Origin: Escallonia rubra
Taxonomy: Eukaryota; Streptophyta; Magnoliopsida; Escalloniales; Escalloniaceae
DNA length: 64,000 bases
Assembly (NCBI GenBank): GCA_033065855.1
Contig: JAVXUO010000724.1
Location: forward strand, 62,001-126,000
Reading direction: 5' to 3'
The notes beneath the pieces are model-generated. The model made no database searches. It had not been told where the DNA came from and saw only the letters and a program-made list of their open reading frames with translations. A program made the position numbers and the translations under genes. Below are positions 1 through 64,000 of this stretch, in pieces. Numbering within the stretch: position 1 is the stretch's first letter; every line of letters starts with the position of its first letter.

Positions 1-379
1 AAAAAATTGAGGAGAGAGAAGGATAGGCCAGCCAAAAAGAAGAAGACACAAGCCTTTGTTTGTCTGCCTCTTGATAACATTATTATTTGGTATTGATGGA
101 ACCTCTTGAAAATGAAATCAAAGCCGCTTCGTTTTGAGTTCTCGTCAAAGTCGATACAAAATTTTAAAAAATATACTAAGAGTTTGTTGTATCAACCCTA
201 AGGCTTGGCTCGACTAAACCAAGACAAACGGGAGAAGCTTCAAACTCATTATAATTCAACTATATCGAACTAATAAGACTTGGTGTCCAACCAAATAACT
301 AATATACACACATAGCAAATAAGTTCATCAAGTATATGAACTTAGTTGATTCCCGCTTAGAATCAACTCTCATGCGATA
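1..379. other. AT-rich intergenic DNA, no gene seen
   Basis: I see no coding exon, RNA gene or recognisable repeat here. The stretch ends at the target site of the hAT-type element that follows. Confidence 0.5.
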
Positions 380-387
380 CGTAGAGT

Positions 388-1516
388 TAGACCTGGCAAA
401 CGGTTCGACCCGCGCGGGTACGGGTAATACCCGGTCGGATCCGGGTAAAAACGGGTCGGGTAATTTATACCCGGGTTTTTCGGGTACGATTATCTGGGAT
501 CCGTACCCTACCCATGCGGGTAGGGTATTACCCGCGGGTAAATCCTCAATTTCTGATTAATTATTTTTTAAATAAACAGAGTTTAATTAACCACTAATTA
601 CAACCTCCCACAATCAAATACTATAATTGCTCCATCAATTTTCATTACACAAAAATCTCAACATCTTTCCATCAACAATTAAAATCAATATGAACATTTT
701 TCAACACTAAAAATAAAAAATAAAAACAAAATCTGCACATCATAGGCATGGCAACCATCAAAATCCACACTGAAAGTCTACCTAACAAGGCAACAACCAC
801 AGAGATGGAGTGAAGGTGGCGATGTGGCCACGGTGATGACAGATCGGTGGCGACGCAGCCACGGTAGTGACTGATCGATGACGACGGGGCCATGGTGTTG
901 ACAGATCGGTGACGACGGGGCCACGGTGGTGATGGATCTGTGACGACGGGGCCACGGTGGTGACCGAACGGTGGCGGCGGAGATGCGGAGTGACCAACCG
1001 TGGCGGCGGAGACGACATAGCCACGGTAGTGACTGATCTATGGCGACGGGGCCACCGTGGTAACGGATCGGTGACGACGGGGCCACGATTGTGACCGAAC
1101 GGTGGCGGAGGAGAACTGACCGTGGCGGCGGAGATGCTGAGTAACCGACCGTGGCGACGGAGATGCTGAGTAACCGGCCCTGGCTGACCTACATGGCGTC
1201 GTGGGTGGAGTAGGGTGATCGTGACTTCGGTAAGAAAGGGAACCTGTGAGAGGGGATCTGTGAGGGAGAATTGAGAGGCAGAGGCGGCAGAGCAAGTGGG
1301 AAGAAGAAGAAGAAAATAAGAGGATCTAACCCTAAAAAGCTATATATAGGCACAGAACCGGGTAACCCGCAAACCGACCCGAATCGACCCGAAAATTACG
1401 GGTCGGTTCGGGTACGGGTCAGCTTTCGGCGGGTAGAGAATATTGGTACCCGTACCCGGCATTTTGGACCGGGTACGGTTCGGGTAACGGGTACGGGCAT
1501 CATTTTGCCAGGTCTA
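388..1516. mobile_element. Non-autonomous hAT-type DNA transposon (1129 bp)
   Basis: The ends are 13-bp terminal inverted repeats, TAGACCTGGCAAA on the left and its complement at 1504-1516. They are flanked by an exact 8-bp direct repeat CGTAGAGT (380-387 and 1517-1524). An 8-bp TSD is diagnostic of the hAT superfamily. Both subterminal regions are packed with CGGGTA/TACCCG words in both orientations, like the clustered transposase-binding motifs of other hAT elements. The centre (about 830-1170) is a degenerate tandem repeat of roughly 31 bp rich in gacgacggggccacggtggtga. No transposase ORF exists, so the element depends on a helper in trans. The small open frames inside are by-products of the repeats. 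The exact TSD suggests a fairly recent insertion. Confidence 0.9.
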
Positions 1517-1524
1517 CGTAGAGT

Positions 1525-2369
1525 CACCCTCTCTTCACTTCTTATGTTAAGTGTTGTTATCTCTTTTAAACCAGAAAAAAGTAATTATCCCTCCAAAAAG
1601 TACAAACTTTAGCCAGTAGTAACATCAGCAATTGGAATTGGATTCAGTATTCACACAAACTGGAGTGGTTGCCAAACCAAAACCCTGTAACTAAACTCTG
1701 TCTTTATGCTCCAACTCGCTGATTAATGTCCTTTTCTTTTGCTTTATTCCCCATCCCGCACAAATATATTGGATTAATAATCCATTTGGGAGGGGCTAAA
1801 AATCTGCAGCCGTTGCTCAAATCGAATCCTGGGTTAAGTTTCGCGTGCTTAGCTAGACAAAGTTGAAGGATATTTCCTGCATTAGCTGTGCTATGTTGTC
1901 TTGTAAATTCCTCTCTTTCTTCGGGTATAAATGAGTAGAAAGGTTTCCCTTTTGTGTTAAAATGTTTGAAAGGATATCTTATAAAAAAATACAAATATTC
2001 TATCCGCATCCCTCTCTCTCTATATACATCCGTCGCAAACAAAATACATTAACCATAAAATATTTGCTTACAACAAGAAATGACTTTTGAAAGGACGTAA
2101 AATAGTAAGGTGTGAATCCAGCCGCTCTTAAGTTGGTTTCTCGATCTACCTACTAACTATTAACCGTTGCAGCTTATGAATATGGTGATTCATCCTTTGG
2201 CAGGGATGAAGATCAATCAACGGCTTGCTGAGAGAAAGGAAAAAAAAAAGAAAAGAAGAAGAAGCCAATTATAAGGTTCATAATTTCAGATAATTGATGA
2301 TTGTGTTTACGTGGTAAAGTGAAAAGATTTTCATTGATGGTATGATAGTATCTTGGATGTCAGGGAGTG
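1525..2369. other. Intergenic DNA, nothing recognised
   Basis: AT-rich sequence with short open frames that match no family I know. No RNA gene or transposon ends are visible. Confidence 0.4.
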
Positions 2370-2378
2370 AGGACAAGT

Positions 2379-2545
2379 GGATCCAGATTCTCTGCTGTAA
2401 CCCATGGTTACAGCAGGGTGCTGTACCCATTTCTGTAACCCATGGTTACAGCAGGAGAGAACTCTCTCTCTTCCCTCTCTTTCTCTCACAAAAATGAGTA
2501 CAACACTCTGCTATAACCATGAGTTACAACAGAAAATCTCTATCC
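2379..2545. mobile_element. Short MITE with palindromic arms (MULE-like)
   Basis: A 167-bp element whose left arm, starting GGATCCAGATTCTCTGCTG, recurs as an inverted copy at the right end with scattered C/T changes over about 60 bp. Each arm contains a further palindrome centred on an NcoI-like CCATGG (2393-2415), and a second near copy lies at 2433-2451. The flanks are AGGACAAGT (2370-2378) and ATGACAAGT (2546-2554), a 9-bp TSD with 8 of 9 matching, as in Mutator-like elements. A related element sits at 20432-20589. It has no coding capacity. Both strands can fold into nested hairpins. Confidence 0.75.
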
Positions 2546-2554
2546 ATGACAAGT

Positions 2555-4476
2555 ATATAACGTAATAATTCCAGAGAATCAACCAGACAATCGACAAAAA
2601 GGGCCCAGCCCAGTTGATCCAACGGTAGGGTCGATCAACATTAATGTGGGTTGTTTGGGTTGGCCCACCATATATAGTTATCACCATATATACCACATCC
2701 TCCTTCCTGCCCACAAGCTTGCATTTTGCCTTACAATCAAATTTACTTTTTTTTTAACATATTATATGCCCTCTCTCACCATGACATCCTCCTCCTGTCT
2801 TAGTCCCTCACATTTTACTAAAAACTAAAAACTCTTCGTGTCTTGGTCCCTCGCATTTTACTTTTGGTCTTTAACATCTCCTCTTTTTCCTTCTCTTTCT
2901 TTTTATGTCAAAAAAATGAATTGACCACGCTTCTTCGATTTGAGATGATGATTGATGGTTGTGGATAGGGCTGAGCGAAAGAATCAGTGATATCGATCCA
3001 ACAGTTGGAATTGAACTGTCCAGTCCAATCAGTCATAATCTGATAAATATTACAGGCGGTTGAGTTTATCTTTCGAACAACCGAATGTATGATTTAATTG
3101 TTCGCTTTGATTTTTTAGTATCTGATTCACGCTAAACCGAAACAGATATATATATAAACACTTTTCCACCATTATTCAAACTTTAACCCAACTCTAATTA
3201 CTAGCGATTATCGGCGATATTTCTCGTTTAGCTTTAACTTACATATGCTTGCTTTCTACGAATTCTCTCTCTTTCATTTGTTGACTTTGTTCTAAGTATC
3301 CAAAAACTAGTCGCAATCGCAAATATAATAAAAGCCCAATAGTCATATAACAAGTCTAAACAAAGTCCAAGCTAGTCAACTTGTTCACACGATCCATCTA
3401 ATCCTTCCAACCCGCTAAAATTAAATTGCTGACACATCGAACCGTCCAATTTTGATTTGAATATTTTTAGTTGCAAACAGATGTTGCACGATCCGATTTC
3501 ATATTCAGCCCCCCTTAGTCACAAATTATTGCATGTCTGTGACATACAAGGGAGGCTCGAAGCGGGGACAAAATGGAACAAAAGGTGTCCGGTATTACAT
3601 CAAGCGCTCGCGGACTAAGTGGAACCATATACAACATTTTCTCTTCAATAAGTGCGACTTTTTCTTTTGTCAATGTCAGGTCATTCCTCCTCTCATATCG
3701 GGGCCCAAATCTGACTCTGGCTCTCACTTTGAAAAGAAAATGGTGGGTCAAGTGCCTTTACAAAGAAGAGCAATCAGCACCCATACATCAGCTTTATCCA
3801 ATGGCATACTGCCCAGTGAGTTAATCGAGGTTCTGGGTAAAGATGGTTTACCTGACCTCTTTACTTAAACTGGTCCTAAGACGCACATCCCCACTTTCAG
3901 TGGGTCTGGCAGAAGCCCAAACCATGGATTTGAGAGTAGTCCAAACGCTTGCATTTCAGTATAAGCCCAGCTTATCTTTAGCCCAATTTAAGCACGTTGA
4001 ATAGTTTTCTTCTCAAAAAATGCATACATAAACGTCAAATATTTGCATTTGCGAGAAGTATATTGAAAGAGAACAGGAGAGAATCCAATTGTGCCAAACA
4101 AACCCTTCATAAATCAGCTAAATTCTTTTTTCTTTTGGTAATAATACGCAAGGAAACGTAGAAATTACATGGCTATATCGCCAGTGCGATGAATGCCACG
4201 TGCATCTAAATTCTTAGGTTGAACAAAGAAAAAGTGAATAAAAGGTTAATTGATTCACTGGTGTCACATATGGTATAGTTTTTGGCATTGTAACAAGACT
4301 TGGAATCGGTTTCTGCCAACACCAAGAATTTAGACTGAGCTAGGGCAACACACTGGTGTGCAGTCCAAGCACAAAATTCACTTGATTAACGCTATAATGC
4401 TACATAAACCAAGTAATTCATAAACCTAAGTGTGAATACACAGGATTCCAAATCAATGGTTGATTTTGTAAGATCA
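2555..4476. other. Intergenic DNA with a possible hAT remnant
   Basis: No convincing gene. The only structure I see is the weak hAT-like candidate at about 2966-3514, described separately. The open frame at 3533-3868 has no recognisable domain. Confidence 0.4.
2966..3514. mobile_element. Possible degenerate hAT-type MITE
   Basis: The left end reads TAGGGCTGA and the right end finishes TCAGCCCCCC, a short inverted match of the kind seen at hAT-type MITE ends. The interior is AT-rich with scattered AACCG words. No 8-bp TSD can be matched, so this may be a decayed copy or chance. Confidence 0.3.
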
Positions 4477-4485
4477 TTTAGTTTT

Positions 4486-5900
4486 GAGTTAATTACGCGG
4501 TTGACCACTGTACTATTAGGCAAATTTCACTTTGACCACTGAACTTTGATTTGTGTCAAAGTGACCACTGAATTCTTCAATTGATCTCAATTGGGTTACT
4601 CCGTCAATTTTGGTCCGTTAACTGCTCATGTGCAAGGCACATGGAGCTTAAATTAGGGGCAAAATCGTCAAAACATAAAGAATATTGGATCTCTTTTACT
4701 TTTCTAAATTTCTTTCTCTTTCTCTCTTCTTCCTCCTCCGATCCCCACTACCCACCACCCTATCCAACCACCAAAACTACCCAACCTCTAGCAGTCATCA
4801 ATGTCCAACCACCGCCACCACCACTAGCCCTTACCCACAAGCAGTGACCACCGCCGCTGCCGTTAACTACCTCCCCTTCCCCTTCCTTCCCTCATTGTTT
4901 ATTTCAACCCCAGTCCCATTTCCGGTCGATCTCCGTCCCCCTTCCCCTCCCTTTTCCATCAATCTCATTCCCCCTCACTCGTGTTCACAGCCCCATTTCG
5001 GATTTGTGGAACACGGTGGCCATGATCGCCGCTCTCATCTACTCTCCTCCCGACTACACTCGGCCCAACGACAAGAAGAAACAATTACCTCCGCGCTAGA
5101 AGATCCAGCGCCCACATCTCCAAATCCTCCAACAGTCAGTTCTTTATCATCTACCCTCATCTGGGTTTTCTATTTTTTCGTGTTGCGCTGCTTATCTAGT
5201 CTCCTTGTGTTGTGGTTCACTTTGTTGGAAAAAATAAGAACAATACAATGAATGTAACAGAGGAAACAGAGAAGAAAAACAGAGAAAACTTATTGAATTT
5301 GACCCATGAGTGATATGGAGCTCACTGTCCTCAATACCAAATTCGCCCTCTTTTCCATTGATTCTGCAGTGGTCCAAGTCTAGGACTGGCGTCCAGGATC
5401 CAACGGTCTTCTGCTTTCAGTAGTTTGCACAAACCATCATAACTCGTTATGGTGGTGGCACATATTGGTTTGCTCGCGGTGGGCAATCTGGGTTTGGCGG
5501 TGGGGTGGTTGCGGGTTCATTGATGACAGTGGTGGTGGTGGTGGTGTTGGTGGTTGGTTTAGGCTGGTTTGTTGATGATTGTGGTTACAGCTGGTGTGGT
5601 GATGGGTGCCTGTGCTGTGAGGGAGAGGCGGTAATTGGGTTGGTAGTGTTTGGAAATGGGTATGTTTTAGAGAGAGAGTCAAGAGGATTGTAGAGAAGAG
5701 TGGGAGTTAGCTGGTTGGAAATGGAATGACAAATTTACCCCCGAATGAAGTCATTTAACGGACTTAGGCTTGACAGAACCTAACGGAATGACTTAATTGA
5801 ACAAATTAAAGAGTTCAATGGTCACTTTGACACAAATCAAAGTTCAGTGGTCAAAGTGAAATTTGCCTAATAGTACAGTGGTCAACCGCGTAATTAACTC
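4486..5900. mobile_element. Non-autonomous Mutator-like element with long TIRs
   Basis: The two ends are inverted repeats identical over the first 82 bp (starting GAGTTAATTACGCGGTTGAC), with weaker similarity over about 60 bp more. They are flanked by an exact 9-bp TSD, TTTAGTTTT, at 4477-4485 and 5901-5909. Long TIRs plus a 9-bp TSD are the hallmark of plant MULEs. Each TIR carries three spaced copies of GACCACTG. The interior holds C/CT-rich sequence at 4700-5130 (a 188-codon open frame, 4685-5251, low-complexity and proline/serine-rich) and GT/GGT-rich sequence at 5440-5690. No MURA transposase is present. The interior could include captured host sequence (Pack-MULE), but I recognise no gene in it. 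Perfect TIRs and TSD imply recent mobility. Confidence 0.9.
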
Positions 5901-6013
5901 TTTAGTTTTTCCATTTGAATAAGAAGGACAAGGGGCATACCTCTCTTCAGTGTTACAAAGGTGTATACTGTCAATAGATACAGGTTCATGTACAAGCACA
6001 TAAGGGTACTCTT

Positions 6014-9000
6014 CTAGAGGTAGAAGTCGCTTTGTTTTGACTGTGCTTTGAGGTCCTTCAATTTCTTCAATATATTTGTGAAGTAGTCCTGCAGATATTT
6101 CTCTAGCGAGGCAACGTCTTTTGAATCCACTCCGAGAAGTTTATACGTCTCTGTCATTGGAACAGAGAATACAGTATCGCTCGAAAGAACCTACAATGAT
6201 CCCCACACAAGATGTTAGCGTTCACTTGAACGGTACAGTTAGAAAGCTTTTCCATCCTCCAGAGGCCATAGCCAACCAACCTACTTAATGGATGATTTAT
6301 ACCTCTGAAAACGCCAATCGATCTGCAACATCATTTGTCCATTCAAAAAACCTAGTCAGCTGGCGGGTGAATTTCAAAACTGAGACAGGGACTGTAGTCA
6401 CGTTTGCATCTTGCCCTGCAAGCCTCTCACACAACGCTATCACCTGGCAAAGAAAGGCACTCTTTACATTATGAGAAACAAACTGTTTTCTCCCATTGAA
6501 GTCTAGGCTATGAAAGTAAACATAGTGCAACTATGTACTTCAATCTTATACTAGACTTGTGAATTCAACTTGTAGCAATCAATATGCACGTGGAAACCAA
6601 ATTGAGAGAGACCATTCAATTGTCATGCATGAAATCTGAGAAAAACTACATCTAATATGACAAAGATTGAGTAACAAAGAAAACGTCTGGGATATATTTC
6701 AGTATTTGACAAACTCAAGATGTTGCACTTTACCTCTTGGTTTGTCCATGCACGAGGCCCGGCAAAAGTTAGAAGCTTCCCACTAACGTTTTCGTTTCTT
6801 AAAGCAATAAAAGTCAGTCGAGCTATATCCTGAAAAATACCGGAAGCTTGCTTAAACCTCATCAGTAATCAAGCAACCAAACAGGGACAAGTTTTGCACA
6901 TTACTTGGGTATCCATGTAAGCTATTCGTGTCGGAGCATCCGTTCCCCAGACAGATTTATCTTCCAATATAGGGACTGCATACTGTCCTATCAACCCCTG
7001 GATGAGATGGAAACAAAAATCCAAACTTGTAAGCAAAGATATCATGCGTAAACAGATTACAATTGAAATGTGGAAAACTTATTTCGAAAAAATTCCGTGA
7101 GGTAGCTATACCCGCTCTGTGAAAAGTCTTTGCCTACTGTGTTGCATATTGTGACGTTTTGTGCACGTGCATATCACATAGGCACCATTACGTGCACTAT
7201 TATTGCAGAAAAAATTAGTTGCCTGCTGCGTTAACGTTTGTACCAACCTACCTAGGTAATGTTCAACAAGAAATACATATTTTTTACCTTTCGTTTCTTT
7301 CTTGCTTAAACTGAAGAATACTTATATTCTCTGGGGAAGATGATCGTGGCACAGTTAGGCATACGGCTTGCAAATGAACTAAGCAATTGTTCTGGCAACA
7401 AGATCATTAGAAAGTGTGTCCAGAACTTCAATTCAGGTAAAATTTACCTGCATGAAGCCACATAACCGGATAATGGTGTGGTTTATGCCCGAATCTTGAA
7501 GAAACTTTTCAGTGCAATACTTGATCTGCATCAGTGGAACCTCGGGATGCTTGTCACAGTTGTGAATTGAATAAAATATGAATTTCTGGATTCCCATTGC
7601 TTTTGCACATTGAATGAGAGCAACCTTTCCTTCCCAATCTACCTAAATAAAAGATGGGATTAAAATAACTAAGACATGTTACACTGAAGTAAATTCAGAA
7701 TCAGTGTTAGGGCAAGCATTTTACAAGAACTTCTTAAGCTCGTTGATGTTCCCAATATAAACCTCAATTACTACTCTTTAAGCTATCTCTGATATTGTTC
7801 CATACTACGAGAACTACCAAATAAATCAAGAGTCAGGATGCTTACAGTTTTAATGGGCTCCTCAGGACGTCCTGTAGCACAGTCAATGATGGTGTGGACA
7901 CCAACCAATGTTGCAGGTATCGTCTCAGGTTTGCTTAGGTCTGCCTGCTCAGAAACAATTCAAACAATCAATACCTCATTTTCCGCAGATAAACTGATTT
8001 TATTGGCAAAAGGATGGATACAGGGAGGGTATACTAAAATTGGGATCCTCGCCTGTCCACTATGGCATATGATAAACAAAACCCATCATATTCTATAGCG
8101 GACGGGTGTATGGCAATGGCATGAACCAATTTGTTCTTGTTATTCTATCGAGAACTTATACTTGATTAGACAACTCAGATTCCTCCTAATATCGGTCAAG
8201 GTGTCAACTAACACCCACTTAAGGTGAGAGACTAACTATTGGCTTGATCTCGCCCTCTATAATCATCTCTATCATAGAAGGCACTCGCAGTCGAAAACCG
8301 CCCTTGATCTTGCCTGTGGAAGCTATAATTTGATAGTCCTCTGCAAACTCTATTTATCTCCTGAATGATCATACACACTCCACCTCATCTCATAGCTATG
8401 AAAGAGTATCTTCCAGATGCCATTTCTAGGAGGGACCAAAAGCTGGTACTCTGCTCCATGACGTATTGTTGGAAGTATCCAGTCTCATGTAGTGAGAGTC
8501 CCATACCATTATGATTGTTCCAGATATACAGCACAGAGCTGCAATAGCAAGTTTCCTGGAGTCAAAAGCTTAGCAACTTCCCTCCATGACCATTCTGTCA
8601 ATAGTTCTGTTTTGTGTGGCAAAGCCCGATGTCTGCCTTGCCATGTCACACATTTTTGAATTAAATAAGTATACCCATTGGTAGCGCATCTATCCTAACC
8701 TCTTCAAACAATCATTAGTATTTACCATCATTTCCACTAAATACAGCAAAAGCATAACGTTGCGAGGTTACACGTGCAAACATACATTTCCAGCACTAAT
8801 GCTGGCAATTTTATTTCACAAAACGTTATAGCATTCTAGAGGGAAAGGGTCGTCACCATATAGTTCACACTTAGCGGCAAATCTCAATTTTAGCAACTAA
8901 TATACAATCTCAATTAACTCATTGATTGGTTGGTTGGTTGATCCTCAAGATTGATAAACTGGAAAGCTACTGTGTAAGGACTACTGAACTAAAATGTGCA

Positions 9001-9656
9001 CAGCTTTAGGAGATAGGAGGAAAAGGTTGCAAAGAAAGGCGTACATACATTGACTACGATGGCACCCCAATCGCGAAGGAAGTCAGCAGGGGCAGGCCTA
9101 GGCCTGACGAGGCAGCGGACGTCGTAGCCCTCGTCCAGTGCCCGCCGGACCACCTGCCTTCCGAGCGTCCCGGTGGCACCCACCACCAATATGGTGGTTG
9201 GCCTAACCGGTGTTCCCGGTGCCAGATTAGCTGCCGCGGCGGTGCATTTCACTAGCAATGGCTGCACTTGCACGCACCCTCCTCCCCCTGATCAACATCA
9301 TGCATCACATAATCTCTAATTCGTCAGTTTTGCTTCCATCAAATTAGGAACTTCAGTAACAATTGACAATGTGCGTTGCTAACTAAACTCGGCATTACGC
9401 CTAACATCGCTTCTAATTACTTCACTATGCCTCCGACTGATTAGGAACGACATTGAAAAACCTACAGCTTTTGTAGAATTATAACTAGAAAAGTACCTCC
9501 CGGACTGAGAGATGGATAGGAGGAGGACGAAGGGGCGGAAATTATGTCAGCTGCAAGGGTGCGCCTCCAGGACAGTGAGCCGTGGCGGGAAGGAGAAGCG
9601 GTTCTGCTGCGGGTGGTGCAAGGTGTCACAAGCTGTGTGGGCAGTATCAGCGCCAT
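6014..9656 (-). CDS. HCF244: Chloroplast SDR-type protein HCF244, photosystem II assembly
   Basis: HCF244 is an atypical short-chain dehydrogenase on the thylakoid. It works with OHP1/OHP2 in synthesis and assembly of the PSII D1 protein (psbA translation). Eight exons join in frame with GT-AG introns: 9656-9497, 9287-9049, 7944-7846, 7642-7448, 6997-6905, 6829-6734, 6443-6303 and 6190-6014. They give 399 residues, close to the usual ~395. Residues 1-70 are Ser/Thr/Arg-rich, as expected of a plastid transit peptide. The Rossmann motif GATGTLG is at 90-96, followed by [20 protein letters not shown], which is characteristic of this family. Other conserved blocks include FAGPRAW and [16 protein letters not shown]. 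Intron 2 (about 1.1 kb) contains nothing I recognise. A (GT)n tract at 9700-9715 lies about 45 bp upstream of the ATG, in the presumed 5'UTR. All exons look intact. Confidence 0.95.
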
Positions 9657-10678
9657 TTGCGGACGCTTAATATTCTACTTTCCTCTTTACTGCAGTGCAG
9701 TGTGTGTGTGTGTGTACGTATCGGGTCTACAAGTGCAAAAGACACAGAGAGGGGGGAAGAAGAAGAAGAAGAAGGACAATGGATCGGAATCCTGCCACGT
9801 CCTTCTCCCGTTTGGATTACGATATTTTTGCTCGCTTCTCCCAGCTCAGCCTCAGCTGACACTTGCCCCTGCTAAACTGCGCCTTTCGCTTGTTGGCTGC
9901 CATCTCTCACACGTGCCGCCAACCTCGCCTTTTCCTTTCGGATATATATATATATTTGCATACATGTAACCAAAAAATATATATATTTGCATACAGACCT
10001 CCTATTACTTTTTTTTTACAAACGGCTTCGCAGTTAGGGTGGTTTTTTTTCGCGAATCCAACATAATATCATGATTGAGAGCCGTTCGTAACAAAAAGAA
10101 ATAGAGATGGATTTTTGTAACTTGTCCAAATTACGAAGTTCTTTTTCTACAATTTCTCCCATTCACATCTCTCCACAGTTTATGTACATAATGCAATGGA
10201 ACCAATTAATAAGATGAGAGAAAAATGAAATTTTAACCATCTATTTTCTGAAAGTGCCTCTGTCTCGTAATACCTTATTTGTCCGTTACTTCACATTATT
10301 TATATCACCGTTACACTGCATATTTTCCAAGTACAAGATCTGCTTGTTTGTATAAATAATGCGGTGCAAATGATGTAGAAATAAGACTAGGGTAGTGCTA
10401 CTCCATCTTTATGTGCTTTTTTTAGTGACAAATATAGGAGGGAATACTATATAAAAATAGGTAGAAAAATCTTTTCTATTAAGTTATTGTAAAATCTCAC
10501 CCACTATTGTCCCAGATGTTCTGTTGCACTCATATTTTTCTTGATTTAATCACGGAAAAAAAAAAAAAATTCAGCTTGGGCTACGAAGGTTGATCGTAAT
10601 TGTAGTCACAATGCTTGGGCCAGAGGGCCAATGAACTTCAGAAGAATATATTTTCAGATGTCACCCCGTACCAACCAA
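9657..10678. other. HCF244 upstream region, no gene seen
   Basis: This contains the HCF244 5'UTR and promoter, including the (GT)n tract at 9700-9715, then AT-rich sequence up to the tRNA gene. A repeated atatatatttgcatacat/g word occurs at about 9947-9995. No other gene is supported. Confidence 0.45.
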
Positions 10679-10750
10679 GTCGTTGTAGTATAGTGGTAAG
10701 TATTCCCGCCTGTCACGCGGGTGACCCGGGTTCGATCCCCGGCAACGGCG
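10679..10750 (+). tRNA. trnD-GTC: tRNA-Asp (anticodon GTC)
   Basis: A 72-nt cloverleaf. Acceptor arms GTCGTTG and CAACGGC pair with one G-T. The B box reads GGTTCGATCCC and the anticodon loop CTGTCAC gives GTC. It has no intron and the CCA is not encoded, as expected of a nuclear tRNA gene. The A and B boxes are the internal Pol III promoter. The sequence matches the canonical plant tRNA-Asp, so it is probably functional. Confidence 0.97.
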
Positions 10751-10755
10751 AGTAC

Positions 10756-10763
10756 TTTTTTTT
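10756..10763 (+). terminator. RNA polymerase III T-run terminator
   Basis: A run of eight T starts five bases after the tRNA-Asp discriminator base, the standard Pol III termination signal. Confidence 0.85.
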
Positions 10764-11390
10764 ATGTTCCACAGAAAAAGAAAAGAGATAATTACCAAAT
10801 GGCTTTTACAGCATTTCCTCTTTAATTTCTATTTTCAACCGCCTTGGTACTGCTTGTTCTTCTTATGCCGTGTACATCAACACATTGCAGTGTCCGAAAT
10901 TTTGTGTCGCGTGTTTCCTTGTGAACACAAAAGCCCTTAAACACCACTATCCTTAATGCTAATGCCAAAATTCATGTACAAGGTTTAATAACTAAACGGA
11001 ATTCCCAAAAAGAGAGAGCTGTAGGTGCAAACAAAAGCTAACTAAACAAGAAACCCCCCCAGAAAACACAATATACCAACCTTTACAGTGCTTTTGCAAA
11101 ACCGTCCCATCGCATACCTATGTGTTTTTGCCTCGGATTAAAGTGAAGAATCATCAACTTAACTCTTTGCAGTTCAGCCTCTCCCTCAGGCTGCACACCA
11201 TTTGAAAGCTTGCAGCTGAACTATTCCTTTTTCGGACAGTAAGCTCAGCTACTCAGCTGGCTAGGCCTCTATATACAAACTTCCTTCTCTTGTCACGGCT
11301 GCTTTAGCCAAATAAAATGTTTTCTCCAACAGGGGCTATGATTTTTTTTTTTGAGAAAAACGGTTCGGTGAACTACTCTCTACTCTAACC
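10764..11390. other. Spacer and probable 3'UTR of the O-fucosyltransferase gene
   Basis: No further gene is visible. The part nearest 11390 is presumably the 3'UTR of the minus-strand gene that ends there. Confidence 0.4.
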
Positions 11391-14300
11391 TTAGTCCGAG
11401 AATATCTCTTCTAATACTGGTTGTTCAGATTTCAGAAGACCAGAATCCAAATCCATTCCATCAGGCAATCCTCTCCTTCCAATTCTAACGTCACTTTCCG
11501 TGTAATCTGTCTCGGGCCAATCCTGGTCATCCTCGGTAAGCTGCTCATCTACTTCACTACTGTCTGTACTATTTTCCACATCATTCATTTGGCTGGTGCT
11601 GGTCTGAATTTCCGCTTTTGAGTCTTCTCTAGCACTGGCCTCCGAACTTTCACAAATGCAGGATGATGGATTTTCGTGAAACTCACCCCTGCCTGGCCTT
11701 ACTTCGTTTGGTTCTCCCATAAACCCAATCTGAAAAGTTCGAACTTTGGAGGCAAATGCTTCCCAGGTAATGTTATATCGATTCATGAACAAGCGATAAA
11801 GCTTTTTAGCATTTGGACGGATTGTTGGTTTGTGCCCAAAGTATCTCCTGCATTAAGAAAACACAATTGAAATATCACTGATTGGTTGAAATGCCCTCTA
11901 TCCTGTGGTTGCCTCCCTCTGTATATACAGATACAAGGATGCTGTTGCAAACAACTTCAAGGTAAAAAGAGTAGAAAATGGCCGTATTGCTAGAAAAGTA
12001 AAACAACTATTTCAAAAACTAAACGTTTCCTTGAAGCATGTGGTACTTCCTTTTGAGGAAGTTCCTCAAAACTTAAGTCATTTGAAGTCATAACCATTTC
12101 AATTAAGGAAGGATCTTCAACTAAAAGCCAAGCTTATTATAGCGCCCAAGTCCAAGTGCAAATACTTGAGAAAAAATTAGCATACCTTCTTCCGGCTAAC
12201 ATTCTAGCCATGTTACCATTATTGTTGGTGACAAAAACATCGCTCTCGTCACAAACAATGAAATCAAGGGCTGCCATGCGAGAAGAATAAGATGAGAATT
12301 GTGCCAACTCTTCCTTGGTGGCAATAGTCTCTTTTGAATGAAAATTTGGGAAGAGAGCTTTCAGGGGAGCCAGCGTCTCTTCACCTCCATATACTTCACC
12401 AGATGCCACATAAATGTGAACATCATTGCCATACCCCAATGCTCTCAGCATAAGACCAACTTCCTCAGGAGTTAGTGGACATTTTCCATGCCTGCGTTCC
12501 TTGTCAGGGTTTCTTGCCTGCGTGACATGTAAGAATAAGCATCCAAGGCACCATAACATCGAATCGAAAATGCATTATCCTTTGTTAAACAGCATAGCAT
12601 TACATGTAAAGTTTTCCACCGCTTCCGTATTGCGCCTAGTTCTTTTCTTTCCTTCTCTCCACCACCATAATAGCATCCAGAGAACGCCAGCATATCAGAT
12701 TCAAACCTACAACACGACACATTTATTTGCATAAAGAAACTTCTCACATTATATGCAGGGCAAAAAGCTTTCCTCAGTAGTTACGACCCCCGACAAAGTC
12801 AACTCCAATCCATAAAGCAAAATTCTTATGCATACCCATCCATATACTGATTAACGGGCCATTACACCAGCGCACATGCTTGCAGGGCCGTATTTGGTGT
12901 ATACTTTAGAGTGACAAGTTTTCCCTTACAAACATACATCCCCTTAGGACAGACCTGAGTGCAGGCACATACTTTCTGTATTTTGAACTAAGAAGTTTAT
13001 TTGCCTTCAAAGACTACGGAGTACGGAGAGGAAGTAAGAAAAAGTATAAAGGGTTGAAAGCGACCAAACAAAAACTACGGACAGGAAGTATGAAAAACTA
13101 TAAAGGGTTGAAAGTGATAAAAACTTATGCATATACATGTAACAACAGGTTAATTGATAGTCCGATGCACTTTACCTCAAGTGAAGGGCAATGAAATGCT
13201 TGCTTTTCATTCTCATCCTTTCAACCAATGTTTTACCCATTCCAAGAATAGAACCAGTAAACTTCAAGGCATGGTAATTAACTCTACATCTGAGCTTCTG
13301 TAAATCTGAGTCCAACCGATTTGCAAGCCTGTAATCAAACTTTGTAAGCTGAACAACCTGCACCGTGAAACCATGGCCACCTTCAGGAGTCAATTCTCAA
13401 TAGATAAGTTTTTTCTTGATAGCATAGAGGTAAAGATTTAACACAAGCAAAAGGTAGCAATATACTAGCATAAATTTAGTTCGCAATCTTAATAATGCCG
13501 AACGCGACAATAATTTAGAGATTCACACCAGTGAAGTTCCTCCATACACATACAATCGCCATTGTATAACCATCATTATGTTCCCCAGTCCTCAATAAAT
13601 TGCCTTTTATGAACTATCTTACAAATTCTACCTAGGTACATGAATGTAATGGCTTGCAATTTTACTCAGCCTCGTTCCAGATGAACTTCACTGGCTGATC
13701 AAAGGTGATGCAAGCCTAGGACAATCAGGTCTTATGGGTTCGGGCATCAAACTTACAAATGCCTTAAATAGGGTGCAAGGAAAAGAGGGCGTGATGAAGG
13801 GCCACACTCTGTCCTCAAACATAAAAAAAAGGCAAAGCAGAAAAGTTAAACAAGAATTGTAATATACCATGCAGGTTTAAGGCAAATGCAATATGGAACT
13901 CAAAAACATTAAGACATGGTAAAACAAGCATCCAACAATCATTATTATGATTTATGAACAAGGAAATAGAACCTTATTTTGAGGAACAGATTACTTACAT
14001 GCTTTTTGTTAAGAAGAGGTAATATACGGTTCAGATAGCATTTTGGATTGCACTTCCTCGGTACACGCGTTCGTTGAGGAGTCATAGCTTTTCCTCCTCT
14101 TTCTGGGAGCTGTTCAATTATTTCAACGTCTTTTGTGAGATACGATATGAACCAGTCAACATCAAAAATTTCCGAAAAGTTGCTGCAGAAGATAAAGGGA
14201 TGATATAAGTGCACAGATAGATACATTCCAGAAGGGAAACAATCAGACCAAAAAATGGATAATTCACCAACCTTTTATCCTTCCAATAAGATTTCTGGTC

Positions 14301-17149
14301 CAGCTTTGGAACAACAAGAGTGGCATTTAATATATGGGCTGCGACAACAGCATCTGTTATCTGCAGCCACCAGAAATACAATATGCTCAACATTAGAACA
14401 CTCTGTTTGAATGTTTTGACATTCTTGCACACACATCAAACATCACAATTATCAAGTCGTCATATTGGGGAGTTCAGCTGACTGCCAATTGTACTTGCAC
14501 AAGAGGATAGCTATGATAATGTGACCTATACAATCTTTTTTTTTTTATAATTAAAATTTCTAGTCATAAAATAGCACCAAAGGGGATGCAATCCATAGCA
14601 GATACAAACTCAGCTATGAAAACACAGCCATAAACTGTCCAAAAACGCCAACAAGGCCTCACGGGAGGCAAAGAACTCCCTCTCAGCCCAGCAAAAAAGT
14701 GAAGACAGAAAAGAAGCCTTTAACAAATTGACAGGCAGCTCCACGCCCTCAAAAGCTCTCCTCTTCCTCTCTCTCCAGACACCAAAAGAGGTATGGAACA
14801 ATCAAACTCCATAGCCTTAAACCCTTTTTGTCCTCTTGAAAAGCGACCCACACCTCAACATCTCCACTACTGAGCAAGGAATTACCCAATGTAAGCCAAA
14901 AGACCGAACACAATATCCCAAATTCTGCTGGCAACCGAACAATGGAGAAGAAGGTGGTCTACCGACTCACCATTGGCTTTACACATACAACACCAATTAA
15001 CATACACTATTCCTCTCTTCCACAGATTCTCCCCCGTAAGAATAGCACCATTTACAGCCTCCAACTTGTACAAGAGTTCCAGAAAATTGGACATGAAGCC
15101 TACTCCCAATCATGAAAGCTCCTCCTGAAGGTAGGATTCCAAGCAGAGCCTTTGCTAGATACTGTAAGCAACTGACACACTTTGCCAAACTGTGGAAAAA
15201 TTAAGTACAAACAATCACTTAACAATCACAAGCATGCATCTTGTGGAAATAATTATAGACTCTCGTCTTCAGCTTCCAATCAGAAGCATGCATCTTGTCT
15301 GCGACTCTGATTGTAGCAGTTCTCCACCGCGTAGTTGAAAGGTAAGTGTCTGGCCCATGTCTGAATAGCCTTTAACAGTATTGGTACTGTTCCATCATCT
15401 CACAAATCCTTTCTGTCGGCTCTGCTCCATCAGCAACTTGACAAACAATAAGAGTGCTTACTCCAGTGGCTGAGGCTATTGCCAAATATTAGTCTCTCTT
15501 ATTTCTCGCGGAATGTGCTATCTTCTATTTGTCCCATACATGTCTCTGCCAGTAGAGACTGCTTTGCCAACAAGGCATTATATTGGCAATTGGCTAGTAC
15601 TAACAGCTCATTTTGCTTCTCTCCAAAATTTTCCAGTTTCGCACAATTCGTATCCTAATATTATGTTTTTGACAATGGGATATTTGGCTTGGGAGGAGTC
15701 ATGCGACTATGTCACCCTATTCCATTGACTTTGACTGCTGTGATTCCAAAATTTAAGAGTTTGGTTCAGGATTTACTTTCATGACTATTCGCCATCTACT
15801 AGGAATTTACTTACGTGATTCCAAACTTCAAACTTTCCTATCAAGTCTTCCTCAACTCCAGAAGGCCCCAGTGCAGTTTTGAACTGCATTTTGATGCATC
15901 TTCTAGACAAATGTTATGTAGCCACTATTAAACATAGCAGAGGCTCGGTTGTATTAGCATTACCTCATCCATTGGTCGATGAACACAATAGAGAAGCTCA
16001 AGCTCTTTTTTACAGTCTTTCCATCTGTGCCAATTTTAACAGTCTTTTTTACAGTTTTGAAAGGTCTACGCACATTCTTTTACAAAAATCGTGTACCATG
16101 AATGGGCCGGCATGCCAACATAACTCCAGTAATTTCTTTCAGGGGGATGAGGAATAAAGATAGTTACAAATAATAATGACAATATGATATTCGAACAGCT
16201 TTAACTTGAACTCAGCAAATGCATGAAAATATGGTGGAGCCAGAGTATTCTTTGCAGAATTGCCATTACTATCTCTGAGTAAAACAAATCACTCAAGCAA
16301 GCGGTTCAGAAAAGTTACCCCTGTTCGTTGTTGATTTAAGCCTCCACTGGTTGCGATCATCAAGTATCTGTCCGGATGTGTGCTAACTGCAGCAGCTGCA
16401 GAGTTGGATACATAAAATTAAAGCGAATCATCAAACACAAAAAACAAGCACCCCTCTATTCACATTCACAGCTGAAATCAAAGGGACTGACAAGGAACTA
16501 TTAATAAATATCAGTAACGACTTTGAGCTTCTAATAAATCAGGTAAAGTTAAAGTAAAGGTTCCAAATAATAGTGCAACTTAAAAGTCAAATCACAGGGA
16601 GACTAACTGAGAAAGTGATCACTGGCATTGCTGCAGCCATAATAGAAGTTGGATTGCCTCGAAGTCCATAAGTCACGGCCTGCACTCCCTCCACTCGCCT
16701 AACAATCAAAGATCACAAGCAAAATCAAACTCGATAGAAAGAAAAGAGGAATATCAATTAAACAGAATAGCATCAACTTATGACGCTAACCGGAACGTGA
16801 AAGACTATCTCATTTTCCAATTTGCTGCCGACCTCCACTCCAATGCGGTGATTAAACTGCACAGACAAAGCAAGAGTTAGACGAGACAACAAATCGTCAT
16901 TAAGAAAAGCAACAAAAAAAAAAAAAAAAGGACGAAACAAAAGAATACCGGGATAAGGTGGAGGTGGTTGTTAGTGATCGGAGGGTAGAGAAATGACAGG
17001 ACGGCGAGGAAGAAGAGAAGGCAGCCGGCGATGACGGAGAGGAGTAGTGGAAGGGAGTCGTGGAGGAGACGGCGTCGGCGCCGGAAGAACGCGCCGTGGA
17101 TGATCCTGACTCCAACGAACACCGTGTTATCCCGTTTCTTCTTCTTCAT
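11391..17149 (-). CDS. O-fucosyltransferase family protein (type II membrane)
   Basis: A plant GDP-fucose protein O-fucosyltransferase-family (PF10250-type) glycosyltransferase, expected in the Golgi. The acceptor is unknown. Ten exons join in frame: 17149-16949, 16856-16791, 16698-16608, 16395-16319, 14360-14272, 14182-13999, 13357-13176, 12706-12604, 12517-12186 and 11847-11391, giving 593 residues. The N-terminus is basic (KKKKR; RRRRR at 23-27), then one hydrophobic anchor at about 34-55, a type II topology. The sugar-nucleotide fold starts with [12 protein letters not shown] near 134-145. The family motif HLRFESDM is at about 295-302. [39 protein letters not shown] and [14 protein letters not shown] also fit. 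The last ~75 residues are an acidic Ser/Thr tail that varies in this family. Intron 4 (about 2 kb) contains a LINE remnant in the same orientation. The exon 4 acceptor could shift within a CTGCAG repeat. All exons appear intact. Confidence 0.9.
14525..15190 (-). mobile_element. 5'-truncated L1-type LINE fragment in an intron
   Basis: On the minus strand, broken frames encode the reverse-transcriptase zinc-binding (zf-RVT) region of plant L1-type LINEs. [20 protein letters not shown] followed by [19 protein letters not shown] lies at about 14900-15040, and the tail segment with WRERKRR follows at 14610-14800. A T-run at about 14532-14542 marks the poly(A) side of the minus-strand element. Frame breaks and the missing RT core show it is dead. 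It sits in intron 4 of the O-fucosyltransferase gene. No clean TSD was found. Confidence 0.8.
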
Positions 17150-20100
17150 GGCGGCGACTGCAACGTCGTTGGTGGCGGTGGTGAGAGACAGAGAGGGGAG
17201 AGAGAGAGAGAGAGCTAGGAACGAGTCCAGCAGTAACGCTTGTTCCTCCTCTGCAACAACGATACCAACGACAACGTTTGTAAGCGCATACAAATACAAC
17301 AAACAATCAGTTTTTTATTTCATTTTTTTTATTTCCCCCAGATACAAACAAAATTTTTGGTTCACCTAAAAGAGCCCTTCCCCGAATGAAATCGCGCGTA
17401 AATCTTACTTGGCTTCACGCCCGTGTGCTAACTCGCACGGCCCATCGTCAGCCCACGAAGCACTAGGATGCGGCCACCTCACAGAAGATCAGCATGTGGA
17501 CCCCAGGCGCAGGTGTACCTTCTAAGCAAGACCAGAATATGTCCGGACCCACCTACAATTAATCTGCAATCCGACGTGGGTCCCTCCGGTTGGTCCGCCA
17601 AACTGCAAGCACAGGTGGATTTGGATTTGGGGTTGGGGGAGAGTAGCGAGCCAAATGGTTCCCCAGACGCAAAATGCTCCGGCGGAATCTTTTGTAACAG
17701 CCGGTGGCCCTCGTCACGTGCGCTGCACGTTGCGCTCTGACCGTTCACGGTGGAACCCGTCGCCGTCGCGTCTTAAATTTGGATTTGAGGCAGCATCTGA
17801 GACCAGGTCGGAGGTCGGCCCTCGGTTGGGCCGTCATAATATATCGGTTGATTATTCATGTGTTTACGTGCTTTAAGGTGCGTGGGAGTGCAGTGCAGTG
17901 CTGCTACTCATTTTATTATTATGGTTTGTGACCTCGATAATAACGCGTTGCAATGCAATTTCAATTGTTTTGTTTAGGAACTCTAACGTAATGGCAACCG
18001 TTACGAGTAGATAAGATAAAAAGAATTATAAAATTTTAGACCTCTTACGGTTTAAAAATTCTTTCTTGTTGTTAAATCTCACTCACTCGCTCATTACACT
18101 ACGTTATGTTTATCATCGTTAAATTGAAAATTTTCTCGTGACACACAGTGTTTGAAAAATCAATAGCGAAAGTATTTTATGTCTGAACACGATTTTCTTT
18201 TATGTATTTTTTGATAGCGATATGACTGCAAAGAATCTTATTTTTAAACATAATTTTTTTTTTATGTATCTTTTGACGGCGATATGACGTGGAGACAAGT
18301 ATACTCCACCAGAAAATAGATTTTAATTCGAGAGATTGTACTAAAGCTATTTGTTGTGAATTGAAATGATAAAGAAATGCGGTCAACTATGCAACGACAT
18401 GTACGTATGTGCACATTAATATTTTACATATATATACCAATTCATATATACTATTACATACCTAACACGAAGCTGTCATTTGGAAGAAGGAATATCAACT
18501 CAAATGTAATATGAGAGGGACACCGATGTTAACTAACTATTTAAAAACGAAGAAGTTCTTTTGTAGGAGGCAAATGTCAAACCTTTGCTTGTTGGATTAC
18601 TTCAATGACAAATATCATTCCAACTTGTTCATTTGCTTCGTTAAGTACGTTTTCTTTGCTAAAACATTTTTTTGTGTGAAATAAATTTGATAGTGGATTT
18701 AATATTTTTTTCATTACATAGTTATAGTGCATTAGTAATAGTCCTACAGTTTTATGTCGAAATGAGTATGTAGAATATGACTATGTTCTGTTAGCTTATT
18801 TCTGATAGTGTCAATTTTTTCTAATAAAATTTCTTGCAGCCGCTCAGAAGAAAAAGTACGGATATCGTTGTCAATTTCTTGTGGGTTGCATAGAGAGTTC
18901 CTTAACAAGTTCTTGAAGCGTCAATCTCTAACATGATAGCACATGATTTGTCTGAAAAGTCTCAGAAGTTAAGAGAGAGTTTGAATTTGTGCTACGAAGC
19001 CGTCATAGATTGACATTGACTATAAATGATAGTCCCTCAATGTTTTAGAAAACGATGGTCTAAGTTAATGCCAATGTTGTACCCCTTAGTATTTGGTCCA
19101 AATGAGGCTAGAGAACCTAGGACTTTATTCTTGTGAGAGAGAAGAGACCCCCGCTCTTCATAGCAAAAGCAGTGACACAGCAGGGGTAGAGCCATTAAAA
19201 TCAGTTCCATGGGCGTGTCAATTTCTGCAAAGGAAATTCGCACGCTCCTGGGCGCACAGGGTAGGTAAGTTTATGCGATAACTGGTTGATACAGTACTTC
19301 ACTTTTGACCTCTTTAACTTTATTTTTATCATAACACATAAATTAATGTTACCAAAAGATATTAAAAAGGACTCGAAACAAAAAATAGAGTATAAGCGGC
19401 GAAAAGGGTATATGAATATCTAGAGGCCGATGCCCGGAGGGGTTGGAGGGACATCGGACCCCCCTCATTTCTGGAGAAAACCCAGTTGGGTTTATAACTT
19501 CCTGGAAGTAGCAGGCCTTAAAACCCATTACAAACTTGGTTTTGGTTTGTAATGGGTTTTATTTGCCAAAAGATGTGGGATATATTGCAATGGGGCTTAT
19601 TTCGTTATTGCAACAAGATTTTGGTTTATTAATTAGAATATTTAAGCCCATTAGGTAGATATCGGCCCGTTCTAAATGTCACGAAGCATCAATTTAGTCC
19701 GGGTCGGGTCCATAATAGACTGAAATTGATGCTCCCAATCTCGGCCCAAACTCAATGTGGGTTTGGAAAGTTACTCACTCCAAGCATTAGTCTCTGACGA
19801 CCCTAATAAGTTTGGGCCGGGTAAGAGGGTTTGGGCCTTTCCGTGAAAGATGAGTAAGTTGCACTCCTCGTCGAAGATTACCCGTCCACCGAATCCAATT
19901 CCAGTTTCCAGTGTTTAGTTGTGAAGATCGGAATGCTTGCGGAAGTGGAAGTGTACCTTTGATGACTTATTAAACCCGACATTCTGTGGTCTCTTTCGTT
20001 GGTTGTCTCGCTGTCGGAAATCTGTCGTTATTTTGCTAGAGTCACTTTGAGAATTTCACAAATTAAAAACTAAGTGCACTCTCTTGCACACTAGGGTGAG

Positions 20101-20422
20101 AAGAATTTGTTGGTGGAATTCATTTTAGCCCTAGAGAAGATGGATATATTAAAAGAGAGTGGACATGTGCTGAGGGAACCATCGTAACGGTTCTTTAGTG
20201 ACGGTTGGTAACAGTCAAATCACTTACTACTGCTCCCAAATAATTGGAGCCCCTCTGTTGCCCCCCATTGGTCGTATCAGAATCAAATCGAAAATGAGAT
20301 TTCCTACGAGTCGTATATCAAAATGGTCTTCTCTGTGTTTATATATTTATGAATATAAAGGTTGAATGGCGAAATGTTATGCACGCAATGTGCTGGGAAG
20401 GCGTGGAAGTCAATCCCACCAT
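17150..20422. other. Intergenic DNA, no supported gene
   Basis: Positions 17150-17400 are probably 5'UTR and promoter of the O-fucosyltransferase gene, including a GA-rich tract at about 17190-17215. The interval 17400-17880 is GC-richer with overlapping open frames on both strands but no recognisable domain. From 17900 to 20400 the DNA is AT-rich with no gene, RNA or clear transposon ends. Confidence 0.4.
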
Positions 20423-20431
20423 GTGTGCGTT

Positions 20432-20589
20432 GGATTAAGATCCTCTGTTGTACAACAGAGATACTGTACATCATTTAGCGTCAAAAGATTGTCATTGAAA
20501 GTATTTTGTCGCTGTTACTAAAATTTATCTAAAAAATATTTAGCGACGTTTTGTGGGTACAGCATCTCTGCTGTACAGCAGAGGAATCC
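20432..20589. mobile_element. Short MITE with palindromic arms (second copy)
   Basis: A 158-bp element with imperfect inverted arms. The left arm reads GGATTAAGATCCTCTGTTG and the right arm, read in reverse complement, GGATTCCTCTGCTGTACAGC. Each arm contains its own palindrome (CTCTGTTGTACAACAGAG at 20443-20460). The TSD GTGTGCGTT is exact at 20423-20431 and 20590-20598 (9 bp; identity continues for two G more). The layout and arm sequence relate it to 2379-2545, but the AT-rich core differs. The 9-bp TSD points to a Mutator-like helper. Confidence 0.85.
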
Positions 20590-20598
20590 GTGTGCGTT

Positions 20599-21655
20599 GG
20601 GTCATTTTGGAGAAATTAAAAAACAGAGCTTTTTGAGGGTTGGAACTTGGAACTGCAACTTCCTTGTGAGAAACATCGGTGTACTACTTTTTTTTTTCTT
20701 TTCTTTCTCTGATGTACGTAGGTTTACCACATGGCAGTTTTTCTGAAGCTTTAACTCAATAATAAAAAAGAGTTTCCACCAAGCATGAGGAGAACCGGCC
20801 ATTTCGGCTAATGCCGCACCCCTGGAATAAAAGGGCAAAGTGGAAAAAATGGGATGAAATTTCTTGAGGGGTGTGGCGTTATCCGAAAAGGGTGGGGAAA
20901 TAGCTACACCTTCATTTACGGCTAGTTTGGCTACTAGATGCTTAGTTCCGAATCTAGGAAGATGATATTTGGTTGAGTGAATTTTGATGCATGTCTTCCT
21001 ACCTCGAGGTCTATAGAGGTTGGTATTCAACTTATTATAAGTTTTGGCCTCGTGCGTTGCATACTGAATAACGGCATCATAATTACGATAGTACTCGTTA
21101 TACTAATATACGTATTAGAATCGTGCAAATCACGCCATTCGGTACTAAGGAGCAAGCTCGAGGTGCAAAGTAATGGAACGTGGAGCATCATAAAAAGATG
21201 CTACTATATGTTTCACATATGATTATTGAACGAAGAAACCAAGGATAAAAAACGGATAAGCTTTCTTGTAGATAGTTCAAAGTATCCTCCATTTGCCAAA
21301 TTGCAGAATATCAGTGATGATTTTACTTTTGAGATTCAATCTTTGTTATCCAATATGGTTGCTCTTCTCTGTAATGGGTCGTGCATTTATATCCGTTCAA
21401 TCAAACGTGTAAAACGCACCCACAATATTTAAGAATAAGTTAGCATAAAGCGCTTTCAAGAAAACGACAATCTAAATATGACTTGAATTATTCCCTTCTA
21501 TAAAACTGTATTGGTTCTTTAAAACATACCAAAAGCTAGATCCAATTATCACCATTAATTATTTTAGATGAATCCAAAAAAAAAATGAATCAAACAAGAG
21601 GGATAAGGTAAGTTCTTGACCCGCCCATCCTTCTTACACCCATTGAGCTACATAT
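20599..21655. other. Intergenic DNA, nothing recognised
   Basis: Open frames at 20602-21030 (minus) and 20977-21432 (plus) have no domain or family I recognise, and their composition does not look coding. Confidence 0.35.
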
Positions 21656-21668
21656 AAGTGAATCTAGT

Positions 21669-22873
21669 ACTGGTTTAACATTGAAATTAAGATCCATTTC
21701 GAAAACACGACTAAAAATATCCCCCTCTCTTCTCTCTAAATCACCTTCCACAGAAAGCCACCACGGCCGCCCCACCATGCAATGGCGTGTGTGGGGCGGA
21801 GGTTCCCTTCTTCCGTCATGGTAGGTTAGGTCGTGTTTAGCTAGGGTTTTCAATTGGGATCTGGGAAGCTTTGGTGAGTTGGACGGCCGTCGGGGTTGCG
21901 ACGTTTTGCCATCGATCAGACGTGGTCCTCTTTTTTCGCCGGCGATGGTGATCGGTTTGTGTGAAGTTCGGTGTTGCTGTCCGGGGCTTCGGTGGCTCCT
22001 CGTTTTGGGTTGTGGTGGCTAACGGGTGAGAGAGGTTTCTGCCGGATGAGTTGTCCTGATTTCGGAGTCAAGGGGTTGGGGTTTGGTTGAGGGTTCTTCA
22101 GATCTTCCTTCGTCGAGATTGTAGGGTTCGAGCTTCTTTGGGTTGTGATCGATTGGTGAGTCTAGGCTAGGGTTTCTCTTCTAGGGCTTATTTTCCCCCT
22201 TCCCCCTAGTTGATCCCCCTTGCCCTAGATTGGTCTGCGCTTGTAGATGGTTGAATTAGGTGGCTTGAATTAGGTGGCTTGGTCGTGTTGCGATGGAGGA
22301 GGTTGCGGTAGGTGGTCAAAACTCGACATGTGCGATAGGTGGTCTGGGCTCGGCTAAAGATTAGGCATCCTTTTGATGGAGATTCCGGTGAGGCAGGTTA
22401 GTGAGGTAGCTTTGGGGTTTATCGGGGCTTGGCAGCGGAATGGTGGCCTGAGAAGGTGGGGAATCCGGCGCCGGCGAGGGGGCACAGGGTTCGAGGTGAG
22501 CTGCATCCATAGGACGGCTGTCAGGTCTGCTCGTGGGCGGCTGACAGTGCATAGTGTAATTGTTTAATTTTGTTTGGTTGTTTTCTTTTGGTCTTCTAGT
22601 TAGTTTGTGTTGTATTTTTTAGGTTTTTTTGCTTTAGTTGTTATTATTTATAACCGTATGTCTCGGCAAGTTATGAAAAATTAGGCTGAAGTGTAAGATA
22701 TACTCTGCTTCAGTCTAATTGTAATTTGTTTCGGCAATATAGATTAGTTGTTTGTTTAGTGTTTTTGATAGCGTTTAATGATGTCTTTATGTTTGTAATA
22801 TAATTGATCTGACCAGAACGATTTGTATAACTTTTTACTGATAATATATTTCTCCTCTTAACAAAAAAAAAAG
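21669..22873 (+). mobile_element. LINE-like retroposon with poly(A) tail and 13-bp TSD
   Basis: The exact direct repeat AAGTGAATCTAGT flanks this 1205-bp segment (21656-21668 and 22874-22886). The 3' end runs into an A-tract (about 22861-22872) right before the second repeat. A variable-length TSD and poly(A) tail are the signature of target-primed LINE/SINE retroposition. No reverse-transcriptase domain is readable. The first half is G/T-rich and the last 300 bp are T-rich 3'UTR-like sequence. It may be a non-autonomous LINE derivative or a retroposed transcript. The exact TSD implies a recent insertion. Confidence 0.75.
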
Positions 22874-22886
22874 AAGTGAATCTAGT

Positions 22887-24473
22887 TAACATACTTTGTA
22901 ATCATATGAAAACATCAAAGCACGTGAATTTTAGAAGACCCAAAGTGCTTCTGTAATTTCTTTGAAAAATTGAACTTTAGGGATGTCAAATTATTCTGAA
23001 ACTTTAATAAATGTGAAACTCGATTTTTTAACAAAAGGCATGCGTGTCACAAATTAAATTGCACTAATTCAAAATTTTAAATGCAAATCTTATCGCCCTT
23101 CAAACGGTTTACGATTATGTGTCAACTCATCGTAATGGTTATGTTCTAACATATTTCTTCGAAATTCTATGTTATGTACTTCATAATAATTGAGCAGGCA
23201 AAATGACATGGCATTCGCCTCCAAAAACTCCGAGTTGAAAAATCCCATGGAACTGTGCGGCATGTGATGTGCTATGGTTGAACTGGCCCCCATATCATGC
23301 ATGGCCTATGGCCTATGGCTCTGTGCTCGTGTTTGTATAGTCATCGTCTTCGATAAGCCGGTACAAATTCTTGTTGGGGGTAAACGTGCGTAATGGAAGA
23401 AGAGAAAAACAAAATTTATAACTTGAGTCGTGTCTAAAGATACTGTCCTTATGGCGATATTTATCTCCACTCGTTTCAAATTTGTTACCGGAGTAATGAC
23501 AAATCACCTTCAGGATTACTCAAACCAACAATCTGCAAATAGCAATTCTGAAGATTCATTTAAGAATTGCTCTTCGAAATTGTGTATGTAATTGAGAAAG
23601 AGAAGAGAAGATTTTGAAGTTAGGAATGCAAAATTAAAATTAATTCTGAATTTTTAAAATCTTATTTATGGACTAACAGTCACCCTTTCATGAAGAGACA
23701 CAACCATTAAAGGCATACCATACGCGCTCGCGGCAAGCGTGTAAAGTACACCCACTAAAGCGTAGACAATGGGCCGCATACGCGTGTGGTGCACCGCACA
23801 AAAGCTTTCTCAATCTTATATCCAAAACATCTTAAAACAATTCAAATGTAAGTACCACGTGCTTGCTTATAAGGAGAGAGAGTTTCTTTTATCTCCAATG
23901 TGGGACAAAGAACAAGACCTTTTGAGTCTTGAACTTTACTTACAATAAATACATACACATGTTCATAACAATCTATCACCATCAATTCTAAATTCATACA
24001 CTCTCTTTCAAAGATTCTCCTCTTCTTGTTGGCACATCAGTTTCAAAGTTAGCTCCTGAAGTCACAATGTTCGTAGTTGCCCTCAACCACAACCACAAGT
24101 TCAACCACGGCGAGGTGAGAAGAGAAACAAACAGAAAAAATGAAAATCAAACATTATATAAATGAAAAGAAGCATGTAAATCTAGACTGGAAACTGATGA
24201 TTGTCATATTTCGTACGGAGTACAAGGGATTGAGTAGAGTAAATATTAGTGGAGTGTAGTCCCGTCTGATACACGCTCACAAAAGAGTTTAACAAAGTAT
24301 ACATTACATAGCATGAACTTATTGTTGGGATGATGCAAGGGCCTGTCTTGGTTTCTAGCTTGTTCGTTGGCAACTTCAATGTTAAACAAGCAAAAGAAGT
24401 CGGCTCCTGCTCCCAAAGTTATTGCTGGAAAACTCAGGGGAATGGTGCAGGCATGTGGGAGGGTGACGGTGAA
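22887..24473. other. Intergenic DNA, no supported gene
   Basis: AT-rich sequence with small open frames and no recognisable domain. The word CCAATGTGGGAC at about 23897 resembles one seen in plant promoters and LTRs, but no element boundaries could be drawn. Confidence 0.35.
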
Positions 24474-24481
24474 GGTGATGT

Positions 24482-24914
24482 TAGGGCTGCAAGTGAACCG
24501 AATTTTTTGTGAACGAAGCTTGCGTTCATTCGTATAAAGCTCGTTCGTGATCATTTAATTAATAAGTGAACCGAGCTTGAGCATGAAATTAGTGCTCATT
24601 AAATAAACGAGACGAACACGAGCACACACAAACTCAGCTTGGTTATGTTCGTGAACGTTAAAGCTCATTTAATATTTAAAATTTTATTTGATGTATACAT
24701 ATGTATATTGGACAATTTCCACCATCACCAATCTTTTCCCTAATTTGGGAGCAGAGCCGAGTAAAGCTCGTGTTCATTTATAATTGGCGAGTGAGTTAGA
24801 GAATAAAAATTTGAGCCCGTGACGAACACGAGTCGAACTTGAACCTCCTCAAAATAAACGAACACGAGTACGATCTCACCTTAACGAGCCCAATACTCGT
24901 TCGTTTGCACCCCG
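24482..24914. mobile_element. Probable hAT-type MITE (433 bp)
   Basis: The left end TAGGGCTGCAA faces a right end TTTGCACCCCG, an imperfect inverted match. Candidate 8-bp flanks are GGTGATGT (24474-24481) and GGTGAAGC (24915-24922), 6 of 8 matching. Inside, words such as AACGAACACGAG and their complements recur in both orientations near the ends, typical of hAT MITEs. There is no coding capacity. The weak TIR and TSD suggest an older copy. Confidence 0.6.
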
Positions 24915-24922
24915 GGTGAAGC

Positions 24923-26497
24923 CGTCCCAGTCAGAATATTGGCAAGTACTAGTAAATTTGGCTTTTCCTCGGGACTTCATGCGGTAATTCTTTTCCGGTT
25001 ACTTGCTTAGGCGGTGCTAGCATGAGCAGTTTTCCAGCCACCACAGTTCCAAAATTATTAGTGGAAGTAACCCATCAAATAACTTGAAAGTTGGGTGAGT
25101 TCCACTCCATGGAAATGAGTGAACGAGGCGAGACGACTTTAGAGAAATGAGAATTCCTTTTCTCATTGGAAACCTTGGAAAGTTCAAAATGGGAAAACTT
25201 GAAAGTGATGGGACTTCATTTACTTTAGACCATCTCATCGACTTGATCCCAATTACAAATGTTTAGACTTGTGCTCTCAAAAGGCGGCAGCCTACAATGC
25301 ATATCCATCTTTCTCTCTTTACTTTGATCCTAGTCAAGCTACTTTAATTTATTCATGGAGACACAAGTGCCACGCTCTGCTTGGAAACAGGGAGGGCATT
25401 AGTTTGGTGGGTTCTTTTTCAATCCGTGATGATCAAAGTTACACTTATTTAACATTTTTGTTTCAGATAAAAAACGCTTCTATTCGTACGTCGATTGTTG
25501 CTAAAAAAGTATAATGAAGTGTTTCTAATATTTTATTATAATGATGGATGAACCTCTAACATGAAATGTCTCTAACAACGCGGTGTAAAAATTAACGCTA
25601 CCTTGATTTTCTACTGCTATACTTGATGAAGTAAATAAGTTCGCTCATCTCCTCCGTCACTTAAAAGCCTATGACCCCCTATAATACTTGAAGTAAGGTC
25701 AGTACTTGGTCGCGATGCTTATTCATAGACCACAACACGAGAAGATTGGCTGATCACACCATTCAATCGGCTACCAGATGCGAGTTGGGTCTAGAAAAGT
25801 TTTTGGACAAGGGTGAACGCAGGGCTAGGCCGAGGGCAAATGGTCCGCCTTAGAGTTAGTGCTATCGAAACTCTAAGCAAAGAAGTTGACTATACGCGCC
25901 TTATGAAAAACAATGTCCATCGTCGAAAAGGAAGGCTTTAACAAAAGAAAGACCAATGGTCTGCTACGTGTAGGCTGTTGGCATGGCAGCGAGAGATAAC
26001 ATAAAATGAAGTGTCCGTAATAATATGGTGTAAAAATAAACGCTACCTTTTATAAATTGATCTCAAAAGTTGGTTTTGGATATTGAAACACACAAACGGT
26101 AACAAGAAGACATAGAAACTTGTCCACCCCTATCCCCAACCCCTCCCCCACGCCCAACTTAAATTAATGCACCCGCAGCACACGAAACACAAACAGCAAA
26201 ACAAAAGTCTCAAAGACCCGCAATGCCCAATTCACATTCAAAGTCTTCCACAGGGTCAATTCCAGAGTTAAGAACTAACTCAGAAGACGAATAGAGTTGT
26301 CTACACACAGACAGCCTGGTTCTCCTCTGCTGCCCCCCCCTCCTCCTTCCATAATTTTTCTTTGTTTTCCTCTGAAATTTCCAAGTCAATCCCGAAGTCT
26401 TTATGTCGCCCAGACCACAACATAAACCCATCTCTGCTCAGAAGCCATTGCCGCTATTCTAACAAACCCACTAGCATTACTCGTAGTAATAGCATCA
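24923..26497. other. Intergenic DNA and probable LYM-like 5'UTR/promoter
   Basis: No gene recognised. A short word, ggtgtaaaaat(t/a)aacgctacc, occurs near 25590 and again near 26030 and may be a small dispersed repeat. The C/CT-rich sequence just before 26498 is probably the 5'UTR of the LysM gene. Confidence 0.4.
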
Positions 26498-29400
26498 ATG
26501 AAGATGGGGATTCAGGCCATGTTGCTGCTTCTTCTCACTCTTGGCTTCCTCTCGGCCATAACACCAACGGCGGCTCAGCCATTCAAGTGCAGCTCCGGCA
26601 CCACCTGCAACTCCATAGTCGACTACGTCTCCCCAAACGCCACCACCATCTCCGCCATCAAAACCCTCTTCGGCATCAAGAACCTCCGGTTCCTCCTCGG
26701 CGCCAACAACCTCCCACTCTCCACCCCAGCAACCCAGCCTGTAGCCGCGAAGCAGAAGATCAAGATCCCCTTCCCCTGCCTCTGCACCAACGGCACCGGA
26801 ATATCCAACAAGCGGCCGTACTACAAGGTGGTCCCCGACGACGGGCTCTATCACATCGCGGCGGAGGTGTTCTCCGGCCTGGTGACGTACCCGCAAATCC
26901 AGGCCGTCAATAATATATCGGATGCGAACAATATTGAGATAGGGCAAAAGCTGTGGATCCCACTGCCGTGTAGCTGCGACGAGGTGGACGGTGAGAAGGT
27001 GGTGCATTACGGACACGTGGTGGACGCCGGGAGCACGGTGGCGGGGATTGCACAGCAGTACAATACCACCGAAGACACGCTGCTCAAGCTTAATGGCCTT
27101 GCTAGTCCCAATGATCTGAAGGCCAACCAAGTTCTCGATGTCCCTCTTAAAGGTATCTGATTTTACCTTTTTCTCAATGTTGGATTCTGAAAAGTTAGAA
27201 AAGCATTAGACACACAGCAGTACAGTACGGTTGCGTATTTCTACTGACCTTTTGGTATTTCTTCCTGTACATGATGAGATTTAATTGCTAATATGTGTAA
27301 CGTGTCATATATCTACATGCTGCTTCATCTACCCTGGAAGTTAATAAAACTCAAAAGGAGAAAATTCGATGGAACGGGGGTAGTATACAAAGATGCTAGA
27401 CAAAAGAGGATTTTCTTAAACATAATTCAACACTTGGAAGCTGGACCCTTCAACTATTCGACTGGTTTACATGTTAATATATGTCTTTTGCACTGGCAGA
27501 AAAATGGGTCTCCGTAGACAGTAATATCAGTACTAGACAGCCCTGAATTTCTTCTATTATATACCATAAAACAATGTTAGGAGTGACTGAATTTTTATCT
27601 ATACCTCTATTGAGTATCGATTGGTTTTAAGGCAAAGATGGTCTGCACAACAAAAAACTTCAATTTTTGACGGTTCAATTGAGCTATCACAGTTCAAGTA
27701 TGCAAGTCATATGCTCAAACCTTTGGAAGCGTATAAGATTTGATAGTCCCTTCGTCGCCATCAATGCAACCCGTGTTATATGGTGTTATATGATCTGAAT
27801 TGTAGAGGCCATCAACTTTTGATTTTTTATTTGGTAAATTGCATATCAAGATAAATGTGAAGATTAGACCAAGAAAACCAGATTTCACTTGGAATAAACC
27901 AAGCCAGACATGAATATGTAAACCAAGATACGTACTTACCATTTGCATAGAGTTTTTTACTCCTTATCAGGCACACTTCAGAGCCTTTTCTTGGAGGGGC
28001 TGAAGCAAAAACAGTAGCATGAACAAGTAAAGAGTGACTAGAAGGATGGCCCAAGCATAAACATGCTATTGCGCTTACCAAAACATGAAACTTAAAACGA
28101 AACTCAAAAAAGCACTAGCAGGACATGGTCACTAAGGACTCAAAGGCATAAGCTTTCTGCAGTCTGCACCAGTCCGAGCAACTATAATACTGCACATGCC
28201 CTTCTAATACAGGTCTCGTGTATACCACCACTAAATCACTTCACCATTGTACAACAACTTGGAGACACCTGTAATTTATTTACTTATCTAGCTTATGCCA
28301 TAGACATGTTTTTAGAAAAGGGAAATAGCACAAGGGGAGATTATGGCCTAACCGCGAAAAGAATATGGCAAACACAAACCAAGAAGGCCTAAGAGGAAAA
28401 GGGCCGCTCTATCATGAGTATCGGCCCCTTTGAGACCCTTTTTTGTCTATGAACACGAATACTAAAACGGGCTACCAATCTAATGACAAAGAATATCGTG
28501 CAATCGTCATATAAGTCGATGATATTTGGTTTAAGCTCCAAGCTAGTTATTAATTGCAGGGTATATTGTAAGACCCTCAATATATCTTTTCTATTCCTAC
28601 CTTCATCTCTCTGCTTGGTGCTTTTCACATTTTTTTTTCCTCTCGTTGATAAAGCTTTTTCGGTAAATTATTTTTTCTTTTATCCTGTTGATATTAATGT
28701 TTAAATGCTATTTCACAGCTTGTACATCAATAGTAAGCAATAGCTCGATGGACTACCCTCTACTTGTTCCTAATGGAACTTACATCTTCACAGCTACCAA
28801 CTGTGTAAAGTGCAACTGTGATGCTGCAAACAACATGGTGTAAGGCCATCATTTGACAACCATTTTCTCTTGTTTTTAGGCATATTCTTAGCTTCATGAA
28901 TCTGATATGACCTTGTGTCTTTTTCTCCTGAATTTCTCAGACTGCACTGCGAGCCGTCCCACATTAATTCTTCCAGCTGGCAATCGTGTCCATCAATGCA
29001 ATGTCAGGGTGCAGACAATCTATACCTTGGTAACAGCACGGCTTCAACTTGTAATCGCACGACCTGTGGTTATGCTGGTTTCCTAAATAACCAAACCATC
29101 CTTGCAAATGCTGTTGTAGAATCCACTTGTTCAGGTAAGATGCATCTAACAGTTTTCTTTTCCAAGCTTCAATATAGAACAGCTAGTTGAAGAACTAGGT
29201 GGTGACTGGTGATGTTCTATTGGCCTCTAAACATATAAACGCACATTAATAAGATAGGTTCAAAGCTGACCTCTTTTCCTGTTTTAAGCCCAACCCTTTG
29301 TAGTAAGTTATCCCTCATGTTAACTTTCCTGAGTTTATGGGAAATTAGTAGGCACCAAGTAGGAGAGTAACCATGTTTTCTCTTCCGTTCTGTCTTCGAG

Positions 29401-29767
29401 ACGGGGATTACAGATGTTCCATCGATGTGGATTGAACTTCTGTATTAATCGTACTCAATTTGAAGGTTTTTGCAGCATAGATGACATTGTCTCAAATGCA
29501 TGTTATGCTACCGTGTAGCTTCTACTCCTTGATGCCACCAAAATGATATCAGGAGAGAAAGATGGTGTTATCACTAATCCATTGAAATTATGCACCATAA
29601 ATGCAATACCTATCCAGTTAGGCATGCACTAACTAGAAACTTGTTTTTGTTGTTGGAAAACAGTTTCTGAAAGCAGTGCGACAAAGTTCAGTACGCAAGC
29701 TTGGAGGTGGAACTTCCTTCTCATTTTTGTCCAATTGGTGCTGTTTTCTCTTCATCTTTCTCTATAG
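26498..29767 (+). CDS. LysM-domain GPI-anchored protein, LYM1/LYM3-like
   Basis: A plasma-membrane pattern-recognition protein. LYM1/LYM3 (rice LYP4/LYP6) bind bacterial peptidoglycan and signal with the LysM kinase CERK1. Four exons join in frame: 26498-27152, 28719-28839, 28941-29134 and 29664-29767, giving 357 residues. The signal peptide is about 1-26, ending TAAQ. An N-terminal LysM-like region is followed by CLC at 94-96, a LysM at about 108-156, CSC at 158-160 and a LysM at about 169-217, the CxC-separated layout of this family. The extracellular part continues with CVKCNC and several N-glycosylation sequons (NGT, NST, NRT). The C-terminus ends in a hydrophobic run (NFLLIFVQLVLFSLHLSL) suited to a GPI-attachment signal. 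The start ATG begins the only signal peptide in frame. LYM2/CEBiP-type is a less likely alternative. No defects are seen. Confidence 0.9.
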
Positions 29768-30990
29768 ATGTCTGTGAATTCCAGAGGAATATCAATGGCT
29801 GTAGGATGGGAGCATATTGTCGTAAGGTCATGTAATTTTTTCTCTTTTCCCTGTACTATTTTCTGTCTCTTAATTGTGGTTTTATAGGCATAAGCAAGAT
29901 CTTGGCTACAAATGTAACATCCACGATATTCGGGGACCGAGTTCAAAAATCGCGTGCGTTAAGTATAAATTTTTTTGTCAAAATCCAGGTTGGTCAAAGG
30001 TCATCCACCTTGGAAGGAAAGTTTAGGCATTGTAATAGGCCATTACTCTTATTAGTTCCCTTGTGCACACAGCCAGCACATTTTTGAACAACATTAGTAA
30101 ATATGCTTAGTAAGCAAACTGGACGGTAGGATGGCTGCTCGGAACATTAGTTGATCTTGCCTGGAAATCGGACAATAGCGTGGCACATTCGAAACTAGTA
30201 GAGGCATTAGTGGGTCTCAGGAAGCTTTGGAGTTTCGAACTGAAACTATCCGAAGTTTGGAGTAATTCATTGCTGGTATTCTACCATTTCGAAAGTTTGT
30301 TATTGCTTCATCGCAAAGAGGCCCAGCCCCGGACAATTTCTAAAGGAAGCCATTAAATGCATGCAATTCAAAGGAATCGCTTACGCTCATCAGATTTCGT
30401 TAATATTTCTTTTGGAATTTAAGCAAGAGAATTGCATTAATCAGATTTCAACTTAAAAGCAACGATAAGATTCATTTTACTTTTGGCAGTGAGATGTTTC
30501 TCTCACACATGCTGCTGCCGCAAACTGGCCCATAGTCAAGGGCTGTTTGCTGCAGCACTGAGAGCTTGCAATAGGATCAATCCCAACACATTACATAAGA
30601 TCACATCATCCCTGAATTTGTTCACACGAAAACTCCATGAGTTTGATCACTTTTAAGTTTTAAGTTACATAATGCAACATCAAGCCGATAGCAGGATGAC
30701 TCCAGGTTACATTATAAACCCTATAACTAGATCAGAATAACCTGTCTGAATTTGCTACCCTGCGCATATATGACTGTATGATAGTGATTATGGTTGGCTG
30801 TGAATTAAAACCGAGGTTCTCTTGTTGCGGTAGTATTGTGCTTCCCATGGGTACTAAGCCTTCAAGTGTACTGGGTGAAGCTACAGAAGGGTAGAAATAA
30901 CCAAACCAAATCAAGTCAAACCCCAATTTAACATAATATAATTCAATAAATTGGAAGTTCAAAGCCCACCGGTCGAAATCCCATTCGAAC
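29768..30990. other. Probable LYM-like 3'UTR and intergenic DNA
   Basis: No further gene is seen. The first few hundred bases are presumably the 3'UTR and terminator region of the LysM gene. Confidence 0.4.
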
Positions 30991-30994
30991 CAAT

Positions 30995-32140
30995 CTCTGC
31001 CCCTCCATTAGGATTTCGCAATTTTTGTTCTGCTTCATGATGAATGATATTTCCTGCTGTTTCCTTTCGTAGGTATGTGCACAACTCAAGCCAGAAAGTC
31101 ATTTCCTTTTCAATGACACCACAACATACCCAAACTCCACTTTGCTTTTGATTTAAAATCTAAGACGCGTGTTCGTCATACATCATCAAGCCCAAGGCTT
31201 CAGGCAAAACATATCACAATACCCTTCTGATACTCGACTAAACAGTCTAAACTTCCCATTCCTGTTTTCTCAAAAAGACAATGCAATATCTAGATGGAAA
31301 GCAAATGACAAGTACATTTCTTCGACAGCAACAAAAAAGAGGAAAACTTTTGGTGGATCGAAGCAACCAAAGGTTTAAGGATCCATACTTTAAGGATGTT
31401 GCCAATTCGACCTAGGACTAACAAAATCAGTCCCATGATAACCGACAAAGCGTAAATCGCCAAACTTACCATAAGTTACATACCTATAAGGTTTGTAGCA
31501 TCTAATAAAAATGCAGCGGAGGCACGCATGGCTGGGCGGTCTCAGAATGTATGGCTGGTGATGATGCCTAGCACGTTTCCTGGGCTGCGGGTCTGTAGAT
31601 TCCTTCACTTTGCTTCTCCATGGTACATGTTTAAAAATAGCAACAGATAAAGACTAAACGAATAGCTCTTTCATAGCTCTATTCAATAAATATACGTAAT
31701 GTAGAAAGGGAAAAAACCCAGGTACACAAAAATCAACAGAAAAGAAAGCCCTCAAGTATCGCGCACCCAGACTAGAACCCAGCCTCTCTTGCAACATGGT
31801 TCAAACCCAATAAAAATGCTACTTCACTTCTAGAAGAAACTCATTCCCAAAATAAAGCAAGACGCCAACTCTTGCAGGCCTGCTTATTCCTCTCAAACAA
31901 ATAGACCACAGAGACATATAGGATCCATCCACAGACTCAAGTGCGACATCTGAACAGGTCTGATAAAGATGCGAAATTTAAGAGGATAATTATCAAAGTG
32001 GAGAACAGTTTGTAGACATCCCAAATAGCGATGAGGACAGTCAGCGGCGAAGCCACATGCATCTTAAGGTGGGCGATTGCCCACCATGGATTTGGAAGAA
32101 ATGCCACTAACAACACTACTAAAAATCAGGATAACGTGTG
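30995..32140. repeat. Tandem duplication of an unidentified sequence, copy 1
   Basis: This segment resembles 32595-34115 in the same orientation, with many substitutions and indels. Shared landmarks include ctctgccccttcattag at the left, the word caacatgg(a/t)(g/t)caaacccaat in the middle and ctactaaaaatcaggat at the right. On the minus strand both copies can encode the peptides ST-D-(P/L)QPRKRARH and DFVS-R-NWQ. In this copy the second peptide is broken by stops. I do not recognise the parent gene. This is either a decayed gene pair or an old repeat. Confidence 0.6.
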
Positions 32141-32594
32141 AGTGAGTATTGCTCACTTTGTACAATAAAATCATTATGGGACCTTTATGTGAGTTCATGT
32201 CAACGTACTTCCTCGTACTCTAATTGGTAACGGGGTGATGCGAGCTAACCTTGGCATATAATAACTCTAAGACCGGTGTTAATGTAGCAAAAAGTTTGGA
32301 CATGGTTTCATCCTACACCCTCATGTCATCGTGCAAATCCAATCTTAAGAGAGATGTCTTGTCGCTGTTGCACTTTTAGCCACAAAACATGGGGTGAAAA
32401 AGCATAGTGGGGTGAGACAATAGACGTCCCCATTTTATAATGATCTACATTTTCTTCTTAAAAAAGATTATTTTTAACCCGGCGTGTGAAAAAATGACTA
32501 TTTTCTTCTTAAAAATAGATGTCCACCTTTTATAATCACTTACATTTTATAATCATTTAACTTCTATTATATATGTAGTAAAGCCATTAGAAAC

Positions 32595-34115
32595 CTCAGC
32601 AACTCTCTGCCCCTTCATTAGAGGATTTCCTAATTTTTTTTTGTTCTGCTTCATATCGAGTGATTTTTCCTGTTGATGTTTCCTCTCTCAGGTAACTGCA
32701 ATTCAAGCCATAAAGTCGTGTCTTTCCTAACAATAGGACAATACAAAATTGCAACTAGATCGTATATGCGCCCCAATTTATCTGCCATTAGTTTAAACCA
32801 AAGTCACTTGTTCATCAGCTTGGAGTTCCGGGATTCTTAAACATTATCAATCGGCAAAACATTTCGATAATACACTTCTGATACTCAACCACAGAGTCCA
32901 GACTGGCCATTCCTGTTTTTTAAAGGAAAGCCGACGGAAAGCAAAAGTCAAAGACATTTCTCTCACAGCAACAAAGAAGCAGCAGCCAAGAAAAGTAAAA
33001 GATATAGTACCACGTTCATTAGACAGAATTGTTCATTTAAAGAAAAAAGAAAATTTTGCTTTTTTTTCCTGAGAAAGAATTTGTTTCTGCCTTGTAAGCC
33101 AACTTTTCCCTCACAAAAGATAATGTGAGACCAGCATGGGACGTTCCATCACATTTCCCAACTTTTGGTGGACTGAACCAACAAACGGTCTCAGGATCCA
33201 TACTTGGAGGAATTTGCCAATTCAACCTAGAACTAACAAAATCAGTGCGCATCATACCCGAAAACGGGTATAAACAGCAATAGCCACAAAATAAAGAGCG
33301 AAAAGAGAATCCTTACGAGATTTATCAATGAATGATTTCTGTGGTCCAGTGATAATGGTGTAAAATCGAGTGAATCACCAAACATACCACGCTTGAGGCT
33401 CAGAAAAACTACAGAAGAGTTTCATTGCGTACCTGTAACGTTTGTAGCATTTACTTACAATACAGCGGATGGCTGGGCTGTCTCACAATTTAGGGCTGGT
33501 GATAATGCTGGTGTTTCATGTGTAGAGGCAGGTAATTTTACCACCTCAGCCATAACCTGCTTCATATGCCTAGCACGTTTCCTGGGCTGCAGGTCTGTAG
33601 ATTCCTCCACTTCTGCCGTATGCTTCTTCTCCGTGGTAAATCTGTTTAAAAATAACAACAGATAGCAATTAAACGTTATTACCTCATTCATGTCTCTGAA
33701 TTAATATATAGACGCAATGTAGAAAGGGGGAAAACCCCATGCACACAGAGATTAACAGAACAGGGAACCCTCAAGGATCCCGCACCCAAACTAGAGGACC
33801 TCATATAAACTCCCAGCCTGCCTTGCAACATGGAGCAAACCCAATGAGAAGCTACTTCACTTCTAGAACAAACTCATTCCCGTAATAAAGCAAGAAGCCA
33901 CCCCTTTGCAGGCCTGCTTATTCCTCTCAATAAATAGACCACTGAGACATATACGATCCATACTCAACACTCAAGTGCAATATCTGAACGGTCTGAAACT
34001 GATGCAGAATTTAATTGTAGACATAACAAATAGAGATGAAGACAGTCAGCCGCGGAGCCACATGCATCTTAAGATATGTCACTGATGCTACTAAAAATCA
34101 GGATGAAGTGTGAGA
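32595..34115. repeat. Tandem duplication of an unidentified sequence, copy 2
   Basis: Partner of 30995-32140. On the minus strand this copy keeps longer open stretches: EVEESTDLQPRKRARH (about 33570-33620), which has a basic, nuclear-localisation-like cluster, and DFVSSRLNWQIPPSMDPETV at about 33195-33250. A possible 3' splice site (AAACAG) precedes the first. The unit has no full ORF. It is directly followed by a LINE fragment. Function unknown; probably a pseudogene or gene remnant on the minus strand. Confidence 0.55.
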
Positions 34116-34137
34116 TTAGTGCTTAATTACTCTTCTT

Positions 34138-35215
34138 TCAAGCGTGTTCAGGTTTGAATATAAATGTGGTGAAGAGTGAAATAATTCCAATCCGGGATGT
34201 TTTAGAAGTGCATGCTCTTGCAGGAGCATATGGTTGTAGGGTGCAGACTTCACCTTTTACTTTTTTAAGTCTTCCTCTGGGGCTTTCGTTTGATATTTAG
34301 AATCTGGTAATTGAGTGTTATTACAGAAAGCAACTTGGAAGAAATCATCTCTCTCCAAAGGAGGTCAGATGAAATTAATCAAAAGTACTTTATCGAGTTT
34401 GCCGACTTATTTTGTGTCTTTTTCGTGATACCTGTTGCAGTAGCGAAGAGGTTGGAAAAGTTGGAGCCTGTGGTTTTGTGGGAAGGGGAGTCCAAGGAGA
34501 AAATATATTTAGTTAATTGGGAGGCAGTGTGCAATCCAATGCAGATGTGGGGTTTGGGAGTGAAGTAGTTGGTATCTTTTAATGCTGCCTTTCTTAGGGA
34601 AGTCGTTATGGCGATATTTGCCGGAAAGAGATGTGAGGCTTGTGGGGCAAGGAGCCGACGCTTGGCCCTTTGTTTCCCTGGAGAGCAGTTTGGCGGTCTT
34701 CGGTAACTCTTAGGCTCTGCTTAGTGTCTGCGTTTTGGTGTGGGAAGCAGCAAGGGATTCTACTCTCTTACAGGGGGACAACTTGAGGAAAATGAGGAAG
34801 GTTTACGTGAACTGGTGCTTCATGGGCAAGAAGGCTGTTTAGTCAGTAGCACATCTTCTGCTGTACTGCCCTGTTGTTAGTGAGCTTTGGGATCTTGTAT
34901 TCAGCCTTTTGCGGGTCTATTGGGTTTTGGCTTGTTCGGTTCTGAATCTTCTCAAGGCATGGTCTTGCATAAGAAGAGGTGGAGTGCAGTACAAATTGTG
35001 GGAGCTTATTCCCTCGTGCGTGTTTTGGTGTATTGGGGAGGGAAAGGAATGCTAGCGCTTTGAGGGTGTGGAGATATCCCTGGAGAATCTTAAAGACTTT
35101 TTTCGTCTAGGCTTGCTTTCTGGGGTAAGGAAAAACCCGATTTCAGTGATGCCTTTTGTGCTTTTCTGTGTTGCTTTTTGAGGTCTATAGGTAATTAATT
35201 TTGTAATCATCAACC
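34138..35215 (+). mobile_element. 5'-truncated L1-type LINE fragment
   Basis: Broken plus-strand frames follow the order of a plant L1-type LINE 3' half. First is the RT segment FQACSGLNINVVKSE (about 34138) with FLSLPLGLSFD, then AKRLEKLEPVVLWEG and KIYLVNWEAVCNPMQMWGLG (34450-34560). The degenerate zf-RVT region follows with KVYVNWCFMGKKAV and HLLLYCPVVSELWDLVF (34800-34910). A 3'UTR-like tail ends near a C-run at about 35213. Stops and frameshifts interrupt all parts and the RT catalytic core is missing, so the copy is dead. No TSD was found. Confidence 0.85.
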
Positions 35216-36020
35216 CCCCCCCCCCCCTTCTCCCGCGCTTTCTAAATATTACTTATCTGAAACAAAACCAAAAAACCGGTAGGTTTGTTGGACTATTAGG
35301 AATTTACTGCTATTGTAACCTTAACTACACAGTATATTCTCAAAACAATCTTCGGCATCTGGATGCAATCATGTCTAATTTGATTGTACTGCATGCGACT
35401 AATACTCTTATGTTTCCAAACAAACGTCCAAATTCTCAAATGATAAATCTAGAACCCCCCGAAAACTTTCATAATACACTTCTATAGTTTCCAAACCAGC
35501 ACCATATGCTGAAAGTATTTGGTACTTTTTGATGGTGTTGTGATAGTGTGTGTGTGTGTACTTCATTATTGCTATTATTTGGCCTATCCTAGGTACACCA
35601 GAATCCCTCTCTGACTCCTGGGACTTCAGCAACAAAGTTGGAGTTCAACTAGCTAGAAGTGGGATGAATTTACCAATTTAGAGAAGACTGCCTTCAGTGG
35701 GATGAGACTTGAGAGTGCAACACTATCAAATTCTGCAAGATTGGCATGAAATTTCGCTTACCTATGGCTGCTCTTATCTAGATCATGTCTTTTCACAAAG
35801 CTAGAACTTTAGTCACTGATACACCCTTTGGCAGCAGATGAGGTAGTACTGAGTATTAAGGAAATTTTGTATTGTCAATAAGTTCCGACATGTGCGATGC
35901 CTGTAACTAGTCTGTACTTAAATTTGAACCATTTTGAACACCTAGAGTAAAAGGAATCCCTTCAAGCCAGCTATTTTCATCTGCGTGAGCGAAGGGTATC
36001 TCAGGAATATTCTATTTAGT
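35216..36020. other. Intergenic DNA and probable 3' flank of the kelch-like gene
   Basis: No gene or element recognised. It opens with a homopolymeric C-run (about 35213-35227) and contains a short (GT)n at about 35545-35560. Confidence 0.4.
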
Positions 36021-37169
36021 TCAGTCCAAGCGGTTATTTCCGCGGGAGCCCATATGGGGTGCATGATCCCAGCCATAGCGAACAACACAAACGCCCCTTT
36101 CATCACCGAGATTAGACACAAAGATGTCTTCTACCCTCGCCAGGGGGATGGTAAGAATGTCGCCAACAGGTATTTTATCGTAAGATCCTTTGGGGGCTGA
36201 TCTGCCCTTATGAGCTATTAGGCATTCTGGTTCAGGACCATAAGGTCGAAAAGCACAGTAATCAGCTCTGCCAATGTCGGGGTAGTATTCGGGGGAACAT
36301 GCAATGTAGGCCCCGAGTGGGCCAAAGAAGGTGGCTGTGTTCCGGAAGGGCAATCTGATACGAGTGCTAAGACCAGGACCAGGACCAGGAGAAGAACACT
36401 CTATACTTGTCCAAATAGATTCTGAGACATGGTACGAAAACACGCCCTCGCCTAAAGTAGCTAAAAGGATGACATTATTGTCCTTGATAATGGCATGCGA
36501 GTTTATACGATAACCAGTAACCGTAGCCAAGAGAGGAGACCTCTCGACGCGAGAAACAGGAGGCTGAGGAAGTGAAGTCCAGCGGCTCGTGGGCTCACGT
36601 CCGGAATGGAAGAATTGGACGTCCAGAGCCTCGAAATCGTGGGAAGTGAGCTCGTGGCCGATTACAAAACATCTCCAGGTCTCCTTCACGTCGGGGTCGC
36701 GGTCGTCCCACACGCCGCGAATAGGACCAACTACGGTCGGGTCGAACTTAGGATACACCATGGGAGAAGCTTGCTTGACTGAACAGGTGACAGTATCGTA
36801 GACCGTAACGTCTTTAAGAATTAGCCCTCTCCTGCCACCAAACATGTATATGAGATGTCCAATCGCGACGTAGCCCCTGCGCACAGGATAATGATCGAAG
36901 CTGAAGCTGATTACGGGCTTCGGCAGAGCAGTTGGTGGACTCAGTGACGGAAACGCTTTTTCCGGAGCTCCAGGGCCGACCTCGATGGGGTATATCTTAC
37001 ACGCGTGATCGCCTTGGGCAAACTCCAATACCAGGTATAGCACGCATTTTTTTGTAACAACCTTCTCTTCTTCTTTTTCCGATGAAGCCGACCGCCTGAA
37101 TTGCAAACAGGGGTCAGTTTCTTCCTCGTTCACCGGAGGGACCACTAACGTCGCCGCACCAACACTCAT
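36021..37169 (-). CDS. Kelch-like single-exon protein of unknown function
   Basis: An uninterrupted 382-codon frame from ATG to stop. It contains a kelch-type blade with GHLIYMFGGRRG followed by VTVYDTVT at about residues 103-127, and further repeat-like strand patterns such as IKDNNVILLATLGEGVFSYH, suggesting a kelch or galactose-oxidase-like beta-propeller. No F-box, BTB or signal peptide is visible at the N-terminus, which is short and starts MSVGAATLVVPP. The middle holds a low-complexity SSPGPGPGLS. Codon usage and GC content exceed the surrounding AT-rich DNA, as expected of a real gene. A TATA-like and G-box pair lies upstream. Many plants carry families of such intronless kelch/DUF1618-like genes of unknown role, and I cannot assign a specific function. 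It could also be a retrogene because it has no introns. Confidence 0.65.
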   Translation of the reverse strand: MSVGAATLVVPPVNEEETDPCLQFRRSASSEKEEEKVVTKKCVLYLVLEFAQGDHACKIYPIEVGPGAPEKAFPSLSPPTALPKPVISFSFDHYPVRRGYVAIGHLIYMFGGRRGLILKDVTVYDTVTCSVKQASPMVYPKFDPTVVGPIRGVWDDRDPDVKETWRCFVIGHELTSHDFEALDVQFFHSGREPTSRWTSLPQPPVSRVERSPLLATVTGYRINSHAIIKDNNVILLATLGEGVFSYHVSESIWTSIECSSPGPGPGLSTRIRLPFRNTATFFGPLGAYIACSPEYYPDIGRADYCAFRPYGPEPECLIAHKGRSAPKGSYDKIPVGDILTIPLARVEDIFVSNLGDERGVCVVRYGWDHAPHMGSRGNNRLD

Positions 37170-37229
37170 CCTTGCGGTGAAGGTGGATGTAGGGGTTAGG
37201 GTTTGTTCAAAATTTTGATCGCTTGGGGA

Positions 37230-37257
37230 TAATATATATGTCTAGAGAGTCCACGTG
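37230..37257 (-). promoter_or_regulatory. Possible core promoter of the kelch-like gene
   Basis: Read on the minus strand, a G-box CACGTG (37252-37257) precedes a TATATATTA box (about 37230-37239), which is some 60 bp upstream of the ATG at 37169. The spacing suits a short 5'UTR. This is an inference from motifs only. Confidence 0.4.
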
Positions 37258-38764
37258 CTTGGCTCGTGTATGTAGTCGGGTTCGTAGCAACTTGTGTTTG
37301 TTTGTTTTTTTTTTTTTTTGGTTGATAATAGCAACTTGTGTTGGTTGAGTTTGGTATCCAATTACAAGAAAATACACGTGCTTTTATCGATCGAACTTTT
37401 GTTCAAGAAAAAATTGAGTTAATTGGATTGATTTCGGTTACATTAAGTTGGATTGAGTAGGTATATTTGGGTTTCAATGAGTTGATTAATACAATATTTG
37501 GGTTTCACAATAAGAAAAATGAATGAAGGTGGTATCCACATGAATGTGATGGGTGCAAGAGTGCGCTACTGCAGTGTTTTGGCTCCGATATCATTTACAA
37601 ACAACTGCAAGTTATGGTAGAAGGATTTGTGGTTATTCATTATATGGGGCATGTATATTTAATTTCATGTATATTTTTGTTTTAGACAATATTTTTTTAA
37701 TGACTTTTTATTTTTTTGTTACTTATAGATCCAAGCTAGTTGTGAATATTTTCAGGGGATTGACCAACTTATAGGCCTAAGGGGTAGAGAGTTGGTCTCC
37801 AATTTGCTCAATCGCACTACCAGGCCTGAGAAAGTGTTAGCCGTTACACGTGGGAAGGCAAGACTGTACATGATGGCGTTAGTAGCAAGTTGGGTACCGT
37901 TGATGCTTGTGATAAGAAGATTTAATTGATGTTGACAATGGTTTGATGTATTGAAGCTCTTCGATTTTAGTATGTTAAGCATTACTTCAGTTTTGGCCCG
38001 TTTTATGCAATAAAATTGTTGTTAGGCTTTGTATGTTAAGCATTTTTGTAACTTATAAATGTTGTTAGTGGAGTATTTTATAACCTAAGCACTCCGAAAT
38101 TAATGAAATTAGTGGAAATTTGCAAATGCACAATTGTTGTTTTTGATTCCTACTTGACTCTTTAAAGTGCAGAGAAGCAGCAACGTGTGTGCCTGCATGT
38201 GTGCTTGTGCGTGTATGTGTGCAAGCGTGTTTGTTTGTGTAAGTTGTTGCAGTTCTATAAGTACCTAATTGCGCATATTGCGACCGTATAACTTCTGTGA
38301 ACGAACACTTCAAAGTGTGAAGATAAAAAACTAGCATAAATTATTCTTACTTCAATAAGCGAGGAAGTATGGAGATTAATACACGATCATAACAAAATTA
38401 ACTTGATTATCTCAAACCGCATATTGATGATCTCAATACCGAACGCACATTGCATTTTTTAGATAAGGATTAGCGCTTGGCTTGAGTGGAGAAGGAAAAA
38501 GGACATGGAAGGGACATAAAAAGTAATGTTAAATGATAAAGTCATTTCTTCATATTGATTATCTCAAAAGGCACGTTTCAAGCTCGTGTATATCACGCTA
38601 TGTCAATTTATACTATTTTCTTAGCAATTACTACAAAAGCAACTTATATGGGTCATTTGCAACAATTGAAACCTTACATGTGTTTTTGGAACCGAGACAA
38701 CCCAGTAGTGGTTACTTCACAATGGCCGAAGAATATAGACTTACCTCTTGTTTTTTTTACAACA
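37258..38764. other. Intergenic DNA, nothing recognised
   Basis: AT-rich sequence with T-runs and a GT/TG-rich patch (about 38180-38240). No supported gene or element. Confidence 0.4.
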
Positions 38765-39980
38765 CCTTAATTTAGAGATGTTAAAAGGGTCGGGCTGGTC
38801 CGGCCCGGCCCTCCAGTAAACAGTAGCGGCCCTAAAATAAAGGGTTTTGGACCTGGGCTTGGACTAGGCCGAGGTTTCACCCAAAACAGCCCGGGTCAGG
38901 CCTGGCCCGAAAAGCCTGATTTTTTGCCCGACCCGAAAAACCCAAATTCAGCCCGAAATTGGCCCGGTTTTGGCCCTATTTTAGGCCTTTTTATGGCCCT
39001 AAAGTGGGCTGGCCCATTTTATTTCAAAAATTGTTTTCCCTCCCCTTTTCCCCCCAACGGCCATATTCTTTATTGTTTTCTTTAATATCTATGTTTTTCT
39101 CTAATATCTATGTTTTCTTTGATATGATTTTGGATATTGATCACTCAGGTCTATGCAAATTTTTGTCCGCCTAAGAATTCTTTATTGTTTTATCCATCAA
39201 ATCTTAGCTTTTTTATTAATCTTTGTTCCTAACCTATTCGGATCGTACCCAAGGGCACACTAGGGGTCCCGCTTCGCACGAACACGTCGACATTGTCAAC
39301 AGTCAATTTTCCAACGGATCAAACCAGTCAGCCCCCGCGCACCCAAGACACGTGTTTTTCTTGCTTCACGCGCTTCATGCGCGACTTAGACATTTTATTT
39401 TACATCAACGTGACGCACGGGAGCACGATCGTCACGCCGCGACCACCCGAGCACCTTGTCACCAAAAACGTCGACGGACGACGCAATCGGAGCAACGGGG
39501 TCAAGGGGCAAAGGCCTTGGCCAACCCCATGGGGTCGGCCTCGGCCTCCCCCAAGGCCATGGGGTCTGCCTCCGCTTCCCATGAGGGGTTGGCCTTGGCC
39601 TTCCCCCCCTGGTTCTTCACTTTTCGTGCAAAGTCCTTTTCACACTTTGTTCCCTTCGTATGCTTTGTACGTAACCTTGGCACCTTGTTCGTCACATGGG
39701 TACGACTCTCGTCGTCACGATCGTCGTGACACAACTTTCGGATTTGCCTTTTCTCATCAAAACACCTACCGTCGGTGCGCCCAAAGTTCCTAAAAGGGGG
39801 GAGTGGCCTTGGCCTCTCTTCATGGGAGTTGGCCATTGGCCTTGGCCACCCCCTAGGGTCGGCCTCAGCCTTCCCAAGGGGTCGGCCTCGGCCTTCCCAA
39901 GGGGTCGGCCTCGGCCTCCCCAAGGGTGGTGGCCTTGGCTTTCCCCTCCCGCGCGCATTTGTTGTCTTGAGTCTTTGCAC

Positions 39981-40158
39981 CCTCGCGACGTCCATCGTGG
40001 ATCAACCTCCCGACGTCCGTTCGTCCATCAACCTCCCGACGTCCGTTCGTGCATCAACCTCGCGACGTCCGTCGTGCATCAACCTCCCGACGTCCGTCGT
40101 GCATCAACCTCGCGACGTCCGTCGTGTATCAACCTCTCGACGTACGTCATTCATCAAC
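39981..40158 (+). repeat. 25-26-bp tandem array in the 5' LTR
   Basis: Seven copies of a unit of the form ctcSCGACGTCCGTYCGTGCATCAAC, alternating ctcgcg and ctcccg starts. The matching array in the 3' LTR also has seven copies (46294-46473). Confidence 0.8.
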
Positions 40159-40160
40159 TC

Positions 40161-40537
40161 CGCGACCCCCGTCGCCCGGACACAACTCCGCGACCCCGTC
40201 GCCCGGACACAACTCCGCGACCCCCGTCGCCCGGACACAACTCCGCGACCCCCGTCGCCCGGACACAACTCCGCGACCCCCGTCGCCCGGACACAATTCC
40301 GCGACCCGGTCGCCCGGACACAACTCCGCGACCCCCGTCGCCCGGACAAAACTCTAAGACCCCGTCGCCCGGACATAACTCAGCGACCCCGTCGCCCGGA
40401 CATAACTCTGCGACCCCGTCGCCCGGACACAACTCCGCGACCCCGTCGCCCGGACACAACTCCGCGACCCCGTCGCCCGGACACAACTCCGCGACCCCGT
40501 CGCCCAGACACAACTCCGCGACCCCGTCGCCCGGACG
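40161..40537 (+). repeat. 27-28-bp tandem array in the 5' LTR
   Basis: Fourteen copies of cgcgaccccCgtcgcccgga + cacaactc, mixing 27-bp (four C) and 28-bp (five C) versions. The 27-bp version is a multiple of three, which produces long repetitive open frames on both strands that are not genes. Confidence 0.9.
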
Positions 40538-41235
40538 TCGTCTCCGTGACCCCCGTCACCGACGTCCGGGCATCACACTCCAACACTTCGCCGCGCCCAT
40601 GCGCCGCGCCGCTGATACAGCCGTGCCCCCAGGCTCTCTGTCACACTACCGTGCCCCGGCACCTTACGCACTCCGTCGCGCCCATGCGCCGCGCCATTGA
40701 CATAGACGTGCTCCCGGCACCTTACTCACTTCATCGCGCCCATGCGCCACAATCATGTCATCATGCCCTCGGGCACCACACTCATTCATCACACCATGTG
40801 CACCTTGCCTTGGTCATGGAACATGCTTCAACCCACTCTCCGGAGTGTACATCATCCGCGGGGATAGGCGACTCCTCCGGGACACTATCTCCGTCAGGGT
40901 GCCTGCGTGACTGGCCTACGTGCTCTGGCACTGGGGGCTTGCGTCGGCACCCCTAGGGACTATGACCCCCGGGTCACTCCGAGACGGGAGCAGGTCTTCG
41001 GAGGGCATCGCGCCTAGTTCACCTGGTAGTTGGGCGTCGGGTCTTCCCCACCGCTGCCAGGCCTGTGGGACTCCGCAAGGGCTTGGATTGGAGGCTAGAT
41101 CAAGGGGGTTCTCTGGCCACACCGATGCGGTGGGAGCCAGTCTTTCCAGACAGACAGAGCGACGCTGTGAGGAGCAGGCCGGTTGAATATGCGATCCGAC
41201 AGTCCGTGGAGCACCGGCATCTGTGGACCCCCCGG

Positions 41236-41302
41236 TGACGTGTCACTCCCGGGGAGCGCCACGTGTCGGTTAATGACATCATCATCTCAATCTCTATAAA
41301 TA
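41236..41302 (+). promoter_or_regulatory. LTR promoter: TGACGTGTCA, G-box-like site and TATA box
   Basis: TGACGTGTCA (41236-41245) and CCACGTGTC (41259-41267) are ACGT-core sites of the type bound by plant bZIP/ABRE factors. TATAAATA follows at 41295-41302. The same trio is at 47504-47570 in the 3' LTR. This is the likely element promoter, with the transcription start a few tens of bases downstream. Confidence 0.65.
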
Positions 41303-41618
41303 GAGGTCTTGAGAATTCATTTGAGGAGAAAATGAACATTTGGACATTTTCACTTTCTCACTCTAGAATTCTAGAGAGAGAAACATATAGTACCCTGACT
41401 CTGGACCTAAGCATCGGACTGTGACTGTCATCGTGTATTCATCTCGCGCTATCGCCCTCGCAGCACTGCCACCCTCGAGTTCTGTCTGGGAAGCCCTTGG
41501 TCTCTGCCCTTGTTCCACCCTTGCTGTGTCCTACATCAACATGCTTGGAAGCTGACGCGGACTGCAGCCTTTGTGGCACCTCCACGTAGGTACGAACCCA
41601 TTTTCCTTAGCATCATTT

Positions 41619-41635
41619 TGGCGACTCCGCTGGGG
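41619..41635 (+). other. Primer-binding site, tRNA-Arg type
   Basis: TGGCGACTCCGCTGGGG starts three bases after the 5' LTR. It complements the 3' end (with CCA) of plant tRNA-Arg(ACG) at 16 of 17 positions, the exception being a G-U pair. A tRNA-Arg primer is a feature of Ogre-lineage Ty3 elements. Confidence 0.8.
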
Positions 41636-43576
41636 AGGTGAGCATCGCACTGCAGTCTGCCTATCTTGTCACCTTGATCATCATGCCTGTACGACGGAGA
41701 GCTACGAGGAATACCAGCCAAGGCCTCAACTCCACTGTCCAAGATGAGCATCATCTTGATGACTAGGAGGAGACTTGTGTCGTTCGACTCCAAAGCTAAC
41801 CCCAACGCGACCAACCGACACCATGCTCCTGACTTGCTCCAGTCGTCTCTTCCCAACTGCCGGCCTTTTGCCGCTGGCATTACCCATGTGCAAACCACAC
41901 CAAAAAAAAAAGTTACTCCCCACCACCAACCCCTTTGTACCATTGTCATTCCCACAATGCCTCGGGTTATCCTGTCCGGGGGCTCAGGTGCCAGGATCAT
42001 TCCGACCGGGCACACAAAGCTTCTCCTGCTTCGTATGTCACCACGACATGTTGCCTCCCTATGGGTTCAATGGAGTTGTATTCTTTTCCGGACTTAAAAT
42101 TTTTTTCAAGCGACATTACTCTTGCGCAAGTCTACTGGCACCACCTTTGATGCCATCACCCACTCCCTTGGGGGCTTCACCACTTCCCAATCCTTTCCGC
42201 CTCACATTGCAACGACTTGGTATGTGGTGCGCGGGGTGACTCGAGCCGCGTTACTACGGTCGCATCACCATCCTTCATTTACTTTTCTTGATACTTAAGA
42301 AAAATTTTCATCGATGATCATCCTCAGCGGCCTCCCATAGCATCCGTGCCCGAGCTAAAAAAAAACAAAATTTCAATACTTAGAAAAAATTTCAAGTTTT
42401 TCATCTTCCCTACCACTCCCAACATTCATGCTCTCATCACTCTCCTTCTAACGTTCTCCTCCGTCAACACCCAACACCCCATCACCCATTCCCCACTTCA
42501 TAAACAATTTTTCTCTTTCTTATGGAAACAAGTTTTCGCTCCCACCATCCCATTTCTCTCATTCTCTTCTTGTACATTATGAAAAATGTCATTAGGAGTT
42601 CCCTATTTAGGGAGGCCAAAAAAAAAAAATTTTTTTTTTTTTGCCCCCCCCCCCCCCCACCCACCCACCCCACCCAGGTGCCTAGGCAGCTTCCCAAGTT
42701 CGGGCAGGCCACCCCTGCTTTTTTTTCCCCACATGGGTCTCCCCCACTCATCTTCCTCTTCTTTAAAGGTCAATGCATTAAATGCTCAAAGACAAGTCTC
42801 ACTCTTTGTCCTCTCTCTCCAATGAATAACCATTCAACCTTTCTCACTTTTTTTTCTCACCCGTGAAGACATCATCTCACACTCTCCCATGAAGCATTTA
42901 TCATTCTCTCTAACACCCTCTTACACAATCTTTTTCTCTCTCATTTTATTCTTACTTTTCACCTCTCTCTCTCTTCACATTACGCCCCCCTCGGCCTCGG
43001 CCTCCCCACCCCCTTCCCCTAGGCCGAACCAACTCCCCCACCATCCTTTCCATTCTTCATTCTCTCATCCATTACCCACATACAACATTTGTTTTTTTGC
43101 ACTTACATGCTCTCTCCCTCTCTCTCATTTATTTTCACATTTCACTCTTCACATTATCTCCACACTCACACTCGGCCTCGGCCTCCCCACCCCCTTCCCC
43201 ACGGCCGACCCCCTCCCTCTTTCTCTTCTTCTACCTCACCCCTATTAATTCCCTTCACTACTATCCCAATTTCATACTTAATCTCTCTCACTCACACACA
43301 TCACCACATACTTTATTTACACCACTTCATAAATACAACACCCCTCATACTCAACATCTTTTCTTTCGCATATTCCATTATACTCACCCTACACGCCCCT
43401 TGACATTTTTTTCTATCTAACCAAAAAAAAAAAAAAAAACTAGCATACCAATTTCACTACAACTAAAACTTCATATGCTTTGAGGTAGCACTTCTTGAGT
43501 CCCTTACCCATTTCGTTACTATTTTCCATACTTAGAACTTTTTTTTTTTACAACATTGACCGCCTTGTATTGCCTG
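41636..43576 (+). other. Retrotransposon interior: gag-start remnant and C/T-rich filler
   Basis: After the gag-like start at 41683-41766 the sequence has no coding signal. From about 42400 it is strongly C/T-rich on the plus strand, with TCTCTC and CACACC words. A striking homopolymer series of A, then T, then C (about 42619-42665) is present. Two copies of a ggcctcggcctccccaccccc motif occur at about 42990 and 43170. Confidence 0.6.
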
Positions 43577-44190
43577 CGCCCCTGCGCCATCGTCATGATA
43601 CGTGCCCCCGGCACCAAATATTGCTCCGCGACGTTCGTCGCCGCGCCCTTGCGCCATCCTCATGATACGTGCCCCGGCACCAAATATTGCTACGCGACGT
43701 TCGTCGCCGCGCCCTTGCGCCATTCTCATGATACGTGCCCCGGCACCAAATATTGCTCCGCGACGTTCGTCGCCGCGCCCTTGCGCCATTCTCATGATAC
43801 GTGCCCCAGCACCAAATATTGCTACGCGACGTTCGTCGCCGCGCCCTTGCGCCTTTCTCATGATACGTGCCCCGGCACTAAATATTGCTCCGCGACGTTC
43901 GTCGCCGCCCCCTTGCGCCATCCTCATGATACGTGCCCCGGCACCAAATATTGTTCCGCGACGTTCGTCGCCGCGCCCTTGCGCCATTCTCATGATACGT
44001 GCCCCGGCACCAAATATTGCTCCGCGACGTTCGTCGCCGCGCCCTTGCGCCATTCTCATGATACGTGCCCCGGCACCAAATATTGCTCCGCGACGTTCGT
44101 CGCCGCGCCCTTACGCCATTCTCATGATACGTGCCCCGGCACCAAGTATTGCTCCGCGACGTTCGTCGCCGCGCCCTTTCACAACACGTG
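43577..44190 (+). repeat. 66-bp tandem array in the retrotransposon interior
   Basis: Nine copies with an exact 66-bp period (GCGACGTTCGTCG at 43628, 43694, 43760 and so on to 44156). The unit also contains GTGCCCCGGCACC. Because 66 is a multiple of three, up to 240 codons stay open on both strands; these are artefacts. Diverged single units with the same words occur in the LTRs at about 40590-40800 and 46860-47070. Confidence 0.9.
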
Positions 44191-44258
44191 CCCCAGGCAC
44201 CAGGTATTGTCTCGTGCTATAGGCACCGCGCTCATGCGCCACAATCATGTTGCATACT

Positions 44259-44946
44259 ACCGGGATGGGCTCACAACCTTATAGCCATCGCCGTCTCAAT
44301 CAAAAGGAGGGCTTCGGCCTCGTACCGGGATGGGCTCACAACCTTATAGCCATCGCCGTCTCAATCAAAATGGGGGCTTCGGCCTCGTACCGGGATGGGC
44401 TCACAACCTTATAGTCATCGCCGTCTCAATCAAAATGGGGGCTTCGGCCTCGTACCGGGATGGGCTCACAACCTTATAGCCATCGCCGTCTCAATCAAAA
44501 TGGGGGCTTCGGCCTCGTACCGGGATGGGCTCACAACCTTATAGCCATCGCCGTCTCAATCAAAAGGAGGGCTTCGGCCTCGTACCGGGATGGGCTCACA
44601 ACCTTATAGCCATCGCCGTCTCAATCAAAATGGGGGCTTCGGCCTCGTACCGGGATGGGCTCACAACCTTATAGCCATCGCCGTCTCAATCAAAATGGGG
44701 GCTTCGGCCTCGTACCGGGATGGGCTCACAACCTTATAGCCATCGCCGTCTCAATCAAAATGGGGGCTTCGGCCTCGTACCGGGATGGGCTCACAACCTT
44801 ATAGCCATCGCCGTCTCAATCAAAATGGGGGCTTCGGCCTCGTACCGGGATGGGCTCACAACCTTATAGCCATCGCCGTCTCAATCAAAAGGGGGGCTTC
44901 GGCCTCATACCCGGATGGGCTCACAACCTCATAGCCATCGCCGTCA
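44259..44946 (+). repeat. 65-bp tandem array in the retrotransposon interior
   Basis: Ten full copies plus a partial copy, with an exact 65-bp period starting ACCGGGATGGGCTCACAACC. Most copies differ by only a few bases (aatggggg versus aaggaggg variants), so homogenisation or amplification is recent. The array starts about 70 bp after the 66-bp array ends. Confidence 0.92.
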
Positions 44947-45046
44947 GAGTCACAGGGGGCTCCGACACGAGGGCCCCTCGTCACGGACTCGGAGCACTGA
45001 GCTGCGACCATGTCCACTCATATTACCATTGATCATCGACACCACC

Positions 45047-45215
45047 AGGACAATGACCCCCGGGTCACTCCGGGACGGGAGCAGGTCCTCGGAGGGCATC
45101 GCGCCTAGTCCGCCTGGCAGTTGGCTACAGGGGTAACCCTCACCGCTGTCAGGTTCTCCGCGTGTCTCTTAACGCACCCCACGGGATTCAGTAAGGGCTT
45201 GGATTGGTGGCTGGG
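45047..45215 (+). repeat. Partial diverged LTR copy inside the interior
   Basis: Resembles the LTR segment 40963-41100: shared blocks include gacccccgggtcactcc, gacgggagcaggtc and gagggcatcgcgcctag, and aagggcttggattgg. It lies between the 65-bp array and the 3' LTR, so the element carries a third, partial copy of this LTR portion. Confidence 0.75.
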
Positions 45216-45535
45216 GCATCCGTCATCTGTGACCGCACACCGCTCCCACGATGCCCATCGCCCAAAGTCGCGCACTGCCACCGAATGACCCGTGCACCGA
45301 CTCCACAATCGCGTTCCTGCGCCCCATCGTCGTGCCCTTATGTCAACGCCCAAGCATTCTAAGGTCTCAATAGGTGCTGCACGAGGTTGCTCGAGCCACC
45401 TACTTTTCACCTTCGTCATTCAGAAACGACGTCAGCAACTCTCCGGCCAAAGAACATCAAAAATTATTTCAAGTGTTTATGCGTGCGGCGCCCGCTCGGG
45501 TCGCCCCTCCGCGCACACCACACGCAGGGGGCTTA

Positions 45536-47887
45536 TGTTCCCAACCTACTCTGGTCGTACCCAAGGGCCCAATAGGGGTCCCATCTCGCGCGAACACGTC
45601 GACATTGTCAACGGTCAATTGTGCAACGCATCAAACCAGTCAGCCCCCGCGCGCCCAAGACACGTGTTTTTCTCGCTTCACGCGCTTCGTGCGCGACTTA
45701 GACATTTTATTTTACATCAACGTGACGCACGGGAGCACGATCGTCACGCCGCGACCACCCGAGCACCTTGTCACCAAAAAACGTCGACGGACGACGCAAC
45801 CGGAGCAACGGGGCCAAGGGGCAAAGGCATTGGTCAAGGCCATGGGGTTGGCCTTGACCTCCACCAAGGCCATGGGGTCGGCCTCGGCCTCCCATGGGGG
45901 GTTGGCCTTGGCCTTCCCCCCCGGTTCTTCACTTTTCGCTCAAAGTCCCTTTTCCACTTTGTTCCCTTCGTATGCTTTGTACGTAACCTTGGCACCTTGT
46001 TCGTCACATGGGTACGACTCTCGTCGTCACGATCGTCGTGACACAACTTTCGGATTCGCCTTTGCTCATCAAAACACCTACCGTCGGTGCGCCCGAAGTT
46101 CGTCAAAAAGGAAAGTGGCCTTGGCCTCTCTTCATGGGAGTTGGCCATTGGCCTTGGCCACCCCCTAGGGTCGGCCTCGGCCTCACCAAGGGGTCGGCCT
46201 CGGCCTCACCAAGGGGTCGGCCTCGGCCTCACCAAGGGGTGGTGGCCTTGGCCTTCCCCCCTCGCGCGCATTTGTTGTCTTGAGTCTTTGCAGCCTCACG
46301 ACGTCCGTCGTGCATCAACCTCCCGACGTCCGTTCGTGCATCAACCTCCCGACGTCCGTTCGTGCATCAACCTCGCGACGTTCGTCGTGCATCAACCTCC
46401 CGACGTCCGTCGTGCATCGACCTCGCAATGTCCGTCGTCCATCAACCTCGCGACGTCCGTCGTCCATCAACTCCGCGACCCCCGTCGCCCGGACACAACT
46501 CCGCGACCCCGTCGCCCGGACACAACTCCGCGACCCCCGTCGCCCGGACACAACTCCGCGACCCCCGTCGCCCGGACACAACTCCGCGACCCCGTCGCCC
46601 GGACACAACTCCGCGACCCCCGTCGCCCGGACACAACTCCGCGACCCCCGTCGCCCGGACACAACTCCGCGACCCCGTCGCCCGGACACAACTCCGCGAC
46701 CCCGGTCGCCCGGACACAACTCCGCGACCCCGTCGCCCGGACACAACTCCGCGACCCCGTCGCCCGGACACAACTCCACGACGCTCACCATCCGTCGCCC
46801 GGACGTCGTCTCCGTGACCCCCGTCACCGACGTCCGGGCATCACACTCCAACACTTCGCCGCGCCCATGCGCCGCGCCGCTGATACAGCCGTGCCCCCAG
46901 GCTCTCTGTCACACTACCGTGCCCCGGCACCTTACGCACTCCGTCGCGCCCATGCGCCGCGCCATTGACATAGACGTGCTCCCGGCACCTTACTCACTTC
47001 ATCGCGCCCATGCGCCACAATCATGTCATCATGCCCCCGGGCACCACAGTCATTCATCACACCATGTGCACCTTGCCTTGGTCATGGAACATGCTTCAAC
47101 CCACTCTCCGGAGTGTACATCATCCGCGGGGATAGACGACTCCTCCGGGACACTATCTCCGTCAGGGTGCCTGCGTGACTGGCCTACGTGCTCTGGCACT
47201 GGGGGCTTGCGTCGGCACCCCTAGGGACTATGACCCCCGGGTCACTCCGAGACGGGAGCAGGTCTTCGGAGGGCATCGCGCCTAGTTCACCTGGTAGTTG
47301 GGCGTCGGGTCTTCCCCACCGCTGCCAGGCCTGTGGGACTCCGCAAGGGCTTGGATTGGAGGCTAGATCAAGGGGGTTCTCTGGCCACACCGATGCGGTG
47401 GGAGCCAGTCTTTCCAGACAGACAGAGCGACGCTGTGAGGAGCAGGCCGGTTGAATATGCGATCCGACAGTCCGTGGAGCACCGGCATCTGTGGACCCCC
47501 CGGTGACGTGTCACTCCCGGGGAGCGCCACGTGTCGGTTAATGACATCATCATCTCAATCTCTATAAATAGAGGTCTTGAGAATTCATTTGAGGAGATAA
47601 CAGATAACATTTTGGACATTTTCCCTTTCTCACTTTAGAATTCCAGCGAGAGAAACACACAGTGCCCTGACTCTGGACCTAAGCATCGGACTGTGACTGT
47701 CATCGTGTATTCATCTCGCGCCATCGCCCTCGCAGCACTGCCACCCTCGAGTTCTGTCTGGGAAGCCCTTGGTCTCTGCCCTTGTTCCACCCTTGCTGTG
47801 TCCTACATCAACATGCTTGGAAGCTGACGCGGACTGCAGCCTTTGTGGCACCTCCACGTAGGTACGAACCCATTTTCCTTAGCATCA
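45536..47887 (+). repeat. 3' LTR (2352 bp)
   Basis: Starts TGTTCCCAACC and ends TTAGCATCA. The layout equals the 5' LTR, with a 25-26-bp array at 46294-46473 (seven copies), a 27-28-bp array at 46474-46806 (about eleven copies), and ACGT sites and TATAAATA at 47504-47570. The copy-number difference in the second array explains most of the length difference between the LTRs. Confidence 0.85.
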
Positions 47888-48680
47888 ATGTGTAATTTTT
47901 TCTACTTGCCTGAAAATCAGGACTTTATTGGAAAAAATCTAATAAAAAATACTATGATTTGAAAAAGTAGTTGTTGGTACATTGCAATGGATTTAAAGTC
48001 GGTACTAATAAGTAAAACTAGAGATAACACAACGAATGAAGTGAAATAAACTTGGGAGAATCTAGCAATATCTCCATCTGTCGCTAAAGATGTAGTATTT
48101 TTGTCGCTAATACTTTAGTGACGAAAATTCAGGTGCGTATAACCACGAATCCTAGTAAGAAATAACATATAAACACATTTCAAATTCAAAGTTCAGGTGC
48201 ACTTTGATGGTGCACAAAGCAAGATGTGTAAGATAGGAAATTCTAGTTAGATAAGCGATATCCTGCCATTTCCGTTTACAAATTTATAGGAAAGCAAGCA
48301 AGTACCCTCTTGTCAATTTCAATCCAAACTTTAACTTATGCAGGTCCATTCCATTCCATGCTTCAACCATCCACTAGCTACATGTTTAGTATGCATGTAT
48401 TCTAAATGATTTTTACTACATGTACACATATTACGATATTTACTTGTTTGCATGCACACAATTTGCTTACATATAATAAAAAATTACCGCAATTCAAATT
48501 TTTTATTTGAATAGCAAGAAGTAGGGAAAGAGAGCAAAAAAAAAAAAGGGCCCAAGCCAGGCCCTAAATATTGGGCCTAGGGACTGGGCCTATATATCCC
48601 AAAATTTTGGCCCGGCCCATTTTCCTCTGAGGCCCGCTGGGCTGACCCAAACCTAGCCCATTGACATCTCTACCTTTATT

Positions 48681-49778
48681 GGACAATGCATGATCCTTTG
48701 TGCCACATAATAAGACTTGAAACAAACTTTTTTTCTTTCTTTCTTGCCACTCGTTGATAAAAAAGCGCAACAGTGATCCAACCACAACCTTAAATACATC
48801 TAAAAGCAAGGAATCAGTTACAAGAACCTCTCATAGTAGCGGGTTTATATTTAAAAGTCCAAAATAATATATTTTGAAAGAGCAATAAAAAATAGATACT
48901 AAGCATGTTGTTCTCTCCGTTTGACATTCTGTATAGGATTTGTGGGCTAGTTCGTGATATCTCTGTCGCCAAAGGCTTTGCGAGGGCTCGGATGCATAAC
49001 ACAAACATGAAATTCCATCATACAACATTCTCCCAGTGTATATAGCCTACAACGTCAAATCCATTGCTCCTGTCAGCATCTTTCACCACCCTTGCATTAC
49101 TATCTAATGTAATTTTTGGAGGATGAACTCACCAATCTAGCTTTGCAATGGCTGTCTACAACAGTAACCACATTCAACTAGGGTCAATTATGCAATCTCT
49201 TTATGTTGCGGATGTCCTTTATATACATGCCTTAACTTTGTTGCATTCACTTATTTGAGTGTTCTCACATCGTTTACTACATTTAAAGATTTACCCAGCT
49301 AATCAACAATTGTTCTCACGGATAGCACGTGATCTCTATATATTACTATGCATGTTGTCACAATCTTTTTTGATCTGTGTAAAGTTAATCAAGACGCCCA
49401 TGCTGTACATATTTCACGAAGGTGGGATGACATACAAGATCTCGCATTTGACCTGGCATGTCGGGCGGCTCATGTAAGCTTTTTGTTACATCGGGGATGC
49501 TGGAATACATTAGTGCATGGTCTCGGATGATGGTTACTAGCTATATGATTTTTGGTGCAGAGATCTGTATGTGTTTATGCTATACTGTTATCTTTTTGGC
49601 ATGTGCGACCTTAATTTGATTGTGGTTTAACATCTGGTAGGGTATATTTGGTTGTTTATTTGCTTATACGTCACCTAGGAGACCAGGGAGGGGTGTTGGT
49701 CTCAAGAAATCATCCTATGATATATACTTCGTATTTCTTGTTTTTTAAAAAAGAAAAAGAAAAAAGGAAAACGGATAT
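48681..49778. other. Intergenic DNA, nothing recognised
   Basis: AT-rich sequence with short open frames, none with a domain I recognise. Confidence 0.4.
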
Positions 49779-49779
49779 A

Positions 49780-50895
49780 TTGTCCGTTTGGAACCAATTC
49801 TTTTATGATTTGAATTTCAGATTTGGAATTCAATTCACTTCTTTTTATTTGGAACGAAAGGGAATTCAAATCACGGAATTTCAATTTTGTGTTTGGAGAA
49901 CAGAAAAAATGGAAAGGTAAAAATTTTTAGACAATTATATTCTTGACTTACAATAAAAAAAATAAATTACGATAAGTGGTTTCAAGTGTGCTAGTGCCAC
50001 CACATGGTGGTGGCGGCAGCACTGCACGGGGTAGCAACATTGACGGTGGAAGTGGTGAGGTGGTCAAGTGATGGTAGTGGTGGTATTGAGGTGTAACAAG
50101 ATATAATTGGTGGTCGTCAACTGGCCCCAATAATGATGCCGGTGATAGTAGTGGTGGCGGCAACGACAACAATAATAATGTTGGCAGCGGTGGTGGCAAT
50201 AGTGGTGGTGGCGAAAGTAGCGATGGTGGCAGTAGTGGTGGCGGCGGTGGTGGCAATAGTGGTGACGGTGGTAGTGACAGTAGTGGTGTCGACAGTGGTA
50301 GTTGTGGCAGTATTAGCGGTACTGGTGATGGCGATGGTGGTGGCAATAGTGGTGGCGGTGGTCATGGCAGTAGTGGTGGCGACGGTGGTAGTTGTGGCAG
50401 TACTGACGATGGTGGTGGTGGCTGTAATGGTGGGGGATGCAGTGGTGGTGGTGGTGGCAGTAGTGGCGGTGACGGTTGTAGTTGTGGCAGTATTGGCGGT
50501 GACGGTGGTGGTGACGGTAGTGTTAGCGGTGGTTGTGGCGGCAGCGACAGTGACAGTGGTGGTGGCATCGTGGCGACAGTAGTATTGGTGGTAGTGGTGC
50601 CGGTGGTGATAGTAAAAGTGATGTGACAGTAGCGGAAATGAAGATGACAGTGGTTGGTTCATTGTTGGAGAGATCCTAAAAAAGGGTAAGATATGTAAAT
50701 AATTACTTTTAATTCAAATAAATCGAAATCCCATGAAATCCGACCATTTTTCATCGGATTTCACACTATAGAAACAAATCCAGTCAAATTCCATGAAATC
50801 CAATTCCAATTCTTTTTTTTTAATGTTCCAAACAACAAAGTTTGAGGATTTGAAATGAAATCCCATCAATTTCATGATTCTAAACACACTCGAGA
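49780..50895. repeat. GGT/GGC-rich low-complexity tract with inverted AT-rich flanks
   Basis: Positions about 50000-50640 are a degenerate trinucleotide-type tract of GGTGGTGGC, AGTGGT and GACGGT words, giving long artefactual Val/Ala or Thr/Pro frames. The flanks carry GTTTGGAA and GGAATTCAATT-like words on the left (49785-49910) and their complements on the right (50700-50890). This could be the outline of a PIF/Harbinger- or hAT-type non-autonomous element, but no clear TIR end or TSD was found. Confidence 0.4.
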
Positions 50896-51694
50896 TCAAA
50901 ACGAGAAGTGAATGACAACCGTGGGATGGTACATAAAAATGAATATTTGGATTCCACCCTCGGCCAAATTTGGAGTAACAGGAAAAGGCGAGATGAGACG
51001 CTTTCAGAATAATAAAGCGAGTTTATCTTAAAACTCGGCAAATTCTCCGATTTTCCCTTCCATAACCAAAGCCGCAAAATGGTTCTCTACTCCAAAACTG
51101 AAACCTGCGCAGCAACGTTTGAACTCTGTTGGCCTCGGACCTGCACCCATATAAACGACTGCTTGCCAGACACGCGACTTAATCACCACCGCCTGTGCAA
51201 AGCAAGCAAGCACTCTCTGCTCCCTCACGGCCACCACTTCCTTGCCATAATTCTCCTTAAAACCCTGGTATCACAAGGTTATATTATATCTCTCTGTTTC
51301 TGTGTGTGTTTGGTTTAATTTTGTTGTTGAATGGTTGCATATTCATGTCGGTTCTTACTTCTTACCTCAATTAAGGTCACCGGCGATGACCTCCCATGTC
51401 CTTTGCCCCTATTTTCATTCTCAATTGGGCTTTATTTTATTCCCTCTTGGTGCTTCTATCATTCTTTTATCTCATCTTTATGTGTGTATGTACGTAGACA
51501 CGCACTATTACACTCATCGAATAATTTTATATCCTCTGTTTTTGCTTTGCTGAAGTGGTTTCTCTGATAGGATGTCGATGTGCGTAGGTTAATCCAATTC
51601 TGGTAGCGTATTTTATCCGATTCCAAGAGTCGCTGACATGTGTATTGCATATTAGGTAGGGGTCTGCGTGGATAATTAAATCTAACTTATCGCA

Positions 51695-54600
51695 ATGGCG
51701 TCTGCGCAACTGAGTGGTTGTGCGCTCTGTACTAAATTGACAACAACTAGGAGTCGTGGATGGAGCAGAGCGAGGTCATTTTCACCACAACGTTTAGAAC
51801 GAGCTTGCAATTCGCTTGAAATAGTTAACGGCAAGAGCTTGAGATATACGGATATTGGCAGTTGTTCACTATCGACTACTCACCACTCGAGAATGTCATT
51901 GTCTTCGCCGTTTGTCCGTCAAAGGAAGCGCTTTTCTTCGACCGTTAGAAATCAGTTGAGTTCCGATTGCGGCGTTCCTACTTCTGATGTGGATGAAAGT
52001 TCTGCCGTGGAAGAAGCACATGCGGAAAGAGTGAAGTAAGATCTTATACCTGTCATTTAATTCTTTGTATGACATCACTGTACTTCTCAAAGTGTATTGA
52101 CTTATTTCCTATTAGTATTACATTGTTCTTCTGTTACGCTATCCATTTTCCTGTTCGACTTAATGTTATCTGTATGCGAAACTTGAGAAACAGCTTGGAA
52201 TTATTGTTCCTTTTAGTATGGCATATTGTGATTGGAATCTGTTATCTTACGTTTTTTTTTTGTTCTTACATTTTCTCATGGCATTTCTTTCATTATAGGA
52301 ATAGGTAATACAAAAATTGTCGCATGTGTTACGGAATACTGTCAATTTCTTTCCATTCTTCTGATGTGCGCGTGATAGAAGTACTCTAGTAACGATTACG
52401 TAAACATCCCCCCACCCCCCTCTGCCCCTGATTATACATCCACGTATCTAGTTGAATGTAGGGCTATTATGTGAAAATCTTGAATCTTTCTGCTGCTTTC
52501 TTTTTGCATCAAGATGCTTTAAGAACTAGACAGTGAAGTGATTGTCATTATTGGGTCACTGGTGAAGTTTGAATTGTAATGCTTTAGCTGCTTCAGAGCT
52601 GCCGAGCTGGCATATTTACTTCTGTTTTGTAATTATTTATATTTCATGAACATACTCCATAGTTGGTGCTATAAATTGACTAACTCAGGTTCCCTACCTA
52701 AGCAAAATTGAATATGTGTTCCGTTTTTTTGCATCAATAAATTGGTTACTGTAGCCTACTATCTGATCATTATTCCTTCACAGTGGATTGCTGGGGATTG
52801 TTTCTCCGGATACATCTGATAACACCAAAAAGGAGTTTACAGTAAATTCCTCTAGTCATTCAGAATTTCAGGATGTCAAACGTGAGCTTATTTGGCTGTC
52901 CTTGCCAGCACTTGCTGGACAAGCTATTGACCCCATGGCACAACTGATGGAGACAGCTTTTATTGGTAGATTGGGTAAGGTGGTCTGATTTTCCTTTTTA
53001 ACGTCTCAGTTGATTCCTAGTTGGTGTTCTTTTCCCGTATTTCTAAGTGGATAACTGATTATAGTCTTATCTGCATGGGGCAGCCACAAATGCAAATCAA
53101 ATTTAAGTTTGATCAATCCTCGAATTGATCAACATGTTGGAACCACCCCCCAACCCAAAAAAAAAAAAAAAACACAAGAAAAAGAGAAAAGAGGAAAGAA
53201 AAGACGTTTTTGATTAATCTCAATCCTAGAATGCACACAGACTTAAAAAAAATGTAATATAAGCATTGAGAAGGGCTATATTTTCTACTCTCAGGTTGAT
53301 CATCTTTGTTAACGTCTGTTTATTTTCCTAGCTTGGCCAGGGCTTTTCATCATGTTAAATTTTTCGGCGAGGAGGTATGATTGATCTGGGAATTTGTTGT
53401 TCATATGTCATTAGACACTGCTCTTGGATATTAAGCGAGTAGTTGCATGTCTATATGTTTGAAGTTCAGAGCACAAATTTGACTCAGACTAATATTTCAG
53501 TATATCAGAACTCCTGCGTCTGAAATTTGGTTGTTATACAAGGGTAACTAGACTCTGTCTTAATGCATGGCTGCACTATGTGGTAGGGATTAGGATGTGT
53601 CATTGGACAATGCTACTGCAACGATACATGCTATCATGATTCTAGTTGTTCTTATAGTTGGATGGAAATACTGGTAGCAGTATAGCTTGATACAGAAGTG
53701 AAAGCAAGTATTTTGATACTACAGTACAGGTGTATTTTTTATTCGTCTTGTTATAAACTGAGCATTTATCAATTTAATTAGATCAAGCTTTGGAAATTAG
53801 ATCTTGTTTGTCATATGTTGTATGAACTTATCCAAAACTAGAGATTCCCTTTCGCCCTTTTATTCCAAGTATTACTAATAAACACTTTCTATTATCAACA
53901 GGCGCTGTGGAGTTGGCTTCAGCTGGTGTTTCCATGTCAATTTTTAACATTATTTCAAAGCTATTTAATGTGCCTCTCCTTGGTGTTGCTACTTCTTTTG
54001 TGGCTGAAGATATTTCAAACAGTGCAAGCAGAGTTTCCACCGTAGGTGAAGTACAACTGATGTCTAAAGCTTTAATGATCTTTCAATGGGAGAACACATA
54101 CATCTGTTTTATATTTCATTTTATCTGGTACAGAAGAGGGTCAGCAAGGTAGTGCAAATGGTAAACCATTTGATGTTGTAGATAAAAGGCAGCAGCTTTC
54201 ATCCGTATCTACAGCTCTGCTTTTGGCAATTGGCATTGGGATCTTTGAGGCTTTAGCTTTGTGGTTGGGTTCTGGACTTTTTCTTAGTCTGATGAGCGTA
54301 TCATCGGTAAGTTTCAAACTAGTGAGTTTACACTTTATACAAGCTTGTGCATGTGCTTCCTATCTGGGCACACATTTTTGCTTATATGTCATGGTAACAC
54401 TTGTCTGTGTGCCTTTTGAAGGCTCATTCTTACTTGTGGCTACTTACAATAATCATTTGTTACCTTTTTCTGATAAGTAATTTTGCCATAGGCATATTTG
54501 AATCTTGTGGTGACAGATAGTTTGATAGTAGTTGTGCCATACATGCACCAAGGAAATCAGTATATTGGTTCATGATTGATACAACATCTGTGCAATGTAG

Positions 54601-57600
54601 TAGCCGTGTAGTAGCAGTAAACCTGCTTTGTACCATGATCTTCAGACAGTAGATGAGAATCATGAGATAATAAGCATTATTTATACGTACTTAAAGGAAA
54701 GGGGAACATCAGTTAGCAAACTGGAACAACTGCAGATATGTGTATTTCAAACATAAATGCAAAAAGTATTATTTCAAAGAACGCCTAAAATCAATAACGT
54801 AATGGACAAAATGGTAGGGCTCTTTTTCTGTAACATTTATGACTCAAAGAATTTCTCACCTTGGTCTAACAATTTCTGCCATCTTTCTTGTAAGAATGTC
54901 ATGTTTCAAAGGAGCTCCACTAAGAACTTATTTACTTTACAGGCTTCCCCCATGCGCGCTCCAGCACAAAGATTTCTTTCTCTGAGAGCCCTGGGTGCTC
55001 CTGCTGTTGTGGTTTCTTTGGCACTACAAGGCGTTTTCCGTGGATTTAAGGACACAAAGACTCCTGTATTATGTCTAGGCAAGTGTTTGGTTTAGTTTAA
55101 TAAGTATAGTAGGTAAATCACATGGCTAAACAGCCTAAACTAGAGTAAAATTTTCTTTTTGCAAATGCAATTTTTTTTTCTTATTGAAATGTATAAAAAG
55201 CTAGATTGTATCACTTCCATACCACATTAAATTGTCAAACAACGCTTAGTTTAAGAGAAGGGTAGGACAAGTTATTCAAGGACATCTATTGATAGTAGTT
55301 CAAGCATATACACGTTATGGGCATGTCAATCATAGTTGTGGTTGGCTGAAAAATTAAACCTGGTGGTGGTTGTGGTGGAGGGGTAGGGGTAGGGTTTTCT
55401 GCGGCGTATTGGACCTTCACCTTGCGAGGAGGTCTTTCTGGCCCTGCTATCTGAACTCGAGTGTTGGAGCTTTGTTGTTTTTCCACTCTGAGCCTATGCA
55501 GATTGAAGTAGCTTTGCGGAGGCAAGCGTTACACTTGTTGCTCGCCTTTGACTGCTTACATGTGAACTGACTATCACAAGTGAATGACTTTTGCAGCATG
55601 CAATTAGATCTAACATCATGGTTGTTTTTTCTGTCACAGCGTGTTTTTTGTTTGATAACCATATCGTATACAGTATAACTGAATCAAATACCTCTTAATG
55701 CTAACTGATACAGTTGCCTATCTGCAGGTATTGGTAATCTTTCAGCTGCATTTTTGCTTCCCATTCTTATTTATTATTTTCGATTGGGTGTAACTGGAGC
55801 TGCCATTTCTACTGTCGTCTCACAGTATGTGCTTTCTCTGTTAGTCCTTTCCCTCTATATGTTTTTCTTTAACTCCAGTCATGGCTCTTTTTTTGCATCA
55901 GATATATCGTCACCTTTCTAATGATCTGGTATCTTAGTAAGAGAGCTATTTTATTGCCTCCAAGCTTGGAAGCTCTGCAATTTGGTGGCTATGTGAAATC
56001 TGGTAATTCTTTATTTTGGTTGGAAATTTTTTGGCAAGCATTTACTCCGTGCGTTAAAAAAGAGAAAAATGTGAATACCAGCTTATCCTTCGGCTTTAAC
56101 TTAATGAACTGGCTTCTTTTTAGACTTGATTACATGTTGATGAGGAGGTTGAACTGATGTAGTTTTATTTTGTTCTTGGTCTTTACTTCTTCTATTTTTT
56201 ACATCCTTCCAAGTAGCTAGATGCAGAGTATTTACTAGCTGCTATCTAGTGCCATAGATAAAGCATGCTAAAAAGTAACTTTTCCACTTGATGCTCAGAG
56301 AAAGCAGTTAAGCGAGACCTGCTTCCGAGATTTGGTGAGATGCACATGCTCGCATTTGATTAAGATTCCTTCCACATTCCTTTATGAGCTGGAACTTAAG
56401 CCTTTCAACCTCAAGGTGCTCATTAAGCCAGTCATAAATTCTTAGGAGCAGATTTCCAGCAAATGTAGGGCCATCAGAACCCAACACCCCCCCCCCCCCT
56501 CCCGCTACATGCATCCCTCCCCCCGACGTTCCTTTATAGTAAGTTCAGGTTCGAATAGGTCTGCAAGGAAGCAAGCTGATAATTATGTTGACTATTGATG
56601 CTCATAGACATTCAGACTTTGTTGTCGGTATGCATTAAGGCAGATGGATGGGAATCGAATCATCAGTGTTTCTTTCTGATCTTTTCAACCTCCCTTTTGT
56701 TTCCTCGATGTAGTCTGTTTCTGTCACCATGCAATCCAAAATAGTCTTATATTTAAGACTATTTGATAACGCACCATAACTAGAATTGAACGGCAAAAAT
56801 CATGTCAGTAACCAACTGTCTAATAAGATTCTTTCTATATCCAAACCCGGTAAATTTTTTTTTCTTCTGTCAAATCGAAACTATGATTGTTGGTTCGAGT
56901 TGTTATCGGTGCTTACAGCTGCAATTGGGATGATGGGTCTGGCTTTCGTTATGTGCCGTCATCACTGAAAAATTTTAGGTGGATGAGGGGAAAATAGTTG
57001 CGAGATTTGGCGGAGAGTGGTAGAGTGCCAAAGAAGTAGTTTGGGAATAGAGAGTTTGGGGAGCCGTACGTGAGGAGGGAGGCCTTGCTGGGGTTGTGAT
57101 TCTATGATTGTTACTGTGATTGTTTAGTTGAGCACAATTTTTTGTTGGTCTAAAACCATTTTTTCCTTTCATCCTCTGCTTAATCAGGCATGGCATGGGC
57201 AAAGTGCAGTTTGCTTTCTGCTATATTCCTAGGCTCAGCTGTATAGTCCTTTCTGACTTTCATGTATAGTTATGACTAGTCCGGCGAATGAATGAACTCT
57301 GTTAGACATCAGTTGTTGGTCCGCTTACACATAAAAAAGTGGCTAGTCTTATTGTTTCCGTCAAATTTGTGCCTGACTGGTCCGGTTGTCCTTTTAGAAT
57401 GACTATTACAAACTTCACGTCATTATCTTATATGCTAGGTTCGATTTTCAATATCTGCTTTATTTCATTTATCAATAGCTCGACACATTTCGTTAATACC
57501 GTTGACATATATCGCATTACCTTGATAACTTGGACATCTTCTTAGGTGGTTTTCTTGTTGGAAGAACTATGGCAAGCCTCTTGACTATGACATTAGGGAC

Positions 57601-59842
57601 TTCAATGGCTGCTCGTCAGGGTCCACTAGCTATGGCTGCTCATCAGATATGCTTACAAGTGTGGTTGGCAGTATCTATGCTCACAGATTCTCTGGCTGCA
57701 TCGTGTCAGGTATAGAATCTTTCTAAAGTATGTTCTGCTCATTTTTGGATGACAGCGCATATTTTTTTTTTTTTGCTTTTTCTCCACTCAATTTTTGTCT
57801 GTGTATAATTGTTGGGGTCGCGGTTTCTAATAATTGCCTAAACTAATTTGTGAACAACTCTAATGAACGCGTTAAAGCTCGAGTTTGCTACAGGTGCAGC
57901 TTCAAGTTAGCAAAACCTTATCACTTTATGACTTCTTACTACAGATCTCCAGATCATATTAGTTCTAACCCTGTGATGTTTGACTTCAGATTTTGCTTTT
58001 TGTAGGCCTTGGTTGCCAGTTCTATATCTAAACGTGATTACAAAGCTGCAAGGGAAATTACACACTTTGTATTGAAAGTATGCCACACTTTTACGCTCTT
58101 CTTCCATTTAATTTCAAGGGAAAAAAATTAAGATCCGCACGCGTCGCATTTTGAGGGTATTTACTTGTCTGGATATTCCATTGTGGAAATGCAATTGAAT
58201 ATTTTTGTTGTGATCTTGCCGCACATGCCTTTTCAGACAGGACTGGTCGCAGGCGTTTCTTTAGCTGTGGTTTTGGGTCTGTCTTTTACTTCTTTATCCA
58301 CCTTCTTTACCAAGGACATAGAGGTGCTGGGGATTCTCAGAACTGGGGTATTGGTAGGTACAAATATCTGCGTTGTTGCTTTGTGCGATTTTCAATATCT
58401 CATTTTGAATGTGGCTGTGGATTAAGGTGATTTTATCCAAAATGGTGACAGTTTGTCAGTGCAAGTCAACCTTTAACTGCGTTAGCATTTATATATGATG
58501 GCCTTCATTATGGTGTTTCGGACTTCCCTTATGCTGCTTGCTCCATGGTACGTATACAATTTATTACGTGATGTCTTTAAATGGAATTATGTGCACATGG
58601 GGCTTTTTTAACATTTGGACATGATTAACAGATGTTAGTAGGGGCAATATCTTCAGCATTTTTGCTGTATGCCTCTCCTGTTTTTGGTCTTCCTGGTGTT
58701 TGGACAGGGTTGACACTCTTTATGGCATTACGAGCAATGGCAGGATATATCAGGTAAGCTCGACACGAAGATTTGTTGGAGTAAGGTCAATGGTTTTTCA
58801 CATAAAACGGACAAACAGGGATTAGCATAAAGTATTCTCTGCCCCACTTCCTTTGCCTCCCACCTCCACTCATACCCGCCCAAAAAAAAAAAGGGAAGTT
58901 GAAGAGAAATATTCCGCTCCTTTTCGCTCTTTTGGTGAGGGCATGCTGGCTCCCACTGAATAATTTCCGATGCCAAGGAAGCAAGCTCCATGCAGATATA
59001 GCTTGGCTCCTAGCTCCATCTCTGTCAATGTCCTGCTTTTGGAGGAATGGGGCTTGGAGCGGACTTCTAGGTCTACTAATTTGACAGAGTTATAAACTCC
59101 GTTCGTTTTATTAGAAGCTTTTTTAATTAAAAGTGTATTTTCTTTGGCGTTAACAATCATCGATATTTGCTTCTTGGCACTTGCCACTGGCCAGCAAGTT
59201 GGCTCCAACCTTTAGTGTTTTAGATGTTGAGGAAGGCATGTCAAAAGCACACGTTGGGACTTTTCATTGTGCAAGCAAGATTGGCTCCATTACATGAGGA
59301 ACAAGGTGTCTTAGGAAGCACTTACTCTTTGCTGTGTTCCTCGATATAAGGAATGGGAAACACTGGCAGCAAATGATATCTTTGTTGTGTTCCCCACTTC
59401 AAGTGCGTTTTGCGAGCAGCAATGTTTTGAGTGATCGAAATATGGTTCGCAAACCACTTCAGGGAAGCAACTGGACTGAATTGCTTTCATCAAATGAGGC
59501 CATATAGATATTGATAAACTAAGCTGTTGGTGAAACAAACAAAGATGATTTACTGCAAGAATATTAATACGTTATGCTGTACTTTATTTTGTTATTCATG
59601 TATTCTTAAAGTTGACTCACAAAAAAAAAAAAAAATACGATTGTTGTCCCAGGGCCTGAATTTGCACTTCTCATGTCAAAATATGTTGCCTTTTGTATTG
59701 GTTTCACATGCATCTTATTCTGGACCATTTTTTGGGTTGCATTTTCAGATTATCGTCAAAAACTGGTCCATGGTGGTTTTTGCATGGGGACGTGAAGCCA
59801 TCTGAGGTCAGTGCGTGCTTTTATATCTTTGTTGTGATCTGA
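51695..59842 (+). CDS. DTX45: Chloroplast MATE transporter, DETOXIFICATION 45-like
   Basis: A MATE-family H+/Na+-coupled efflux carrier, expected in the plastid envelope. Thirteen exons join in frame: 51695-52035, 52784-52974, 53902-54045, 54134-54306, 54943-55078, 55728-55824, 55902-56002, 57546-57709, 58006-58077, 58237-58353, 58452-58547, 58632-58753 and 59749-59842, giving 615 residues. The first ~110 residues are Ser/Arg-rich, a plastid transit peptide. MATE blocks follow in order: SLPALAGQAIDPMAQLMETA, LFNVPLLGVATSFVAE, ALQGVFRGFKDTKTP, AARQGPLAMAAHQICLQVW and YDGLHYGVSDFPYAACSM. Twelve membrane segments are expected. These blocks best fit the DTX45 group near DTX44 and EDS5 (DTX47). 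Exon 5 ends at a GC donor (CTAG|GCAAGT). The C-terminus is uncertain: read-through gives the stop at 59840-59842, but GAG|GTCAGT at 59806 could splice to another acceptor near 60030. Confidence 0.9.
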
Positions 59843-61444
59843 CCTTTGTGGGAACGCATGTGTCTCATATTTTTGTATCTAAAAACAAAATTTCCAGTTT
59901 CTCTTGTTTCTTTCTTTCTTAGATTTGGACTAATGTACATATGTTCCATCAACATTCGTCATTTTAGATCTGTCAAACTGGACAGTTACGAAGTTTGGTT
60001 ATATGACTACCTTACCTGCTCAAAATTTCAGCTTCATGGTTGAAGCATGGGAGTAGTCTGGATTTTAGATTGGGTGCCGGGCACTTTTGAGCTCTATGAC
60101 ATGTTGGATACTCACAAGTAGGAATTTATTCTTCTCCCTTCATTTACTTTCCTTGTGTATTGTTTCTGGCTATGCTCTGTTATGTTTGGTGAAAAAGGTT
60201 ATTTTATAAGCTTCTTTTTACATGGTCTACACTGAACAATTATTCTATGCTTGTTACATAAAAACTTAACGTGAAAAGATGCTTCTCAAAAAACAAATGT
60301 TTCGTTCAAAGCCTCATAGTATGTACACAACACACACTTTCGATGGCTTTATCTTTGTAATAATCGTTGTTGGTCATCTGATGCAGGTTATCTAGCTTAG
60401 ATCTGTCATATAAAAATGGTGCAAGACAATGCCTCTTACCTATGGCTCTGACAAGCATTAGAGAAGTCATAAAGTTCAAATTAGGATAAATTCTCCATCA
60501 AAGCTCCATGATTGTCTAGATGAATTTTGCAGCTGTTTACTTTTACCAATGAAATTTAGTTCACCTTCTGTATATTTTTTCTTTTTTTGGATGCCATTCA
60601 CATTCTGTGTTCCCCCCCCCCCAGCAATGTGAGAGCAAAACCAATGAAATTTAGTTAACCTTCTGTATCTTTATTCTTTTTTTGGATGCAATTCACATTC
60701 TGTGTTTCCCCCCTTAGCAATGTGAGAGCAAACAGTAGTTTAACAAGAAATATTTTCACAATGTCCTTTGAGCTCTTGTATCGTGAGATGGAAGGAAAAA
60801 AAAAAAAAGGTCACATGCTTCGCTTTTGTCACTAAAAACTTTATTTGTGTTGTTGATATTCACAACAATAGCGACAAGGTTGGGCTCAAATGGCTAAAGT
60901 GAAGGTCAAATCTCAATTGCCTATTTGTGCTTGGCCCTGAGTTGGCATAAAAATTAGGTGCTGTCGTTATGTGCTAAGGTGATGAACGGTTGGAAGTATT
61001 GAGCCTAATATTGTGCAAACAACTCAATTTATCCTCTCTACTTTCTACCCCACATCTTTGATGAAGTTTCTTGGATTTCACTCAAGGAAAACTTATATCC
61101 TCTCTGATCTTCAGAGCCTGATGTACCCACCAAAACAAAGTCGTTGGCAAACTAAACAGAATTATAGACGGCATTCCAGTGGTTCCAAGTGTAAACTGCA
61201 AAATTTATGAAGTTGGTTTAACAGGGCAGCACTCTCATTGATACGTCCCCTCCAAAAATGTGGGATTATTCAGAAGAATATCTCTCCGAGATGCTGCATC
61301 TCAGAGAAAATAAATAGAAATCGAACTGCTGCATCTCAGAAAAGAAAATCGAAATCATTTCAAGAATGGCTGTGTAAGAACCTCCAGCAAGACGCTAGTC
61401 TGATGATGATCACCCAGACGATTAGGAACATAACTTTCAGGAGC
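59843..61444. other. Convergent 3' flanks of the MATE and IDH genes
   Basis: Tail-to-tail spacer of about 1.6 kb. It probably includes the MATE 3'UTR, possibly with one more exon near 60030, and the IDH 3'UTR near 61440. No other gene is recognised. Confidence 0.45.
60545..60731 (+). repeat. Two tandem copies of a ~95-bp unit
   Basis: Two neighbouring units start accaatgaaatttagttcacc (60545) and accaatgaaatttagttaacc (60640). Both contain ggatgc(c/a)attcacattctgtgtt, a C-run and agcaatgtgagagcaaa. They differ by a few substitutions and by C-run length, pointing to a local duplication. Confidence 0.85.
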
Positions 61445-63117
61445 TCAGTCCAAATTTGCAATAACAGCATCCACAACTTCTTGTGTCGTACTCGTCCCGC
61501 CAAGATCTTTTGTCATGAACTTTCCCTCTGAGATAACTCGCTTCACCGCAGTTTCCAGTCGATCAGCAAAAGAAGGAAACTGAAGATGTCTCAACATCAT
61601 GGCTGAGGAGAGAAGCAAAGCCACTGGATTTGCCTTCTTTTGCTCTACTAATTTCTGATTTCCAACATTTCCCGCTGAAGCACCTTGCTCAAAAATTGCA
61701 TGATCAGCCCCCACATTCCCTGAAGTCACCAGAACCTTATCAGGCCCTTGCACTTGACTAAAATATCACTTTATCAAGTCCATGTCAAAAAGGATCCTAG
61801 GTTTTTCGAGGTAAAAACTAGATGTAACCTCAGAACATTTTGGTCTGAGACTTGAGTGTAGAGATGGGACCCCAGCTAGGTTTGATGAACATTTTAGTCT
61901 GGTTTCCTTCCACCCATACGCATTTATTTGAAGCAGGAAGAGAGGGTTTGTGTGTGTGTGGGGGGGGGGGGCTAAAAGTTTCATAGGATACCTCCTGGCA
62001 TGACGCCGGTGCCTCCAGCAATACCAGCTGCCGTATTTGCCACCAGATTTCCATAGAGGTTAGGAGTGACCTACAAAACATTGATCAGCCTATATCAATT
62101 GCCTGTAGCAAAGACAGTTGACAGAGGAGATGCTTAGTTATATTGACAGCAAGTGATTCATATACTCGAAAGCAACATGCAGCAAAAAACTTCTGTACCT
62201 TTCCTCCCACATTTTCTACTCTTTATTAGGATATTTGCTGTGTCTATACAATTTAAACAAGATGGGCCCAAAATAAACTTCCCATACAGCTCAGAACCCG
62301 CTAAATAGCCACTCTAGTGACTTAAAATGACAAGAGCAAGCATGTAAAGATCCTACTGTCATGTATGAGATTTAAAAGACAGTAACATTGAAAAAAGTAA
62401 TCAGGAGATTCCATCATTAATACATATGCTCTGGCCTGAGTAATTAATTAATCACATACTGAATCTAACAAGATCAAAGTAGTTCCCCATGACTAATAAC
62501 TCCCCACGAGCATGAAAAGAACATAGACAAGTACAAAAATGTTGTGAAAGTTGGTCTCCACGGACTAGAACACAGTGTGTGGATTTGACAAGATCCTCCA
62601 AGCTATGAGAACTTGACATATGAGTAAAAACCCTAACATCTTCACTGATCTTCTGCACTTAGAAAGGCATGAACGTCGAGAAAATATGATACTTGTGTTT
62701 ATGTTTCATACATAGCTCATCTAGCGTCATGGTCCACTTCGTAGAGTTCAATGTTCAAGGGAGCCAAAAAAAAATCATAACCACCCTGACCGGCAGATAA
62801 TGCGTGACAGCTACTTAGAGAAGAGATACAGGAAAGACCATACAAATTCTAGAAAGTTTTTGTTCATGGTGACATACCATAACATCAAACTGCTCAGGCT
62901 TAGAAACAAGTTGCATACAGCAATTGTCCACGATGATCTCATTGTACTTGATGCTTGGATAATTGCTAGCAACCTCCCGACAGGATTCTAAAAACAGGCC
63001 ATCAGCAAGTTTCATGATGTTGGCTTTGTGCACAGCTGTTACTGTCTTCCGGTTATTCAGGTAAGCATACTCAAATGCATATTTTGCAACACGTTCGGAG
63101 CAGAACTTCGTTATCAC
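61445..63117 (-). CDS. IDH1: Mitochondrial NAD-isocitrate dehydrogenase regulatory subunit, 3' part
   Basis: A TCA-cycle enzyme subunit that, with the catalytic subunit, oxidises isocitrate to 2-oxoglutarate in the mitochondrial matrix. The last three coding exons are present: 63117-62878, 62070-61992 and 61719-61445, joined in frame for 197 codons. Family sequence is unmistakable: [95 protein letters not shown] and [19 protein letters not shown]. The position of the first exon corresponds to about residue 170 of a ~370-residue protein. The upstream exons (targeting peptide and N-terminal half) must lie beyond the window, after an intron of at least 880 bp. The gene is convergent with the MATE gene. 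Plants have two or three regulatory-subunit paralogues, so the number in the symbol is approximate. Confidence 0.93.
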
Positions 63118-64000
63118 CTAGCAAAGTGGCTTAATGAGAAACAAACTTATTGAGTTTGAATATATGAAAAGCTTTTGAAACATTGATGACATAAATTATT
63201 TGTAGCGTAGCTTAATAGATGGGCAATTAACATAACCACGTCTGGACAAAAGTTATCCAGCAAAGTAAAACTAAACAGGGCTTATTAAGAAGAAACATAC
63301 AAATCAGGATATGCAGCATAGTGAACTAATGGGTGAACAGTGAACATTACTACATCGGAAGAAAAGTTATCCGTCATGACTAAACGCAAACGGGGCTTTA
63401 GTAAGAACCACAACTACGAACCATTTCTTAGCACCACCCACATTCTAATTTTGTACAGGATAAATGCACCACATAGCTAAACAACTTTGACGCTAGCCCC
63501 CCAGGACCTACCACTTTCAAGTATGTACTCAATCGGGGAGAGTATTACTGGTGGAAGTGTGGAACTAGTAGTGCCCTTTGATTCAACCCTGCTGCTAAAA
63601 CCGCAACCAACTGAAATCTCGCATATTATGCTTTTGGTACACATCCACGTTCCCATGGGCTATGATAGATATCAGCATAGACAGCAAACAACGAAGCTTT
63701 CCCGAACGGAATGCCTTGCCTAATGGGAGGAATGGTGCCAGCAGCGTACTTTTTGTTTGAGGCTTGTTCTTCAAAAGAACAATAGGGTTTAACTTTGAAT
63801 GGGGATAGAATCGATTAAATTTTCCAAAGGCCTGATCATGCGTGTTGGGTATTAGTCTTGTTCCTCTGTTCATGAAACTGTAAATGGGGATAGAATGTAA
63901 CAAAGGGATTTCCAGAAGTAAGTGCTAAAAAGAGTGGAAACATGTGATGAACTCTTAAATCTCACTATACTCCTATTACATCATTATTAACCAAAACACG
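63118..64000. other. Presumed intron of the IDH gene up to the window end
   Basis: No IDH exon or other gene is readable here. Open frames at 63487-63723 (plus) and 63595-63903 (minus) overlap one another and match no family I know. The next upstream IDH exon should lie beyond 64000. Confidence 0.5.

Follow-up and report, generated by a model that had tools for sequence, protein, structure and literature searches.

Structure and coding content of the element

The window analyzed here, a stretch of 64,000 nucleotides from Escallonia rubra, contains an LTR retrotransposon at 39224-47887, with paired LTRs, a primer binding site (PBS), and an internal region of 3920 bp. Its main parts are as follows.

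39224..41615, + strand: 5' LTR, 2392 bp, TGTTCC...CATCA, from full-length alignment to the 3' LTR
41295..41302, + strand: TATAAATA box (TATA box), with an identical motif at 47563 in the 3' LTR
41616..45535, + strand: internal region, 3920 bp, with 0 Pfam families above the cut-off in 43 of 54 ORFs scanned
41619..41636, + strand: PBS TGGCGACTCCGCTGGGGA, 18 nt, exact complement of iPBS primer 2395 (TCCCCAGCGGAGTCGCCA)
45526..45531, + strand: weak candidate polypurine tract AGGGGG, 4 nt upstream of the 3' LTR, putative assignment
45536..47887, + strand: 3' LTR, 2352 bp, from full-length alignment to the 5' LTR

Both LTRs are in direct orientation with TG...CA ends, and the PBS adjoins the 5' LTR, as in LTR retrotransposons. 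The aligned lengths agree with the 2.4-kb LTRs claimed in the first-pass annotation of this DNA. The U3/R border is presumed to lie approximately 30 bp downstream of the TATAAATA box. The purine run AGGGGG, which is short and weak, was the sole polypurine-tract candidate before the 3' LTR. A target-site duplication was not found at the element ends, where ATCTT precedes and ATGTG follows (three of five positions equal). In the survey of PMC6317226, this duplication is 5 bp in 93.4% of LTR elements. Its absence here is explicable by a recombinant copy or a decayed flank. BLAST revealed no second copy of the element in the remainder of the window.

The PBS was the only match in the window at three or fewer mismatches, and none appeared in 100 shuffles. 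A tRNA-Arg primer site had been proposed earlier, and the site is perfectly complementary to a published PBS primer; it is of the tRNA-Arg type, and we take the isoacceptor to be tRNA-Arg(CCG). The sequence of primer 2395 is given in the primer table of PMC9245474. One IMG/VR contig also matched the PBS; its match, which falls within a 733-aa ORF span, was judged to be due to chance, and no part of the contig matches the window. By eye, the contig resembles a bacterial phage contig. Retrozyme identity was rejected because no hammerhead ribozyme was detected in the LTRs when the window was scanned with Rfam at gathering thresholds. The sole Rfam match in the window was a tRNA at 10679-10750.

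ORFs were defined from stop to stop with at least 45 aa, a length that places heavily broken genes (<45 aa) outside the scan, and 54 of them overlap the internal region. No Pfam family reached the curated cut-off in 43 of these and six LTR ORFs; the other 11 sit in the 66- and 65-bp arrays described below. The ORFs scanned contained no RT, aRH, or other gag-pol domain, and the antisense ORFs scanned gave no match to PF04195 (TRP28). This supports the earlier statement that the element has almost no coding sequence, and the profile search for gag-pol, which had been named as the check able to refute it, left it standing. Sub-cut-off matches of array ORFs (DUF7640, RBD_DEAH11, DUF959, and YjcB) and a TgpA_N match in one non-array ORF (E 0.14) were rejected as chance. 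Residues 215-393 of an LTR-touching ORF had no protein relatives among the best 7995 candidates scored, and a second such ORF had none among 1358 candidates. LTRs around a non-coding internal region are the structure of the LARD/TRIM class. The border between TRIM and LARD is set at 4 kb in PMC9033089, and the internal region here (3920 bp) falls slightly short of it.

Tandem arrays and mosaic divergence of the LTRs

Tandem Repeats Finder identified five array types in the element, three of which (23, 25, and 27/28 bp) occur in U3 of both LTRs.

39856..39945, + strand: 23-bp array, U3 of the 5' LTR
39981..40174, + strand: 25-bp array, U3 of the 5' LTR, with GACGTC cores
40155..40536, + strand: 27/28-bp array, U3 of the 5' LTR, 14 units
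46168..46240, + strand: 23-bp array, U3 of the 3' LTR
46294..46487, + strand: 25-bp array, U3 of the 3' LTR
46468..46782, + strand: 27/28-bp array, U3 of the 3' LTR, 11 units and a 12-nt partial unit

The first-pass annotation had counted at least four types (25-26, 27-28, 66, and 65 bp) and had placed arrays in the LTRs as well as in the 3' untranslated region; both locations were recovered, and the 23-bp type is additional.

Transcription factors of the bZIP-like kind bind ACGT/GACGTC motifs, and the U3 arrays could be repeated enhancers that are kept for raising transcription. In U3 of the 5' LTR, eight GACGTC sites were counted where shuffles averaged 1.24, and none of 200 shuffles reached eight; the internal 66-bp array has 18 ACGT sites, compared with 2.54 in shuffles. 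However, these counts are inflated by one repeated unit and are not independent, and ACGT is absent from the 27- and 65-bp arrays. We consider this explanation improbable.

Alignment of the two LTRs divided them into blocks of different divergence (5' LTR coordinates).

39224-40540: diverged block, 85 differences in 1270 sites
40541..41329, + strand: near-identical block, 3 differences in 789 sites
41330-41395: short hyperdiverged block, 12 differences in 66 sites
41396-41615: near-identical block, 1 difference in 220 sites

The LTR pair is thus a mosaic with 6.7% versus 0.4% divergence (Fisher p about 4e-15 for 85/1270 vs 3/789). As to methylation decay as a possible cause of this divergence, sites in CpG context in 39224-40540 differed only mildly more often (31/332) than others (54/938). 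Dating by LTR divergence was rejected, as the blocks give K values of 0.076 and 0.005; with this mosaic and no target-site duplication seen, the copy is not datable. Blocks of one LTR pair that differ more than 10-fold in divergence are a warning against LTR dating of such elements.

The same mosaic bears on whether the 5' and 3' LTRs derive from two insertions joined by unequal exchange. The order of the 27/28-bp units diverges between the LTRs after the fourth unit, each LTR carrying private variant units, and this, the contrast between blocks, and the missing target-site duplication all fit such a joining. On the other hand, the near identity of 40541-41329 and 41396-41615 is explained just as well by a single element whose LTRs underwent conversion with each other, and the duplication may have been lost through mutation or loss of the flank. 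We regard the joining of two insertions as a serious possibility, slightly short of even, and it is compatible with the main explanation proposed below.

Internal arrays and their relation to U3

The 3' part of the internal region contains the two remaining arrays and a U3-like segment.

43576..44178, + strand: 66-bp array, 9.1 copies; the unit consists of a U3-like GCGCCC...CCGGCACC part and the core CTCCGCGACGTTCGTCGCC
44258..44945, + strand: 65-bp array, 10.6 copies, 98% matches
44954..45212, + strand: diverged copy of U3 (of 40866-41096), with a core at 45048-45124 that is 92% identical to the LTR

Segment 44954-45212 aligned to U3 with a score of 178 (best of 100 shuffles, 78), and 44152-44255 with a score of 76 (best of 200 shuffles, 55). 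The 66-bp dimer scored 81 against U3 compared with a best of 60 in 200 shuffles, which destroy its internal repetition and are an imperfect control. When 30 internal tiles were compared with the best of 40 shuffles, five exceeded it by more than 15% and two by less. All seven begin at 43590-44110 or 45020-45150, and five of them re-sample one 66-bp unit and so are not independent. Matches to U3 occur in unchanged order, first in the 66-bp array and then in the 259 bp that follow the 65-bp array, so the 3' array zone looks like an old, diverged duplication of U3.

A core motif common to the U3 and 66-bp arrays had all 22 of its window matches inside the element, whereas 100 shuffles gave a mean of 0; its pattern was picked after viewing the arrays, and its 3-nt spacer fits the 28-bp but not the 27-bp units. 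When the 66-bp dimer was aligned to the 27-bp array with gaps allowed, the score was not above shuffles (39 vs 48 in 200), so the evidence for a shared core is the motif search. This alignment would also suit a capture of the arrays from pre-existing genomic satellites instead of their birth in the element, as would the 65-bp unit, which showed no LTR homology above shuffles (38 vs best 46 in 100) and nothing above shuffles against the internal region before 44150. However, the 66-bp unit matches U3 and has the core common to the 28-bp units, and each of the 10 TCGGCCTCGGCCT sites in the window is inside the element, in array and non-array parts alike. Capture therefore appears distinctly unlikely.

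The U3-like segment also bears on whether the element is a one-off derivative, that is, an ordinary autonomous Ogre-like copy from which gag-pol was deleted, and not a mobile non-coding family. The single copy within the window, the lack of a visible target-site duplication, and the lack of a domain in the ORFs scanned are consistent with such a derivative. However, the identity of the internal segment to U3 is 83% (best BLAST piece, 120 columns), a divergence larger than that in most of the LTR pair, which makes it probable that the unusual 3' zone was inherited and not made at the locus. This argument from inheritance is not strong, as the best 77 nt are 92% identical, near the value of the diverged LTR part. 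On balance, a one-off derivative is rather unlikely.

Proposed origin and comparison with known elements

The element is probably a Ty3/gypsy-type LTR retrotransposon that is non-autonomous and of the Ogre/Tat/Athila (OTA) kind, with Ogre as its closest likeness. It would be transcribed from its own LTR and primed by tRNA-Arg, and proteins of an autonomous relative would carry out packaging, reverse transcription, and integration. The element itself may have generated the arrays, through slippage or strand transfer in reverse transcription or through later unequal exchange. In one such event, a piece of U3 could have come to lie upstream of the polypurine tract, with 66-bp units then multiplying there and the 65-bp array growing or entering. 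Recombination or gene conversion at a later stage, either among family members or between the element's own LTRs, would account for the LTR mosaic. On the basis of one copy, a family that transposes in the present non-coding form is putative, and so are the spread of the arrays by every retrotransposition, as proposed earlier, and the formation of satellites by the units elsewhere; effects of the arrays on transcription or satellite birth are speculative. The U3 pattern had no matches in viral or prokaryotic contigs, where none are expected, and this result is uninformative.

A more specific and doubtful extension is a coding-free Ogre-like family with U3 as a repeat factory. U3 segments would be re-copied by strand transfer into the 3' untranslated zone, multiply into new monomers, and be exchanged back with U3, and each insertion would deposit several evolving array types. 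If true, U3 duplication followed by amplification would be a concrete route to the hypervariable 3' arrays of Tat elements, whose origin in this lineage is called undetermined in PMC7004042. The array zone in U3 order and the 66-bp unit that joins U3-like sequence with the LTR array core allow relatives to be used to test a mechanism in which U3 was duplicated upstream of the polypurine tract. Such elements are known seedbeds of satellite DNA, and the present copy is instructive rather than revolutionary.

The tRNA-Arg priming, the 3' arrays, and LTRs whose length falls within the range of Ogre make a Tat/Ogre-like affinity plausible by analogy. The PBS matches the tRNA-Arg type of Ogre in sequence, and both internal arrays (66 and 65 bp) are close to the 3' LTR, as in Ogre/Tat elements with arrays between the coding region and the 3' LTR. 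In Medicago, the tRNA-Arg type is reported in four families, all Gypsy, with Mtr57/Ogre1 among its users (PMC2533021), and non-chromoviruses are described as using mainly Ala, Arg, Asp, Lys, and Trp tRNAs and no tRNA-Met (PMC6317226). Membership of Ogre (Tat clade) is based on RT/RH/INT phylogeny and an aRH between RH and INT (PMC6317226); these domains were not detected in the ORFs scanned. The lineage is thus putative, and we call the element Ogre-like and not a member. Of the earlier label "pol-less Tat/Ogre-like", the first part agrees with the domain search, and the second is plausible as a resemblance, not as a phylogenetic placement. In titles and abstract openings of the open PMC literature, we found no account of Escallonia retrotransposons.

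Tandem arrays near the 3' LTR are described as common, not universal, in the Tat lineage (PMC7004042). The same source describes non-autonomous, array-bearing Ogres without pol in Lathyrus sativus, so the general idea is known and not new here. The Lathyrus Ogres with FabTR-54 and FabTR-57 share with the present element the lack of pol and short 3' arrays that can expand into satellites; in contrast, GAG was detected near their arrays, whereas no gag was found here, and their association was seen over many reads, with arrays downstream of coding regions, whereas here arrays are also in the LTRs. Pea Ogre and Medicago Mtr57 have a tRNA-Arg PBS, as here (PMC2533021 and PMC2206039). The LTRs of two Medicago Ogre families are 3529 and 2435 bp (PMC2533021), compared with 2392/2352 bp here. 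Unlike the present element, Ogres of 16.6 and 18.8 kb (Medicago) and 22 kb (pea) have coding domains (PMC2533021 and PMC2206039).

Retand elements carry arrays between pol and the 3' LTR in about half of cases, a position similar to that here, and some clusters are likewise non-autonomous (PMC11963269). However, their LTRs (315-1,194 bp) and internal regions (7.4-12.9 kb) both exclude the present sizes, and an antisense TRP28 ORF, not found here in the ORFs scanned, is present in 97% of clusters (PMC11963269). Retand membership was rejected on the 2.4-kb LTRs, beyond 0.3-1.2 kb, and the lack of PF04195 in the antisense ORFs scanned.

Dasheng LTRs are much shorter than those of the present element, and Dasheng has an autonomous partner, whereas the element here has no known partner. 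Dasheng/RIRE2 of rice is similar in being a defective element, and its autonomous relative has the same LTR ends (PMC9033089). The sets with SaazCRM1 of hop and CRM1TR/CRM4TR of maize include non-autonomous elements, but their sources are centromeric chromoviruses, unlike the Ogre-like element here (PMC12371157 and PMC3648361). Maize CRM1TR/CRM4TR are LTR-derived repeats made of tandem LTR-UTR pieces outside the element, and not U3 arrays (PMC3648361). SaazCEN lies inside the LTR of SaazCRM1 and is, as here, an LTR-resident repeat (PMC12371157).

Architecture, coding content and surroundings of the element

The element is an LTR retrotransposon with the following parts.

Parts and cis signals of the element (window coordinates)
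39224-47887: whole element, 8664 bp
39224-41615: 5' LTR
41295 and 47563: TATAAATA box, in the 5' LTR and the 3' LTR, respectively
41616-45535: internal region
41619-41636: primer binding site (PBS) TGGCGACTCCGCTGGGGA, 3 nt inward of the 5' LTR
45536-47887: 3' LTR

The termini read TGTTCC...CATCA, and R probably begins near 41325, as placed from the TATAAATA box. The PBS was the sole match in the window at up to three mismatches and did not occur in 100 shuffles; upstream of the 3' LTR, nothing but a short purine run was found. The element has cis signals for transcription and priming, and established LTR biology suggests that the proteins of an autonomous relative would act on it in trans.

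We take the PBS donor to be tRNA-Arg(CCG). The PBS and iPBS primer 2395 (primer table, PMC9245474) complement each other without a mismatch. Small RNAs filed as miR5072 (PMC6852985) end in the same letters as the PBS-matching sequence and, as these letters include a final CCA, may represent a tRNA 3' end.

The first-pass annotation called the element Tat/Ogre-like, and the tRNA-Arg-type PBS and the LTR length agree with this. A PBS complementary to tRNAArg was termed Ogre-specific (PMC2206039), and PMC2533021 assigns tRNA-Arg to four Gypsy families and no Copia family, with LTRs of 3529 and 2435 bp in its two Ogre families. Non-chromoviruses prime mainly with Ala, Arg, Asp, Lys and Trp, not Met (PMC6317226). 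Retand, with LTRs of 315-1,194 bp (PMC11963269), fits the element poorly. However, lineages are set primarily by RT, RH and INT phylogeny, and the aRH domain marks Tat (PMC6317226). As none of these four domains was found among the scanned ORFs, Ogre-like, by resemblance only, is the most that can be claimed.

Fifty-four ORFs, delimited stop to stop and 45 aa or longer, overlap the internal region. None of 43 of these, nor of six LTR ORFs, matched Pfam, gag-pol families included, at the curated cut-off, in agreement with the description of the element as almost coding-free; the other 11 lie within the 66- and 65-bp arrays, outside the scan, and shorter, heavily broken remnants fall below the 45-aa limit. 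In the internal segment 42416-43415, C+T makes up 67-76% of the + strand, a pyrimidine richness that alone keeps frames open. Directly past the PBS leader, a 27-codon ORF with a basic start (41683-41766, +) resembles by eye the start of a retrotransposon gag; the enclosing ORF (41611-41766) had no Pfam match.

Outside the element, 13 distinct ORFs were scanned and none matched a retroelement family.

Genes and gene fragments around the element
10679-10750, +: tRNA-Asp(GTC) gene
12137-12559, -: O-fucosyltransferase fragment (PF10250, 5.8e-33)
26498-27160, +: LysM-domain protein exon (Pfam LysM, 4.7e-24)
36021-37169, -: DUF1668/kelch gene, intact-looking

The LysM exon presumably resembles plant LYM/CEBiP-type chitin receptors. 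With the DUF1668/kelch gene as query, five relatives scored E <= 0.001: four belong to Escallonia herrerae and one to E. rubra, and the best shares 91% identity across 82% of the query length. This makes Escallonia or a close relative the most likely source of the window. Repeats were also seen at 815-1104 (GC-rich 31-bp array, 9.1 diverged copies), 50189-50531 (minisatellite of GGTGGTGGC type, nested periods of 12-90 bp) and 60545-60732 (two 95-bp units in direct orientation, matching at 90%, and a poly-C run). Immediately to the left of the element, the sequence at 38780-39000 is GC-rich, of GGCCCG/CCCGAAA type, and looks by eye like a dispersed repeat; no exact 12-bp inverted repeat was found in 38500-39223.

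Tandem arrays and mosaic LTRs

In each LTR, Tandem Repeats Finder located 23-, 25- and 27/28-bp arrays within U3; towards the 3' end of the internal region, it located a 66-bp array (9.1 copies, 95% matches) and a 65-bp array (10.6 copies, 98% matches). These locations bear out the array positions first proposed. Both LTRs also hold minor 30-bp double units. The 27/28-bp array has 14 units in one LTR and 11 plus a partial unit in the other; the lengths of the first four units are the same, the order diverges later, and each LTR has private variant units.

The two LTRs of a new insertion are expected to be identical. Here, they differed at 85/1270 sites in 39224-40540, 3/789 in 40541-41329, 12/66 in 41330-41395 and 1/220 in 41396-41615. 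The first two blocks, picked post hoc and entered as 85/1269 and 3/789, differed with p of about 4e-15. The mosaic would thus reflect either conversion that made some stretches of the LTRs alike again or an origin of the two LTRs from different copies. A target-site duplication was absent when both element ends were compared (5-bp flanks ATCTT and ATGTG); together with the differing unit order, this favours some inter-element exchange, though not decisively. Dating by LTR divergence is invalid for this element.

The U3-like zone

Three segments of the 3' internal part aligned with U3: 44954-45212, past the 65-bp array, with 40866-41096 (score 178 against 78, best of 100 shuffles); the 66-bp dimer with 40588-40721 (81 against 60, best of 200); and 44152-44255 with 40671-40761 (76 against 55, best of 200). 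We scanned the internal region against U3 in 30 tiles of 130 bp with 40 shuffles each. Five tiles beat the best shuffle by more than 15% and two by less, five of these seven being repeats of one 66-bp unit and so not independent. All seven begin at 43590-44110 or 45020-45150 and keep the coarse U3 order (40613-40778, then 40939-41124); tiles of the 65-bp array had no U3 match.

U3 has its own diverged GCGCCC...CCGGCACC-type repeats (40586-40662 against 40671-40750, score 71 without shuffle control). The core CTCCGCGAC-NNN-CGTCGCC, at up to two mismatches, occurred 22 times in the window, always in the 27/28-bp or 66-bp arrays or just 3' of the former. However, the 66-bp dimer scored no better than shuffles in gapped alignment with the 27-bp array, which counts against a shared core.

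From these alignments, we read the zone as the probable product of an old event in which U3 was duplicated into the 3' untranslated part of the element, although copying may have run in reverse, from the zone to U3. If U3 was the source, 66-bp units would have multiplied in the duplicated zone after the copying, and the 65-bp array would then have entered it or grown within it.

Comparison with known elements

The initial observation was correct and the first reading of the element largely reasonable, and coding-free Ogre-like elements are a known kind; what is unusual here is that arrays in the LTRs occur together with a U3-like array zone, a combination that points to an origin of 3' arrays open to testing. 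No second LTR or internal-region match was found elsewhere within the 64-kb window; the element is known from one locus, and our conclusions are single-locus inference.

In Vaccinium, the solo-LTR Gypsy-2_VMa, near an Ogre family, is similar to the satellite VaccSat1 (PMC7290377). Dasheng parallels the element as a defective retrotransposon with a relative, RIRE2 (PMC9033089). Hop SaazCRM1 has repeats embedded in its LTR, as the element does, and the same source describes non-autonomous CRMs without RT, RH and INT (PMC12371157). The Lathyrus Ogres are likewise parallel, being pol-less with arrays; PMC7004042 cites the hypothesis that arrays are born when co-packaged copies undergo illegitimate recombination or abnormal strand transfer, and calls the mechanism undetermined.
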